Part shown: positions 1-51,107 of the stretch, piece after piece
How positions within the stretch are numbered: position 1 is the stretch's first letter
Layout: each line of letters opens with the position of its first letter
NCBI GenBank assembly: GCA_936940865.1
Contig: CAKZJB010000189.1
Span: forward strand, 1-51,107
Direction: 5' to 3'
From: an uncultured Asticcacaulis sp.
GTDB lineage: Bacteria; Pseudomonadota; Alphaproteobacteria; Caulobacterales; Caulobacteraceae
Length of the DNA: 51,107 bases
Notes under the pieces: generated by a model
Told to the model about the DNA's origin: nothing
Databases searched by the model: none
Seen by the model: only the letters and a program-made list of their open reading frames with translations
Translations under genes and position numbers: made by a program

Positions 1-648
1 CGAACCCATGGTCTGTTTGACGAAGGCCGACACGCCGTCATTACCCTTGCCGCCGATTCCGGTCGGCCAGGAGACCGCGTCGCTCGCACCGACCTTCGAG
101 GCCCAGGTCGGGCTCTTCATTGCGAGATAGGTGGTGAAGAGGAAGGACGTGCCCGAACCATCGGAGCGATGGACGACGGTGATCGGCAGCGGCGGCAGCT
201 TCACGCCTTTGTTCAGGGCAGCGATGCGCGGGTCGTTCCACTTCAGGATACGGCCCATGAAGATGTCGGCGAGCAGTGCGCCCGACAGCTTCAGTTGCCC
301 CGGCTGAACGCCGGGGAGATTCACCACGGGGACGACGCCGCCCATGATCGTCGGAAACTGGTACAGGCCGGCAGCCGCCAGTTCTTCGGGCTTCAGCGGC
401 TTGTCGGACGCACCGAAATCGACCGTGCGGGCCTTGATTTGCTTGATCCCGCCGCCCGAACCGATCGCCTGATAGTTCAGGCCGATGCCGGTGCTCGCCT
501 TGTAGCTTTCGGCCCACTTGGCGTAGATCGGCGCCGGGAAGGTCGCGCCGGCGCCGGAAACCGACGAGGCCGGTTGCGAGGGGGTTTTGGACTGGCTGCA
601 GGCCGCCAGGGACACCATCAGCGCCAGGGCGAGGATCTTTTTCAACAC
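1..648 (-). CDS. pstS: Phosphate ABC transporter substrate-binding protein PstS (C-terminus cut by window edge)
   Basis: Periplasmic phosphate-binding protein that delivers phosphate to the PstCAB importer. The first 216 codons are present and the rest runs off the left edge. The N-terminus is a lipoprotein-type signal with lipobox LAAC followed by SQS. The mature part has the PstS hallmarks GAGATFPAP, a GSGGGIKQI loop and HRSDGSGTSF, the phosphate-binding serine/threonine loops. The start is taken as GTG at 648, preceded by GGAG seven bases away; TTG at 645 is the next codon and also possible. It is divergent from the kinase gene at 961. Induction by phosphate starvation is expected from the family, but I could not find a convincing Pho box upstream. 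Confidence 0.93.
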   Translation of the reverse strand, partial: MLKKILALALMVSLAACSQSKTPSQPASSVSGAGATFPAPIYAKWAESYKASTGIGLNYQAIGSGGGIKQIKARTVDFGASDKPLKPEELAAAGLYQFPTIMGGVVPVVNLPGVQPGQLKLSGALLADIFMGRILKWNDPRIAALNKGVKLPPLPITVVHRSDGSGTSFLFTTYLAMKSPTWASKVGASDAVSWPTGIGGKGNDGVSAFVKQTMGS

Positions 649-960
649 CGGTTTTCTCCGTGAAAGGGTGACGGTCGGGATGTGAAACGGGCGGACCTGA
701 CGGTGCGTCGGAATTTGCGACACCCCCGTTACATGTCCATAAGCACGCCCACGGGAATCGGCATGACCGTGCAAAATTTCGATAAGGTGCATAATCTGCG
801 TGCCATTTCCCGTCAATTCGGATCGTCACCGCAAAATCGCCGCCGGCCATATGGTTAATCTTCTCTTTACGCGAGAGACCTTTCGTAACCGCCGTAAATC
901 CGGCTAAAATCCAGCGGATTCCATCTACCGGCCGCAAAACCGCGGCCAAAAAGGGTCCCG
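649..960. other. Divergent intergenic region pstS / divJ-like kinase
   Basis: Roughly 310 bases that must carry promoters in both directions. Short TGTC-like half-sites lie around 705-725, but they do not form a clean 11-bp-spaced Pho box. A TTAATC stretch near 855 resembles half a CtrA site. I see no gene and no terminator here. Confidence 0.5.
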
Positions 961-2703
961 TTGCGCGCGTCGCTCAAAGCCTATTTCTCCGGTGACACCG
1001 GCCCTTCCGGGCTGACCGCTGGCCTGCGCGTCATCATCTGGCATATCGGGTGGGGCGCCTGCCAGCTGGCGGGGCTTCTGGGCCTGCTCTTCCTGCCCGC
1101 GGGTCCGTTCGTGCTGCTGGCCCTGATCGCCATGGCCGTTCCCGGTTTCGCAGCCCTGACGCTGATGTTCCGCGACACGCCCCCCCTGCGCCAGGGGCTG
1201 GTCTGGCTGTGGAGCGTGTTCGCCTGCATCGCCGTAACGCTGACGGGCGGCATCGCCGGGCCGCTGGCCGTGTGGGTCGCCATGCCGCTATGCGCCGCCG
1301 TCGTGCTGAACCAGCGCCGCCTGATCACGCTCGGCGCCACCTTGTCGCTTATGAACGCGCTGATCGCCATCATGATCAGCATCGGCGGCGGCATCCATAT
1401 GCCCGATGAACAGGAATCGTTCTGGCTGTCGCTGGTCGCCATCATGACCTTCGTGCTGGGGGTCAGCGTCGCCCTGCTGCCGGCCCTGCGCGCGCGCAGC
1501 GAACGCGCCGACGACGCGGAAGAGGCGCGCGCGCGCCTGATGAAGGTCATCACCGAGCAGCCGCAACTGATCCTCGCCTTCGACGAGCGTGGCCGGGTGC
1601 TTTCGGCCTATGGCGAGGCGCCGGCGGGCTTGGACCTGCACATCCTCATGCAGAACGGTCTTTATGGCGCCGCCCATCCCGGCGACCGCCAGGCCGTGGC
1701 CGCCGCGGTCGAAGCGGCTGTGGCGCAGGGGCGCGCGGAGATCGGTTTCGCGCCCCACGGCGCCATGGATCACTATCTCTATCTGTCGATGCGCCGGGCG
1801 TCTGACGACCGGCTTTACGGCGCCATCCGCGACGGCTCGCTGCAGCACGCCCGCGAAGCGGCGCTGGAGGCGGCGCGCGCCGACGCCGAGGCGCTCAACC
1901 AGGGCAAGACCCGTTTCCTGGCCAGCATGAGCCACGAACTGCGCACCCCGCTCAACGCCGTCATCGGCTTCTCGGACATCATGCGGCTGAAGCTGTTCGG
2001 CGACCTGCCGCCCAAATATTCCGAATACGCACAACTCATCTGGGAATCGGGCCAGCACGTCCTCGACATGATCAACGACGTGCTCGACATGTCGAAGATC
2101 GAGGCCCAGCGCTACGAACTGACGCTCGAAAGCTTCGATATCCGCGAACCGGTGTCGCAGGCCCTGCGCCTGATGCGCTCGGCGGCACACGACAAGGGCA
2201 TCGACATCCATTCGGCCATGCCCGCCCACGCCCTGACCGTCAGCGCCGACAAGCGCGCGGTCAAGCAGATCGCGCTCAACCTGCTGTCCAACGCCGTCAA
2301 GTTTACGCCCAAAGGGGGCGGCATCCGGCTGACGCTCAACGAGCATGACGACGCCGTCGACATCGCCGTCACCGACACAGGTATCGGCATAGCCCCCGAT
2401 GACCTGACCCGCATCGGCCAGCCCTACGAACAGGCCGGCGCCCCTGAGCAAAAAGCCATGGGCACGGGGCTCGGCCTGTCGATCGTCAAGGCGATGGCGC
2501 ACCTCCACGGCGGCCAGATGACGATCCGCTCGACCCTGGGCGAGGGCACGGAGGTCGTGGTCCGCCTGCCGGTGCGCGCCACCAACGGCCATGCGGCCGA
2601 ACCCGCCGCGCACGCTGTCGCCATCGATCCGCTGGCCGATCACAGCGCCACGCCGGAAGCCTTCAAGGATTTCGGCGAATTCGTCATCCGCCCCAGGCAA
2701 TAG
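961..2703 (+). CDS. divJ: Membrane sensor histidine kinase, DivJ-like
   Basis: Probable homologue of DivJ, the stalked-pole kinase that phosphorylates DivK in Caulobacter. The first ~180 residues are hydrophobic and form about six membrane segments. A PAS-like region follows (about 190-290), then a HisKA domain with SHELRTPLN (His325) and a HATPase domain with N-box LLSNAVKFT, G1 box DTGIGI and G2 GTGLGLSIV. Length (580 aa) and layout match Caulobacter DivJ (about 597 aa). The segment from the phospho-acceptor helix to the ATP lid matches my memory of DivJ more closely than PleC. The start is TTG at 961, after a weak AAGGG; a downstream start is possible but would remove the first membrane segment. 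All kinase boxes are intact. Confidence 0.75.
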   Translation: MRASLKAYFSGDTGPSGLTAGLRVIIWHIGWGACQLAGLLGLLFLPAGPFVLLALIAMAVPGFAALTLMFRDTPPLRQGLVWLWSVFACIAVTLTGGIAGPLAVWVAMPLCAAVVLNQRRLITLGATLSLMNALIAIMISIGGGIHMPDEQESFWLSLVAIMTFVLGVSVALLPALRARSERADDAEEARARLMKVITEQPQLILAFDERGRVLSAYGEAPAGLDLHILMQNGLYGAAHPGDRQAVAAAVEAAVAQGRAEIGFAPHGAMDHYLYLSMRRASDDRLYGAIRDGSLQHAREAALEAARADAEALNQGKTRFLASMSHELRTPLNAVIGFSDIMRLKLFGDLPPKYSEYAQLIWESGQHVLDMINDVLDMSKIEAQRYELTLESFDIREPVSQALRLMRSAAHDKGIDIHSAMPAHALTVSADKRAVKQIALNLLSNAVKFTPKGGGIRLTLNEHDDAVDIAVTDTGIGIAPDDLTRIGQPYEQAGAPEQKAMGTGLGLSIVKAMAHLHGGQMTIRSTLGEGTEVVVRLPVRATNGHAAEPAAHAVAIDPLADHSATPEAFKDFGEFVIRPRQ

Positions 2704-2789
2704 CGGGTAACCCAAGTTTAAAAGGTCTCTGTTAGGCTTTCCCGGAAAGGGCGCATACCGGCCCTGTCCCAGGAAAGTCAGGCAGCCCA

Positions 2790-3566
2790 ATGCCCCTGCC
2801 CCAACCGGCCGGAAAATCCGGCCAGACCGCCTCGGCCGAAGCGCCGAACTGGAACCTCAATCCGCTGCACAGCCCGGATCGCGACGTCGCTCGCCGCACC
2901 TTTCTGCGCATGGTCAGCCATGAGCTTCGCACCCCGCTCAATTCGATTATCGGGTTCGCCGAGATTCTGCGCCAGGAACTGTACGGGCCGCTGGGATCGC
3001 CGAACTATGTCGAATACGCCGGTATCATCCAGGACAGCGGCAAGAAGTTGCTGGCCCTGTTCAACAACTTCATCGAGATCGTCCGCCTGGAATCGGGCGG
3101 CGACCTGGCGCCTGCACCCAATCCCGTCCTGGCCGCGCTGGAAGACGCCGTCGCCCGCGTCCGCCCGTTCGCCGTGGCGCGCGGCGTGTCCATCCGCATC
3201 CGCCTGCTGGACGAAGACCTGGAAGCCATGTTCGATCCGCGCGGCCTGGCCTCATGCCTTGACCAGCTGCTGCACAATGCCATCGACTTCACGCACGAAG
3301 GCGACGACATCGAACTCGATGTCGCCAAGGGCGACACGGTGGATGTTTCGATCTTCAATCGCGGCCCGGCGCCCGACAGCCACGAGATCGAGCGCCTCAT
3401 GCTGCCCTTCGAACAGGGCAATGCCGAAATCAGCCGTCCGCGCCAGGGCGCGGGTCTCGGCTGGGCCATAGTGCGCCTCAACTGTGAGGCCATGGGCGGC
3501 CATTTCCACGTCGAAACGCGCAAGGGCGAATGGCTGAACGCCATTCTCAGCTTGAAGGCTTGCTGA
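2790..3566 (+). CDS. Soluble histidine-kinase-like protein with degenerate ATP site
   Basis: A 258-residue cytoplasmic protein with no membrane segment and no recognisable sensor domain. It has a HisKA helix pair with SHELRTPLN (His44) and a HATPase-like domain. The N-box asparagine (LLHNAIDFT) and the G2 glycines (GAGLGWAIV) are present, but the G1 box reads NRGPA (Asn190) instead of DxGxG. The aspartate that holds the adenine ring is therefore missing. The dimerisation helix is close in sequence to that of the DivJ-like kinase 86 bp upstream on the same strand, including ELYGPL-type and YVEYAGII segments. It may be a partner or phospho-acceptor of another kinase rather than an active kinase. 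Co-transcription with the upstream gene is likely from spacing. Confidence 0.8.
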   Translation: MPLPQPAGKSGQTASAEAPNWNLNPLHSPDRDVARRTFLRMVSHELRTPLNSIIGFAEILRQELYGPLGSPNYVEYAGIIQDSGKKLLALFNNFIEIVRLESGGDLAPAPNPVLAALEDAVARVRPFAVARGVSIRIRLLDEDLEAMFDPRGLASCLDQLLHNAIDFTHEGDDIELDVAKGDTVDVSIFNRGPAPDSHEIERLMLPFEQGNAEISRPRQGAGLGWAIVRLNCEAMGGHFHVETRKGEWLNAILSLKAC

Positions 3567-3609
3567 CGACACGCTAGGGAGGCGCGTGTTCGCTTCCCAC
3601 AGGATCGTC

Positions 3610-4020
3610 ATGTCCGAATTCCAGTCCCGCCTCGACGATCTGCTCGAAGAGTTCGACCTGTTCGACGACTGGGAAGAGCGCTACCGCTACATTATCGACC
3701 TTGGCAAGGACATGCCGCCGCTGGATCCTTCGGAAAAAACCGAAGTCACGCGCGTGCTGGGCTGCGCCTCCCAGGTCTGGCTGGTCATCGATCCCGCCCC
3801 TGAAGGCATTTTGAAGTTCCGGGGCGAATCCGACGCCTTCATCGTCAAGGGCCTGATTGCGGTGCTCAAGCGGCTGCTGGATGGACTGCCCTATGCCGAT
3901 ATCCAGGATTTCTCCATTCGCGACACGCTCCACAGGCTGGGTCTCGATGAAGCCCTGTCCTCGCAACGCACGAACGGCCTTATTTCCATGGTCGAACGGC
4001 TCAAGCGCGCCACGGCCTGA
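3610..4020 (+). CDS. sufE: SufE-family Fe-S assembly sulfur acceptor
   Basis: SufE accepts persulfide sulfur from the cysteine desulfurase SufS and passes it to the SufBCD scaffold in the cytosol. The 136-residue protein has the family N-terminus (LLEEFDLFDDWEERYRYII), the active-site loop VLGCASQVWL with Cys52, and the C-terminal RTNGLISMVERLK. I chose ATG at 3610, with CAGGA upstream, because SufE proteins begin just before this helix. An in-frame GTG at 3586 behind AGGGAGG would add eight residues. The gene follows the degenerate kinase by about 40 bp. The rest of the suf operon is not in the window, so this copy is probably stand-alone. Confidence 0.88.
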   Translation: MSEFQSRLDDLLEEFDLFDDWEERYRYIIDLGKDMPPLDPSEKTEVTRVLGCASQVWLVIDPAPEGILKFRGESDAFIVKGLIAVLKRLLDGLPYADIQDFSIRDTLHRLGLDEALSSQRTNGLISMVERLKRATA

Positions 4021-4328
4021 CGGCGGTTTTATTTCCGGAAACTTCGCAAAGACATCGTCAAACGCTGGAAAAGAAGGGTTTGACGGCGCGATATAAGGAT
4101 TCAGCTCCCCAATACCCGCAGCACAGAAAGCTGCGATCAAGGCCGGCGAAATCGCCCTGATCGCCGGCTTATCGGACAGCCGTCTTTTCCGAAGCCCTAT
4201 CCTATGGTTAAGGCCGCCCCGGCGACCGAAAACTTATGCGTCTTCACTTATCATCAAAGGCGTTGTGAACGGCCGTGACCGCAGGGGAGCGGGCCACGCC
4301 GGGCCTTTCAGCACCGGGAGATATCCCC
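4021..4328. other. Intergenic region with one hairpin
   Basis: About 308 bases without a convincing gene. It holds an inverted repeat at 4142-4168 (arms GCCGGCGA / TCGCCGGC, 11-base loop) that could end the sufE transcript, although no T-run follows. The promoter of the next gene must lie between about 4170 and 4310. GGGAG at 4318-4322 is that gene's ribosome-binding site. Confidence 0.5.
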
Positions 4329-4823
4329 ATGGCGCAGACCTATTCAATCACCGAAGACGTTTCCTACCACACACCGTACGGCCAAGCCGCGACGCCGATC
4401 GCTTCGCCCTCGCATACCTTGCGCAACAGCCTGATAGCAGCGGGGGCGGCTCTTGTCTTTGCCGGCGCGGCCATCGTCTACGGCGTCGGCCGGCTGCCGC
4501 CCGTCGAGGCGTTTGCCCCCGCCACCACCCCAATGACCTTCGTGATCAGCGATCAGGCCCGGCGGACGCCCCTGCAGCCCCTGCCGCCTGAAATCGCCGC
4601 GCCGGCGCACACCCAGCCCGTCCACGTCGAGGCCACGGTCATGGCGCCCGACATTCCGGCCGCTGTCCATGACCAGCCAATGAGCACCGATATGGCCGTC
4701 GACGACGCGCAACCGGTCGAGCCGCGCACCGCCACGCCCGCCGATGCCGTGGCCGCCCCGTCGGACGCGGTCGCCGACGAGCCCCTTGACGGCGGCACTG
4801 CGCAGTTCGTCGACAACCAATAG
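4329..4823 (+). CDS. Single-pass membrane protein with Pro/Ala-rich periplasmic tail, unknown function
   Basis: I do not recognise a family. The 164-residue product has a short cytoplasmic N-terminus, one clear transmembrane helix at about 37-57 (LIAAGAALVFAGAAIVYGVG), and a tail rich in Pro, Ala, Val and Asp with no secondary-structure signature. The tail is acidic at its end. ATG at 4329 is preferred because GGGAG lies eight bases upstream; a start at 4275 would add 18 residues without a good ribosome site. The next gene follows 60 bp downstream on the same strand. It could be a spacer or anchor protein, but nothing in the sequence proves that. Confidence 0.6.
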   Translation: MAQTYSITEDVSYHTPYGQAATPIASPSHTLRNSLIAAGAALVFAGAAIVYGVGRLPPVEAFAPATTPMTFVISDQARRTPLQPLPPEIAAPAHTQPVHVEATVMAPDIPAAVHDQPMSTDMAVDDAQPVEPRTATPADAVAAPSDAVADEPLDGGTAQFVDNQ

Positions 4824-4883
4824 ACTTGCCGCAAGGCCCGGGCACGCCTAAGATTTTCCGGTCCCACCGGAGAATTCCAAGGC

Positions 4884-6467
4884 GTGCCCCTTTTCCCAGT
4901 ACTGTCGAGACGCCTGGTCGCGCTGGCGGTCCTTTTTCTGGCGGTTCTGCCGGTGTTGATGGCGGCCGTGCCGCCGCTTCTCGACTATCCCAACCACATG
5001 GTGCGGTTCTGGTTGCTCAGCGGCGCGGCCGACACCGCCCCCTTGTCCCGCTTCTTTGTTGTCGACTGGGGGCAGACCGCCACCAATATCGGCATGGATG
5101 CCTTCGGCGCCATCCTGGGGCGCCTGTTTCCCGCCGAGGCCACCGGCCGGATCGTGCTCGGCCTGTCGGCCCTGTTGCCGCCGGCGGGCGCAGCCGTGCT
5201 GTCGCGCCGGATTCATGGCCGCTGGTCGTGGTGGCATGCCATGCTGTTCCTGCTGGCCTGGCCGCTGGTCCTGCTGACCGGCTTCATGAGCTTCCAACTC
5301 GCCCTGGGCGCCGCCCTCTTCTGCGCCGTTCTCGATGAAGACCTGAAAGATCAACCGGGCCCGGCATCCCTCGCCCGCCGGACGGCCCAGGTCGTCGCCG
5401 TCGTTCTCATCCACCCCTTCGGCGCCCTGCTCTATCTGGCTCTGGTTCTCGGATTGGCGGCCGATCGCGACCTTGGCCCACTGCGGAAAAAGCCATCCTG
5501 GCAGGGACTGGGCCGGCTGGCCCTGGTCAGCAACCTGCCCTTCGTCCTTGGCGCGGCCCTGATCGCCGTCAGGATTGCCGTTGCCGGCGGCGCTCCCGAT
5601 TCCGGTTTTCCAGAATTTATCTGGCAAGACGGATTTTGGCAGAGCTTTATGCCCGGCCACATCCTGTCCATGCTGATCGAACCGGTGCGATCCTACAATC
5701 TGCTTTTCGACGGCGCCTGCCTGATCCTGCTTATCCTGCCGGTCGCGGTCTCGGCCATTCGCTGCCGCCTCGATATCCATTGGGGATTGCTGCTGGCGGG
5801 CGCGGGCTTTCTGCTTCTCGGCCTGTTGGGACCGCAGGACATCAGTTCCACCAGCCTGGTCGACCTTCGCTTCCTCACCATGGCCCTGTTCGTGCTCGGC
5901 GTCGCCGTCCTTCCCGAAGCCATCGGCGACCGGCGCCTGGCCATTGTCCTTCCGCTTCTTGCCGTGGCCGTGATCGCGGCGCGCGGACTGTGGATGGGCG
6001 AAATCTGGCAAGCCCGGCAGGCCGATATCGCATCCGTGCAGCGCGCCCTCAAGCCCGTCCCGGCGGGGGCGCGCGTCATGCCCATGATGCTTCCGCCGAC
6101 GGACACCGAACCCCAGGGCCGCTATCTCGGCGACATCACGCCGGCCTTCGAGCACCTGCCCTCGCTGGCCGTCCTTTACGCCCACGCCTATGTGCCGACC
6201 CTGTTCGCCCAGGAAGGCAAGCAGCCGCTCAGCGTGCGCGAACCGTTCAACGAGGACAACGAACCCTCGGGCGGCGTGCTGGGCAGCCCTGCCGACGTAG
6301 CGACCAATAACGGCCATGCCGCCGCCTATCTGCCGCACTGGCGCAACGAATTCGACTACGTGCTGATGATCAATGCCGATATGGGCAGAGCATCCGCACC
6401 ACCGGGGACCTGCCTGGTTACCGACCAGGGCTTCGCAAGGCTGTATCGCGTAGCGCGAGCCTGCTGA
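4884..6467 (+). CDS. Polytopic membrane protein with DYPNH loop motif (GT-C-like, unknown function)
   Basis: A 527-residue integral membrane protein with about ten to twelve hydrophobic segments up to roughly residue 375, then a soluble C-terminal domain of about 150 residues. Just after the first helix comes LLDYPNHMVRFW, an acidic-aromatic-His loop. This kind of motif sits at the catalytic loop of several GT-C-fold glycosyltransferases and related families of unknown role. I infer a possible role in transferring a lipid-linked sugar at the periplasmic face; the sequence does not prove it. The start is GTG at 4884, with GGAG about eleven bases upstream. No dolichyl-phosphate mannosyltransferase domain is recognisable beyond the loop. 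Confidence 0.6.
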   Translation: MPLFPVLSRRLVALAVLFLAVLPVLMAAVPPLLDYPNHMVRFWLLSGAADTAPLSRFFVVDWGQTATNIGMDAFGAILGRLFPAEATGRIVLGLSALLPPAGAAVLSRRIHGRWSWWHAMLFLLAWPLVLLTGFMSFQLALGAALFCAVLDEDLKDQPGPASLARRTAQVVAVVLIHPFGALLYLALVLGLAADRDLGPLRKKPSWQGLGRLALVSNLPFVLGAALIAVRIAVAGGAPDSGFPEFIWQDGFWQSFMPGHILSMLIEPVRSYNLLFDGACLILLILPVAVSAIRCRLDIHWGLLLAGAGFLLLGLLGPQDISSTSLVDLRFLTMALFVLGVAVLPEAIGDRRLAIVLPLLAVAVIAARGLWMGEIWQARQADIASVQRALKPVPAGARVMPMMLPPTDTEPQGRYLGDITPAFEHLPSLAVLYAHAYVPTLFAQEGKQPLSVREPFNEDNEPSGGVLGSPADVATNNGHAAAYLPHWRNEFDYVLMINADMGRASAPPGTCLVTDQGFARLYRVARAC

Positions 6468-6534
6468 CCTTATAGCGATTTTAACGGGTTGACGCCTAGG
6501 CTGGAGCCCCGGTTCCCGTGTCCAGGCAAAACGC

Positions 6535-7170
6535 ATGGCTGAGCAGAACATGTCGCGGTTCGAGCCCGCCCGCCTGCTCGTCGTCGACGACGATCCGATC
6601 CTGCGCGAATTCGCCGTCGCCAACCTGACGACGCCGACCGTCACCGTCGAAACCGCCGAAAACGGCGAAGCGGGCTGGCAAAGGCTCAAAAAGGGCGGCA
6701 TCGACATCGCCCTGGTCGATCTCGAAATGCCGGTCATGGACGGCTTCGACCTGATCACCGCCATCCGCGGCAACGACAGGCTTTTCCCCCTGCCCGTGGT
6801 CGTTGCCACCAGCCGAAACGACATGGAAGCCATCGACCGCGCCTATGGCGTCGGCGCCACGGCCTTCACACTGAAGCCTCTGAACTGGCGCGTCCTGTCA
6901 TACCAGTTGTCCTATGTGCTGCGGAACAGCCGCGAGGAGGCGCGCGTGCGCTCCAACGCCAGGACGCTGCGCCATCGCCTGCGCGCCCAGGACGAAGTGG
7001 TCAGCGCCTGCCAGCAGGGCGTCAACGATCTGATGCGCATCCTTCTGGAAGACATGCAAATCGTCGCAGCCTCGGCCGACACCTCAGCCGTGCGCACCTG
7101 GACGAGGATCTTCGCCGAGGTCGACAAGCTGCGCGCCGAGATCCAGGAAAAGTCGGTCAGGGTCCGTTAA
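6535..7170 (+). CDS. Response regulator with C-terminal helical domain
   Basis: A CheY-like receiver domain fills residues 10-130. The acidic pair is in VVDDDP, the phosphorylated Asp in ALVDLEMPVMDG, the Thr/Ser switch in VVATS and the conserved Lys in TLKPL. The last ~80 residues are charged and helical (RSNARTLRHRLRAQDEVVSA and onward). They do not match a DNA-binding, GGDEF or HD-GYP output domain, so output is probably by protein contact. ATG at 6535 is used, with AGG seven bases upstream; ATG at 6550 is an alternative. The cognate kinase is not obvious. The 3' end overlaps the converging halogenase gene by four bases. Confidence 0.85.
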   Translation: MAEQNMSRFEPARLLVVDDDPILREFAVANLTTPTVTVETAENGEAGWQRLKKGGIDIALVDLEMPVMDGFDLITAIRGNDRLFPLPVVVATSRNDMEAIDRAYGVGATAFTLKPLNWRVLSYQLSYVLRNSREEARVRSNARTLRHRLRAQDEVVSACQQGVNDLMRILLEDMQIVAASADTSAVRTWTRIFAEVDKLRAEIQEKSVRVR

Positions 7171-8672
7171 ACGGTTGCCGGACAAAAGCTGTCCAGGAAG
7201 TCCTGCAACATCGGCAGGGTCCGCACGAAATGGTCGAGCGCCGGCTTGACCTGGTCGAGCAGGCGCTTGAGGTCGTCCGTGTCGAGCCGGTCAGCCAGCA
7301 CATTGTAGCGCGATGGCCGGACTCCCATGCCTTCGTAGACCGAATACCACGACGGCGAGCGGAACAGTTCCTCGGGCCCGACCTCGCGCAAGCTTCCCGA
7401 CGCCCGGAAGACATCGATCCGCGCCTTCAGGCTTTCCGGAATGGGCAGGCTGGTGACGCGCCGCCAGAACTCCGTGTCGCGGCGCTGGCTGACGCAATAG
7501 TGCAGGATGATGAAGTCCTTGATCTCTTCGTAATCGGCATGGATACGGCGATTGAAATCGGCCTGCAGGGCCGGATCGAAGCTCTTGTCCGGGAAGTAGC
7601 GGAAGAAGAAGTCGAGCGTGCGATAGACCAGGTGGATCGCCGTCGATTCCAACGGTTCAATAAAACCGGAAGCGAGCCCCAGGCTCAAGCAATTGCCCTG
7701 CCACACCTTTTTGCGGATGCCCGTGGTAAACGGCACGATCATCGGGCTGGTCAACACCTTGCCTTCGACCTGACGCAACAAGACCTCGGTCGCCTCGGCA
7801 TCGGATATATGGTCGCTGGAGAAGACATAGCCGTTGCCGGCGCGCGTCTGCAGCGGAATGCGCCAGCGCCAGCCCGATCCTTGCGCGTGGGCGATGGTAT
7901 AGGGCGGCGGCGGGCCGGCATTTTCGGTCTGGCAGACGACGGCGCGGTTGCACAACAGCTGGTCGGCCCAGCTTTCGTAGCCGACGCCCATGGCCCCGCC
8001 GATCAGCAACGCGCGGAAACCCGTGCAGTCGATGAAAAGATCGCCGGTAATCACCTCGCCCGCTTTCAGCGTGAGCGACCGGATCTGACCGTCCGGCGTC
8101 ATGCCGACACCGGCAATCATGCCCTCGGTACGGCGCGCGCCATGCGCCTCGGCATGACGGCGCAGATATTGCGCCACAAGTTTGGCGTCGACGTGCAGCG
8201 CATAGGCCGCCGTGCCGATCGGCGACTGCGACGCCTTGAACGGCAGCATGAAGCGCCCCTGCTCCGCCATCACCGAAGCCGGCGCGAAGTCCTGGAGTTC
8301 GCTCCCGTGCCCCGCCATCTTGGCCTTCAGCCAGCAGTGATAGAAGTCGTTGCCGTCGATCGGCCGGCCGATCTGTCCGAAAGGATGGAAATATGCGTGC
8401 CCTTTTTCGCGCCAGTCGGGGAAGCGGATGCCGAGCTTGAAGCTGGCTTGCGTCTTCGCAATGAAGTCCTGTTCGTTGATACCCAGCTTGCGGATCAGCC
8501 CCAGAAACGGCGGGATGGTCGATTCCCCGACGCCGATCGTCCCGATCTCCTCGGACTCGATGAGGCGTACACGCACGTTCGGCATGTGCACGGCGAACAA
8601 AGCCGCCGCCAGCCATCCGGCCGTGCCGCCGCCGGCAATGACGATATCGCGGATTTCGTCTGGATTGTTCAT
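7167..8672 (-). CDS. Flavin-dependent tryptophan halogenase family protein (copy 1)
   Basis: Member of the FADH2-dependent tryptophan halogenase family, which oxidises chloride or bromide to hypohalous acid and transfers it to an aromatic ring. The FAD-binding GGGTAGW lies near the N-terminus, and WRWRIP matches the family's diagnostic WxWxIP. The catalytic lysine is in ASFKLGIRF; with the ATG at 8672 it is Lys79, the same number as in PrnA. The second active-site acid is in SGFIEPLEST. The start codon begins one base after the stop of copy 2; a GTG at 8681 is an alternative. Paralogues beside TonB receptors are common in Caulobacter and Xanthomonas relatives, and their substrates are mostly unknown. 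A flavin reductase is not encoded nearby. Confidence 0.9.
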   Translation of the reverse strand: MNNPDEIRDIVIAGGGTAGWLAAALFAVHMPNVRVRLIESEEIGTIGVGESTIPPFLGLIRKLGINEQDFIAKTQASFKLGIRFPDWREKGHAYFHPFGQIGRPIDGNDFYHCWLKAKMAGHGSELQDFAPASVMAEQGRFMLPFKASQSPIGTAAYALHVDAKLVAQYLRRHAEAHGARRTEGMIAGVGMTPDGQIRSLTLKAGEVITGDLFIDCTGFRALLIGGAMGVGYESWADQLLCNRAVVCQTENAGPPPPYTIAHAQGSGWRWRIPLQTRAGNGYVFSSDHISDAEATEVLLRQVEGKVLTSPMIVPFTTGIRKKVWQGNCLSLGLASGFIEPLESTAIHLVYRTLDFFFRYFPDKSFDPALQADFNRRIHADYEEIKDFIILHYCVSQRRDTEFWRRVTSLPIPESLKARIDVFRASGSLREVGPEELFRSPSWYSVYEGMGVRPSRYNVLADRLDTDDLKRLLDQVKPALDHFVRTLPMLQDFLDSFCPATV

Positions 8673-8673
8673 C

Positions 8674-10203
8674 TTATGCACCCTGGATGGACGCGGCGCC
8701 GCGCGCCAGGCGGTTACAGTGGTCGAGGAAGGCCTGGTGCGGCGGGGCGGCCTGGACGGCGTCTGCGATGCGGTCGCGAATGGCCTTCAGGTTCAGGTCC
8801 GCCTCGATGTCCGACATCTGCGTTACGGCCGGATCGACGCTGTCGGGCCAGACGCCGAAGCCGGCATAGATGGCCAGCCACGACGCCGGATGGAACATCT
8901 CCCAGCGATAGCGCACGAAATGGCCGCGCGAGCGATAGAGCTCCATCTTCCGCGCCAGGGTATCGGGCACATCCATGGCCGCCGCCTTATGCCAGAAGTC
9001 GCCGTCACGCCGGTTCAGCTTGTAATGCAGGATGATGAAGTCGCGCGTCCGCTCGAACTCACGCTTCGCCATGTCGTTATGCTCATCGATGGCCACGGGA
9101 TCGTAACCATCGACGGGCAGAAGCATCTGCAGGCGCTCTATGCCCGTCTGGATCAGGGCGATGCTGGTCGATTCCAATGGTTCCAGAAAGCCGGAAGACA
9201 GTCCAATGGCGACGCAGTTCTTTTCCCAGGCGTTGATGCGCCGGCCGGGACGGAAGCGGATGATGCGGGGCTCAGTCACCGCCTTGCCCGGCAAAGTATC
9301 GCCGAGGATGCGGATGGCGTCTTCGTCCGGCATATGCGCGCTGGAATAGACATGGCCGTTGCCCGAGCGGTGCTGCAGCGGAATGTGCCATTGCCAGCCG
9401 GCGGGGCGCGCCGTGACCTCGGTAAAGCTGTTGGGAGCCTCCACGCGCTCGCTCTGCTGCGCGACGGCGCTGTCGCAAAACAGCCAGCGGCCATAGTCCT
9501 CGTAGCCGACGCTCAAGCCCTTGCCGATCAGCAGCGCCTGGAAACCCGAGCAGTCGACAAACAGGTCGCCTTCGACCCCCTCGCCGCTGTCGAGTTCAAG
9601 TGCTTCGATGAACCCGCTCTCCGGCGACAGGCGTACATTTTTCAAAATGGCGTCGATACGGTGCACGCCGGCCTTCACGGCGAAATCGCGCATATGGTTG
9701 GCGAAAAGGCCCGCGTCGAAGTGCAGCGCCCAGTCGAACTGCGTCCAGGTCTCGCGCGACGGCGACGGCAGGGCAAACTTGCCGGCCTTGGCAAGCGCCG
9801 CCCCCAGCGCATAGTCGTCGAGCGGCCCAGGCATGCCGCGCCGGCGCGCCGCATTGAAAATATGGTGGAATTCCGTGGCCGCCATATCCTGGCCGAAACC
9901 GCCGAACGGATGGATGAAACGGCTGCCCTCGCCCGCCCAGCCCGAAAAGCGGATGCCGAGCTTGCAGGACGCATTGGTGGCGGCGATGACCTCGTAATCG
10001 CTCATGCCCAGGCCATGATAGAAGGCGCGCAGCGTCGGAATCGTCGCCTCGCCGACACCGATCGTGCCGATGGCCGAAGACTCCACGACCGTGATGCGGA
10101 TACCCGACCGGCGGTAGCGGTGGCCGAGCGATGCGGCCGTCATCCAACCGGCGGTCCCGCCGCCCAGAATGACTATGTGTTTCAGGCTTCCTGTGCCGTA
10201 CAT
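8674..10203 (-). CDS. Flavin-dependent tryptophan halogenase family protein (copy 2)
   Basis: Second halogenase-family enzyme, 509 residues, clearly paralogous to the downstream copy but diverged along its whole length. It has the FAD motif LGGGTAGW, WQWHIP for WxWxIP, the catalytic lysine in ASCKLGIRF (Lys81), and SGFLEPLEST with the second active-site acid. It lies downstream of the TonB receptor on the same strand, separated by about 230 bp containing two hairpins. Some transcription therefore probably stops between receptor and halogenases, or the halogenases have their own promoter. The pairing with a receptor and LacI regulator suggests the substrate enters through the outer-membrane receptor; this is inference. 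Confidence 0.9.
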   Translation of the reverse strand: MYGTGSLKHIVILGGGTAGWMTAASLGHRYRRSGIRITVVESSAIGTIGVGEATIPTLRAFYHGLGMSDYEVIAATNASCKLGIRFSGWAGEGSRFIHPFGGFGQDMAATEFHHIFNAARRRGMPGPLDDYALGAALAKAGKFALPSPSRETWTQFDWALHFDAGLFANHMRDFAVKAGVHRIDAILKNVRLSPESGFIEALELDSGEGVEGDLFVDCSGFQALLIGKGLSVGYEDYGRWLFCDSAVAQQSERVEAPNSFTEVTARPAGWQWHIPLQHRSGNGHVYSSAHMPDEDAIRILGDTLPGKAVTEPRIIRFRPGRRINAWEKNCVAIGLSSGFLEPLESTSIALIQTGIERLQMLLPVDGYDPVAIDEHNDMAKREFERTRDFIILHYKLNRRDGDFWHKAAAMDVPDTLARKMELYRSRGHFVRYRWEMFHPASWLAIYAGFGVWPDSVDPAVTQMSDIEADLNLKAIRDRIADAVQAAPPHQAFLDHCNRLARGAASIQGA

Positions 10204-10250
10204 GATTTTGTCCCCGGACTCTATTGGTCCTTCAGGGGTTGAAAAAGACT

Positions 10251-10283
10251 CCCGTGCGAACGTCTTAAGCCCGGCCGCACGGG
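10251..10283. terminator. Inverted repeat between TonB receptor and halogenase genes
   Basis: Arms CCCGTGCG (10251-10258) and CGCACGGG (10276-10283) can pair around a 17-base loop. There is no adjacent T-run, so it may be a processing or attenuation site rather than a true terminator. Confidence 0.35.
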
Positions 10284-10396
10284 AGGGGTACCGTCTCAGT
10301 CAAAGAGACCCAGTTGGGGAAGAACGGACCGCCGGACGGGGAGAACCGCGCCGGAAAGCCCGGATCACACGCTCGGGACGAGCACGTGAGAGGGAT

Positions 10397-10423
10397 CGGG
10401 CGTCCGCGTCAATCAGACGCCCG
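10397..10423 (-). terminator. Hairpin just after the TonB receptor stop
   Basis: Perfect arms CGGGCGTC and GACGCCCG with an 11-base loop begin nine bases after the receptor stop codon. The position suits 3'-end formation of the receptor mRNA. The T-run expected of a strong intrinsic terminator is absent. Confidence 0.5.
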
Positions 10424-10431
10424 AAAGCGCA

Positions 10432-13400
10432 TTACCACTTGGCACGGACGCCGATGGTATAACGGGACTCGAACTGGTTCTGGAAGGCGTACTGCTTCGA
10501 GCTGCCGAACCTGTACTTGTAGACTTCCGTCTCGCCGGTCACGTTGGAGCCGTTGAGATAGATCGAGATGCGATCGTTGATATTATAGGTCGCGTTGACG
10601 TCCACGAACTTGGTCGGATCGGCGAAGACGCCGATGTTCGAGTTGCCGTTGAGCGTGACGACATTGTTCAGGCGTTCGCTGCGGTAGTTATAGGCGACGC
10701 GGACCTGGAACTTGTCGTCCTGATACCAGCCGACCAGGTTGTACTGGGTCTTAGAGTTGTCGGTGAACGGCAGACGCTTGCCGTCGAGGCCGGTACGGGA
10801 CTCGTGGCTGGGCGACAGGGTCAGGTTGGTATCGACCCCGAAGTTCGACAGCAGGCCGCCGTCCAGGAAGTCCTTGAACGAGAACTTGCCGCCGATTTCG
10901 ACGCCCGACACCTGGCCGCCCGACCCCTGCAGCGGCAGGAAGATCGGCACGGCGCCGGCGGGAGAACCGTCGGAATTGACGAACTGGCCCGGCGTCGACA
11001 GGATCTGGCCGTTGGTGACGAAGCTCTTGATGTCCATATTGAACCAGGCAAGGTTCACCACGCTGGCGCGGCCGAGATAGTATTCGACCGCCAGATCGGT
11101 GTTGGTCGAACGCCACGGGTCGAGGCCCGGGTTGCCGTTCGAGTTGGCCGAGGTGACCACGCGGCGCGGCGGAATGTGACCGGGATCGTCATTGGTGTTG
11201 ATCTTGATCGAACCGCCATAGTTGCCGAGGTCGAGCGGCTGCATGGTCTTGGACCAGGCAAAGCGCACCTTCAGCTTTTCGGTGACGTCGGCATTGACGT
11301 TCAGCGACGGCAGGATGTCGGTATAGCTGCGCGTCGTGACCGTGTCGCCCGTGTCGGCATTGGTGTCGCCATAGGCCAGGGTGTCACCCGTCTGGTTCTG
11401 CTTGACGTGCAGCTTGGTCTGGATGCCCCGGACGCCGACATTGCCGCTGAACATGCCGATCTCGAAATTGCCGGCGACGTAGGCAGAGCTTTCATACATG
11501 TCGACATCGTAGGTCTGCCCCGGAACCGTGATGCGCACGGCGCCGCCGAAGACCTTCTTCATGAAGGCTTCCTCGTTGTCGAAGGCCTTGGGATCGACCG
11601 CCCAGAAGCCGGGGATGCCGGATGCCGTGTCGCCGCCCAGCCCCTTGACGAAGATGACCGGATTGTACTGGTCGAGCGCCGTCGGCCGGTTGACCGTATA
11701 GCCCTGGAAGATGGTGGCGGGCTGGCCGGGCGAGGTGTCGGAGTTCGGCACCATTTCGCCCGCGCCGCACTGGGTCGCGTTCATGACGACGTCGATGGCC
11801 TTCCACTGCGCCAGGCAGCCGCTGGCCGGAACCGGCAGGCCGTTGGGCTGGACGCCGGTGTTGGCGTAGAAGCTCGAGAACAGGTGAAACTGTTCGATAT
11901 CGGTCGTGCGTGCGCTGTAGCGGACGCCGGCGTCGATCCTGGTGAACAGGCCGAACAGCTTTTCATCAAACCTGTAGTGGCCGTCCATGCGGCCGACCTG
12001 GAGCGTCGAGCGGGCGTCGTTATTGCCTTCCGACGAATAGGCCGCGACCTTGTACGAGGCGAGGTTGGCCATGTAGTCGGCCGTCGACTTGCCGGCGCCG
12101 AGGCCGCCGGTCAGCAGCATCGGGGTGTCGAAGCCGCCGAAGGCCAGGGTGTCGCCGTTGCTGTTGACATGCAGGCGCGGGTTCGATTCGTAACCCAGCG
12201 GGTTCGGATCGAGATAGCAGCCGCCGGCCGAGCCGACGATGCTGTTGGATCGCTGCGACGCCGGATATTGCGAGCAGATCGAAGCCGGATAGAAGGTGCC
12301 GCGCGTGCGGTCGTTGGGGTCGCGGAACAAGGTGAATTCGTTCGGCGCGGCTGCATTGTACTTCCAGTTCGACAGGTCGCCCTGCACCTGGCCGTTCATG
12401 CTGAGACGGTGGGCGCGGCCGCCGACGAAGCGGCTTTCCATGGTGAACTTGCCGCCGTTGTCGTACTTCAGTTCGAGATTGTAGTTGGTCGAATCCGAAT
12501 TGTTGGTGCGGTTGACGGTGAACGAGTTCAGCCACTGGGCATTGATGTCGTACTGGCTGACATTCCACCACGGCGTGCCGTTGGCGTCCTTGAGACCCGT
12601 GTCGCTGTGCTCGGTCGGCGTCAGCCAGGTAGCGAAAGCCGCGCCGTCCCAGCGGTTCGAGATGTTAAGGCCGACGGCGCGGTTATGCTCTTCCAGCTTG
12701 GCGTAGAAGGCTTCGCCGGTGAGGGTCCAGCCTTCACCCAGCTTTGCCTGGAACGACGCGCTGGCGCCGGTGCGCTTGCGTTCGATGGCGCGGTTGTAGA
12801 CTTCGAAGCCGTGCGGCGCGATGTAGTCCTGAGGCATGCCCGCGCCCCAGTCGTTTTCCGAGAAGACGCCGCCGCCGAAGCCCGAATAGTTGTTGCCGAG
12901 GTTCGATTCCGAACTGACCACCGAGGCCAGGATGCCGAAGCGGTCGTTGCGCCAGCTGGCCAGGGCGTTGACCAGATAGTCATTGCCGCGCGTATAGTCG
13001 CCGCGCGACCGTTCGGCCGCACCCGTCAGCGTCAGGCCCGGCTTGAACTGGAACGGCCGGCGCGTCTGCAGGTCGATCGTGCCCGAAATGCCGGCCAGCG
13101 GCGTGTTGGGATCGGTCGACTTGTAGACAACGACGCTGTTGAGCAATTGCGACGGCACGTCGAGGAAGTTGGCCTGGGCCTGGCCGATATTGCCGGCCGA
13201 CAGATACTGTTCGCCGTTGAACAGCGTGATCGTCTGGGCCAGGCCGCGCAGGTTGACGGTCGAGCCTTCGCCGGCGTCGCGACGGATCTGCACGCCCGGA
13301 ACCCGCTGCAGGCTGTCGGCGATGGTGACGTCCGGCAGCTTGCCGATGTCTTCGGCGGAGATGGCGTCAACCTGGGCAACCGCCTTCTTCTTGACGTCGA

Positions 13401-13578
13401 CGGCGCGGATCTGCGAGCCGCGCACGCCCTTGACGACGACGACCTGGTCGTCGGCGGCCGCCGGTTTGGCCGGCGCCGTTTGCGCCGTCGCGCTCGACAG
13501 CGCCAGCAGCGAAACGCCTGTACACAAAAGTCCGCCCAGCGCGAGACGCGCGAGCGGTCTGGACTTGGTCACTGACAT
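10432..13578 (-). CDS. TonB-dependent receptor (TonB-Xanth-Caul type)
   Basis: Outer-membrane active transporter of 1048 residues powered by TonB-ExbBD. It has a Sec signal (LALGGLLCTGVSLLALSSATAQ), a TonB-box-like VVVVKG segment, a plug domain with ISAEDIGKLPDVTIADSLQR and VPGVQIRRD, and a long beta-barrel ending in the family C-terminus YTIGVRAKW with terminal aromatic residue. Size and plug sequence match the large Xanthomonas/Caulobacter receptors that import oligosaccharides. ATG at 13578 is chosen because GGAAAG precedes it; ATG at 13590 has its purine stretch too close. The LacI gene is divergent, and the shared region holds two inverted repeats that are candidate operators. The substrate is unknown; a plant-derived sugar is a reasonable guess. 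Confidence 0.93.
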   Translation of the reverse strand: MSVTKSRPLARLALGGLLCTGVSLLALSSATAQTAPAKPAAADDQVVVVKGVRGSQIRAVDVKKKAVAQVDAISAEDIGKLPDVTIADSLQRVPGVQIRRDAGEGSTVNLRGLAQTITLFNGEQYLSAGNIGQAQANFLDVPSQLLNSVVVYKSTDPNTPLAGISGTIDLQTRRPFQFKPGLTLTGAAERSRGDYTRGNDYLVNALASWRNDRFGILASVVSSESNLGNNYSGFGGGVFSENDWGAGMPQDYIAPHGFEVYNRAIERKRTGASASFQAKLGEGWTLTGEAFYAKLEEHNRAVGLNISNRWDGAAFATWLTPTEHSDTGLKDANGTPWWNVSQYDINAQWLNSFTVNRTNNSDSTNYNLELKYDNGGKFTMESRFVGGRAHRLSMNGQVQGDLSNWKYNAAAPNEFTLFRDPNDRTRGTFYPASICSQYPASQRSNSIVGSAGGCYLDPNPLGYESNPRLHVNSNGDTLAFGGFDTPMLLTGGLGAGKSTADYMANLASYKVAAYSSEGNNDARSTLQVGRMDGHYRFDEKLFGLFTRIDAGVRYSARTTDIEQFHLFSSFYANTGVQPNGLPVPASGCLAQWKAIDVVMNATQCGAGEMVPNSDTSPGQPATIFQGYTVNRPTALDQYNPVIFVKGLGGDTASGIPGFWAVDPKAFDNEEAFMKKVFGGAVRITVPGQTYDVDMYESSAYVAGNFEIGMFSGNVGVRGIQTKLHVKQNQTGDTLAYGDTNADTGDTVTTRSYTDILPSLNVNADVTEKLKVRFAWSKTMQPLDLGNYGGSIKINTNDDPGHIPPRRVVTSANSNGNPGLDPWRSTNTDLAVEYYLGRASVVNLAWFNMDIKSFVTNGQILSTPGQFVNSDGSPAGAVPIFLPLQGSGGQVSGVEIGGKFSFKDFLDGGLLSNFGVDTNLTLSPSHESRTGLDGKRLPFTDNSKTQYNLVGWYQDDKFQVRVAYNYRSERLNNVVTLNGNSNIGVFADPTKFVDVNATYNINDRISIYLNGSNVTGETEVYKYRFGSSKQYAFQNQFESRYTIGVRAKW

Positions 13579-13660
13579 GGTTCTTTCCATCCCTTGGTTC
13601 CTGATCAGTTGAATTTTTCGCGCACGGCTTCGTTACGCGTTACCCCTGCGTACGCGATTG

Positions 13661-13680
13661 AAATGTCCATTAGGACATTT
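13661..13680. promoter_or_regulatory. Inverted repeat AAATGTCC-N4-GGACATTT, candidate operator
   Basis: Eight-base perfect arms with the spacer ATTA, about 83 bp upstream of the TonB receptor start. It shares the half-site AAATGTC with the second repeat at 13824-13845, so the neighbouring LacI protein may bind both. The spacer lacks the central CG usual in LacI operators, which weakens this assignment. Confidence 0.5.
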
Positions 13681-13823
13681 TTGTTTGTCTTGCAGACGAC
13701 AACTCAGATCGATAATTGATATGAGTTTTAAACGGTGACTCTGTTGCTTTTAATGATTTTCCGCCCTCAACGGGCAATTGCCTGCCCGTTAATGTTGGCG
13801 AAGGGGCGTCATCAAGTCAATGA

Positions 13824-13845
13824 AAAATGTCATCGATGTCATTTT
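13824..13845. promoter_or_regulatory. Near-perfect 22-bp palindrome centred on CG, candidate LacI operator
   Basis: Left half AAAATGTCATC; the right half read on the other strand is AAAATGACATC, so only one position pair breaks the symmetry. The centre is ATCGAT, the even-symmetric CG centre typical of LacI/GalR operators. It lies about 145 bp upstream of the LacI start and 245 bp upstream of the receptor start. Confidence 0.6.
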
Positions 13846-13990
13846 GTGATGGACAAAGTGGACAAAAGACCATCCATATGTTGCAGCGGTGTCACAGCGA
13901 GAGGCTCAAGGACCATGGGATTGCCATTGAAGACGGTTTCCCCGCCACAGGTTTCGAATTAAGGTGGAATCGGGCCTATCGAGAGTTCCC

Positions 13991-15016
13991 ATGTCGACCA
14001 TTTATGACGTCGCCGAACTGGCCGGCGTGTCCGCCAAAACCGTTTCCCGCGTCCTCAACGACGATCCGGCCGTCAAGGGGCCGACGCGTGACCGCGTCCG
14101 CGACGCCATGACCCGGCTCGACTATCGCCCCAACAGCCAGGCGCGGTCCTTGCGCCGGGGCGACAACAAGTCGGTCGGCATGCTGCTGGAAGATCCGGCC
14201 GGCGGCTATCAGGGCCGCTTCCACCACGCCATGCTGGTGGCGTCGATGGAAACGCGCAATCACCTGGCTATCGAGCTGTTTACGCCGGGGCGCAGCGACT
14301 TTCCGCGCGAGGACATCGCCCACTTCGTGGCCGACGCGCAGATCAAGGCCATGGTGCTGCTGCCGCCGCTATGCGACTACGGGCCGCTGAAATCCTTCCT
14401 GAAGGATCAGGGCATCCATTGCGTGCTGATTTCGCCGACCACGCCCGATGACCACTACCCGTCGGTCAATATGGACGACCGCAAGGCGGCGCGCGACGTC
14501 ACCGACTATCTGCTGTCGCTCGGCCATCGCAGGATCGCCCACATCGCCGGCCACCCCGACCACGCCGCCGCCTTCCTGCGCCGCCAGGGCTTCAATGAGG
14601 CTTTCGATGCCGCGGGCAGGCCCCGCCCCGCGAAGGACTACGTCGCCGAAGGGCTTTTCAACTTCAAGTCAGGCATCGAGGCCGCCGAAAAGCTGCTCAG
14701 CCTGAAAGAGCGTCCGACGGCGATCTTCGCCGCCAACGACGAGATGGCGGCCGCCACCTGTTCGGTGGCGCACAAGATGGGCCTGCGCATCCCGGAAGAC
14801 CTGTCGGTCGTCGGCTTCGATGATGCGCCGATCGCCTCTGCCGTCTGGCCGGCCCTGACCACGGTGCGCCAGCCTTATCTCGACATGGCCAAGCGCACCC
14901 TGCAAATCCTCAACGCGGCCGGCGACGCCCCGCACCGCTCCGACGTCCAGGAACGCCACATCATCGCGCACGAACTGGTCATCCGCGAATCGACGGGGCC
15001 GGCGCCGGCCGTGTAA
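13991..15016 (+). CDS. LacI-family transcriptional regulator
   Basis: Sugar-responsive repressor of 341 residues. The N-terminal helix-turn-helix reads TIYDVAELAGVSAKTVSRVL with the hinge helix downstream (NSQARSLRRG). The rest is the type I periplasmic-binding-like ligand domain, including FAANDEMAAATC and DLSVVGFDDAPIA. The start is ATG at 13991 behind GAGAG; longer in-frame versions would precede the invariant helix-turn-helix by an unusual extension. It faces away from the TonB receptor and probably represses the receptor (and perhaps the halogenases) until an inducer, likely a sugar, is bound. Autoregulation is likely from the palindromes in the shared region. Confidence 0.92.
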   Translation: MSTIYDVAELAGVSAKTVSRVLNDDPAVKGPTRDRVRDAMTRLDYRPNSQARSLRRGDNKSVGMLLEDPAGGYQGRFHHAMLVASMETRNHLAIELFTPGRSDFPREDIAHFVADAQIKAMVLLPPLCDYGPLKSFLKDQGIHCVLISPTTPDDHYPSVNMDDRKAARDVTDYLLSLGHRRIAHIAGHPDHAAAFLRRQGFNEAFDAAGRPRPAKDYVAEGLFNFKSGIEAAEKLLSLKERPTAIFAANDEMAAATCSVAHKMGLRIPEDLSVVGFDDAPIASAVWPALTTVRQPYLDMAKRTLQILNAAGDAPHRSDVQERHIIAHELVIRESTGPAPAV

Positions 15017-15080
15017 CCTATTGCTCCCTCGCCCCATCCGGGCGATAACCGGGCGTCAGCCGGACATAGGGGGAAAAGCC

Positions 15081-15899
15081 GTGCAACTGCCCGTTGTCTT
15101 TCACCTTTTCGGCCTGGCCCTGCCGGCGCACCTGGTTTTCGAAAGCCTGGCCTATGGCGTGGGCTTCCGGCTTTATCTGTGGCTGCGCAAGCGGGGCGAC
15201 CGGCTGGACGACCGGACGCGCATGACGGCGCTCATCGGCGCCATTGTCGGCGCGGGCCTCGGCTCCAAGCTGCTGGGTTTCGCCGAGCACCCCGAACTGT
15301 GGCAGCAAGCGCTGCACAACCCGATCTACCTGATGGCGGCCAAGACCATCCTGGGCGGCCTCCTGGGCGGCACGGTCGGCGTCGAAATCGCCAAGGCTAT
15401 TGCCGGCGTCAAAACCTCGACCGGCGACCTCTATGTCTTCCCGCTGATCGCGGCCATCGCCATCGGCCGTATCGGCTGCCTGCTGACCGGCGTCAGCGAC
15501 GGCACCTGGGGCGACGCCACGCATTTCATGCTCGGCTTCAATGCCGGCGATGGCGTGATCCGCCATCCGACCCCGCTGTACGAGATCGGCTTTCTGATCG
15601 CGCTGGCGGGCATCCTGTGGCAGGTCCGCAGGCGCCTGACTTTACAACACGGCGATCTCTTCAAGCTGTTTATCATGGCCTATTGCGCCTGGCGGTTCGC
15701 GATCGAATTCCTCAAGCCCGTCACCACCTATGCGCTGACAAACAACTTGAACATTGTTCAAAATATCGCTACCGATAGCGACCTGAGCGCAAAGCCCGGT
15801 CTGTCCATGCTGCAAATGGCGGCGGCATTGGGCTTTGCGGTCTACGCCGCGCACTTTGCGCAATATATGAGGGGGAAATATCGGGATGGCAGCGCGTGA
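15081..15899 (+). CDS. Lgt-like (prolipoprotein diacylglyceryl transferase family) membrane protein
   Basis: A 272-residue polytopic membrane protein with the overall Lgt pattern: about seven helices, a GRIGCLLTG segment where Lgt has GRLGNFING, and RHPTPLYEIG matching the Lgt hPtqlYE region. The residues I would expect for Lgt catalysis are changed. The HGGL motif appears as ILGGLLGG without the histidine, and the Asn and Glu of GNFINGE are Cys and Val. It is therefore probably a paralogue with a different substrate, not the housekeeping enzyme. The start is GTG at 15081 behind GGGGGAAAAGCC. Its last 14 bases overlap the start of the radical SAM gene, which implies translational coupling and a shared function. 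Confidence 0.75.
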   Translation: MQLPVVFHLFGLALPAHLVFESLAYGVGFRLYLWLRKRGDRLDDRTRMTALIGAIVGAGLGSKLLGFAEHPELWQQALHNPIYLMAAKTILGGLLGGTVGVEIAKAIAGVKTSTGDLYVFPLIAAIAIGRIGCLLTGVSDGTWGDATHFMLGFNAGDGVIRHPTPLYEIGFLIALAGILWQVRRRLTLQHGDLFKLFIMAYCAWRFAIEFLKPVTTYALTNNLNIVQNIATDSDLSAKPGLSMLQMAAALGFAVYAAHFAQYMRGKYRDGSA

Positions 15900-17289
15900 C
15901 TATATCTTCTTCGAGCTGACCAATTCGATCTGCTCGACCTGCTGGCGCAAGCTGGAAGCCAAGATCATCTTTCAGGACGACAAGGTCTTTATGCTGAAGA
16001 CCTGCCCGGAGCACGGCCGCGAAAAAGTGCTGATCTCGACCGACATCGCCTGGTACAAGATGACGCGCGACTTCAACAAGCCGGGCGACATGCCGAAGAA
16101 ATTCGGCATGAAGGTGGAACGTGGCTGCCCCTACGACTGCGGCCTGTGCAGCGACCACGAACAGCATAGCTGCGTATCGATTGTCGAACTGACCGACCGC
16201 TGCAACCTGACTTGCCCAACCTGCTATGCGTCGTCGAGCCCCAGCCATGGCCGCCACCGCACGCTTCAGGAAATCGAGCGCATGCTCGATATCGTGGTGA
16301 GGAGCGAAGGCGAACCCGACGTCGTCCAGCTTTCGGGCGGCGAGCCGACGCTCCATCCCGACTTTTTTACCGTCATGAACATGGCCAAGGCGCGGCCGAT
16401 CCGCCATTTGATGATCAACACCAACGGCCTGCGCATCGCGCGCGAGCCGGCCTTCGCCGAGCGCCTGGCCGGCTACATGCCGGGCATCGAGGTCTACCTG
16501 CAGTTCGACTCGTTCTCGGCCGAAACTCTGAAAACGCTGCGCGGCGAGGACCTGACCGCAGTCCGCCGCGATGCCATCGCCAATCTGAACCGCTTCAACA
16601 TCTCGACAACCCTGGTCGTGACCCTGCAAAAGGGGCTGAACGACCACGAGATCGGCGACATCCTGCGTTATGCCCGGTCACAGCCGTGCGTGCGCGGCGT
16701 CACTTTCCAGCCGACGCAAGGAGCCGGGCGCACCGAGCCCTTCGACCCGGCGACCGGCCGCATTACGCTCTCCGAAGTCCGCCAGGCGATCCTCGACCAG
16801 TACGATGTCTTCGCCGCCCAGGACCTGGTGCCGGTGCCCTGCCACCCAGACGCCATCATGATGGGCTATGCCTTGAAACTGGGCGACGAGACCGTGCCGC
16901 TGACGCGTTACTTCAGTCCCGAAGAACTGTTGTCGACGTCGCGCAACACGGTCAATTTCGAGACCATGCCGGAGGTCCACGCCAAGCTGGTCGGGCTGTT
17001 CTCGACCGGCAATTCGCCCCAGGACTGTACCGAAAAGATCGCCGACATCATGTGCTGCCTGCCCCGCGTCGACACCGGCACATTCGGCGGCCTGACCTAT
17101 GGCAACCTGTTCCGCGTCATCGTCATGAAATTCTACGACGCCCACGATTTCGACGTGCGCGGCGTCAAGAAGACCTGCGTCCACATCGTGCACAAGGACG
17201 GGCGCATCATTCCCTTCGACACCATGAACCTGTTCTACCGCGATCCCGCGGACGAAGCGCGGCTGATGGCGGCGGCGGGCCTCAGATAA
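15886..17289 (+). CDS. Radical SAM protein of the tetraether-synthase (Tes / MJ0619) type
   Basis: A 467-residue multi-cluster radical SAM enzyme. The canonical CxxxCxxC is Cys106-Cys110-Cys113 (TDRCNLTCPTCYA), followed by LSGGEPTLHPDF, the SAM-binding GGE motif. Upstream are a CSTCW pair (Cys16, Cys19) with TCPEHG (Cys40), and GCPYDCGLC with a further Cys96. These are the extra cysteine sites characteristic of Tes, the archaeal enzyme that joins lipid chain ends. The C-terminus has a CC pair in IMCCLPR and ends with CVHIVHKDGRIIPFDTMN. Bacterial homologues exist and their products are mostly unknown. Fusion to lipid biology is supported by the overlapping Lgt-like gene. It could instead modify another hydrocarbon chain or a lipoprotein. 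Confidence 0.8.
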   Translation: MAARDYIFFELTNSICSTCWRKLEAKIIFQDDKVFMLKTCPEHGREKVLISTDIAWYKMTRDFNKPGDMPKKFGMKVERGCPYDCGLCSDHEQHSCVSIVELTDRCNLTCPTCYASSSPSHGRHRTLQEIERMLDIVVRSEGEPDVVQLSGGEPTLHPDFFTVMNMAKARPIRHLMINTNGLRIAREPAFAERLAGYMPGIEVYLQFDSFSAETLKTLRGEDLTAVRRDAIANLNRFNISTTLVVTLQKGLNDHEIGDILRYARSQPCVRGVTFQPTQGAGRTEPFDPATGRITLSEVRQAILDQYDVFAAQDLVPVPCHPDAIMMGYALKLGDETVPLTRYFSPEELLSTSRNTVNFETMPEVHAKLVGLFSTGNSPQDCTEKIADIMCCLPRVDTGTFGGLTYGNLFRVIVMKFYDAHDFDVRGVKKTCVHIVHKDGRIIPFDTMNLFYRDPADEARLMAAAGLR

Positions 17290-17314
17290 ACCATTCCAGT
17301 TGGGAGACGGCGTC

Positions 17315-17605
17315 ATGCAATATAAACGCACCCTTGTCCTGGTCCTCGGCGGCCATCTGCTGCTTCTGATGCTGATTTACCTGCCCTATGTCTTCAAAAG
17401 GATAGAGTCGCTGGAAATCCTGGTACCCGGCATGATGAACCTGGCCCTGATTGGCGCCAGCTTTATCGCGTCGGCGATCGTCAGCATCGTGCCGTCATGG
17501 CGCAAATATTGCGGCTGGTGGTGGCTGAGTTTCGGCGCTCTGATGCTCGCCTCGCTTCCCGCCTGTCTGGCGACGGCGCAGCTCAACGAAATGATCGCGC
17601 GTTAG
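17315..17605 (+). CDS. Small three-helix membrane protein
   Basis: A 96-residue protein with three predicted membrane helices (about 7-27, 38-62 and 69-89) and few charges. I do not recognise the family. It begins 25 bases after the radical SAM gene, behind GGGAG, on the same strand. It is probably the third gene of the Lgt-like/radical SAM operon and might hold those enzymes at the membrane. A TTG at 17300 is an alternative start. Its stop codon overlaps that of the converging PAS gene. Confidence 0.65.
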   Translation: MQYKRTLVLVLGGHLLLLMLIYLPYVFKRIESLEILVPGMMNLALIGASFIASAIVSIVPSWRKYCGWWWLSFGALMLASLPACLATAQLNEMIAR

Positions 17606-18123
17606 GACGCCGCTTCGACGGGCGCCGATCGAATGCCGGTCTGCAGCAGGTCGACCTTGCCGATCAGGGCGTCGTGCCCCAGGATCATGTCGACATTGAC
17701 GCCGTCACTGGCCAGCGGCAGGCGCAACCAGAAAAGGCTCAAGCCCTTGGCGCCGCGCCAGGCCATCGACGACAGGCCGACATTGGGCTTCTTGTTTTCG
17801 ACGACGAAGGTCAGGGCCTCGGCCCAGTATTGCGCTTCCGACGCCGTATAGATCTTATTGAACGTCATGCCGGTGATTTCCTGGCCGTAGGCATCGAACA
17901 GTTCCGTGCCCGCCAGGCGCTGACGGAAGAAGACGGCATCATTGTCGGGATTGGGATCGAGAACGTCGATCAGCGAAATGGTCGGCAGGCGACGCTTGAT
18001 CTGCATGGGATCGATGTCGGCGCGCGACGGCAGGCGGCCGCGCGTCCGCAACCCCTTCCAGTACCGGAAGATCTCCTCATGCGAACGCAAGGCCGCCAAC
18101 ATTTCGGACGCGAGACCAGCCAT
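17602..18123 (-). CDS. Single-domain PAS protein (PAS_5 family)
   Basis: A 173-residue protein that is almost entirely one PAS_5 domain: IFRYWKGLRTRGRLPSRADI, then LPTISLIDVL, FRQRLAGTEL and FDAYGQEITGMTF. It has no kinase, GGDEF or DNA-binding output. In Caulobacter a single-domain PAS protein, MopJ, localises to the pole and influences CtrA and DivJ/DivK signalling. This gene could be related, but alphaproteobacteria carry many PAS_5 proteins and I cannot decide orthology. It converges with the small membrane protein gene. Confidence 0.75.
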   Translation of the reverse strand: MAGLASEMLAALRSHEEIFRYWKGLRTRGRLPSRADIDPMQIKRRLPTISLIDVLDPNPDNDAVFFRQRLAGTELFDAYGQEITGMTFNKIYTASEAQYWAEALTFVVENKKPNVGLSSMAWRGAKGLSLFWLRLPLASDGVNVDMILGHDALIGKVDLLQTGIRSAPVEAAS

Positions 18124-18420
18124 AAGGAATAGTTTACGACAACCCCGAGTAAAGGATCAGCAATTTTTTCTTGGATGGCGCGCATTCCAGGACGTGCCTT
18201 AAGAGAATATGCACGCTTTGCTCTGGTTTGCACCGCCGGTAAAGCCCGAATCAGCCCTGTTTTCACCATCTCTTAACTGACAGGCCGATGGCAAGAAAAA
18301 AAGGGTTAACGATCACCACTGTTCTGGAATTACCACAGAAAAAAGGCCCCGATCCAAGATCAGAGCCTTTGTTCCACTTTTGTTTTAAAGGTTAACGCTA
18401 AGCGCGTTGCCCGTAAAAAT
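18124..18420. other. Intergenic region between MucR and PAS genes
   Basis: Close to 300 bases. It holds the MucR terminator (18339-18370), two TTAAC half-sites (around 18273 and 18304) and the PAS gene promoter. No coding sequence is supported. Confidence 0.6.
18339..18370 (-). terminator. Intrinsic terminator of the mucR gene
   Basis: On the minus strand AAAGG...CTGATC can pair with GATCGG...CCTTT, and a run of six T follows. It begins about 50 bases after the MucR stop codon. Confidence 0.75.
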
Positions 18421-18849
18421 TTACGCCTTGGCGCGGCCCTTGCGCGCGACCTGACGGCCGCCCTGGCCCAGGCCCATCTGCTTGGCCAGGTCCGAACGCG
18501 CCTTAGCGTAGTTCGGGGCCACCATCGGATAGTCCTTCGGCAGATTCCACTTGGCGCGATATTCTTCCGGGCTCATGCCGTACTTGGTGCGCAGGTGGCG
18601 CTTCAGCGACTTGAACTTGCGGCCGTCTTCCAGGCAGACGATGTAGTCGTTGGAAATCGACTTCTTCACCGAAACGGCAGGTTCCTTCGGCGCCTCGACC
18701 TTGGTTTCCTCACCCGAGGAAATAGAATTGAGGGCCTGATATACGCTCTGGATCAGCGACGGCAACTCACCGGCCGGGATTGAGTTGTTGCCTACGAACG
18801 CAGACACGATATCTGCGGTCATATCCAGGGTGTCAGTCTTGTTTTCCAT
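18421..18849 (-). CDS. mucR: MucR/Ros family transcriptional regulator
   Basis: A 142-residue DNA-binding protein of the prokaryotic zinc-finger type. In Caulobacter MucR1/2 repress G1-phase genes and the system is tied to CtrA and SciP; in rhizobia and Brucella MucR silences AT-rich loci. The core reads DYIVCLEDGRKFKSLKRHL followed by RTKYGMSPEEYRAKW. One usual zinc-binding histidine (T-H-Y in many relatives) is Lys here, so zinc binding may be weak or absent, as reported for some Mesorhizobium homologues. The sequence upstream of the start is AT-rich (A-run near 18915), fitting autoregulation. The terminator is clear. Confidence 0.9.
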   Translation of the reverse strand: MENKTDTLDMTADIVSAFVGNNSIPAGELPSLIQSVYQALNSISSGEETKVEAPKEPAVSVKKSISNDYIVCLEDGRKFKSLKRHLRTKYGMSPEEYRAKWNLPKDYPMVAPNYAKARSDLAKQMGLGQGGRQVARKGRAKA

Positions 18850-19255
18850 TGTTGTATCCCACGAAAACCGTGCGTTTTAGCTAATCCAAGCGTCCGAAAT
18901 ATTCAAGCACAAATACAAAAAAAATTCTAACGGCTGCTTAAGCGGCGGCATTTTACTTGTCTAAGGGGGTATTCGCAGCCATCAATTATCCGATCCCGCG
19001 GGTATTCATGGCGTATTCCGTCAAAATTTGCCTAAATAACGACGTTTTTTTCCGAAATGCGATTCGGGCTGTTTTTGTCTTCAATCGCAACGCAAAATTG
19101 CGAGCGCTTTTCAGCAGCCGATCTTGGTTCGAGCGGGATTTTCCTGTACCGGCCCCTGGCACCTTGCCCGCGTCAGGAGAATGGGACGGGGCTTTGAGGT
19201 TTTGTCTTGCCGCGCATCTGGCCCGAAAGCCGCTGCACACGTTTCGGGATGCGCT
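18850..19255. other. Intergenic region between mucR and the DUF2336 gene
   Basis: About 400 bases, AT-rich close to mucR (18895-18960), holding the mucR promoter. Open frames cross it on both strands, but they have unconvincing composition and no family. I see no structured RNA I can name. Confidence 0.5.
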
Positions 19256-20527
19256 CTATGTTTTCAAATCCTGCGCGAATGCCAGCATGGCGGCACGTTG
19301 CGGAACGCTCAGGGAGTCGAGGTCGATGTCTTCGCCGCGGCTCAGGGAGCGCAACATGACGTGCGTCAAGGCCGAGGACAACGACCAGTTCCAGTAGCGC
19401 AGAACCGTCTGCGCACGGTCGACGGCCAGCATATCGTAAGTAATAAGGACTTCGGCCAGTTGCGGATGCATGCGCCCGTCCTCATCGCGCATCGGCCGAC
19501 GCAGCGCCTTCCACAGGGCCCTCAGCGCCTTGCGCGACAGGCCGGTCGCCTTGCACAACACGGCCAGGCCTTCGCCGCCGGCATCGCGCAGTATCTTGGC
19601 GCCCGTCGAAGGCTTTATCCCCGACAGGTAGGCGATTTCCTCGGCCATCTTGCGCGTCATACCGTTCTGCGCGGCGTCCGCGATGGCGGCCTCAAGCGAG
19701 TCGTAGGGGCTCTTCTTCAGCGCCTCGCGGTTGCGCTGGCGCCGCTCGATGAACTGCAGCGCCTTGCGCGACATGGCGTCCTGCCACTTTTCCTGCGCCG
19801 CCATGGCGAAGACGTCGGACGCCATGTCCTGCATGATTTCGCGGTTGACGCCAAAGCGGCTGAGGATCAGGCGGCGCACGTCGGACGGACTCCACCAGAA
19901 CAGGATATAGGCCGAGGACGGACGCAGTTCGGCGCGCCGCATCAAAAGCGGAATGAGATGCGGGGCGTTCTGGCTGAGTGCGACGACCGCCTCGACCGCC
20001 TGCTGCGACATCTCCGCCTTGGCATTCTTCAGCAAGGTCTCGATGACCGGCATTTCCTCGCTGTCGACAAGAATCTCCGACAGAAAGCTCGACAGGCCCT
20101 TGCGGCCGGCCAGCAGGAGGCGGTGCCCCGGACGGCCATTGCGAGCACAGTAGTAGAGATCCGAATCGGACAGGGCTTCACCATCCTCGATCAGGGGCCG
20201 CGCCACCTCGACCTCGTCGACCAGCAGCAGGCGCACCAGCGAGTTCGGCAGTTCCGCCAGGATACTGAGGCGTTTGGCGACGCGGGCGCGCTCCTCGACC
20301 CCCGCGTCTCGCAGCATTTCGACCAGCAGGTCGGCCGTGACGGCGCGTTCGAAGGCGTTGATGCGGCTTTCCGGCAGGCAGACCACGTCGGCCAGGCGCT
20401 TCAGAAGGACATGGCGGGCTTGCGACACCGGCGCTTCAGGCCGGGTCATGCCTTCGGCCTCCGGCGAGCCGGTTTCGGTCACGATCTGGGAAGCGGAAAC
20501 GGACATGGCCGCCATATTGGCGGCCAT
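19256..20527 (-). CDS. DUF2336 domain protein
   Basis: A 423-residue soluble protein rich in short helical repeats, recognisable as DUF2336 by segments such as LLVEMLRDAGVEERARVAKRL, FLSEILVDSEEMPVIETLL and LSGIKPSTGAKIL. The family is common in alphaproteobacteria; its biochemical role is not established. There are three in-frame ATGs in the first eight codons (20527, 20515, 20506). The first and third lie in the two arms of a 9-bp inverted repeat, and none has a good ribosome site. ATG at 20527 is kept as the outer limit. Confidence 0.8.
   Translation of the reverse strand: MAANMAAMSVSASQIVTETGSPEAEGMTRPEAPVSQARHVLLKRLADVVCLPESRINAFERAVTADLLVEMLRDAGVEERARVAKRLSILAELPNSLVRLLLVDEVEVARPLIEDGEALSDSDLYYCARNGRPGHRLLLAGRKGLSSFLSEILVDSEEMPVIETLLKNAKAEMSQQAVEAVVALSQNAPHLIPLLMRRAELRPSSAYILFWWSPSDVRRLILSRFGVNREIMQDMASDVFAMAAQEKWQDAMSRKALQFIERRQRNREALKKSPYDSLEAAIADAAQNGMTRKMAEEIAYLSGIKPSTGAKILRDAGGEGLAVLCKATGLSRKALRALWKALRRPMRDEDGRMHPQLAEVLITYDMLAVDRAQTVLRYWNWSLSSALTHVMLRSLSRGEDIDLDSLSVPQRAAMLAFAQDLKT
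20505..20527 (-). repeat. Inverted repeat covering the start codons of the DUF2336 gene
   Basis: Arms ATGGCCGCC and GGCGGCCAT with a five-base loop. In the mRNA this stem would include the first and third possible AUG codons and could limit ribosome access. Confidence 0.55.
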
Positions 20528-20610
20528 GCGTTAAGTATTTGTATAAAGCTTGATCTCAGGCCGCGGAGCGGTAGCGCATGATACGCGCAAATATGCGGCG
20601 CTTGAGCGGC

Positions 20611-21615
20611 TTAAAGCCCTTCGAACAGGGCCGTCGACAGGTAACGCTCGGCGAAGCTCGGGATGATGGCGACGATCGTCTTGCCGGCATATTCGTCGCG
20701 CGCCGCCAGGCGGAAAGCGACTTCCAGCGCGGCGCCCGACGAGATGCCGACCGGCAGGCCTTCGACCTGGGCCGACTTGCGCGCCATGGCGAAGGCCGCG
20801 TCGTTCGACACGGTCTCGACGCCGTCGATCACGCCGCGATCGAGGATGGCGGGCACGAAACCCGCGCCGATGCCCTGGATCTTGTGCGGGCCGGGCTCGC
20901 CACCGGACAGGATAGGCGAGGCCTCGGGCTCGATGGCGATCATCTTCACCGAGGGTTTACGCGCCTTCAGCACCTCGCCGATGCCCGAGATCGAACCGCC
21001 GGTGCCGACGCCCGACACCACGACATCGACGGCGCCGTTCGTGTCGTTCCAGATTTCCTCGGCCGTCGAAACGCGGTGGACCGCCGGATTGGCGGCGTTT
21101 TCGAACTGTTGCGGAATGACGGCGCCCGGGATTTCGACCGCCAGCTCCTGGGCGCGATTGACGGCGCCGCGCATGCCTTTTTCCGCCGGCGTCAGTTCGA
21201 GCCTGGCGCCCAGCAGCAGCAGCATCTTACGGCGCTCGATCGACATCGATTCGGGCATGACCAGGACGACCTTGTAGCCCTTGGCTGCGCCGGCAAAGGC
21301 GAGCGCGATGCCGGTATTGCCCGAGGTCGGCTCGATGATGGTGCCACCGGGCTTCAGCTTGCCGGTCTGCTCCAGGGCCTCGATCATCGCCATGCCGATA
21401 CGGTCCTTGACCGAGGACAACGGATTGAAGAATTCGAGCTTGGCCAGGACGATGCCCTTGGGGTTCAGTTCGGCCGACAGGCGCGGCAACCGGACCAGCG
21501 GCGTGTCGCCCATGGTGTCGAGAATCGAGTCGAAGACCTTGCCGCGCCCCTTGCGGGCAAGATTGTCGAGCGAAAAGGCGTCGCGCAACTGCGCCGCGTC
21601 GTCTGAAGAGGCCAT
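20611..21615 (-). CDS. cysK: Cysteine synthase A (O-acetylserine sulfhydrylase)
   Basis: PLP enzyme that makes cysteine from O-acetylserine and sulfide. The Schiff-base lysine is in NPLSSVKDR, the substrate loop is TSGNTG, and the phosphate cradle is GVGTGGSISG. The C-terminal half has PVGISSGAALEVA. Length is 334 residues, near the usual 310-330. ATG at 21615 is preceded by AGGAG. It is divergent from chpT, sharing a ~215 bp region. Confidence 0.95.
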   Translation of the reverse strand: MASSDDAAQLRDAFSLDNLARKGRGKVFDSILDTMGDTPLVRLPRLSAELNPKGIVLAKLEFFNPLSSVKDRIGMAMIEALEQTGKLKPGGTIIEPTSGNTGIALAFAGAAKGYKVVLVMPESMSIERRKMLLLLGARLELTPAEKGMRGAVNRAQELAVEIPGAVIPQQFENAANPAVHRVSTAEEIWNDTNGAVDVVVSGVGTGGSISGIGEVLKARKPSVKMIAIEPEASPILSGGEPGPHKIQGIGAGFVPAILDRGVIDGVETVSNDAAFAMARKSAQVEGLPVGISSGAALEVAFRLAARDEYAGKTIVAIIPSFAERYLSTALFEGL

Positions 21616-21714
21616 GGGAAGTTCTCCTGCAAGAAAAATTTAACGATGGTAACCGGGATTATGCCTTACAAATCAAGGGGGCCCACACGCCCGTGCGATT
21701 TACGCGGTCCCTCG

Positions 21715-21729
21715 TTAAGAACATATTAA
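21715..21729 (+). promoter_or_regulatory. Consensus CtrA box (TTAA-N7-TTAA) before chpT
   Basis: TTAAGAACATATTAA matches the full CtrA recognition pattern exactly, including seven-base spacing. It lies 103 bp upstream of the chpT ATG. A second TTAA pair at 21746-21761 has an eight-base spacer. CtrA control of its own phosphotransferase would be a feedback loop. Confidence 0.7.
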
Positions 21730-21831
21730 GAGATATTATCGCGTCTTAACTTTCCCGTTAAGCCAAATCACCTCACATCTCATGTGAGCCAGACTAAACC
21801 GATCCGACCCGGCCAGCCAAGGATTGTTACG

Positions 21832-22590
21832 ATGAGCATGGACGATATCTTTACCCTGCAAGCCAGCGGCGCCTCCGCCGGCGAAACATCCCGGGACGCC
21901 GTGTCCGCGACGGAAGCGACGCCGGAAACCGCAGCCGCAAGCGAAACGTCCGGCCTGCCCGGCCGCCATGAACTGGCCACCCAGATGGTGGCCAAGCTTT
22001 GCCACGACTTCATCAGCCCGGCGGGCGCCATCATGTCGGGCCTCGACCTTCTGGAAGACCCGTCCGCCCAGGACATGAAGCAGGAAGCGCTGAACCTGAT
22101 CTCGACCTCGGCCAAGAAACTGGTGGCCCTGGTCTATTTCGCCCGCGTCGCCTTCGGCGCCGCGACGACCTCCGAAGCCTTTTCGGCGGCGCAGCTCTAC
22201 AAGATCCTCAACGACGTCTACGCGTCGATGCGCGCCGAACTCGACTTCCGCATCGCGCCCGAAACCATCTTCGAAAAGCCGGCGGCGCGGGCGCTGCTCA
22301 ATGTCGGGCTGCTGATCGGCAACTCGCTGCCCATGGGCGGCAAGGCGCGGCTGGAGGCCGTCACCGAAGATGGCACGCTCACCATCACGGCCGACGGCCG
22401 CGGTCCGCGCGCCCGCCTGAAGCCCGAAGCCGTCGAGGCCCTGGCCGGCAAGCCGCTGAGCGATGGCCTGGCTGGACAATGGATCCAGCCGCATTGGCTG
22501 CACAGCGTCGTGTCGGAAGCCGGCGGCACGATCGCCGTCGAGGCGGAAACCGACGCGCTGGTCCTGACGGTGACTATGCCGGCCAACTGA
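21832..22590 (+). CDS. chpT: Histidine phosphotransferase ChpT
   Basis: ChpT relays phosphate from the CckA receiver domain to CtrA and CpdR. The phospho-acceptor helix reads AKLCHDFISPAGAIMSGLDL with His58. The C-terminal part resembles a HATPase fold without ATP-binding motifs, as in known ChpT (NVGLLIGNSLP in place of the N-box). An alanine/threonine-rich N-terminal extension of ~45 residues precedes the helix. ATG at 21832 behind AAGGA is preferred to GTG at 21784. The 3' end overlaps the converging YqcI/YcgG gene by 17 bases. Confidence 0.9.
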   Translation: MSMDDIFTLQASGASAGETSRDAVSATEATPETAAASETSGLPGRHELATQMVAKLCHDFISPAGAIMSGLDLLEDPSAQDMKQEALNLISTSAKKLVALVYFARVAFGAATTSEAFSAAQLYKILNDVYASMRAELDFRIAPETIFEKPAARALLNVGLLIGNSLPMGGKARLEAVTEDGTLTITADGRGPRARLKPEAVEALAGKPLSDGLAGQWIQPHWLHSVVSEAGGTIAVEAETDALVLTVTMPAN

Positions 22591-23278
22591 CCGGACATTT
22601 CCAGTCATCTGAAATCTGTCGCCCGCTATACTGGCGCGCCTCGGATATTTCCCCGTGACGCGCCAGCATCGCATTGGGCGATCCCGCCAGCGCCACATCG
22701 CGCGCGATAATCGCTTCCCTCAGCGTTTCATAGCGGCCGTCGGCGCGCAGGCGTTGAAACTGGTCGTGGGCGTTGAACACAAGGACCGGCGTGTCGAAGC
22801 GCCGTGCCGGGCGGCTGGCGCCGGGATGCAGGCCGACGACGAAAAAGGCCTCGCCGCCGAAACTGAGCGAAAACCGCGCATCGTCGATGTCCGCGCTGAC
22901 GCGGCCGTCGTACGCGCACCCCTTGCCCGCATCGGCCTGGCGCAATCCCTTCAATCTTTGCCAAAGGGCCTGTTCGAACGCTTCCTCCGACAAGGTCCCC
23001 GCCGACGGAAACAGGACGGCGAAGGTCTGGAAGGGACCCGGATTTGCGCGATAGGCCTGCACGAAGTCGCACAGTGTATCGTGGATCGCGGAATCGTCGT
23101 GCGGACAGCGGATGTCGCCGGCGACAAAGGTGGTAATCCGGCCGCGCAACAGGGCCGACTTGGCACCGACGCATGGAAACGCCTTGTCCCGGATATGGGC
23201 TTCGAAGCGCTCGACCAGACCGGCTTCTGCGGTGGCGCCGCCCGTTTTGGGTTCGGTGTAATGATACACGATACGCAT
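22574..23278 (-). CDS. YqcI/YcgG family protein (GntA-type haem-dependent N-hydroxylase homologue)
   Basis: A 234-residue protein with the family landmarks FPCVGAKSALLRG, LVFNAHDQFQRLRADGRYE, and the C-terminal SEARQYSGRQISDDWKCPVSW. GntA of guanitoxin biosynthesis belongs to this family and is a haem enzyme that N-hydroxylates a guanidino group. By analogy this protein may oxidise arginine or another guanidine in the cytosol; the substrate is unknown. It is divergent from the DUF1989 gene, and the two are likely functional partners. ATG at 23278 is the only reasonable start. Confidence 0.8.
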   Translation of the reverse strand: MRIVYHYTEPKTGGATAEAGLVERFEAHIRDKAFPCVGAKSALLRGRITTFVAGDIRCPHDDSAIHDTLCDFVQAYRANPGPFQTFAVLFPSAGTLSEEAFEQALWQRLKGLRQADAGKGCAYDGRVSADIDDARFSLSFGGEAFFVVGLHPGASRPARRFDTPVLVFNAHDQFQRLRADGRYETLREAIIARDVALAGSPNAMLARHGEISEARQYSGRQISDDWKCPVSWPA

Positions 23279-23500
23279 CCTCTTGAGCTGGATGCGAACG
23301 CTACCGGTCGGCGCATTAGGGTTGAAATCGGCGAGGCGGGCGTTCCGGGCAAAAGGGCTGTAAACCGGCGCGCCGCACCGAGATCCTATTGAATTTGCGT
23401 ACTTTTTCTAAACTCGTCGACTTCTTTGCACCTTGGACGGACTTTCCTATCCCGCCCTTACATTCCCCCGCGCTACCGATAGCGAAATCACGGAGGACTT

Positions 23501-24085
23501 ATGGTCACGGAAATCGCGCCGCGCTCGGGCACGGCCTTCACCCTGAAGAAGGGCCAACGCCTCAGGGTCATCGATCCGAATGGCGAACAGGTCTCGGACA
23601 TGCTGGCCTTCAATGCCGACGATACGGACGAAGTCATCTCGTCCGGCCGCACACTCGACTATGCCAGCAAACTGTTCCTCAGCACCGGCGATCCGATCTA
23701 TTCGAACCGCAGCCGGGTCATGCTGCGCATCGTCGAGGACACGGTCGGCCGCCACGACTTCCTGCTGACGCCGTGCTCGGAAGACACCTTCCGCATCATC
23801 TACGGCGACGAACATCCGCATCACGGCTGTTTCGGCAACCTGGCGCGCGCGCTTGAGCCCTACGGCATCGCCCCCGACCGCATTCCCGTGGCTTTCAACA
23901 TCTTCATGAACGTCCGCGTCGACGGCGACAGCGGCGAACTCAGGGTCGATCCGCCGCTCAGCCGCGCCGGCGACCACATTCTGTTCGAGGCCGAGATGGA
24001 CCTGATCGTGGCGCTTACCGCATGCTCGGCGCTGCAATCGAACAACTACGCCTTCAAGCCTATCCACTACGCGGTGGAAACCTAG
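23501..24085 (+). CDS. DUF1989 (urea carboxylase-associated) family protein
   Basis: A 194-residue cupin-like protein of the DUF1989 family. It shows GQRLRVIDPNGEQVSDMLAF, SNRSRVMLRIVEDTVGRHD, the histidine-rich EHPHHGCFGNL and, near the end, FEAEMDLIVALTACSALQSN. The His cluster could bind metal. Relatives accompany urea carboxylase or guanidine-metabolism genes; none of those are here. It has an excellent ribosome site, GGAGGACTT before ATG. The stop codon is TAG whose last base belongs to the IS element inserted directly downstream; the uninterrupted sequence would have had the same stop, so the protein is intact. Confidence 0.82.
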   Translation: MVTEIAPRSGTAFTLKKGQRLRVIDPNGEQVSDMLAFNADDTDEVISSGRTLDYASKLFLSTGDPIYSNRSRVMLRIVEDTVGRHDFLLTPCSEDTFRIIYGDEHPHHGCFGNLARALEPYGIAPDRIPVAFNIFMNVRVDGDSGELRVDPPLSRAGDHILFEAEMDLIVALTACSALQSNNYAFKPIHYAVET

Positions 24086-24929
24086 GCTCAGGACCTATTA
24101 AATTTGTTGCTTAATCGGCTTGAGGCTGATTCACTCGACATATCGAGGTGTGCAGCCATGAGTGATCTGTTTTTGCTGAGCGAGGCGCAAATGCGCCGGA
24201 TCGAGCCGTTCTTTCCTTTATCGCATGGGGTTCCGCGGGTTGATGACCGTCGGATCATCTCTGGGATCATCTACGTGATCAAGCACGGTCTGATGTGGCG
24301 GGATGCGCCGAAGGCCTATGGTCCGCACAAGACGATCTACAACCGGTTTGTGCGCTGGAGCCGACTTGGGGTGTTCAACCGAATATTCGCCGAACTGGCG
24401 GGACAGGCAGGCGAGCCTGACCGGATCATGATAGACGCCACGCACCTGAAGGCCCATCGCACGGCGGCGAGCCTGCTAAAAGGGGGGCTTTTCCCAGATT
24501 TATCGGACGCACGAAGGGCGGGCTGAACTCAAAGCTCCACGCCGTCTGCGATGGCGAGGGCAGGCCTATCCTTATGCTGCTGTCCGAAGGCCAGATGAGT
24601 GATTACAAGGGCGCGGCATACATGCTCAGCAGCTTTCCGGCCGCTTCAGAACTGCTGGCGGACAAGGGATACGACGCCGACTGGTTTCGCGAGGCGCTCG
24701 AACAGCGCGACATCAAGCCCTGCATCCCGCCAAAGGCCAATCGCAAGGTCCCGATCCCTTACGACAAGGCTCTCTACAAGTGCCGACACAAGATCGAAAA
24801 CATGTTCGGAAAGCTGAAAGACTGGCGCCGCATCCATACACGCTATGACCGATGCGCTCACACCTTCTTCTCGGCAATCGCCATTGCCGCCACCGTCATC
24901 TTCTGGCTCTGAGCAATGAGTCCTGAGCC
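24085..24929 (+). mobile_element. IS5-family insertion sequence (IS427-like)
   Basis: An 845-bp element bounded by inverted repeats starting GGCTCAGGAC at 24085 and ending GTCCTGAGCC at 24929; further matches inside give about 14 of 16. It is flanked on both sides by TA (24083-24084 and 24930-24931), consistent with a 2-bp target duplication. It carries one DDE transposase split over two frames. It appears complete and is inserted at the end of the DUF1989 gene. Confidence 0.88.
24158..24912 (+). CDS. IS5-family DDE transposase, read through a -1 frameshift
   Basis: The first frame, from ATG at 24158 to the stop ending at 24526, encodes LSEAQMRRIEPFFP and the first catalytic Asp in MIDATHLKAH. 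The second frame ends at 24912 and encodes RTKGGLNSKLHAVCDGEGRP, the second Asp in LLADKGYDADW and the Glu in CRHKIENMFGKLKDWRRI. The frames are joined by a one-base backward slip at A4G6 (24478-24487). After the slip the reading KRGAFPRFIGRTKGG matches intact IS5 transposases. Programmed frameshifting is usual in this group, so it is probably functional. Confidence 0.82.
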
Positions 24930-24931
24930 TA

Positions 24932-24960
24932 GCTTTCGTGCCAGAAATGACAACGAAAGC
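24932..24960. terminator. Inverted repeat beyond the IS, probable former DUF1989 3' hairpin
   Basis: Arms GCTTTCGT and ACGAAAGC around a 13-base loop. Without the IS this hairpin would begin at the last base of the DUF1989 stop codon. No T-run follows. Confidence 0.4.
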
Positions 24961-25069
24961 GCCAATTTGAGTCCTGCGCGTGGCATGGCGCCCTCACAAC
25001 GAAGCCTGTCCTTGCCGGTGAAACCATTCCGTGATTTCCTGATAACGGGATTCTCATGGGGCCGGGATT

Positions 25070-26260
25070 ATGACTTCCACAGACACAAGGACTGCGGACG
25101 GCGGGCGCCTGACCGTCATCGATGCCTTGCGGGGGCTGGTGATCATCGTCATGGTGCTCGACCACGTCCGCGATTATTTTCACATCAGCGGCTATGCCTA
25201 CGACCCCATCGATTTTCACCATTCGCCGCCGGCGGTCTACGCCACGCGCTGGATCACCCACCTGTGCGCGGCGACCTTCGTCTGGCTGGCCGGCGTTTCC
25301 GTCTGGCTGCGGCACGACAGGACCAGGGACACAAAGGCCATCGCGCTCTTCCTGGTGACGCGCGGGCTGTGGCTGGTCTTCCTGGAATGCACCGTGGTCA
25401 ACTTCGGCTGGTCGTTCTCCGTGCCCTTCCTGCCGCTCCTGCAGGTCATTTGGGCCATCGGCTTCTCGATGATCGCCCTGGCGGCCCTCGTCTGGCTGCC
25501 GCGCATGGCCGTCCTGGCAACAGGCATCGTCATCATTGCGACCCACAACCTGCTCGACGGCATCCAGGCCCAGTCGTTCGGCGCCTGGGAAGGGCTGTGG
25601 ATGTTCCTGCACGCCGGCGGCATAGGCATGTGGCACGGCCAGCCGTTCGCCCTGATCTTCTATCCGGTCGTGCCGTGGATCGGCGTGATCGCCATGGGTT
25701 ACGGCATGGGCGCCGTCTTCACGTCGCCGCGCCGCGACCTGGTTTTCACCGTCTGCGGCCTTTCGATGATCGCGCTGTTCCTGGCCCTGCGCTGGACGAA
25801 TGTCTACGGCACGACCGCGCCGTGGGCCGACCAGCACGACGCGGCCAGGACCGTCATGGACTTCATGAACGTTCAGAAATACCCGCCGTCGCTCGACTAT
25901 GTGCTGGCGACGCTGGGCCCGATCTTCGTGCTGATCCCGTGGCTTTCGCGCCTCAAGGGACCGGCGGCCGGCTTCCTTGTCACCTTCGGCTCGGCGCCTT
26001 TGATGGCCTATGTCGCCCACCTCTACGTCATGCACGCCCTGTCGATCGCTGTCCATTTCGCCGCCGGCCAGCCCTGGCTGCCGTTCATCGACACCATGCG
26101 GCATTTCGTCATGTCGCCCGACCTGTTCAAGGGATCGGGCTTCCCGCTGTGGGTGGTCTACCTCGGATGGGTGGTGACCGTGGCGATCATCTACCCCTTG
26201 TGCCGCTGGTGGCAGGGCGTCAAACGCCGGCGCCGCGACTGGTGGCTGTCCTATCTGTAA
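25070..26260 (+). CDS. DUF1624 / HGSNAT-type membrane acyltransferase-like protein
   Basis: A 396-residue protein with about ten membrane helices. The N-terminal IDALRGLVIIVMVLDHVRDYF is the signature of the heparan-alpha-glucosaminide N-acetyltransferase (DUF1624) family, related in layout to acyltransferase 3 proteins. These move acyl groups from the cytosol to a sugar on the far side of the membrane. The conserved His in LDHVRD is a plausible catalytic residue. The substrate is unknown. ATG at 25070. There is no gene partner on either side; the upstream IS is unrelated. Confidence 0.78.
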   Translation: MTSTDTRTADGGRLTVIDALRGLVIIVMVLDHVRDYFHISGYAYDPIDFHHSPPAVYATRWITHLCAATFVWLAGVSVWLRHDRTRDTKAIALFLVTRGLWLVFLECTVVNFGWSFSVPFLPLLQVIWAIGFSMIALAALVWLPRMAVLATGIVIIATHNLLDGIQAQSFGAWEGLWMFLHAGGIGMWHGQPFALIFYPVVPWIGVIAMGYGMGAVFTSPRRDLVFTVCGLSMIALFLALRWTNVYGTTAPWADQHDAARTVMDFMNVQKYPPSLDYVLATLGPIFVLIPWLSRLKGPAAGFLVTFGSAPLMAYVAHLYVMHALSIAVHFAAGQPWLPFIDTMRHFVMSPDLFKGSGFPLWVVYLGWVVTVAIIYPLCRWWQGVKRRRRDWWLSYL

Positions 26261-26379
26261 GGCCGGCCGGCATCTTACCGTCCCCTATGCTCTGAACCGG
26301 CACGTCCCATTTCGCGGCCAGCACCGTCGCCGGCAATGCGAAGGTTAAAACTTTTCGCGTTTCAAAAGGGCGTTTCGTG

Positions 26380-26541
26380 ATGCCGCGCGAACGCCGGATT
26401 AACGAACCCGATGCCGACCGCGCCGAGGGGCCGCGGGAGAAGATTCGCGACAAGCCGGGCTCCTGGCCTTCCTTCATCAAGACACCGGAGGAAACCGCCA
26501 AGGACAGCCTGATCAAAATGATCGAAAGCGAAGGTTGTTAA
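26380..26541 (+). CDS. Small hydrophilic protein (53 aa), hypothetical
   Basis: A short frame, ATG to TAA, encoding a charged protein starting MPRERRINEPDADRAEG and ending KMIESEGC. Support comes from an AAAGGG about nine bases upstream, codon use like its neighbours and a sensible position between two genes in the same direction. Against it are the size and the lack of a known family. It lies about 150 bp before cheA. Confidence 0.45.
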   Translation: MPRERRINEPDADRAEGPREKIRDKPGSWPSFIKTPEETAKDSLIKMIESEGC

Positions 26542-26694
26542 ACCGTTTGCACGATTTACGCGCTTTTGTTCCACATTCACTCTCCAGTAAGATTTTGCGA
26601 ACGCTCTTTTAACCAAAGCCACGCACTATCCGGATCAAAGGGCCGGGCGAATTGTATCCGCCATGCGCCCCAAGACTCCTGAAGAGGGTGCGTC

Positions 26695-29157
26695 GTGGAC
26701 GATCTTATTGCAGAATTCCTGACCGAAACGGCTGAAAGCCTGGAGGTCGTCGATAGCGAACTGGTCAAGTTCGAAGCCAATCCCAACGATCGCAAGACGC
26801 TCGATAATATTTTCCGATTGGTCCACACCATCAAGGGCACCTGCGGCTTCCTGGGGTTGGGCCGCCTCGAAGCCGTGGCGCATGCCGGCGAGACCCTGCT
26901 CGGCCGCTTCCGCGACGGCAAGCTCGACGTCACGCCGGTCGCCGTGACCCTGGTCCTGCACTCGATCGACCGCATCAAGGTGATCCTGGCCGGCCTCGAA
27001 TCGACGGGCAACGAACCCGAGGGCAACGACCACGACCTGATCGCGCAGCTGGAAGCCATGGCCGAAGGCCATGAGGTCAACCTGTCGGCCGTCCAGGCGG
27101 TCGAGGTCCCGGTCCGCCCGATCGCGTCCGAAGTCGAACCGGCCGAACTGAACATCCCCGCGCTCGGCAGCGCCGCGCCGGCGTCCGACGAGGTCAAGAC
27201 GACCGGCTTGCAGCCGGGCGATATCGATCCCGCCACCGGCCGCGCCCTGCGTCCCGGCGAAGTGTCCGAAGCGGATCTGGAAGCCGCCTTCCTGGCCGCC
27301 GACGGTCCCGACTGGATGGACGATCCGGCGCCCGAACCCGCCGCCGAAGCCGCCCCGGAACCCATCAAGGCCGAACCCGCGCCTGCTCCCGCCCCCGCCC
27401 CGGTGGCGCAAAAGCCGGCCGCGCCGGCGCCGGCCCCCGAGCCGCTGGCCGGCCTGGGCGGCGAAGACGCCCAGGGCATCGCCACCACCCAGTCGATCCG
27501 CGTGTCGGTAGACGTGCTGGAAGGCCTGATGACCCTGGTGTCGGAAATGGTCCTGACCCGCAACCAGCTTCTGCAGATTTCGCGCAACCGCGAAGATTCC
27601 GCCTTCGCCACGCCGCTGCAGCGCCTGTCGACCCTGACCGGCGAATTGCAGGACAGCGTCATGAAGACGCGCATGCAGCCTATCGGCGCCGCCTGGAAGA
27701 AGCTGCCGCGCCTGGTGCGCGACCTCAGCTACGAACTGGGCAAGAAGATCGACCTCGTCATGGAAGGCGAAGGCACCGAACTCGACCGCCAGGTTCTGGA
27801 GCTGATCCGCGACCCGCTGACCCACATGGTGCGCAACTCGGCAGACCACGGCCTGGAGCCCACCGACGAGCGCGTCCAGCTGGGCAAGCCGGCCAACGGC
27901 ACGATCAAGCTGTCGGCCTTCCATGAAGGCGGCTACATTGTCATCCGCATCGCCGACAACGGCCGCGGTCTGAACACCGCCCGTATCCGTGAAAAGATCA
28001 TCGAAAAGGGTCTGGCCCCGCGCGGCGAGGTCGACGGCCTGACCGATCAGCAGGTCCACCGCTACATCTTCGCGCCGGGCTTCTCGACGGCGGCCAAGGT
28101 CACCAACCTGTCGGGCCGCGGCGTCGGCATGGATGTCGTGCGCACCAATATCGAGCAGATCGGCGGCCAGATCGACCTGAACTCGCTCCCCGGCCAGGGC
28201 ACGACCTTCACCATAAAGATCCCGCTGACGCTCGCCATCGTTTCGGCCCTGATCGTCGGCGCCGGCGGCCAGAAGTTCGCCGTGCCGCAAACCTCGGTCA
28301 TGGAACTGGTCCGCACCGGCAGCAATACCGAGCACAAGATCGAACGCATCAACGACTCTCTGGTCCTGCGCCTGCGCGAGAAGCTGCTGCCGCTGGTTCA
28401 ACTGGGACCGACGCTGCAGCTTGAAGCCGCGCATGACGAAGATCCGACCTTCGTCATGGTCATCCAGGTCGGTGAACGCCGCTATGGCCTGGTCGTCAAC
28501 GACGTCCTCGACACCGAGGAAATCGTCGTCAAGCCGCTGGCCACCATCCTGCGCGATGTCAACGTCTTTTCGGGCGCCACGATTCTCGGCGACGGCTCGG
28601 TCGTGCTGATCCTCGACCCGAACGCCATGGCCGAACGCGCCGGCAACATGCTGGAAGAGAAGCAGGCCGAAGAGACCGAGGACGCGGTCACCGAAGTCGA
28701 AAGCGAAAAGGTCGCCATGCTGCTCTTCCGCGCCGGCGCCGGCGCGCCGAAGGCGGTCGAGCTGGAGCACATCACCCGCCTGGAACACGTGGCGTCCTCG
28801 CAGATCGAGATCATGGAAGGCCGCGCCGCCCTGCAGTATCGCGGCAAGCTGATGCCGATCCTGACCGTCGGCGGCGCCGGCCTGGGCAGCATCGAGCACG
28901 CCGACGGCGAACATATCCAGCCGCTGCTGGTCTTCACCGGCGAAGGCTATGCCATGGGCCTGGCGGTCGACGAGATCGTCGACGTCGTCGAGGATCGCCT
29001 GCAGCTCGAACTTTCGTCCGACCGTCCGGGCGTGCGCGGCACGGCCGTCGTGTCGGGCAAGGCCTGCGAAATCCTCGACGTTCAATACTACCATCTCCGC
29101 GGCCTGGCCGAACACCAGCGCCGTCCGCAAAACGCTGCTGAAAGGGCTGTGGCATGA
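26695..29157 (+). CDS. cheA: Chemotaxis histidine kinase CheA (with tandem CheW-like domains)
   Basis: Autokinase of the chemoreceptor array, which phosphorylates CheY and CheB. The Hpt domain has LVHTIKGTCGFLG with His44. A Pro/Ala-rich linker lies at about 200-255, the dimerisation domain from about 265 (VSVDVLEGLMTLVSEMVLTR), and the HATPase has HMVRNSADHGLEP, DNGRGL and SGRGVGMDVV. A CheW-like domain covers about 510-640. A second CheW-like domain at about 672-805 (LLFRAGAGAPKAVELEHITR) is extra compared with enteric CheA. The start is GTG at 26695. It is the first gene of the che operon; cheW overlaps it by four bases (ATGA). Confidence 0.95.
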   Translation: MDDLIAEFLTETAESLEVVDSELVKFEANPNDRKTLDNIFRLVHTIKGTCGFLGLGRLEAVAHAGETLLGRFRDGKLDVTPVAVTLVLHSIDRIKVILAGLESTGNEPEGNDHDLIAQLEAMAEGHEVNLSAVQAVEVPVRPIASEVEPAELNIPALGSAAPASDEVKTTGLQPGDIDPATGRALRPGEVSEADLEAAFLAADGPDWMDDPAPEPAAEAAPEPIKAEPAPAPAPAPVAQKPAAPAPAPEPLAGLGGEDAQGIATTQSIRVSVDVLEGLMTLVSEMVLTRNQLLQISRNREDSAFATPLQRLSTLTGELQDSVMKTRMQPIGAAWKKLPRLVRDLSYELGKKIDLVMEGEGTELDRQVLELIRDPLTHMVRNSADHGLEPTDERVQLGKPANGTIKLSAFHEGGYIVIRIADNGRGLNTARIREKIIEKGLAPRGEVDGLTDQQVHRYIFAPGFSTAAKVTNLSGRGVGMDVVRTNIEQIGGQIDLNSLPGQGTTFTIKIPLTLAIVSALIVGAGGQKFAVPQTSVMELVRTGSNTEHKIERINDSLVLRLREKLLPLVQLGPTLQLEAAHDEDPTFVMVIQVGERRYGLVVNDVLDTEEIVVKPLATILRDVNVFSGATILGDGSVVLILDPNAMAERAGNMLEEKQAEETEDAVTEVESEKVAMLLFRAGAGAPKAVELEHITRLEHVASSQIEIMEGRAALQYRGKLMPILTVGGAGLGSIEHADGEHIQPLLVFTGEGYAMGLAVDEIVDVVEDRLQLELSSDRPGVRGTAVVSGKACEILDVQYYHLRGLAEHQRRPQNAAERAVA

Positions 29158-29597
29158 GCCTGCGTGACTATGTAACCCTGCGTGTCGGCGGCCAGCTGTT
29201 CGGCGTCGACGCCGCGCGCGTCCACGACGTCTTCCACCCGCGCGGCCTGACGCCCGTGCCGCTGTCGCGGTCGGAAATCGCCGGCGTGCTGAACCTGCGC
29301 GGCCGCATCGTCACCGCCGTTTGCGCCCGCCGGCGTCTGGGCTTGCCGCCCCGCGCCGAGGGCGCGCCCGAGCCCCTGGCCATCGGCCTCGAAGTCCATG
29401 GCGATTCCTACGGCCTGGTTATCGACTCGGTCGACGAAGTGCTGAAGCTCGACGACGAGAAATTCCACGCCCCTCCCGGCAACCTGCCACCGCGCTGGGC
29501 CGAAATTATCGTCGGCGTTTATCAATTGGAAAAGGAACTTCTGATAGTCTTGGATCCGCACACGCTCCTGGATGCCGCGCATCTCAAGGCTGCGTAA
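29154..29597 (+). CDS. cheW: Chemotaxis coupling protein CheW
   Basis: Links chemoreceptors to CheA. Residues 1-147 form one CheW domain: YVTLRVGGQLFGVDAARVHDV, NLRGRIVTAVCARRRLGLP, and YGLVIDSVDEVLKL. The ATG overlaps the cheA stop as ATGA, so the two are translationally coupled. A standard single-domain CheW. Confidence 0.93.
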   Translation: MSLRDYVTLRVGGQLFGVDAARVHDVFHPRGLTPVPLSRSEIAGVLNLRGRIVTAVCARRRLGLPPRAEGAPEPLAIGLEVHGDSYGLVIDSVDEVLKLDDEKFHAPPGNLPPRWAEIIVGVYQLEKELLIVLDPHTLLDAAHLKAA

Positions 29598-29623
29598 CAA
29601 GATTTTCAACAGGAGTACCAGGG

Positions 29624-29989
29624 ATGAAAACCTGCCTCGTCGTCGACGACAGCCGCGTTATCCGCAAGGTCGCCCGCCGCATTCTGGAAAACCTGCAGTT
29701 CGAGGTCATCGAGGCCAATGACGGCCTGGAAGCGCTCAATTCCTGCAAGGAAAAGATGCCTTCGGCCATCCTGCTCGACTGGAACATGCCGGTCATGGAC
29801 GGCATCACCTTCCTGCGCCAGCTGCGCAAGGAAGAAGGCGGCAAGCAGCCGGTCGTCGTGTTCTGCACCACCGAGAACGATCTCGCCCATATCACCGAAG
29901 CCCTGACCGAAGGGGCATCGGAATACATCATGAAGCCGTTCGACGGCGAAATCCTGGAAGCCAAGTTCTCCGAAGTCGGCCTGATCTAG
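29624..29989 (+). CDS. cheY: Chemotaxis response regulator CheY
   Basis: A 121-residue stand-alone receiver that, when phosphorylated by CheA, binds the flagellar switch. It has VVDDSRVIR, the phospho-acceptor Asp52 in LLDWNMPVMDG, the switch Thr in FCTTEND and Lys in IMKPFDGE. ATG at 29624 follows CAGGAG and CAGGG. An in-frame extension upstream overlaps cheW and is not real. Confidence 0.92.
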   Translation: MKTCLVVDDSRVIRKVARRILENLQFEVIEANDGLEALNSCKEKMPSAILLDWNMPVMDGITFLRQLRKEEGGKQPVVVFCTTENDLAHITEALTEGASEYIMKPFDGEILEAKFSEVGLI

Positions 29990-30102
29990 GCTTCCGGCTT
30001 TTGTTCCGACGCGATGTTTTGCGGAAAGCCGCTTTTCCGCCGTCGCTCCTGCCGTCCAGCGTCTTTATTTCGAGCGTTTGCTCACAGTCATTGTCCGGGT
30101 CC

Positions 30103-31302
30103 ATGTCTGTTAACCCTAATCCTGCTGTGTCGCTTCGGCCGTTGAAGATCATGATCGTCGACGACTCGGCGGTCGTGCGCGGCCTTATCTCGCGCTGGCT
30201 CGAACAAGAACGTGACATGGTGCTGGCGGGCCTCGCCATCGACGGCCTGAAGGCCATCGAGAAAGTCCGCGAAATCCAGCCGGACGTGCTGATCCTCGAC
30301 ATCGAAATGCCGAACATGGGCGGGCTGGAAGCCCTGCCCAAGCTTCTGGCCGCCAAGCCGGGCCTCAAGGTCCTGATGGCGTCGACGTTGACGACGCGGG
30401 GCGCCAACGTGACCATCCGCGCCCTGGAACTGGGCGCGGCCGACTACATCCCGAAGCCGGATTCGACCCGCATCGGCGGCGCCGACGGCTTCCGCACCGA
30501 ACTTCTGACCAAGATCCGCGCCCTGTGCGGCCGCACGCGCCAATGGCCGGCTCCCGACATAAGGACGCCGGACACCAAGGCCCCTGAAAAGCCGGCGGCC
30601 CCGTCGGCGCCCATCGCGCACGGCCCCCTGCCCACGCAGGCTCCAGCCCCTACGCCGGCGCCCAGGCCCGTCATCACGCCGGCCGCTCCGACCCTGCGCC
30701 CGCGCGGCACGGGCCCCAAGCGCATCGACTGCCTGGTGGTCGGCGCCTCGACCGGCGGCCCTCCGGCGCTGCGGTCCTTCCTGCTGGGGCTGGGCAATGA
30801 CTGGAAACTGCCGATCCTTATCGTCCAGCATATGCCGGCGACCTTTACCACCATCCTGGCCGAACACCTCGACAAGGCCCTGCCCATGAACGTGCAGGAG
30901 GCGAAGGACGGCATGCTGATCGAGTCGCGCAACGTCTATATCGCCCCCGGCGACTGGCACATGACGATCAAGAACGACCCGATCTGCAAGCAGATCAAGC
31001 TGGACCAGGGCCCGCAGGTCAACTGGTGCCGCCCGGCGGTCGATCCCCTGTTCAAGTCGGCGGCCGAGGTCTACGGCAACCATGCGCTGGCGGTCGTCCT
31101 GACCGGCATGGGCCATGACGGCCGCGACGGCGCCCAGGCGCTTGTCAATGTCAACGCCACCGTCATGGTCCAGGACGAAGCCACCAGCGTCGTCTGGGGC
31201 ATGCCCGGCGCCGTGGCCGAAGCCGGCCTCGCAGAAATCATCAAACCGATCGAAGGCCTGTCGGCGGCGTGTCGCGCCTTCGCCCGCGGCGAACGTCCGT
31301 AA
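30103..31302 (+). CDS. cheB: Chemotaxis methylesterase CheB
   Basis: Removes methyl groups from (and deamidates) chemoreceptors, completing adaptation. A receiver domain (Asp66 in LILDIEMPNMGG) is joined by a Pro/Ala linker to the esterase domain. The catalytic triad is visible as GASTGG (Ser), VQHMPATFT (His) and TGMGHDGRDG (Asp). The length, 399 residues, is longer than the E. coli protein because of the linker. The first good ATG is at 30103; its ribosome site is weak, so coupling to upstream translation is likely. Confidence 0.94.
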   Translation: MSVNPNPAVSLRPLKIMIVDDSAVVRGLISRWLEQERDMVLAGLAIDGLKAIEKVREIQPDVLILDIEMPNMGGLEALPKLLAAKPGLKVLMASTLTTRGANVTIRALELGAADYIPKPDSTRIGGADGFRTELLTKIRALCGRTRQWPAPDIRTPDTKAPEKPAAPSAPIAHGPLPTQAPAPTPAPRPVITPAAPTLRPRGTGPKRIDCLVVGASTGGPPALRSFLLGLGNDWKLPILIVQHMPATFTTILAEHLDKALPMNVQEAKDGMLIESRNVYIAPGDWHMTIKNDPICKQIKLDQGPQVNWCRPAVDPLFKSAAEVYGNHALAVVLTGMGHDGRDGAQALVNVNATVMVQDEATSVVWGMPGAVAEAGLAEIIKPIEGLSAACRAFARGERP

Positions 31303-31316
31303 AGAGAGCTATAAAA

Positions 31317-32159
31317 ATGACCAACGAAGACATCGAACACCTCTCGGCAATGCTCAAGGCCCGCTCGGGCCTGATCCTGGGCTCGGACAAGACCTACCTG
31401 ATCGAAAGCCGCCTGGCGCCGGTGGCGCGCAAGGAAGGGTTTTCCTCGGTATCGGCGCTGTTGACGGCGCTGCGCACCAAGCGCGACGAAAAGCTGATGG
31501 CCATGGTCACCGACGCCATGACGACCAACGAAACCTTCTTCTTCCGCGACAAGGTGCCGTTCGACCAGTTCAAGTCCGACGTGCTGCCGGCGCTTGCCAA
31601 GACCCGTCTGAACGGCGAGATCAAGATCTGGTGCGCCGCCTGCTCGACCGGTCAGGAGCCCTACAGCCTGGCCATGCTGATGGAAGAGAGCCGCGCCCAG
31701 TTCCCGCGCGTCAATCTCGACATCCTGGCGACCGACATCTCGGACCGCTGTCTGGAAAAGGCGCAGTCGGGCCTTTACACCCAGTTCGAGGTCCAGCGCG
31801 GCCTGCCCATCACCATGATGGTCAAGAACTTCGAAAAGGTCGACGAAATGTGGCGCATCTCGCCGAAGATGCGCCAGTCGATCCGCTTCAAGAAGCTGAA
31901 CCTGCTCGACGACCTGCGCGGTATCGGCCGCATGGACGTCATCTACTGCCGCAACGTCCTGATCTATTTCGATCTTGAGACCAAGAAGAAGGTGCTGGAG
32001 CAGATGGCCCAGCTCCTGCCCGACGACGGCTATCTGTTCCTGGGCGCGGCCGAAACCGTGCTGGGCATTACCGACGCCTTCAAGCCCATGCCCGGCATGC
32101 GCGGCCTCTACATCAAGAACCAGGCGGTCAAAACGGAAGCTGCCCGCCGTCTTGCGTGA
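31317..32159 (+). CDS. cheR: Chemotaxis methyltransferase CheR
   Basis: Methylates glutamates of chemoreceptors using S-adenosylmethionine. The N-terminal helical domain includes TNETFFFRD. The SAM site is IWCAACSTGQEPYSLAM, followed by LATDISDRCLEKA and the CRNVLIYFD motif. ATG at 31317, behind AAAGAGAG, gives 280 residues. Last gene of the operon, 14 bp after cheB, followed by a strong terminator. Confidence 0.94.
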   Translation: MTNEDIEHLSAMLKARSGLILGSDKTYLIESRLAPVARKEGFSSVSALLTALRTKRDEKLMAMVTDAMTTNETFFFRDKVPFDQFKSDVLPALAKTRLNGEIKIWCAACSTGQEPYSLAMLMEESRAQFPRVNLDILATDISDRCLEKAQSGLYTQFEVQRGLPITMMVKNFEKVDEMWRISPKMRQSIRFKKLNLLDDLRGIGRMDVIYCRNVLIYFDLETKKKVLEQMAQLLPDDGYLFLGAAETVLGITDAFKPMPGMRGLYIKNQAVKTEAARRLA

Positions 32160-32182
32160 TCCGCGATAAAAGACATATCCAG

Positions 32183-32205
32183 GCCCCCGGAAACGGGGGC
32201 TTTTT
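32183..32205 (+). terminator. Intrinsic terminator of the che operon
   Basis: GCCCCCG and CGGGGGC pair around a GAAA tetraloop and are followed by five T. It is 24 bases after the cheR stop codon. Confidence 0.92.
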
Positions 32206-32261
32206 GTCGTCAGTGCCCTTCTCTGCCGCGACGACAGCGCCCATATGGGCGGTGCCGGTAG

Positions 32262-33287
<1,026 letters not shown>

Positions 33288-33288
33288 A

Positions 33289-33315
33289 AAAGGCGGGAGC
33301 GAAACTCCCGCCTTT
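33289..33315. terminator. Bidirectional terminator between aldo/keto reductase and DUF4142 genes
   Basis: Perfect arms AAAGGCGGGAG and CTCCCGCCTTT with a five-base loop, an A-run on one side and T on the other. It serves both converging genes. Confidence 0.88.
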
Positions 33316-33325
33316 CTCCTTCGTC

Positions 33326-34096
33326 CTACTTCTTCCGGGTATGCTTTGTCGTCTTCGCAGCCTTCGAAGCCGTCGGCGCGGGCGCGGTGGCGGCATCGGA
33401 CTCGGCAGCGACGCTGCCAGCGGCGGCATCGAGGTTCGAGGCATCGCCCTGCAGGCGCGACAGGTCGGACTGGGCGAAGGTCTTCACCGTGGCGTCGGTG
33501 CCCGCCGTCGCATAGTCGCTATAGGCGCTGGCCGCCGTCCTGGTGATGTCGCCTTGCGTCGCCAGGTACTTCTGGTCGAATGCCTTGCCGGTCACGGACT
33601 GCAGGTCGGCCAGCTTCTGCTTGTATTCATCGCTCCAGCCCTGGTCGAAATGCATGTCGGTCGTGGCGCCCTGGATGGCCGTCACCATGTCCTGACGCAC
33701 CTTCATGCCGTTATTAAGCACGCCCTGCGCGGCTGCCTTGACGGCCGCATTGCCGCTGGTCTTCAGCGCGACCTGGGCCGCGGCGATGCCGAATTCGTTG
33801 GAAAGATAGGCCGTCCGGATGAAGTCCTTGGCTACCGGTCCGGTACCCTGTCCCGCCGTGACGGTCGCGGCCGACGACGTGGAGTCGCTGGTCGCTGGTG
33901 GCGTCTGGACCTGATCGGGCGCCTTCGCCGTGTCGGGCGGGGTGGTCGACGGCAGGGTAGGAACAGGCTGCTGGCTGGCCGGCGGCGTATTGGTTGTGGT
34001 CTGCGCCGTGGCGCCGACGGGCAGGGTGCCAAGAGCCGAGGCCGCCAGGGCGGCGGCCAGAATTCCGGTGATCTTATGGGCCTTGCGGGTCGTCAT
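33326..34096 (-). CDS. DUF4142 domain protein, secreted
   Basis: A 256-residue protein with a Sec signal (ILAAALAASALGTLPVGATAQ), a Thr/Pro/Ser-rich stretch, then a DUF4142 helical domain (about 80-215) containing FIRTAYLSNEFGIAAAQVAL and YLATQGDITRTAASAY. DUF4142 is ferritin-like in helical layout; its role is unknown, and members are often envelope or stress proteins. The C-terminal tail is Lys-rich. ATG at 34096 follows AAGGAAG; longer frames would precede the signal peptide. Confidence 0.82.
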   Translation of the reverse strand: MTTRKAHKITGILAAALAASALGTLPVGATAQTTTNTPPASQQPVPTLPSTTPPDTAKAPDQVQTPPATSDSTSSAATVTAGQGTGPVAKDFIRTAYLSNEFGIAAAQVALKTSGNAAVKAAAQGVLNNGMKVRQDMVTAIQGATTDMHFDQGWSDEYKQKLADLQSVTGKAFDQKYLATQGDITRTAASAYSDYATAGTDATVKTFAQSDLSRLQGDASNLDAAAGSVAAESDAATAPAPTASKAAKTTKHTRKK

Positions 34097-34165
34097 GACA
34101 CTTCCTTTCGTTGGGGAGAGGAAGAACACCGTACCGGCCGCAATTGGTGCCAGTGTGACCGGAAT

Positions 34166-34191
34166 GGGCCTTTCCCGTAAGGAAAAGGCCC
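34166..34191 (-). terminator. Hairpin after the arsR-like gene
   Basis: GGGCCTTTCC can pair with GGAAAAGGCCC with one bulged base. It sits about 35 bases beyond the ArsR stop. No T-run, so a weak candidate. Confidence 0.35.
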
Positions 34192-34226
34192 GGAAAAAGC
34201 GTTGAATTATAAGAAAACTATGTGCC

Positions 34227-34577
34227 CTACTTGGCGTCGGCCAGAACAGGACGCCCCTTGAAGAAGGCGCGCAGCGACTGTGCGGCTTCGTCCTGGCCCT
34301 CGCAGCAGTCCTCGACCATAAAACCGACCAATTCGGAAAAATGCGAAAAGTTGGCACGGTAGATGATCGATCGGCCGTCGCGATAGGCGGTGAGCAGGCC
34401 GGCGCCGGTCAGAATGCTGAGATGGGTGGATGCGGTGTTGGCAGGAATGCCGACGCTTTCGGCGATCTTGCCCGCGGCTATGCCTCCGGGACCGGCCTTG
34501 ACGATGGTGCGGAACACATTGAGGCGGCCCGGATGTGCCAGGGCGAACAGGTTTACCACCGCATCATCATTCGTCAT
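34227..34577 (-). CDS. ArsR-family transcriptional regulator
   Basis: A 116-residue winged-helix repressor. It has LFALAHPGRLNVFRTIV, the recognition helix ANTASTHLSILTGAGLL and the wing RDGRSIIYRA. A VEDCCEG motif near the C-terminus is typical of the arsenic-type regulators with paired cysteines, so it may sense As(III) or another thiophilic ligand. ATG at 34577 with AAGGTAG upstream. The gene encoding an ArsC-like protein lies upstream on the same strand, 146 bp away. No arsenite pump is visible in the window. Confidence 0.85.
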   Translation of the reverse strand: MTNDDAVVNLFALAHPGRLNVFRTIVKAGPGGIAAGKIAESVGIPANTASTHLSILTGAGLLTAYRDGRSIIYRANFSHFSELVGFMVEDCCEGQDEAAQSLRAFFKGRPVLADAK

Positions 34578-34723
34578 CAATTCTACCTTATCGGAAATTT
34601 ATACGATCCTATGGGCGGGGTTTTTATACCCGGGCCCAGGAAATGAAAAGGAAGCAGAGCGCGGTCTCCAAAAACTTTTTTGTTATTTTCGCTCAGGCGA
34701 ATGCGGCTTGATTTTTGCTAATT

Positions 34724-35242
34724 TCACCCCGCCATGCGAGGGTGAGGCATGGCCATCTGGTCGAGCCTGAGACAGATGTCGGCCTCGTCGAACGCCGCAG
34801 GCCCGAGGCGTGCCACTGCCTCAATCCGGCTCGTCAGGACGGCGAACATTGCCTCATAGGCCTGTGCGATCATCGCCTTGCCGTCAAGGCGTTCGCGCGG
34901 GTCCTCAAGGCACCAGTCGACGATGACCGTTCCCTGCCGGCAGGGTGGCCAGCGCCCGCCTGCCGGCACGCCCGGAGACAGGCGGACGATGGCGTCGAAG
35001 GGGGGAATGTAGCGGCTGATCATGGCCTCGACCGGCTTGGTCGCCAGCCAGCCGGTGTTATAGTGCATCCGGTGGAGCAGCCCCAAAGCGTAGGGACTGA
35101 CCGCGGCCACAGGATCGAAACCGGCGGAAAAACCTTCGAAACGCCCGGCCCCCAGACGGTTGAGCAGAGCTTCGGCCAGGATGGAGCGCGCCGAATTGCC
35201 GGCATCGACGAAGAGAATGTTAATGATCCGCGACTCGCTCAT
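34724..35242 (-). CDS. Arsenate-reductase / LMW-phosphatase-like protein lacking the catalytic Cys
   Basis: A 172-residue protein with the LMW-PTP/ArsC fold signature, but the P-loop reads FVDAGNSARSILAEAL where active enzymes have a Cys at the aspartate position (CxxGNSARS). The codon is GAT, two changes from a Cys codon. The later DIVRLSPGVP-like region normally carrying the catalytic Asp is also altered (DAIVRLSPGV). It probably cannot act as a phosphatase or reductase and may bind phosphate or arsenate as a sensor. It is near, but not certainly in an operon with, the ArsR gene. Confidence 0.72.
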   Translation of the reverse strand: MSESRIINILFVDAGNSARSILAEALLNRLGAGRFEGFSAGFDPVAAVSPYALGLLHRMHYNTGWLATKPVEAMISRYIPPFDAIVRLSPGVPAGGRWPPCRQGTVIVDWCLEDPRERLDGKAMIAQAYEAMFAVLTSRIEAVARLGPAAFDEADICLRLDQMAMPHPRMAG

Positions 35243-35362
35243 GCGGGAAGAGCGTACGGGACAAGGCTTTATTCCGGCCTTTATGAAATAGGTTAATCGC
35301 CGTTAGTCATCGCGACCTGCCGCAAGGCAATCCTTTTGCCGGGCGCGGCAAGACCGCATTCG

Positions 35363-36310
35363 TCAGCCGCAAGCGTACCGCATGGCGACGTCGCACCGTT
35401 CATACCGGGCGCCATAGCGAGCCATGATGTCGGCGTCGTGGCGGAATCCCAGCTTTTCGTAAAGGTGTATCGCAGCTTCGCAGCGGGCGTTGGTCAGGAG
35501 GTACAGCGTCTCGACCTGCATGGCCTTCGCGCGCTCGATCATGGCAGCCAGCAGGAATTCGCCGGCCTTCAGCCCCCGCGCCCGCGACCGCACGCCCATC
35601 TTGGTCAGCTCGAAGGCGCCCTCGCCGGTCTTCTGCAGAGCGCAGGTCCCAACGATCCCCAAGCCTTCGGCGTCGACGAACAGGATGACGCCGCCGGGCC
35701 CGAGAATCCGCGTCTCGGGATTGCGCAGCACCTCGACATCGGTCGCCTCCAGCTTGAACATGGCGCTTATCCATTCGGCATTGATGTCGTGGAAATCCTG
35801 CGCCAAATCGGGCGTGTATTCGCGGATCATCAGGCCTGGAAGCGCCGACTCGCCCGCCCGGTCGTACAAGGATCGCGCCTCAAGCGCAGCCTCGATGTTC
35901 GCCACCAGGCCGAGAAAATCGCCATCGAGCTCCGCGAAAATGCCGTTCACCGCAGTGGCGATCCTTGGCAGTGCCTGGTGCCGGGCGCGCGCCATGGCGG
36001 CCTGCCCTTCGTCCGTCAGCGAAATCAGGCGTTGACGCTGGTCTTCGCCGCGCGCGGACTGAACAAGGCCCATATCGACCAGCTGGCCTATGCCGCGCGT
36101 AATGCCGGGCTGGCTGGTGCCGACGGCGTCGACCAGCTGGCCGACGGTCATGGGCGCGCGGTCGAGCGCCACCAGCAACGGCATATGCGCCGGCTGTACC
36201 GGCAGGCCGGCTTCGTTGACGATGCGTGCGGCGTCGGCCTGCAGCCGTTCGGCCAGGCGCTTCAGGCGGCTGCCAAGAAAGACGGGTCCCATACCGGCGA
36301 TGATATCCAT
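35363..36310 (-). CDS. MarR-type regulator fused to a GNAT acetyltransferase
   Basis: A 315-residue fusion. Residues 1-150 form a MarR winged helix (VGQLVDAVGTSQPGITRGI and RQRLISLTDEGQAAM). Residues 165-315 form a GNAT domain with TKMGVRSRARGLKAGEFLL as the acetyl-CoA loop and AIHLYEKLGFR as motif B. Such fusions occur in many bacteria; their targets are unknown. ATG at 36310 has GGAGG five bases upstream. Two adjoining palindromes lie at 36327-36351, just upstream, and are good candidates for autoregulation. Confidence 0.85.
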   Translation of the reverse strand: MDIIAGMGPVFLGSRLKRLAERLQADAARIVNEAGLPVQPAHMPLLVALDRAPMTVGQLVDAVGTSQPGITRGIGQLVDMGLVQSARGEDQRQRLISLTDEGQAAMARARHQALPRIATAVNGIFAELDGDFLGLVANIEAALEARSLYDRAGESALPGLMIREYTPDLAQDFHDINAEWISAMFKLEATDVEVLRNPETRILGPGGVILFVDAEGLGIVGTCALQKTGEGAFELTKMGVRSRARGLKAGEFLLAAMIERAKAMQVETLYLLTNARCEAAIHLYEKLGFRHDADIMARYGARYERCDVAMRYACG

Positions 36311-36326
36311 GGCCGCCTCCAAAAAC

Positions 36327-36351
36327 ATAACGCGTTATATATCGCGATATA
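36327..36351. promoter_or_regulatory. Two adjoining palindromes, candidate MarR operator
   Basis: ATAACGCGTTAT (36327-36338) and TATATCGCGATATA (36338-36351) are both perfect palindromes sharing one base. They lie 17 to 41 bases upstream of the regulator start, where bound protein would block its promoter. Confidence 0.65.
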
Positions 36352-36390
36352 CAAGACCCGTTTCGAAGAGTTTGCAAGGACGCAGGCAAA

Positions 36391-36424
36391 AAAAAGCCCG
36401 CCATGAGAGGATGGCGGGCTTTTT
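36391..36424 (-). terminator. Intrinsic terminator of ctrA
   Basis: AAAAGCCCGCCAT and ATGGCGGGCTTTT form a long stem around a six-base loop, with T-runs readable in both directions. It is 19 bases after the ctrA stop. Confidence 0.9.
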
Positions 36425-36442
36425 CGTAAAATTTTGTCGCGT

Positions 36443-37144
<702 letters not shown>

Positions 37145-37553
37145 ATAAGCCCCTCCCGGCTTCGTGGGTAACAGGTTAAGCAGGAGGCAAGGGACCTCCG
37201 CCCGTTCCCCGTCATGCTAAACAGGAAATCACTTAAGATTCGTTAAGCTTAACACCTGAGTGTCCGGCGTAAGGTGATTTGCGAATCGGGGGCAAGAGTC
37301 TCGAGTCAACGAATTTGCTTACTCACAGGATTTTTACGGCCATTTTTTGACAATGAGTCTTTTGAATCACACAGTTGCGTGACGACCCGGCGTAAGAATT
37401 CTGTCGCCGCCTCGCCCGAAAGGCGAAAACGGCGACCCGTTCAAACCTTGAATTTGCTGCTTTTTGGCGAAAATTTCCGCCATGGTTTGGCCGCAGGACT
37501 TACCAAAAAATTGTAAGCGAGGCGGTTTCGGGCCGGGGCCTTAAGACTTTGGC
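37145..37553. promoter_or_regulatory. ctrA promoter region with CtrA-like boxes and six GANTC sites
   Basis: About 410 bases without a supported gene. TTAA occurs at 37233-37236, 37243-37246 and 37249-37252 (first pair spaced six bases). GANTC, the target of the cell-cycle methylase CcrM, occurs at 37237-37241, 37283-37287, 37296-37300, 37303-37307, 37355-37359 and 37364-37368. In Caulobacter the methylation state of GANTC in the ctrA P1 promoter gates transcription to the replicated chromosome. The phosphodiester glycosidase gene ends at the right side. Confidence 0.75.
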
Positions 37554-38516
37554 TTAAGATTTCGGCTCCACGGCCAGCACCACGGGCAGCCCCCAGTCCT
37601 GCTCGAGCGGCCAACGCAGCACACTGATGGTCGCGTCGTGCGGCTGCGCTTCGACGGTGGCATGGACGTCGCGGCGGAATGGCCCTAAGCGCTCGCCGCG
37701 GCAGGCTATCGGCCCGCCGTCGAGATTGAGCGCGGTCCGGATATCGAGCGGCGAGCTTTTTAGAAACGCCGCCAGCCGGCTGAGCGAGAAGAAGCCGGCC
37801 CTGGTCGAACCGACGATGATATGTCCGCTGCCATCCTGGGCCACGAAGGTCCGGTTGGCCAGCCAGTTGCTGGCGACCGTCACGCGTGTCTGGCCATCCT
37901 CGCCGATCAGCATGGGATAGGAGACCATGGCGTTCGTGCTCCCTTTCAGCGCCGCCTGCCACGGCTGGTGCTGAAGATCGACGACGGCCGCGCCATTGTC
38001 GTTGACAACAAAAGCGCCGGCCCTGGCGTCGTAGGTCCGGGGTCCCAAGGGCTCCCCGTCCCTGACGAATGGCGTGTCAGGCAGGCCCTTCTTGTCGAAA
38101 TAACTGCCATTGACGATCAGCACGGCCCTGGGCAGCGCCTTTTGCCACTGCTTGATATTCCTGCCTTCCGGCGCATTGCGCGCGATGAAACGATACCGCG
38201 CCGGATCGATGCGGCTGAGGATCAGGCGGTCGACTTGCGTGCCGCCAAGCATCACCGGGACGTCGGTCACTTCATAGCCAGGCGCCACCGCCTTCCAGGC
38301 AAAGGCGCCGGCCGTGGCCTTGTCGGCGTCGGGACGTAGGGCGGCTTTGACCGAGGCGTCGAGGCTTGCGTCATCCTTCGGCACATCGATCCAGTAGTTG
38401 CCGCCGGTATGGGCGATGACGCCGAAGCCGTAGGCGCCATGGCCGCACCAGATCCACGCCCCGCCCGCCACGATTATCGCCGCGGCCACGACCGCGGACA
38501 TTTGCCACCGCTTCAT
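37554..38516 (-). CDS. Phosphodiester glycosidase (NAGPA-like) family protein
   Basis: A 320-residue protein with one N-terminal membrane anchor or signal (VVAAAIIVAGGAWIW), then a domain with the family motifs VNGSYFDKKG and TALNLDGGPIACRG. The founding member, NAGPA, removes GlcNAc from a phosphodiester; bacterial members act on phosphodiester-linked sugars, with few characterised. The protein is probably periplasmic. ATG at 38516 follows GAGGGG and begins seven bases after the helicase stop, so the two are likely co-transcribed. Confidence 0.78.
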   Translation of the reverse strand: MKRWQMSAVVAAAIIVAGGAWIWCGHGAYGFGVIAHTGGNYWIDVPKDDASLDASVKAALRPDADKATAGAFAWKAVAPGYEVTDVPVMLGGTQVDRLILSRIDPARYRFIARNAPEGRNIKQWQKALPRAVLIVNGSYFDKKGLPDTPFVRDGEPLGPRTYDARAGAFVVNDNGAAVVDLQHQPWQAALKGSTNAMVSYPMLIGEDGQTRVTVASNWLANRTFVAQDGSGHIIVGSTRAGFFSLSRLAAFLKSSPLDIRTALNLDGGPIACRGERLGPFRRDVHATVEAQPHDATISVLRWPLEQDWGLPVVLAVEPKS

Positions 38517-38523
38517 TGTCCCC

Positions 38524-40470
38524 TCACAACGTTTCGAAACCGCAGTCCCGCAAGTAATCGCAGGTTCCATCATAAAAGTGCGGCGGGCGTGTGGCGTCAG
38601 AGGCGTCGCCATTCGGCACGAAGACGACCAGCCCCTGGCGCGCCCGGGTCAGGATGACGCGATAGGCATTCTTCAGGTATCTCTGACGCCAGTCATCGTT
38701 GATCGACTGCCACCGCGTGCCCTTGAAGTTAAGGGTACGCCAGCCTTCGTCATAGCGCAGGTCAGCGTCCCAGCAGACGCCCGTCCAGTCGAGCTCCAGG
38801 CCCTGAATATCGAATTCGCTGGCCGCCTCTTCGAGCGCGAACGAAGACCGCACGTCGTCCCGGCCGTTCAGGAACCAGTTGGCCGGATCGATCGACGCCT
38901 TGATATGCAGGCCTTCGGGCCGCAGACGGTGCGCACCCGACGAAGCGACGAGGCCATAACGTTCGGAACCGCGCGCCTTCGATTTCAGCCACGCCCGCGC
39001 CGCCCCGAGATCGCGCGTCAGCATGAGCGGATATTTGTCGAGCCTGGCCACGGCCGCGCGCGCCGCGGCGGCGTCACCGTTCAGCACGTGCGACATAAAG
39101 TCCGACAGCGTCTCGGCGCGAAACGAGCGCATAGAGACACCGAGGTGCAGGTCGGGGCTCGGCGTGACCTGCTCCGACGCGATAAAGGCTTTGGCGTCTT
39201 GATGAAGATCGTAATCGGGATGTTCGATCTGGTCGGAAACATGGACGCGCCAGTGCGGGAAGCGGTCGCGGATTGCCGCCATCCATTCCGACAGGCCGGC
39301 CTCGCCCGTATTGATTTCCTGGCCGCCGCCGACCAGGCAGACGACCGTGCACCAGTCGGAATGACGATCCATGACCGAAAGCAGGAATTCAGGCTCCGAC
39401 ATGTCGAAGTCGGGAATGTTGCGCTTGGCCTGCATGAACTTCGACGCCTGCGCCCGTGTCCACGCGCGCTGGGCCTCGTCGAAGACAACGACATGGTCGG
39501 ACGGCACGGTGTCGTTGCCGGCATAGTCATCGCGAAAATTATGGATGTTCTGGATAAAGGCCGCGACATGGCGCGCGGCCGTGGCCTTGCTTACGCCCGT
39601 CCGTTCGCAGGTGTCGCGCGCCAACGCCTCACGCAGGACCTCGACCAGCGGCCCGTTGCCGGTCAGGTAGGTGGCGTGTTCGCTGACATCGGCGTCCTGC
39701 CGGCGCGTGGCGACGGTCAGACCCGCCAGGGTCTTGCCGGCGCCCGGCACGCCGGTAATGAAGCAGACCGATTTCAAGCCTTGCGCGCGCGACGCATCGA
39801 TAACGGTGGAGATCGCATCCTGCGTTCGGCCGAGATTGACGGCATCGGCGTCCGAACGCGCGATCTCCTTGACGTCATGCCGTGAATAGAGCGCCCGGGC
39901 CGCCTCGACGATGGTGGGCGTCGGGCGATAGCCGCTGTTCACCCAGGCATCCGCGTCGAACGCCGCGCTATGGCGGGCGGAAACCAGCCGCAGGACCTCG
40001 CCCAGGTCGCGGCTGGTGACACAGAGCGGCTTCGACACCAGATCGAAGGCCAGTTCCATCTGGACGTCGCGAGATATGTCCGCGCGCGTCGGGACCAGGA
40101 TCGGCACGATCGCCAGGTCGTGGCTGCCGCTATGGAAGTTCTTGAGGTCCAGCGCATAGTCCTCGACCTGTTCCAGCGCATGGCGGTCGAAGCTATCGCT
40201 GCCGACCTTGAACTCAATGACGAAAACACAATCGCCGATCAGCGCCACGGCGTCGGCGCGCTTACCCATGCGCGGAATGGCGAATTCCAGAAAGAGGGTG
40301 AAATCAGGAATATCCCTCAGCGCTACGCGCAGGACGGCAATCTGCGCCAGCCACGCACCCTTCTGCGCCTGTTCCAGCGCGAAATTGTGCCATCGCGCCA
40401 ATTCGCCCAGGATATGGGCGTCGGAATGGCTGTCGAATTGCGCCTTGCCGGCTGCGTAACAGGCACGCAT
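38524..40470 (-). CDS. DUF2075 helicase with N-terminal nuclease-like domain
   Basis: A 648-residue protein. Residues 1-170 resemble a PD-(D/E)xK nuclease core: RADAVALIGD supplies an Asp, VFVIEFKVG gives the ExK, and QVEDYALDLKNFH follows. Residues ~200-645 form an SF1-like helicase of the DUF2075 type with Walker A GVPGAGKT, Walker B VVVFDEAQRAW and the C-terminal arginine motif RVILTRARQGLVVFVP. The start ATG at 40470 (MRACYAAG) fits the family start; a TTG at 40485 is possible. Similar nuclease-helicase proteins, such as Nhi, act against phage. Whether this one does is untested. Confidence 0.75.
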   Translation of the reverse strand: MRACYAAGKAQFDSHSDAHILGELARWHNFALEQAQKGAWLAQIAVLRVALRDIPDFTLFLEFAIPRMGKRADAVALIGDCVFVIEFKVGSDSFDRHALEQVEDYALDLKNFHSGSHDLAIVPILVPTRADISRDVQMELAFDLVSKPLCVTSRDLGEVLRLVSARHSAAFDADAWVNSGYRPTPTIVEAARALYSRHDVKEIARSDADAVNLGRTQDAISTVIDASRAQGLKSVCFITGVPGAGKTLAGLTVATRRQDADVSEHATYLTGNGPLVEVLREALARDTCERTGVSKATAARHVAAFIQNIHNFRDDYAGNDTVPSDHVVVFDEAQRAWTRAQASKFMQAKRNIPDFDMSEPEFLLSVMDRHSDWCTVVCLVGGGQEINTGEAGLSEWMAAIRDRFPHWRVHVSDQIEHPDYDLHQDAKAFIASEQVTPSPDLHLGVSMRSFRAETLSDFMSHVLNGDAAAARAAVARLDKYPLMLTRDLGAARAWLKSKARGSERYGLVASSGAHRLRPEGLHIKASIDPANWFLNGRDDVRSSFALEEAASEFDIQGLELDWTGVCWDADLRYDEGWRTLNFKGTRWQSINDDWRQRYLKNAYRVILTRARQGLVVFVPNGDASDATRPPHFYDGTCDYLRDCGFETL

Positions 40471-40652
40471 GCGATCAGAGCTCAAGCGTCTGGATCACCG
40501 TGGATTTCAACATCGCCTCCCCTCCTCACGCGGAACAGTGTGTGGACGGCCGCAGTGTTCGTGGCAAGGCTTATTTGTGCCTGCGTCGCGGCCGACAGGG
40601 ATGGAGGATCGTGGTGGACGCGGCGGCCCGTGACGGGCCGGATATCCGCGTT

Positions 40653-41537
40653 TCACGTCGCCCTTGCCCTGTGGGCAGGAATGACGGGCTTCAGCGGGGC
40701 TGCCACGGCGGCCGCCTCGGGCAAGCCGGCCTGGGCGACATCCAGGCCCTGCGGCGAAAACTGCACCTGACGCATTCCTTGCCCCAGGACATCGGCAGAC
40801 AGAGTTAGCTTTTGAGAGCGGCTGGCCTGCGAGATAAACGCCTCGGGACTGGCGATGAACAGCATGTCCTGCCCCGCCAGCAGCGGGTCCCCGGACGGAC
40901 GGGGAGCGCACGGCAACGTCTCGGGCCTGGCGCCGTCGAACCGGGCCTTTATCGTGCCGTTCGCCGCCGCGCTGCAGGTGAACTGTCCGTCGATCTTGAT
41001 GGCCACGGTGATGCCGTCGGCCCGGCTGCGGACAATCAGGGCGCCTGGTATCCTGTCGCCGGTCGCGTCGGTGTCATCGCTCATCAGCGTCGAGACGCGA
41101 ACCGAGCCGGCGTCGTCGCTCTCCTGACTGTAGATCCAACCCTGCGGTGCGGCGGTCGTGGCCGACGCCGCAACGGCGGTAGTGGACCGGGACATATGCT
41201 GCCAGCCGAGCGTGCCGAACATCGCCAGGGCGGCCAGACCGCTGACCGCCAGGCCGACATTGCCATTGACGGGAAGCTGGCGCAGGTCGAACCGCTTCCT
41301 CGGCCCTTTTTCACCGTAACCATAGGTGTAATTATATCGATAGTAGATCTTTTGGTACGGCACGGCGTTGCGCCGCAAGGCCTCGCGCAGGCTCCACAGC
41401 CAGCCGATAACGGTGAAGCCGAGCAGGATGTCGACCAGCCAGACGCGCCAGGCGCCAGGATGTCGCCTCCCCGTGGCGACAAGGCCCGGCAAAGCATACA
41501 GAAGGGCGCACAGCAGAATGATCAGAAACACGAGCAT
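40653..41537 (-). CDS. Superinfection-immunity-like membrane protein with periplasmic C-domain
   Basis: The N-terminal 60 residues have the Imm_superinfect pattern: two helices with LYALPGLVATGRRHPGAWRV and LLGFTVIGWLWSLREAL. T4 Imm, which blocks DNA entry of related phage, has a similar fold. A short Tyr-rich cytoplasmic loop (IYYRYNYTYGYG), a third helix and a ~180-residue outer domain with a Cys pair follow. The outer domain matches nothing I know. ATG at 41537 has GGAG six bases upstream. Many chromosomal members of this family have no proven phage role. Confidence 0.6.
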   Translation of the reverse strand: MLVFLIILLCALLYALPGLVATGRRHPGAWRVWLVDILLGFTVIGWLWSLREALRRNAVPYQKIYYRYNYTYGYGEKGPRKRFDLRQLPVNGNVGLAVSGLAALAMFGTLGWQHMSRSTTAVAASATTAAPQGWIYSQESDDAGSVRVSTLMSDDTDATGDRIPGALIVRSRADGITVAIKIDGQFTCSAAANGTIKARFDGARPETLPCAPRPSGDPLLAGQDMLFIASPEAFISQASRSQKLTLSADVLGQGMRQVQFSPQGLDVAQAGLPEAAAVAAPLKPVIPAHRARAT

Positions 41538-41679
41538 CACTCGCTCCTCACATTTTCAGGATGGGCCGAGTCTGCCGTTAGCGGGTGCAAACCAGCAAGA
41601 TTTCCGAGATATACAGGCCTTTATGGGGTTGGCAATGTGGTTTTTGCTGCAATACAGCAAAATTGACGATTGCACGCTG

Positions 41680-41693
41680 TTAACCTTTGTTAA
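41680..41693 (+). promoter_or_regulatory. CtrA-like box before fliI (TTAA-N6-TTAA)
   Basis: TTAACCTTTGTTAA, with a six-base spacer rather than the usual seven. It lies only 16 bases before the annotated fliI start, close enough that the transcript may be leaderless or the true start may be downstream. Confidence 0.45.
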
Positions 41694-41708
41694 CTCCGTT
41701 CGGCTACG

Positions 41709-43049
41709 ATGGACGGCATGCAAGACCTCGTTCAGATCGCCCGCAATATCGACTCGTTACGCGTCTTCGGCCGTGTCGCCGTGGTCAACGGGCTGCTGAT
41801 CGAGGCCAAGGGTGGCTTGAGCTACATGCAGGTCGGCGCGCGCTGCGAAATCATTCGCCGCCACGAAGATCCCCTGCCGGTCGAGGTCGTCGGCTTCCGG
41901 GAGGATCGCGCCCTGATGATGCCCTTCGGTCCGGTCGAGGGCGTCAGTCCCGGCGCCGAAATCCGCGTCTCGTCCGAAGGCGCCAAGGTCTATCCGACGA
42001 CCGCGTGGCTGGGCCGTATCGTCGACAGTTTCGGCGATCCGATCGACGGCCACGGCCCGTTGCCTCAGGGGCCGGAAGGCTATCTTCTCAAGGCGTCGCC
42101 GCCGTCGGCGCATAGCCGCCAGCGCGTGGGCGAACGCCTGAATCTGGGCGTGCGCGCCATGGACGTCTTCACCACCTGCTGCCGCGGCCAGCGTCTCGGC
42201 GTCTTCGCCGGTTCCGGCGTCGGCAAGTCGGTGCTGCTGTCCATGCTGGCGCGCGAAGCCACCTGCGACGCCGTCGTGGTCGGCCTGATCGGCGAACGCG
42301 GCCGCGAGGTACGCGAATTCATCGAAGAGACGCTGGGGCCGGAAGGCCTCAGACGCGCCATCGTGGTCGTGGCGACCTCGGACGAGCCGGCGCTGAAACG
42401 CCGCCAGGCCGCCTATATGACCCTGGCCCTGTCTGAATTCCTCCGCGACCAGGGGCTTGAGGTCCTGTGTCTGATGGACTCGGTGACGCGCTTCGCCATG
42501 GCCCAGCGCGAAATCGGCCTGGCGACGGGCGAACCGCCGACCACCAAGGGCTATACCCCCACCTGTTTCGCCGAACTGCCCAAGCTGCTCGAACGCGCCG
42601 GACCGGGGCCGATCCTGCCCGACGGCACGCAGACCGGTCCGATCACCGGGCTGTTCACCGTGCTGGTCGACGGCGACGACCACAACGAGCCGATCGCCGA
42701 CGCCGTGCGCGGGATTCTCGACGGCCATATCGTCATGAGCCGCTCGATTGCCGAACGCGGCCGCTTCCCCGCCATCGACGTGCTGAAAAGCATCAGCCGG
42801 ACCATGCCCGACTGCCAGACCCTGCCGGAACGCGACATCGTGCGCCAGGCGCGCAAAGTCCTGTCGTCCTATTCCAACATGGAGGAACTGATCCGCATCG
42901 GGGCCTATCGCCAGGGCTCGGACCCGGACGTCGACCGCGCCATAATCCTCAATCCGTCGGTCGAAGAATTTCTTCGCCAGGGCAAGGACGAGTACACGCC
43001 TCTTGACGAGTCCTTTACCCTTTTGGGGGAGATTCTTTCCCAGGCTTAA
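41709..43049 (+). CDS. fliI: Flagellar export ATPase FliI
   Basis: ATPase of the flagellar type III export apparatus at the base of the motor. It is F1-beta-like: Walker A in [15 protein letters not shown], the catalytic Glu region [13 protein letters not shown] and [17 protein letters not shown]. The C-terminus ends [11 protein letters not shown]. The length is 446 residues, as usual. ATG at 41709 is used; ATG at 41718 is equally possible. It pairs with fliJ 33 bp downstream. CtrA activation is expected from Caulobacter. Confidence 0.96.
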
Positions 43050-43081
43050 GATTTTTGAATAAGCCGTAAAGGAAGAATACC

Positions 43082-43516
43082 ATGACCAAATGGGCCAAGT
43101 CGCTGATCCGCCTGTCGACCTATGAGGTCGAAACCCTGCAGAAGCGCCTGGCCGAAGTGGTCACCCGCCGCACGCATTTCGAAATGAAGATCGCCACGCT
43201 CGATGCCGAATACGAGCTGGAATGCGCCAGGGCAGCCGCCGACGCCGCCATTGCGCACGTGCTGCCGGCCTACAAGCACGGCTTCAGGCTGCGCCGCGAT
43301 ACCGCCGTCGGCGAACTCGACGTCATCGTTGCCGAAGAGGACGGCATCCGCGACCAGCTGTCGGTCGCCTTCGAAGAGCTGAAGAAGTTCGAGCACGTCG
43401 CCGAGGTCACGCAGCTGAAGCGGATCGCCGCCCAGAAGCGCGCCGAAGACGCCGCGCTCGACGAAGCGGCCCTGCGTATCAGCGCCAACAACGCCAAGGC
43501 CCAGCGCCGGGCTTAA
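43082..43516 (+). CDS. fliJ: Flagellar export chaperone-like protein FliJ
   Basis: A 144-residue coiled-coil protein that sits in the FliI hexamer and assists substrate delivery. It is almost wholly helical with heptad patterns (LIRLSTYEVETLQKRLAEVV, FEELKKFEHVAEVTQLKRIA). Position after fliI confirms the call. A palindromic repeat element follows the stop and may end the fliIJ transcript. Confidence 0.9.
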   Translation: MTKWAKSLIRLSTYEVETLQKRLAEVVTRRTHFEMKIATLDAEYELECARAAADAAIAHVLPAYKHGFRLRRDTAVGELDVIVAEEDGIRDQLSVAFEELKKFEHVAEVTQLKRIAAQKRAEDAALDEAALRISANNAKAQRRA

Positions 43517-43525
43517 ACCGCTTTC

Positions 43526-43729
43526 TTGCACCTCCCCGTTTTCGTAGAAAATGGGGAGGGGGACCACCCGGAGCCCTTGGCGAAGGGTGGTGGTGGGGTT
43601 TCTTACTTTCCTGGGCCACCGATGCCCTAAAAGTAAGCAAGAAACCCCTCCACCACATCTCCTTCGCCATCGCTAACGCGATGCTCACTCGTGCGGTCCC
43701 CCCCATCGCTACGCGACGGGGAGATGCAA
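43526..43729. repeat. Palindromic repeat element, copy 1 (204 bp)
   Basis: Bounded by TTGCACCTCCCCG and, at the other end, CGGGGAGATGCAA, the same 13 bases inverted with one mismatch. Inside, an arm from 43587 to 43610 (GTGGTGG ... CTTAC) pairs with 43629-43656 (four extra bases on the right arm), and CCCC/GGGG arms pair further out. The same core occurs at 50916-51107. It lies between fliJ and the xylanase. Confidence 0.82.
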
Positions 43730-43744
43730 TTCTTTGGGGGTTGA

Positions 43745-44797
43745 ATGAAAAATCGCCGCACCGTCCTGGCCGGTCTCGGGGCCGCCGCCATCGCGCCCGC
43801 CGCCTGCGCCGCCCCTTACGGCGCGATTCCGCCGCTCAAATCCTGCGCCCGTTTTCCCATCGGCGTCGCGGTGCGTGCGCCGATGCTCAGCGACGACGCG
43901 CAATACGCCGATCTGGTCGCCACCCACTTTTCGCGCCTGACGCCCGAGTGGGAAATGAAGATGGAATACATCCTAAAGCCCGATGGCAGCTACCAATTCG
44001 ACCGGCCCGACGCGATGGTCGACTTTGCGCAAAGGCACGGCATGGCCTTCCATGGCCATACCCTGGTCTGGTACGCAGAGGATGGCGACATCTTTCAGAC
44101 GCTGAAAGGCAAGCCCGACGCCTTTCTCAATGCCTATGTCAAATACATCCAGGACGTGGTCGGGCGGTATAAAGGCCGCATCCGGGGCTGGGACGTGGTC
44201 AACGAGCCCGTCATGGAGGAAGGCGAGGCTTTACGCGACTGCCTGTGGAGCCAGGTCTTAAGCGAAGACTATATCGGCCTGGCGCTGACGGCGGCGCATG
44301 AAGCCGATCCGTCGGCCACCCTGCTGGTCAACGACTACTTCCTCGAGACCAAACCCAGGAAGCGCGCGACCTTCATGAAGATGTGCGAGACGCTGCTGAA
44401 AAACGGCGCGCCGCTGCATGGCGTGGGGACACAGACCCACCTGATGGCGGATATCGAGCCGGGCCTGATCACCGCGGCCATCAAGGATATCGCCTCGCTG
44501 GGCCTGAAGGTTCACGTGTCGGAAATCGATATCTCCGTTGCCGGCGCCCGGGCGGGCCTCAACCGCGCCGAACCGCGCGAGGGCCAGATCCGCGCGATCA
44601 ATGAGATCGTCGAAGCCTATCACGGCCTGCCCGAGGCCCAGCGCTACGGCATCACCATCTGGGGCGTGCGCGACAGCGATTCCTGGCTGAACGGGGAAAA
44701 AGAATTCAAGGGCGCGGACGATCCCCTGCTGTTCGACAGGATGGGACGGCCGAAGCCCGTAGCCAGGGCGTTTGCCGATGCGCTGAAAACCGCCTAA
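43745..44797 (+). CDS. GH10 endo-1,4-beta-xylanase
   Basis: Secreted xylan-degrading glycoside hydrolase, family 10. The acid/base Glu154 is in WDVVNEPV and the nucleophile Glu260 in VHVSEIDI; WEMKME and HGHTLVWY are further GH10 marks. The N-terminus has NRRTVLAGLG, a twin-arginine type signal, with a cleavage site after ACA. The length, 350 residues, is a single catalytic domain with no carbohydrate-binding module. It starts only 15 bases after the repeat element, so any promoter must lie in the repeat or upstream. It overlaps the converging DUF4282 gene by four bases. Confidence 0.93.
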   Translation: MKNRRTVLAGLGAAAIAPAACAAPYGAIPPLKSCARFPIGVAVRAPMLSDDAQYADLVATHFSRLTPEWEMKMEYILKPDGSYQFDRPDAMVDFAQRHGMAFHGHTLVWYAEDGDIFQTLKGKPDAFLNAYVKYIQDVVGRYKGRIRGWDVVNEPVMEEGEALRDCLWSQVLSEDYIGLALTAAHEADPSATLLVNDYFLETKPRKRATFMKMCETLLKNGAPLHGVGTQTHLMADIEPGLITAAIKDIASLGLKVHVSEIDISVAGARAGLNRAEPREGQIRAINEIVEAYHGLPEAQRYGITIWGVRDSDSWLNGEKEFKGADDPLLFDRMGRPKPVARAFADALKTA

Positions 44798-45330
44798 TCC
44801 TGGCGGAAGCGGGGACGGAAGAAGGGGTCTTCCAGGATATTGCCTGTCTCCGGCGCCGGTGCAGGTTCGCTACTGTCGGCTGCCGGCGGCTCGAATTTCA
44901 GCGGATCGACCTTGGGCGTGAAGCTTTCCGCCACGGCCTGCGGCTGGGGCGCCGCGGCCGGAACCGCGATTTTCGGCATTTCCAGCTTTTCCTGGTACTG
45001 GCGCAAGGTCCGCAGGTCCTCGGCGATGCTCAGCACAGCCATGTAGAATTCGCAGGCCGAACGCCAGACCAGCATGCCGATCAGGATCAGCAGCCAGCCG
45101 ATCACGACCAGCCCCAGGGCCAGCAACCACGCCATGGGACCGCCGTCCTGCAGGGCCTGGCCAACCGCGACGCCCGCGACGCCGCACGCCCCCAGAAAGA
45201 ACAGGCACAGGCCCGCCCAGTAGACGATATGAACGATGGGCTTGGTCACCAGCCGGTCGAAAGTCAGCAGGGAATTATAGATCTCGCCGGGCCGGGTGGT
45301 GCCGAACGCCTGCCGGATAATACGATTCAT
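44794..45330 (-). CDS. DUF4282-like membrane protein
   Basis: A 178-residue protein with two membrane helices (about 35-60 and 65-90) preceded by LLTFDRLVTKPIVHIVYWAG and followed by WRSACEFYMAVLSIAEDLRTL, both typical of DUF4282. The C-terminal half is Pro/Ala-rich. Function unknown. It has its own start at 45330 and no partner nearby. Confidence 0.75.
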   Translation of the reverse strand: MNRIIRQAFGTTRPGEIYNSLLTFDRLVTKPIVHIVYWAGLCLFFLGACGVAGVAVGQALQDGGPMAWLLALGLVVIGWLLILIGMLVWRSACEFYMAVLSIAEDLRTLRQYQEKLEMPKIAVPAAAPQPQAVAESFTPKVDPLKFEPPAADSSEPAPAPETGNILEDPFFRPRFRQD

Positions 45331-45480
45331 GAAGGTCCCTAACCTGTCGGGCTACGCCGGTACAAATACGCCAGATAGACGAAAACTCGCCGCGTCGCAG
45401 TAAAAGGCGATTTGTTGTGGAAATGTCAAGAGTCGGAGGTAGGTTGCCAGGAGAACGACGCAGTCGTGGCGGAAGGAAAT

Positions 45481-45915
45481 ATGGGATTGTTCGGCTTGCG
45501 CAGTTTTATATCCGGCCTGTGCCTGGGCGTCGCCACGGGATGGGTCGCAGCCACATTCATGTCCATGTTTCTGATCCACCATGAGCCCGACCCCGCCCAT
45601 GGCTTCGTTTACCCGTACACAGGGGACTCGAACGAGATCCTAGGCTATATCCGCGATATTGACCTGCGTCCCATGGCCAGCGCCATCCCGGCCGCTCTTC
45701 TGATTTATGCTGCGGGAAAAATCCTGCCGTCACGCTGGGCCACCCATCCGGACGGAACGCGCGCCCTGGACAAAAGCCGCCGCTCCAAGCCGGCCTGGTT
45801 CACGGGCTTTATCATCGCAACGATCGCTACCTTCGTCTTGCTGCACATCCACGATCTGGGCCTTGATCCCGCAGCAGACCTGGTCTCCGCAAAGATACGG
45901 GCAATCCGGCACTAA
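45481..45915 (+). CDS. Small membrane protein, hypothetical
   Basis: A 144-residue protein with about three hydrophobic segments (LCLGVATGWVAATFMSMFLI, MASAIPAALLIYAAG, FIIATIATFVLLHI). No known family. ATG at 45481 is preceded by GGAAGGAAAT; longer frames lack a ribosome site. The 3' end overlaps flhA by four bases. Confidence 0.6.
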   Translation: MGLFGLRSFISGLCLGVATGWVAATFMSMFLIHHEPDPAHGFVYPYTGDSNEILGYIRDIDLRPMASAIPAALLIYAAGKILPSRWATHPDGTRALDKSRRSKPAWFTGFIIATIATFVLLHIHDLGLDPAADLVSAKIRAIRH

Positions 45916-48017
45916 ACCTGTCCGACCGTCTTCAGCCTGACCTTCGGGTGTATCTCGTTCTGGCTCATCACCACCGTATTGGCGCGGAAACGCTCGATGA
46001 TCGAGCGCACGAAAGGCCGGATCATCGGGCTGGTCAGCAGCACCGCCACCTCGCCCGACATCGAGACGCGTTCGAACGTATCGCGCACGGCGCGGATGAA
46101 TTCCTGGAGCTGCGACGGTGCCATGGTCAGCTGGCGGTCCTCGCCCTGCCCCACCAGCGACGAGGCGAACGCGCTTTCCCATTCGTGCGACAGGGTGACG
46201 ATGGGCAAGCTTCCGTCTTCCGAACGGTTCTGCCAGCACAGCTGGCGCGCCAGGCGGCCGCGCACGTGCTCGACCATCTGGGTGATCGACTTGGTGTGGG
46301 CCGCCGCCTCGCCCAGGGCTTCGAGAATCGCCGGCAGGTCGCGGATCGACACGCGCTCCTTCAGCAGCGACTGCAGCACGCGCTGCACGGTGGCGGCCGA
46401 AACCACCGCCGGGATCAGGTCGTCGACCAGCTTCTTTTCGTCGGCCGGAATGTCGCGCAGCAGCTTGGTTACTTCCGAGTAGGACAGGATGTCGGACATA
46501 TTGTCCTTGAGGATTTCGGTCAGGTGCGTCGTGATGACGGTCGCCGGATCGACGATGGTATAGCCCAGGAAGGTCGCTTCCTCGCGCAGGGACTGGTCGA
46601 TCCAGGTCGCCGGAAGGCCGAAGGCCGGCTCCTTCATGTGCTCGCCCGGCAGCTCGACCTGGCGGCCCGAAGGATCCATGGCCATCAGCGAGCCGATGCG
46701 GACCTCGCCCGAGCCCGCCTCCATCTCCTTGATGCGCACGCAATAGCCCTGGTTGGGCAGGCGCATGTTGTCGAGGATACGCACGGACGGCATGATGAAG
46801 CCGTATTCCTGCGCCAGGGTGCGGCGCAGGGCCTTGATCTGGTCGGTCAGCTTGCGCCCGTCGAGATCGTTGATCAGGCCCAGCAGCCCCAGGCCCAGCT
46901 CTATCTTGACGTCGTCGATGGCCAGCGCCGCCGAGATCGGTTCGTCTTCCGGCGCCGTGGGGGCTGCCGCGTTCATGGCCGCAATCTCTTCCGGCGTCGG
47001 CCCCTTGGGCTTGTTGCCGTTCCTCCAGGCCAGCATGCCGGCGCCGATGGCGATGCCGGCAAACGGGATCAGCGGCATGCCCGGCACAAGCCCCAGCACG
47101 CCGGCGGCCGCCGACACCATGCCCAGCGCGACCGGGTTGGTCGCCAGCTGCGCGACCAGGGCCTTGTCGGCCGAGCCGTCGACGCCCGCCTTCGACACCA
47201 GGAAGCCGGCCGCCAGCGAGATGATCAGCGCCGGGATCTGCGTCACCAGGCCGTCGCCGACGGTCAGCTGGATGTATTTCGACGCCGCGTCGCCGGGCGC
47301 CAGGTGGTGGCTGAAGATACCGATCAGCATCCCGCCGACGATATTGATGCCGGTGATGACCAGGCCCGCCACCGCGTCGCCGCGCACGAACTTCGAGGCA
47401 CCGTCCATGGCGCCGAAGAAGCCCGACTCCTGTTCGACCTCCTTGCGGCGGCGCTTGGCCTCGTCCTGGTCGATCAGGCCCGACGACAGGTCGGCGTCGA
47501 TCGCCATCTGCTTGCCCGGCATCGAGTCGAGGGTGAAGCGGGCGGCGACTTCGGCGATCCGGCCCGAACCTTTCGTGATGACCACGAAGTTGATCAGGAT
47601 GAAGATGGCGAACAGCACGATGCCGATGATGAAGTTGCCCTGCATCAGCAAGTGACCGAACGCCTTGATGGTGGCGCCGGCGGCGGCTTCGCCTTCCTGG
47701 CCGTGGGAAAGAATCAGGCGCGTCGAGGCCACGTTCAGCGACAGGCGGAACATGGTGGTGACCAGAAGCACCGTCGGGAAGGCTGAGAATTCGAGTGGTC
47801 GCTTGATGAGCAGCGCCGTCATCAGGATCAGGATGGCCGACATGATCGACAGCGACAGCAGCACGTCGAGCAGGATCGACGGCACCGGCAGGATCAGGAA
47901 GGTGATGATCATGATGACGCCAAGCGCCATCACGACTTCGCCGCGCTTCAGCCAACCCTGGATGTCGGCGAAGCTGATGGCGGGGCCGTTACCGGCGGTT
48001 GGCGCAGCGTCAGCCAC
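45912..48017 (-). CDS. flhA: Flagellar export gate protein FlhA
   Basis: Central component of the flagellar export gate in the inner membrane. About eight N-terminal helices include the FHIPEP-family loop VVITKGSGRIAEVAARFTLD with PGKQMAIDADL, then the large cytoplasmic domain (from about residue 350) that binds chaperones. The C-terminal part has VRGRLARQLCWQNR. Length 701 residues, as expected. GTG start at 48017 with GGAG eight bases upstream. Confidence 0.96.
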   Translation of the reverse strand: MADAAPTAGNGPAISFADIQGWLKRGEVVMALGVIMIITFLILPVPSILLDVLLSLSIMSAILILMTALLIKRPLEFSAFPTVLLVTTMFRLSLNVASTRLILSHGQEGEAAAGATIKAFGHLLMQGNFIIGIVLFAIFILINFVVITKGSGRIAEVAARFTLDSMPGKQMAIDADLSSGLIDQDEAKRRRKEVEQESGFFGAMDGASKFVRGDAVAGLVITGINIVGGMLIGIFSHHLAPGDAASKYIQLTVGDGLVTQIPALIISLAAGFLVSKAGVDGSADKALVAQLATNPVALGMVSAAAGVLGLVPGMPLIPFAGIAIGAGMLAWRNGNKPKGPTPEEIAAMNAAAPTAPEDEPISAALAIDDVKIELGLGLLGLINDLDGRKLTDQIKALRRTLAQEYGFIMPSVRILDNMRLPNQGYCVRIKEMEAGSGEVRIGSLMAMDPSGRQVELPGEHMKEPAFGLPATWIDQSLREEATFLGYTIVDPATVITTHLTEILKDNMSDILSYSEVTKLLRDIPADEKKLVDDLIPAVVSAATVQRVLQSLLKERVSIRDLPAILEALGEAAAHTKSITQMVEHVRGRLARQLCWQNRSEDGSLPIVTLSHEWESAFASSLVGQGEDRQLTMAPSQLQEFIRAVRDTFERVSMSGEVAVLLTSPMIRPFVRSIIERFRANTVVMSQNEIHPKVRLKTVGQV

Positions 48018-48107
48018 CGAAGGGTCTCCAGCAATCGGGTGGAATTACGCCCCTGGGGCTTTTGGGGGCACTGGGCAAAATTTACCCGGCCGATGGTGAA
48101 CAAGGCG

Positions 48108-48122
48108 TTAAGACGCGGGTAA
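48108..48122 (-). promoter_or_regulatory. Near-consensus CtrA box before flhA
   Basis: On the minus strand TTACCCGCGTCTTAA, i.e. one mismatch to TTAA-N7-TTAA. It lies about 90 bp upstream of the flhA start, a suitable position. Confidence 0.45.
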
Positions 48123-48274
48123 CAGATTAAGAACCACCGCCCTCAGGCAGCGGAGCCGCCACATTCCGGTTGCGTTTCTGAAATAATCTGCGGCCTGCCT
48201 TGGGGTAAATCTGACAACGGCGGGGCCAAGGCGTAAAATTTCCCCGATTCGATGGAAATCGCAGGGACAGCGGG

Positions 48275-49390
48275 ATGACGGAGCGACACAAGGGACTGAC
48301 GGCACTGGCCGCGCTGGGATGGCTGGCCATGGCGCCGGTGACGGCTCAGGCGCAATCCGTTACCTGCCCGCAAGGGGCGGGCGCCATCGCCTGTGCACGG
48401 CCGCCGGGCGGATCGCCCCTCCCCCCCTTCCTGTTCAATAGTTCCCAGGCCGCCAATATCCAGGCGCTCCAGGGCATGGCCATCTGGTCCGGGTCGGTAC
48501 TGGGTTTCGGCAATGCCCGCTTCGCCAGCGGTGAGACGCCTCAGAACTACATCGGCGGCAATATCGTGTCGCGCACCTGGCGCGACAAGGGCGGATCGAT
48601 CGTCACCGGCGGCCTGTCCTTTCCAGGCTCGGAAAGCCGCACCTCGGTCCAAGGCGCGGCGCTGCAGGACATCTACGATGCCGGCTCCGCCCTGGGCCTT
48701 GAGGGCGACCAGAGCCTTTATATCGCGGGTTTCGCCAACCTAGCCGACAGCCGGACCGTCTATTCCGCCGACCAGCGCGAGACCAACGAACGCGACCTGA
48801 CGCTGAGCACCGCGGCCGCCTGGCGCAAAGGTGAAACCTATCTTATCGGGCTGGCCAGCGTCATTCGCGGCCACGGCAGCCTGGGCGACAATGCTTCCGG
48901 CTCCTTCGGCCGCTATACCAACAGCGGCTTCAACGCCATGGTCACGGCCGGCCGGCGTTTGGAACTGGTCGATCCGGCCATCCGCGGCTTTGCCATGAGC
49001 CTCGATCTCAGCGGCCACGTGGCCTATTTCGAGGGCCATTCCGGCGGCTTCTCGGACGATCGCGGCACTGTCTACGGCAAGGGCCGCGCCCAGTCCTGGC
49101 TGGGCGGCGGCGAAGCCAGCCTGCAGTTCATCGTGCCGGGCAGGCACTGGCGCTGGACGCCCTATGTCGGCCTGACCCGCGACCGCTACCTGTCGCCGCA
49201 CGTTTCGGTCGACGCCACCGACGCGCAGGGGCGTATCGACTACGTGTCGCGCCGGTCCCTGGGCGGGGTAGAGGCCGGCGTCGGCATGACCAGCGCCCGG
49301 GACCTGTCGCTGTCGATCCAGGCCTACAGCCAGGGTAATGCCGAACTGAACGATACGGGCATACTGCTCTCGCTGTCGCGGCCCATGTAG
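48275..49390 (+). CDS. Outer-membrane beta-barrel protein (autotransporter-domain-like)
   Basis: A 371-residue protein with a Sec signal (LAALGWLAMAPVTAQAQ). The C-terminal ~250 residues alternate in the style of a beta-barrel (LTLSTAAAWRKGETYLIGLASV, GFAMSLDLSGHVAYFEGHSGG, YVGLTRDRYLSPHVSV). It ends in LSLSRPM, not the classic terminal Phe. It resembles an autotransporter barrel without a passenger. Followed by the lipoprotein gene after three bases, so an operon. Confidence 0.65.
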   Translation: MTERHKGLTALAALGWLAMAPVTAQAQSVTCPQGAGAIACARPPGGSPLPPFLFNSSQAANIQALQGMAIWSGSVLGFGNARFASGETPQNYIGGNIVSRTWRDKGGSIVTGGLSFPGSESRTSVQGAALQDIYDAGSALGLEGDQSLYIAGFANLADSRTVYSADQRETNERDLTLSTAAAWRKGETYLIGLASVIRGHGSLGDNASGSFGRYTNSGFNAMVTAGRRLELVDPAIRGFAMSLDLSGHVAYFEGHSGGFSDDRGTVYGKGRAQSWLGGGEASLQFIVPGRHWRWTPYVGLTRDRYLSPHVSVDATDAQGRIDYVSRRSLGGVEAGVGMTSARDLSLSIQAYSQGNAELNDTGILLSLSRPM

Positions 49391-49393
49391 GCC

Positions 49394-49888
49394 ATGCGCC
49401 GGGCCGCCGTCGTCTCCCTCATGGTGCTTGGAGCCTGTGCGCCGGTTACGCGGGCGCCGCCGTCGGCCGAACTCTATGCCCGCTTTGCCCTGGTGTCGCA
49501 GCCGGTCACGGCGGCCGGGCAACTGACGCTCGGCGGCCGCGCCATGCAGTGCGGAGCGGCAAAAACGGTGATGGACAGGGCTTTACGCGACTACGGCGCG
49601 GCGATCGGCGACTTCATCGTGCTCAATCCCGACCGCCTGGCCGGCGCGCCGCCGGATGCGCAGTTATGGGTCTATGCCCACGAATGCGGGCACCTGAACG
49701 GCCGGACGGACGAAGCCGCCGCCGACTGTTTCGGCGTCCGGAAGGGCCGAGACGAAGGCTGGCTGGATGCGGGCGGATTGGATACCGTCTGCGCCTTCGT
49801 GACGAAGGTTGCGCCCGACCACCTTCACGCGCCGGGCGCCGACCGCTGCGCGGCCATGCGGCGGTGTTTCGCCTCGTCTGCCCGATAA
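49394..49888 (+). CDS. HExxH putative zinc-protease lipoprotein
   Basis: A 164-residue protein with a lipobox (VLGAC) at residue 15 and the motif WVYAHECGHLNGRTDEAAADC. HECGH is a HExxH zinc site and the following Glu/Asp of DEAAAD could be the third ligand. Six or so cysteines could form disulfides. I do not know the family. It starts three bases after the barrel gene and may process or assemble that protein. Confidence 0.65.
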   Translation: MRRAAVVSLMVLGACAPVTRAPPSAELYARFALVSQPVTAAGQLTLGGRAMQCGAAKTVMDRALRDYGAAIGDFIVLNPDRLAGAPPDAQLWVYAHECGHLNGRTDEAAADCFGVRKGRDEGWLDAGGLDTVCAFVTKVAPDHLHAPGADRCAAMRRCFASSAR

Positions 49889-49964
49889 TTCCCCCTATCC
49901 ATCTGGAAATTCCGGTGATACCGTGGTTCCAAAGATAGCGGTAACAGCCGCAGGGGAGACGAAA

Positions 49965-50885
49965 TTGAAATCGATTACAGCACTTGCGGGGCTGGCGGCC
50001 CTTTTTGCGGGGCCGGTCATGGCGGCGCCACCGCGACCGCCCGTCACGGCTGTGTCGCACATCGCCGTCTACGCCGCCGACATGTCGAAAACCGAGACCT
50101 TCTATGTGCATGATCTTGGCGCCACCAAGCGCCCGGATCCGGAAAACGCCGCCGGCGCCCGCTACTACGTGTCGCCGGCGCAGTTTATCGAAGTTCTGCC
50201 CCTGCCGGCTGACGCCGGCAAGAACCGGCTGGACCATATTGCGTTTGCCACAGCCGATGCCGAGGCGATGCGACAGTACCTGGCGGGCCAGCACGTGACC
50301 GTGCCGTCGAAAGTGAGCCTCTGGGCCGACGGATCGAAAAGCTTTGCCGTGACCGATCCCGAAGGCAACCGCGTGGAGTTCAACGAGAGCAAGCCCGCCG
50401 ATGTGCCGACCGATGCCTTGTCTGGCCATATCATCCATGTCGGCATGATCGTCCATGACCGCGCCAGGGAGGACGGTTTCTACCGCGCTGTCCTGGGCCT
50501 GCGGCCCTACTGGTACGGCGGATTCAAGGAAGACAGGCCCGACTGGGTGTCGCAGCAGGTGCCCGACGGCACGGACTGGCTGGAATACATGCTGGCGAGC
50601 GGCCCGGAGACGAGTGGCATCCCGGCCGCCATGAGCCAGCAGACGGCGGGCGTGCTCAACCACTTCTCGCTGGGCGTGGACAACGCCGAGGCGGCCTATA
50701 CGACGCTGTGGACAGGCAAACGACTCGACGGCCAGGGCGACGGCAGCCATCCCAAGATCGGACTCGACGCCAAGTGGCAGATCAATCTCTACGATCCCGA
50801 CGGCACCCGCGCCGAGATCATGGAGTTCCATGCCGTGGGCAAACCCTGCTGCTCACCTTTTACGGCCAAGGATCCGGAGAAGTAG
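49965..50885 (+). CDS. Secreted VOC-family (glyoxalase/dioxygenase fold) protein
   Basis: A 306-residue protein with a Sec signal (ALAGLAALFAGPVMA) and two VOC modules (about 30-140 and 150-290): VSHIAVYAADMSKTETFYV and HIIHVGMIVHDRAREDGFYR begin them. Each has His and Glu at metal-ligand positions (NRVEFNE, RAEIMEF). The start is TTG at 49965, behind GGGGAG; the frame extends upstream but without a ribosome site. Most VOC proteins are cytosolic, so export is unusual. Substrate unknown. Confidence 0.78.
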   Translation: MKSITALAGLAALFAGPVMAAPPRPPVTAVSHIAVYAADMSKTETFYVHDLGATKRPDPENAAGARYYVSPAQFIEVLPLPADAGKNRLDHIAFATADAEAMRQYLAGQHVTVPSKVSLWADGSKSFAVTDPEGNRVEFNESKPADVPTDALSGHIIHVGMIVHDRAREDGFYRAVLGLRPYWYGGFKEDRPDWVSQQVPDGTDWLEYMLASGPETSGIPAAMSQQTAGVLNHFSLGVDNAEAAYTTLWTGKRLDGQGDGSHPKIGLDAKWQINLYDPDGTRAEIMEFHAVGKPCCSPFTAKDPEK

Positions 50886-50915
50886 GGCATGCTCAGACCA
50901 TATCGGCATTGCGCC

Positions 50916-51107
50916 TTGCACCTCCCCGTTTCCGCAGGAAATGGGGAGGGGGACCGCACGACTGAGCGTTGCGCAAGCAACGGCGAAGGCGATGTGGTGG
51001 TGGGGTTTCTTACTTTCTTCAAACCGCGTGCCATCGAAAAGTAAGCAAGAAACCCCACCACCACATCTCACCGCTTCGCGGCTCGTGCGGTCCCCCTCCC
51101 CATTCGT
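50916..51107. repeat. Palindromic repeat element, copy 2 (cut by window edge)
   Basis: Starts TTGCACCTCCCCG like copy 1 and shares the inner arm (50994-51017 with right arm 51037-51064). Here the outer arms are also clearly complementary (GGGGACCGCACGA and TCGTGCGGTCCCC), better preserved than in copy 1. It lies 30 bases after the VOC gene. The right terminus is beyond the window. Confidence 0.82.

Follow-up and report, generated by a model that had tools for sequence, protein, structure and literature searches.

Among the described systems close to the locus examined here are tetraether synthase (Tes, also GDGT-MAS; M. jannaschii MJ0619, PDB 7tol/7tom) and the lipoprotein diacylglyceryl transferase Lgt. 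For the C-terminal cluster of Tes, the available passages of PMC9433317 name Met439; they also describe Met439 and Tyr459 as completely conserved in archaeal GDGT-MAS and report mutants in which Tyr459 is not essential. The available parts of PMC8941075 count 456 bacterial Tes homologues as proposed brGDGT makers, and those of PMC13274423 report a bacterial membrane-spanning lipid synthase, Mss, with Tes architecture. For E. coli Lgt, the accessible portions of PMC4728403 and PMC8689077 place Arg143, Arg239, Tyr235 and Glu202 in the lining of the lipid pocket and describe the enzyme as inactive when altered to H103A/N/Q/R/Y or N146A.

The window (the whole stretch of DNA analysed, 51,107 nucleotides of an uncultured Asticcacaulis sp. 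contig) contains a three-gene module encoding an Lgt-like protein, a radical SAM (rSAM) protein and a small membrane protein, for which coordinates are collected in Table 1. The reading we tentatively prefer, as a good possibility rather than a probability, is that this module forms a cassette devoted to the lipid modification of small integral membrane proteins. The Lgt-like identity given to the first gene in the initial annotation was borne out by the presence of the Lgt fold and by a match to Pfam LGT (PF01790) of 72.7 bits against a cut-off of 24.9, and the 14-base overlap described for the first two genes agrees with their coordinates (15886 versus 15899). The rSAM protein matched Radical_SAM (91.6 bits) and Zn_ribbon_HMPTM (65.1 bits), this being the single match in its genome to the Zn-ribbon family of this rSAM type. 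For the small protein, searches returned zero Pfam matches at E values up to 1 and zero NCBIfam families.

Table 1. Positions in the window of the module genes and of the residues discussed in the text.
Feature	Position	Strand	Remarks
Lgt-like membrane protein gene	15081..15899	+	272 aa, GTG start
Cys133 codon of the Lgt-like protein	15477..15479	+	motif GRxGC; in the column of E. coli Asn146 (profile alignment to 5azb)
Tes-superfamily rSAM gene	15886..17289	+	467 aa
Rubredoxin-type site C16-X2-C19-X20-C40-X2-H43	15931..16014	+	80/80 family rows
N-terminal auxiliary cluster motif C81/C85/C88 + H91	16126..16158	+	80/80 rows; same columns as in Tes
Radical SAM motif CX3CX2C (C106, C110, C113)	16201..16224	+	80/80 rows
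Cys319, candidate C-terminal cluster ligand	16840..16842	+	117/118 loci
Cys390-Cys391 pair, candidate C-terminal cluster ligands	17053..17058	+	118/118 loci
Cys431, C-terminal region, common to MJ0619	17176..17178	+	117/118 loci, 1 gap
Small membrane protein gene	17315..17605	+	96 aa, ATG start; three hydrophobic helices by eye
Cys84 codon (LASLPAC), helix-end cysteine of the small protein	17564..17566	+	

The nearest loci, among the best 80 of 133, were those of Asticcacaulis sp. AC466 (86%) and Asticcacaulis currens (84%), in keeping with a host from the Caulobacteraceae. Comparison with the A. currens locus (L005) gave amino acid identities of 178/270 for the Lgt-like protein, 389/464 for the rSAM protein and 44/96 for the small protein, with pN/pS values of 0.27, 0.13 and 0.51, respectively. 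By these values the genes look coding, with pS saturated at 0.77–0.80 so that the ratios serve only as a rough sign. Upstream of the module (8674–15016) lie genes for a tryptophan halogenase, a probable TonB-type receptor, recognized from its sequence, and a LacI-family regulator, the last ending 64 bases before the Lgt-like start. Downstream, a gene for a MopJ-type motility/cell-cycle PAS protein (17602–18123, minus strand; 240.6 bits against a cut-off of 200) lies in convergent orientation to the small protein gene, whose last 4 bases it overlaps.

The initial annotation had tied a lipid model to conservation of the gene pair in other bacterial genomes, and the pair proved to be common across phyla. 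With the rSAM protein alone as the query, 133 genome loci were obtained. Of the best 80, among which Pedobacter and Paenibacillus are heavily represented, 78 contain an Lgt-like gene, and in the remaining two (L014 and L075) the rSAM match starts at most 35 bases from a contig end. When the two profiles were run against 398 sampled Pseudomonadota genomes, rSAM and Lgt-like each matched 12, and these were the identical 12, with the two genes side by side apart from one intervening gene in a single genome (G170). The rSAM profile matched 22 and the Lgt-like profile 23 of 247 Bacteroidota genomes, with 21 in common, and the one genome with rSAM only (G969) holds a far match of 238 bits. Some evidence in this phylum runs against a cassette, as two genomes (G920, locus L237; G1071, locus L238) carry an Lgt-like gene with GRxGC and no rSAM match at threshold, and in another (G937) the two genes are on separate contigs.

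In Acidobacteriota, some member of the rSAM family was present in 116 of 199 genomes and the module type (whole ORF of at least 748 bits) in 12, all of which have an Lgt-like gene nearby, at about 1.5 kb in G399 and about 2.5 kb in G458; in G491 it is truncated where the contig begins. Some family member was likewise found in 23 of 299 Bacillota genomes, with an Lgt-like gene in the stretches of G400, G710 and G791 and none within the short flanks of the other Bacillota loci listed. Across the 126 loci collected, which exclude the window, the Lgt-like gene occurs in 115 of the 118 with rSAM scores above 640 bits (missing in L014, L075 and L228), a count quoted in this form because the remaining eight, at 400–640 bits, were admitted only through the presence of the Lgt-like gene. 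These loci were thinned by hand, with second loci of one place omitted, L126 dropped as a near copy of L125, and longer stretches of the same place replacing L070, L096, L099, L119, L120, L124, L125, L127, L129, L131, L150, L213, L221, L222 and L223. Over the final 1,200 bases of the rSAM frame all 126 loci differ from one another, and the locus counts are not independent because many loci are close relatives. Pairwise identities of the rSAM and Lgt-like proteins were correlated over 44 thinned loci (Mantel r 0.83; 0 of 999 permutations as high).

Within the sample of its own family, the pair was found in one of ten other genomes (G259), a patchy distribution, and the rSAM protein of that genome (L097) falls in a different subclade from that of the window, which together suggest that the pair may have spread by horizontal transfer. 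Far relatives with an rSAM identity of 31%, on an M. avium plasmid (L087) and in Nonomuraea (L088), retain both the Lgt-like gene and a small protein of the cysteine-helix type described below, and the same holds for L225 and L226. A larger functional operon was also considered and was rejected: when the ORFs flanking the first 81 loci were clustered, the 25 most widely shared clusters comprised module genes and apparent genus-specific neighbours.

The Lgt-like protein keeps the pocket residues and changes two that are essential in E. coli Lgt. Arg130, Arg205, Tyr201 and Glu168 of the window correspond to Arg143, Arg239, Tyr235 and Glu202 of E. coli Lgt, and in the Lgt-like alignment the Arg143 column is conserved in 122/122 rows and the Tyr235 and Arg239 columns in 123/123 each. 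The column of His103 holds Leu91 in the window and Val (65), Leu (14), Ala (13), Met (11), Ile (9), Glu (9) or Thr (1) in the family, with His in 0 of 122 rows. The Asn146 column holds Cys133, which is Cys in all 122 rows bearing a residue (1 gap), and Glu102 and Lys105 are nearly invariant in the family. As both His103 and Asn146 are missing, ordinary lipoprotein diacylglyceryl transfer is not transferable to this protein, and scores against the NCBIfam equivalogs are far below the cut-offs (TIGR00544, 25.8 bits versus 118.9; NF000778, 44.7 versus 334). It may, judging by these residues, be no transferase at all, which would count against a lipid-modification cassette. An additional, higher-scoring LGT match (151–282 bits) was present in 14 of 15 module genomes tested, and the window genome has a separate one of 242 bits; the module protein is thus an extra Lgt. 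A further Lgt-fold protein linked to lipid metabolism was seen in genome G398, on a contig other than that of the module, where a 716-aa frame (L236:5432-7579, minus strand) joins PEMT-type methyltransferase, PAP2-like and LGT domains.

The extra cysteine clusters of Tes that the initial annotation had ascribed to the rSAM protein are there in part. The rubredoxin-type and N-terminal sites were found, the former with the spacing given for Tes in the available text of PMC9433317, and the C-terminal region has cysteines other than those of Tes. Some Tes and TrsS rows likewise have Cys in the Cys319 column; the Cys390-Cys391 pair recurs in two haloarchaeal rows and L150 and is missing from Tes and TrsS rows. 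Three further C-terminal columns (window 323, 430 and 445), which conservation suggests to be cluster ligands in Tes, are Cys in 7/7 Tes rows and in 26, 0 and 0 of 118 module loci, with none of the three in the window. The Met439 column is Met in the window and in 91/118 loci and Val in 25, and the Tyr459 column is Tyr in 0/118. This altered cysteine set in the region where Tes chemistry takes place argues against the preferred reading; because the structure model is weak at residues 350–401 (mostly pLDDT under 50), the C-terminal cluster was judged from sequence. Selenocysteine was considered for in-frame TGA codons in L131, L221 and L222 and rejected, as these look like ordinary stops at gene ends.

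Family models and a tree agree on placement. Against the Tes model (NF045702) the window protein scored 273 bits, below the cut-off of 450, which is exceeded by the Acidobacteriota proteins of L136 (619 bits) and L139 (550 bits). In a quick tree without bootstrap, 40 module rows fell on one side of a branch with SH-aLRT 100, and MJ0619, included as a fragment, grouped with Acidobacteriota rows including L136 (SH-aLRT 98). The window rSAM protein belongs to the Tes superfamily without being a Tes itself. As the tree, the family cut-off and the C-terminal Cys columns all place it outside Tes, the coupling of chain ends cannot simply be carried over.

Its best NCBIfam match is the TrsS radical SAM model (NF045646), at 315 bits, and this model also matches all 34 members of alignment A3. 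That match, together with a methyltransferase partner in some wider-clade relatives (L084, and L178 by eye), would suit a TrsS-like cofactor, sulfur or redox pathway acting on no lipid, in which the Lgt-like protein would act as the membrane anchor. We regard such a pathway as very unlikely, as the window protein is under the 490-bit TrsS cut-off, which L152 exceeds with 657 bits, and no methyltransferase, CoA ligase or oxidoreductase recurs across lineages among the 25 commonest flanking clusters of the first 81 loci, inspected by eye. With its own clade in the tree, the protein does not cluster with a characterized non-lipid family, and on this point the initial lipid model stands.

The same data bear on a second alternative, in which the rSAM and Lgt-like proteins make a free dimeric, macrocyclic or membrane-spanning lipid and the small protein serves as a scaffold or as a subunit that handles lipid, its cysteine holding the complex or a transient lipid. 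The Tes fold, the rubredoxin and N-terminal cluster sites in common with Tes and the prevalence of Met in the Met439 column are consistent with a free lipid, as are the binding of bacterial phospholipids by Tes made in E. coli (available passages of PMC9433317) and the brGDGT-type lipids proposed as the product of bacterial Tes homologues (available parts of PMC8941075). The module clade, however, is separate both from Tes and from the long Tes-like Acidobacteriota proteins, one of which is encoded in G399 by a separate gene besides the module; two of the three Tes C-terminal Cys columns lack Cys in all module loci and the third has it in a minority; and the small protein is more variable in sequence and copy number than would be expected of a scaffold. 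We consider a free-lipid product somewhat unlikely, and return to modification of the small protein as the preferred reading.

The small protein had been listed as a third gene that follows the pair. It is indeed third in the window, and a small membrane ORF lies directly 3' of the rSAM gene in most loci, so that it is part of the unit rather than a mere add-on and may be its key. Because profile iteration from the window protein reached 4 loci only, position and a cysteine-helix pattern were used instead, with a control. ORFs ending at most 450 bp 3' of the rSAM stop were scanned for a Cys after a hydrophobic stretch with Lys/Arg before the helix, and such an ORF was found in 95 of 123 loci. 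The control, 6,408 overlapping windows drawn from these loci, gave one in 2.5%. Gly at position -2 of the Cys was seen in 64/123 loci versus 0/6,408 controls. Counted without the charge requirement, two or more cysteine-helix ORFs occur within 900 bp in 37/123 loci, and in a Hyphomonadaceae MAG three stand in tandem after the rSAM gene (L079:7362-8407); no convincing paralogue was found elsewhere in the window genome (second match E 0.58). The far relatives show related motifs, with TAGIC and SAGYC in M. avium, SAGIC in Nonomuraea, and small proteins ending in FGAC and FGSC in L225 and L226.

Among 63 distinct cysteine-helix sequences, taken without a charge or -2 filter, 51 have a net positive charge N-terminal of the helix, 9 are equal and 3 are reversed. 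Under the positive-inside rule this would place the Cys outside, where Lgt works. A lipobox has a small residue at -1 of its Cys, and Gly, Ala or Ser occupies that position in 25 of the 63, with LPAC of the window fitting the lipobox. Several observations are less favourable to a cassette: the 450-bp scan found no cysteine-helix ORF in 28/123 loci; Gly is at -2 in 31 of the 63 sequences and the window protein has Pro; and the Cys is at the first helix end, not the last, in a large Bradyrhizobium-type subclade and several Acidobacteriota. In a separate list of the 126 loci filtered for Gly, Ala or Pro at -2, 29 gave no match, some with ample flank (L228, L230 and L231).

If the small protein were a substrate, one would expect it to occur in tandem copies and to diverge strongly while a single residue recurs, as is the case here. 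A substrate role would also suit maturation of a peptide, in which the rSAM protein modifies the small protein, for example by a thioether or crosslink at Gly-x-Cys, after which the Lgt-like protein would lipidate it, hold it or export it; we judge this to be rather unlikely.

The preferred lipid-modification cassette builds on what was observed directly, namely the gene unit and its conservation, the folds, the residue swaps and the recurring acceptor-like cysteine. Taken together, the Lgt-type pocket, the Tes-type fold and the lipobox-like cysteine suggest that the small protein is modified with lipid and that the rSAM protein remodels the lipid chains. We infer a lipid as the common substrate of the module enzymes, the cysteine as its acceptor and the lipid chains as the target of the rSAM protein. 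The Lgt-like enzyme would bind a glycerophospholipid in the pocket it has in common with Lgt. With Cys133 standing in for the His/Asn pair found in Lgt, it would move a glycerolipid, or some other part of a lipid, onto the cysteine where a helix of the small protein ends on the outer side; the small protein would stay in the membrane uncut. The Tes-like rSAM protein, on the cytoplasmic side, would form a radical bond on the alkyl chains of that lipid, either ahead of its transfer or afterwards. The suggestion in the initial annotation of acyl-chain coupling in membrane lipids or lipoproteins thus keeps its support from the Lgt fold, the Tes-superfamily rSAM protein and the conserved pair, and loses its direct parallels, as the rSAM protein is no Tes and the Lgt-like protein lacks His103 and Asn146. 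At its most specific, the proposal is a new modification in which an Lgt paralogue with an active-site Cys lipidates a Gly-x-Cys-like site and the rSAM protein links the alkyl chains of the lipid with one another, with a second lipid or with the protein, so that covalently lipid-welded membrane proteins would occur in at least Pseudomonadota, Bacteroidota, Bacillota, Acidobacteriota and Planctomycetota and, in divergent form, Actinomycetota; this version we hold to be unlikely.

Judging from the available parts of PMC8941075, the module rSAM family would probably pass the loose cut-off used there, so the existence of the family as "Tes-like" is not new. The pairing with Lgt, the Cys133 swap and the cysteine-helix proteins were not found in the open-licence literature covered, which consisted of titles, the starts of abstracts and some passages, with few subscription papers or preprints. 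One branch of the bacterial Tes superfamily hereby gains a specific partner and a candidate acceptor, offering a testable alternative to the proposal that the products of bacterial Tes homologues are membrane-spanning lipids like those that serve as palaeotemperature proxies. In addition, the active-site swap in this Lgt branch bears on the mechanism of Lgt, and, if the preferred reading is true, lipid-modified membrane proteins of a widespread class have so far escaped notice.

Finally, the module can be set beside the known systems. With Tes, its rSAM protein has the rubredoxin-type, N-terminal cluster and CX3CX2C sites in common; it differs in forming its own clade below the family cut-off, in its Lgt-like partner, in mostly lacking the C-terminal Cys columns and in having gained a CC pair. 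The long Tes-like proteins of L106 and L190 have no Lgt-like gene in their surrounding stretches. Mss, reportedly defined by Sahonero-Canavesi in 2022, was not identified with certainty among the rSAM rows analysed. The TrsS radical SAM (seleno)protein gave the top curated score and has Cys96 in common besides the Tes-like sites, whereas the module protein is below its cut-off and in a separate clade. The TrsS-type loci examined, partly by eye, have methyltransferase and redox-type neighbours rather than lipid genes, a context that does not favour a lipid cassette. Related arrangements in the superfamily include an rSAM gene beside an annotated methyltransferase and without Lgt in Mycolicibacterium and haloarchaea (L084, L086, L089) and, by eye, in L178 of another genome, and tandem divergent rSAM pairs without Lgt in short stretches (L133, L135, L171). 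A distant third rSAM clade (L225:4432-8085, L226:3399-6938 and L183) has an Lgt-like protein with GRxGC, and there an ICMT/PEMT-family methyltransferase joins the set (by Pfam in L225 and L226, by eye in L183), along with a DUF4395 membrane protein in L226; this methyltransferase fits lipid or lipidated-cysteine chemistry and proves neither. Compared with lipobox signal peptides, the cysteine-helix proteins have the same positive flank, hydrophobic helix and Cys near the probable outer end, but the residue at -1 is not Gly, Ala or Ser in 38 of 63 sequences, Gly is commonest at -2, and the Cys-bearing helix frequently comes last in the small protein. Compared with Lgt, the Lgt-like family has the same fold, pocket arginines, Tyr235, Glu202 and GRxG motif, but it never has His at 103, carries Cys for Asn146 and a nearly invariant Glu102 and Lys105, and coexists with a higher-scoring Lgt in 14 of 15 genomes tested.
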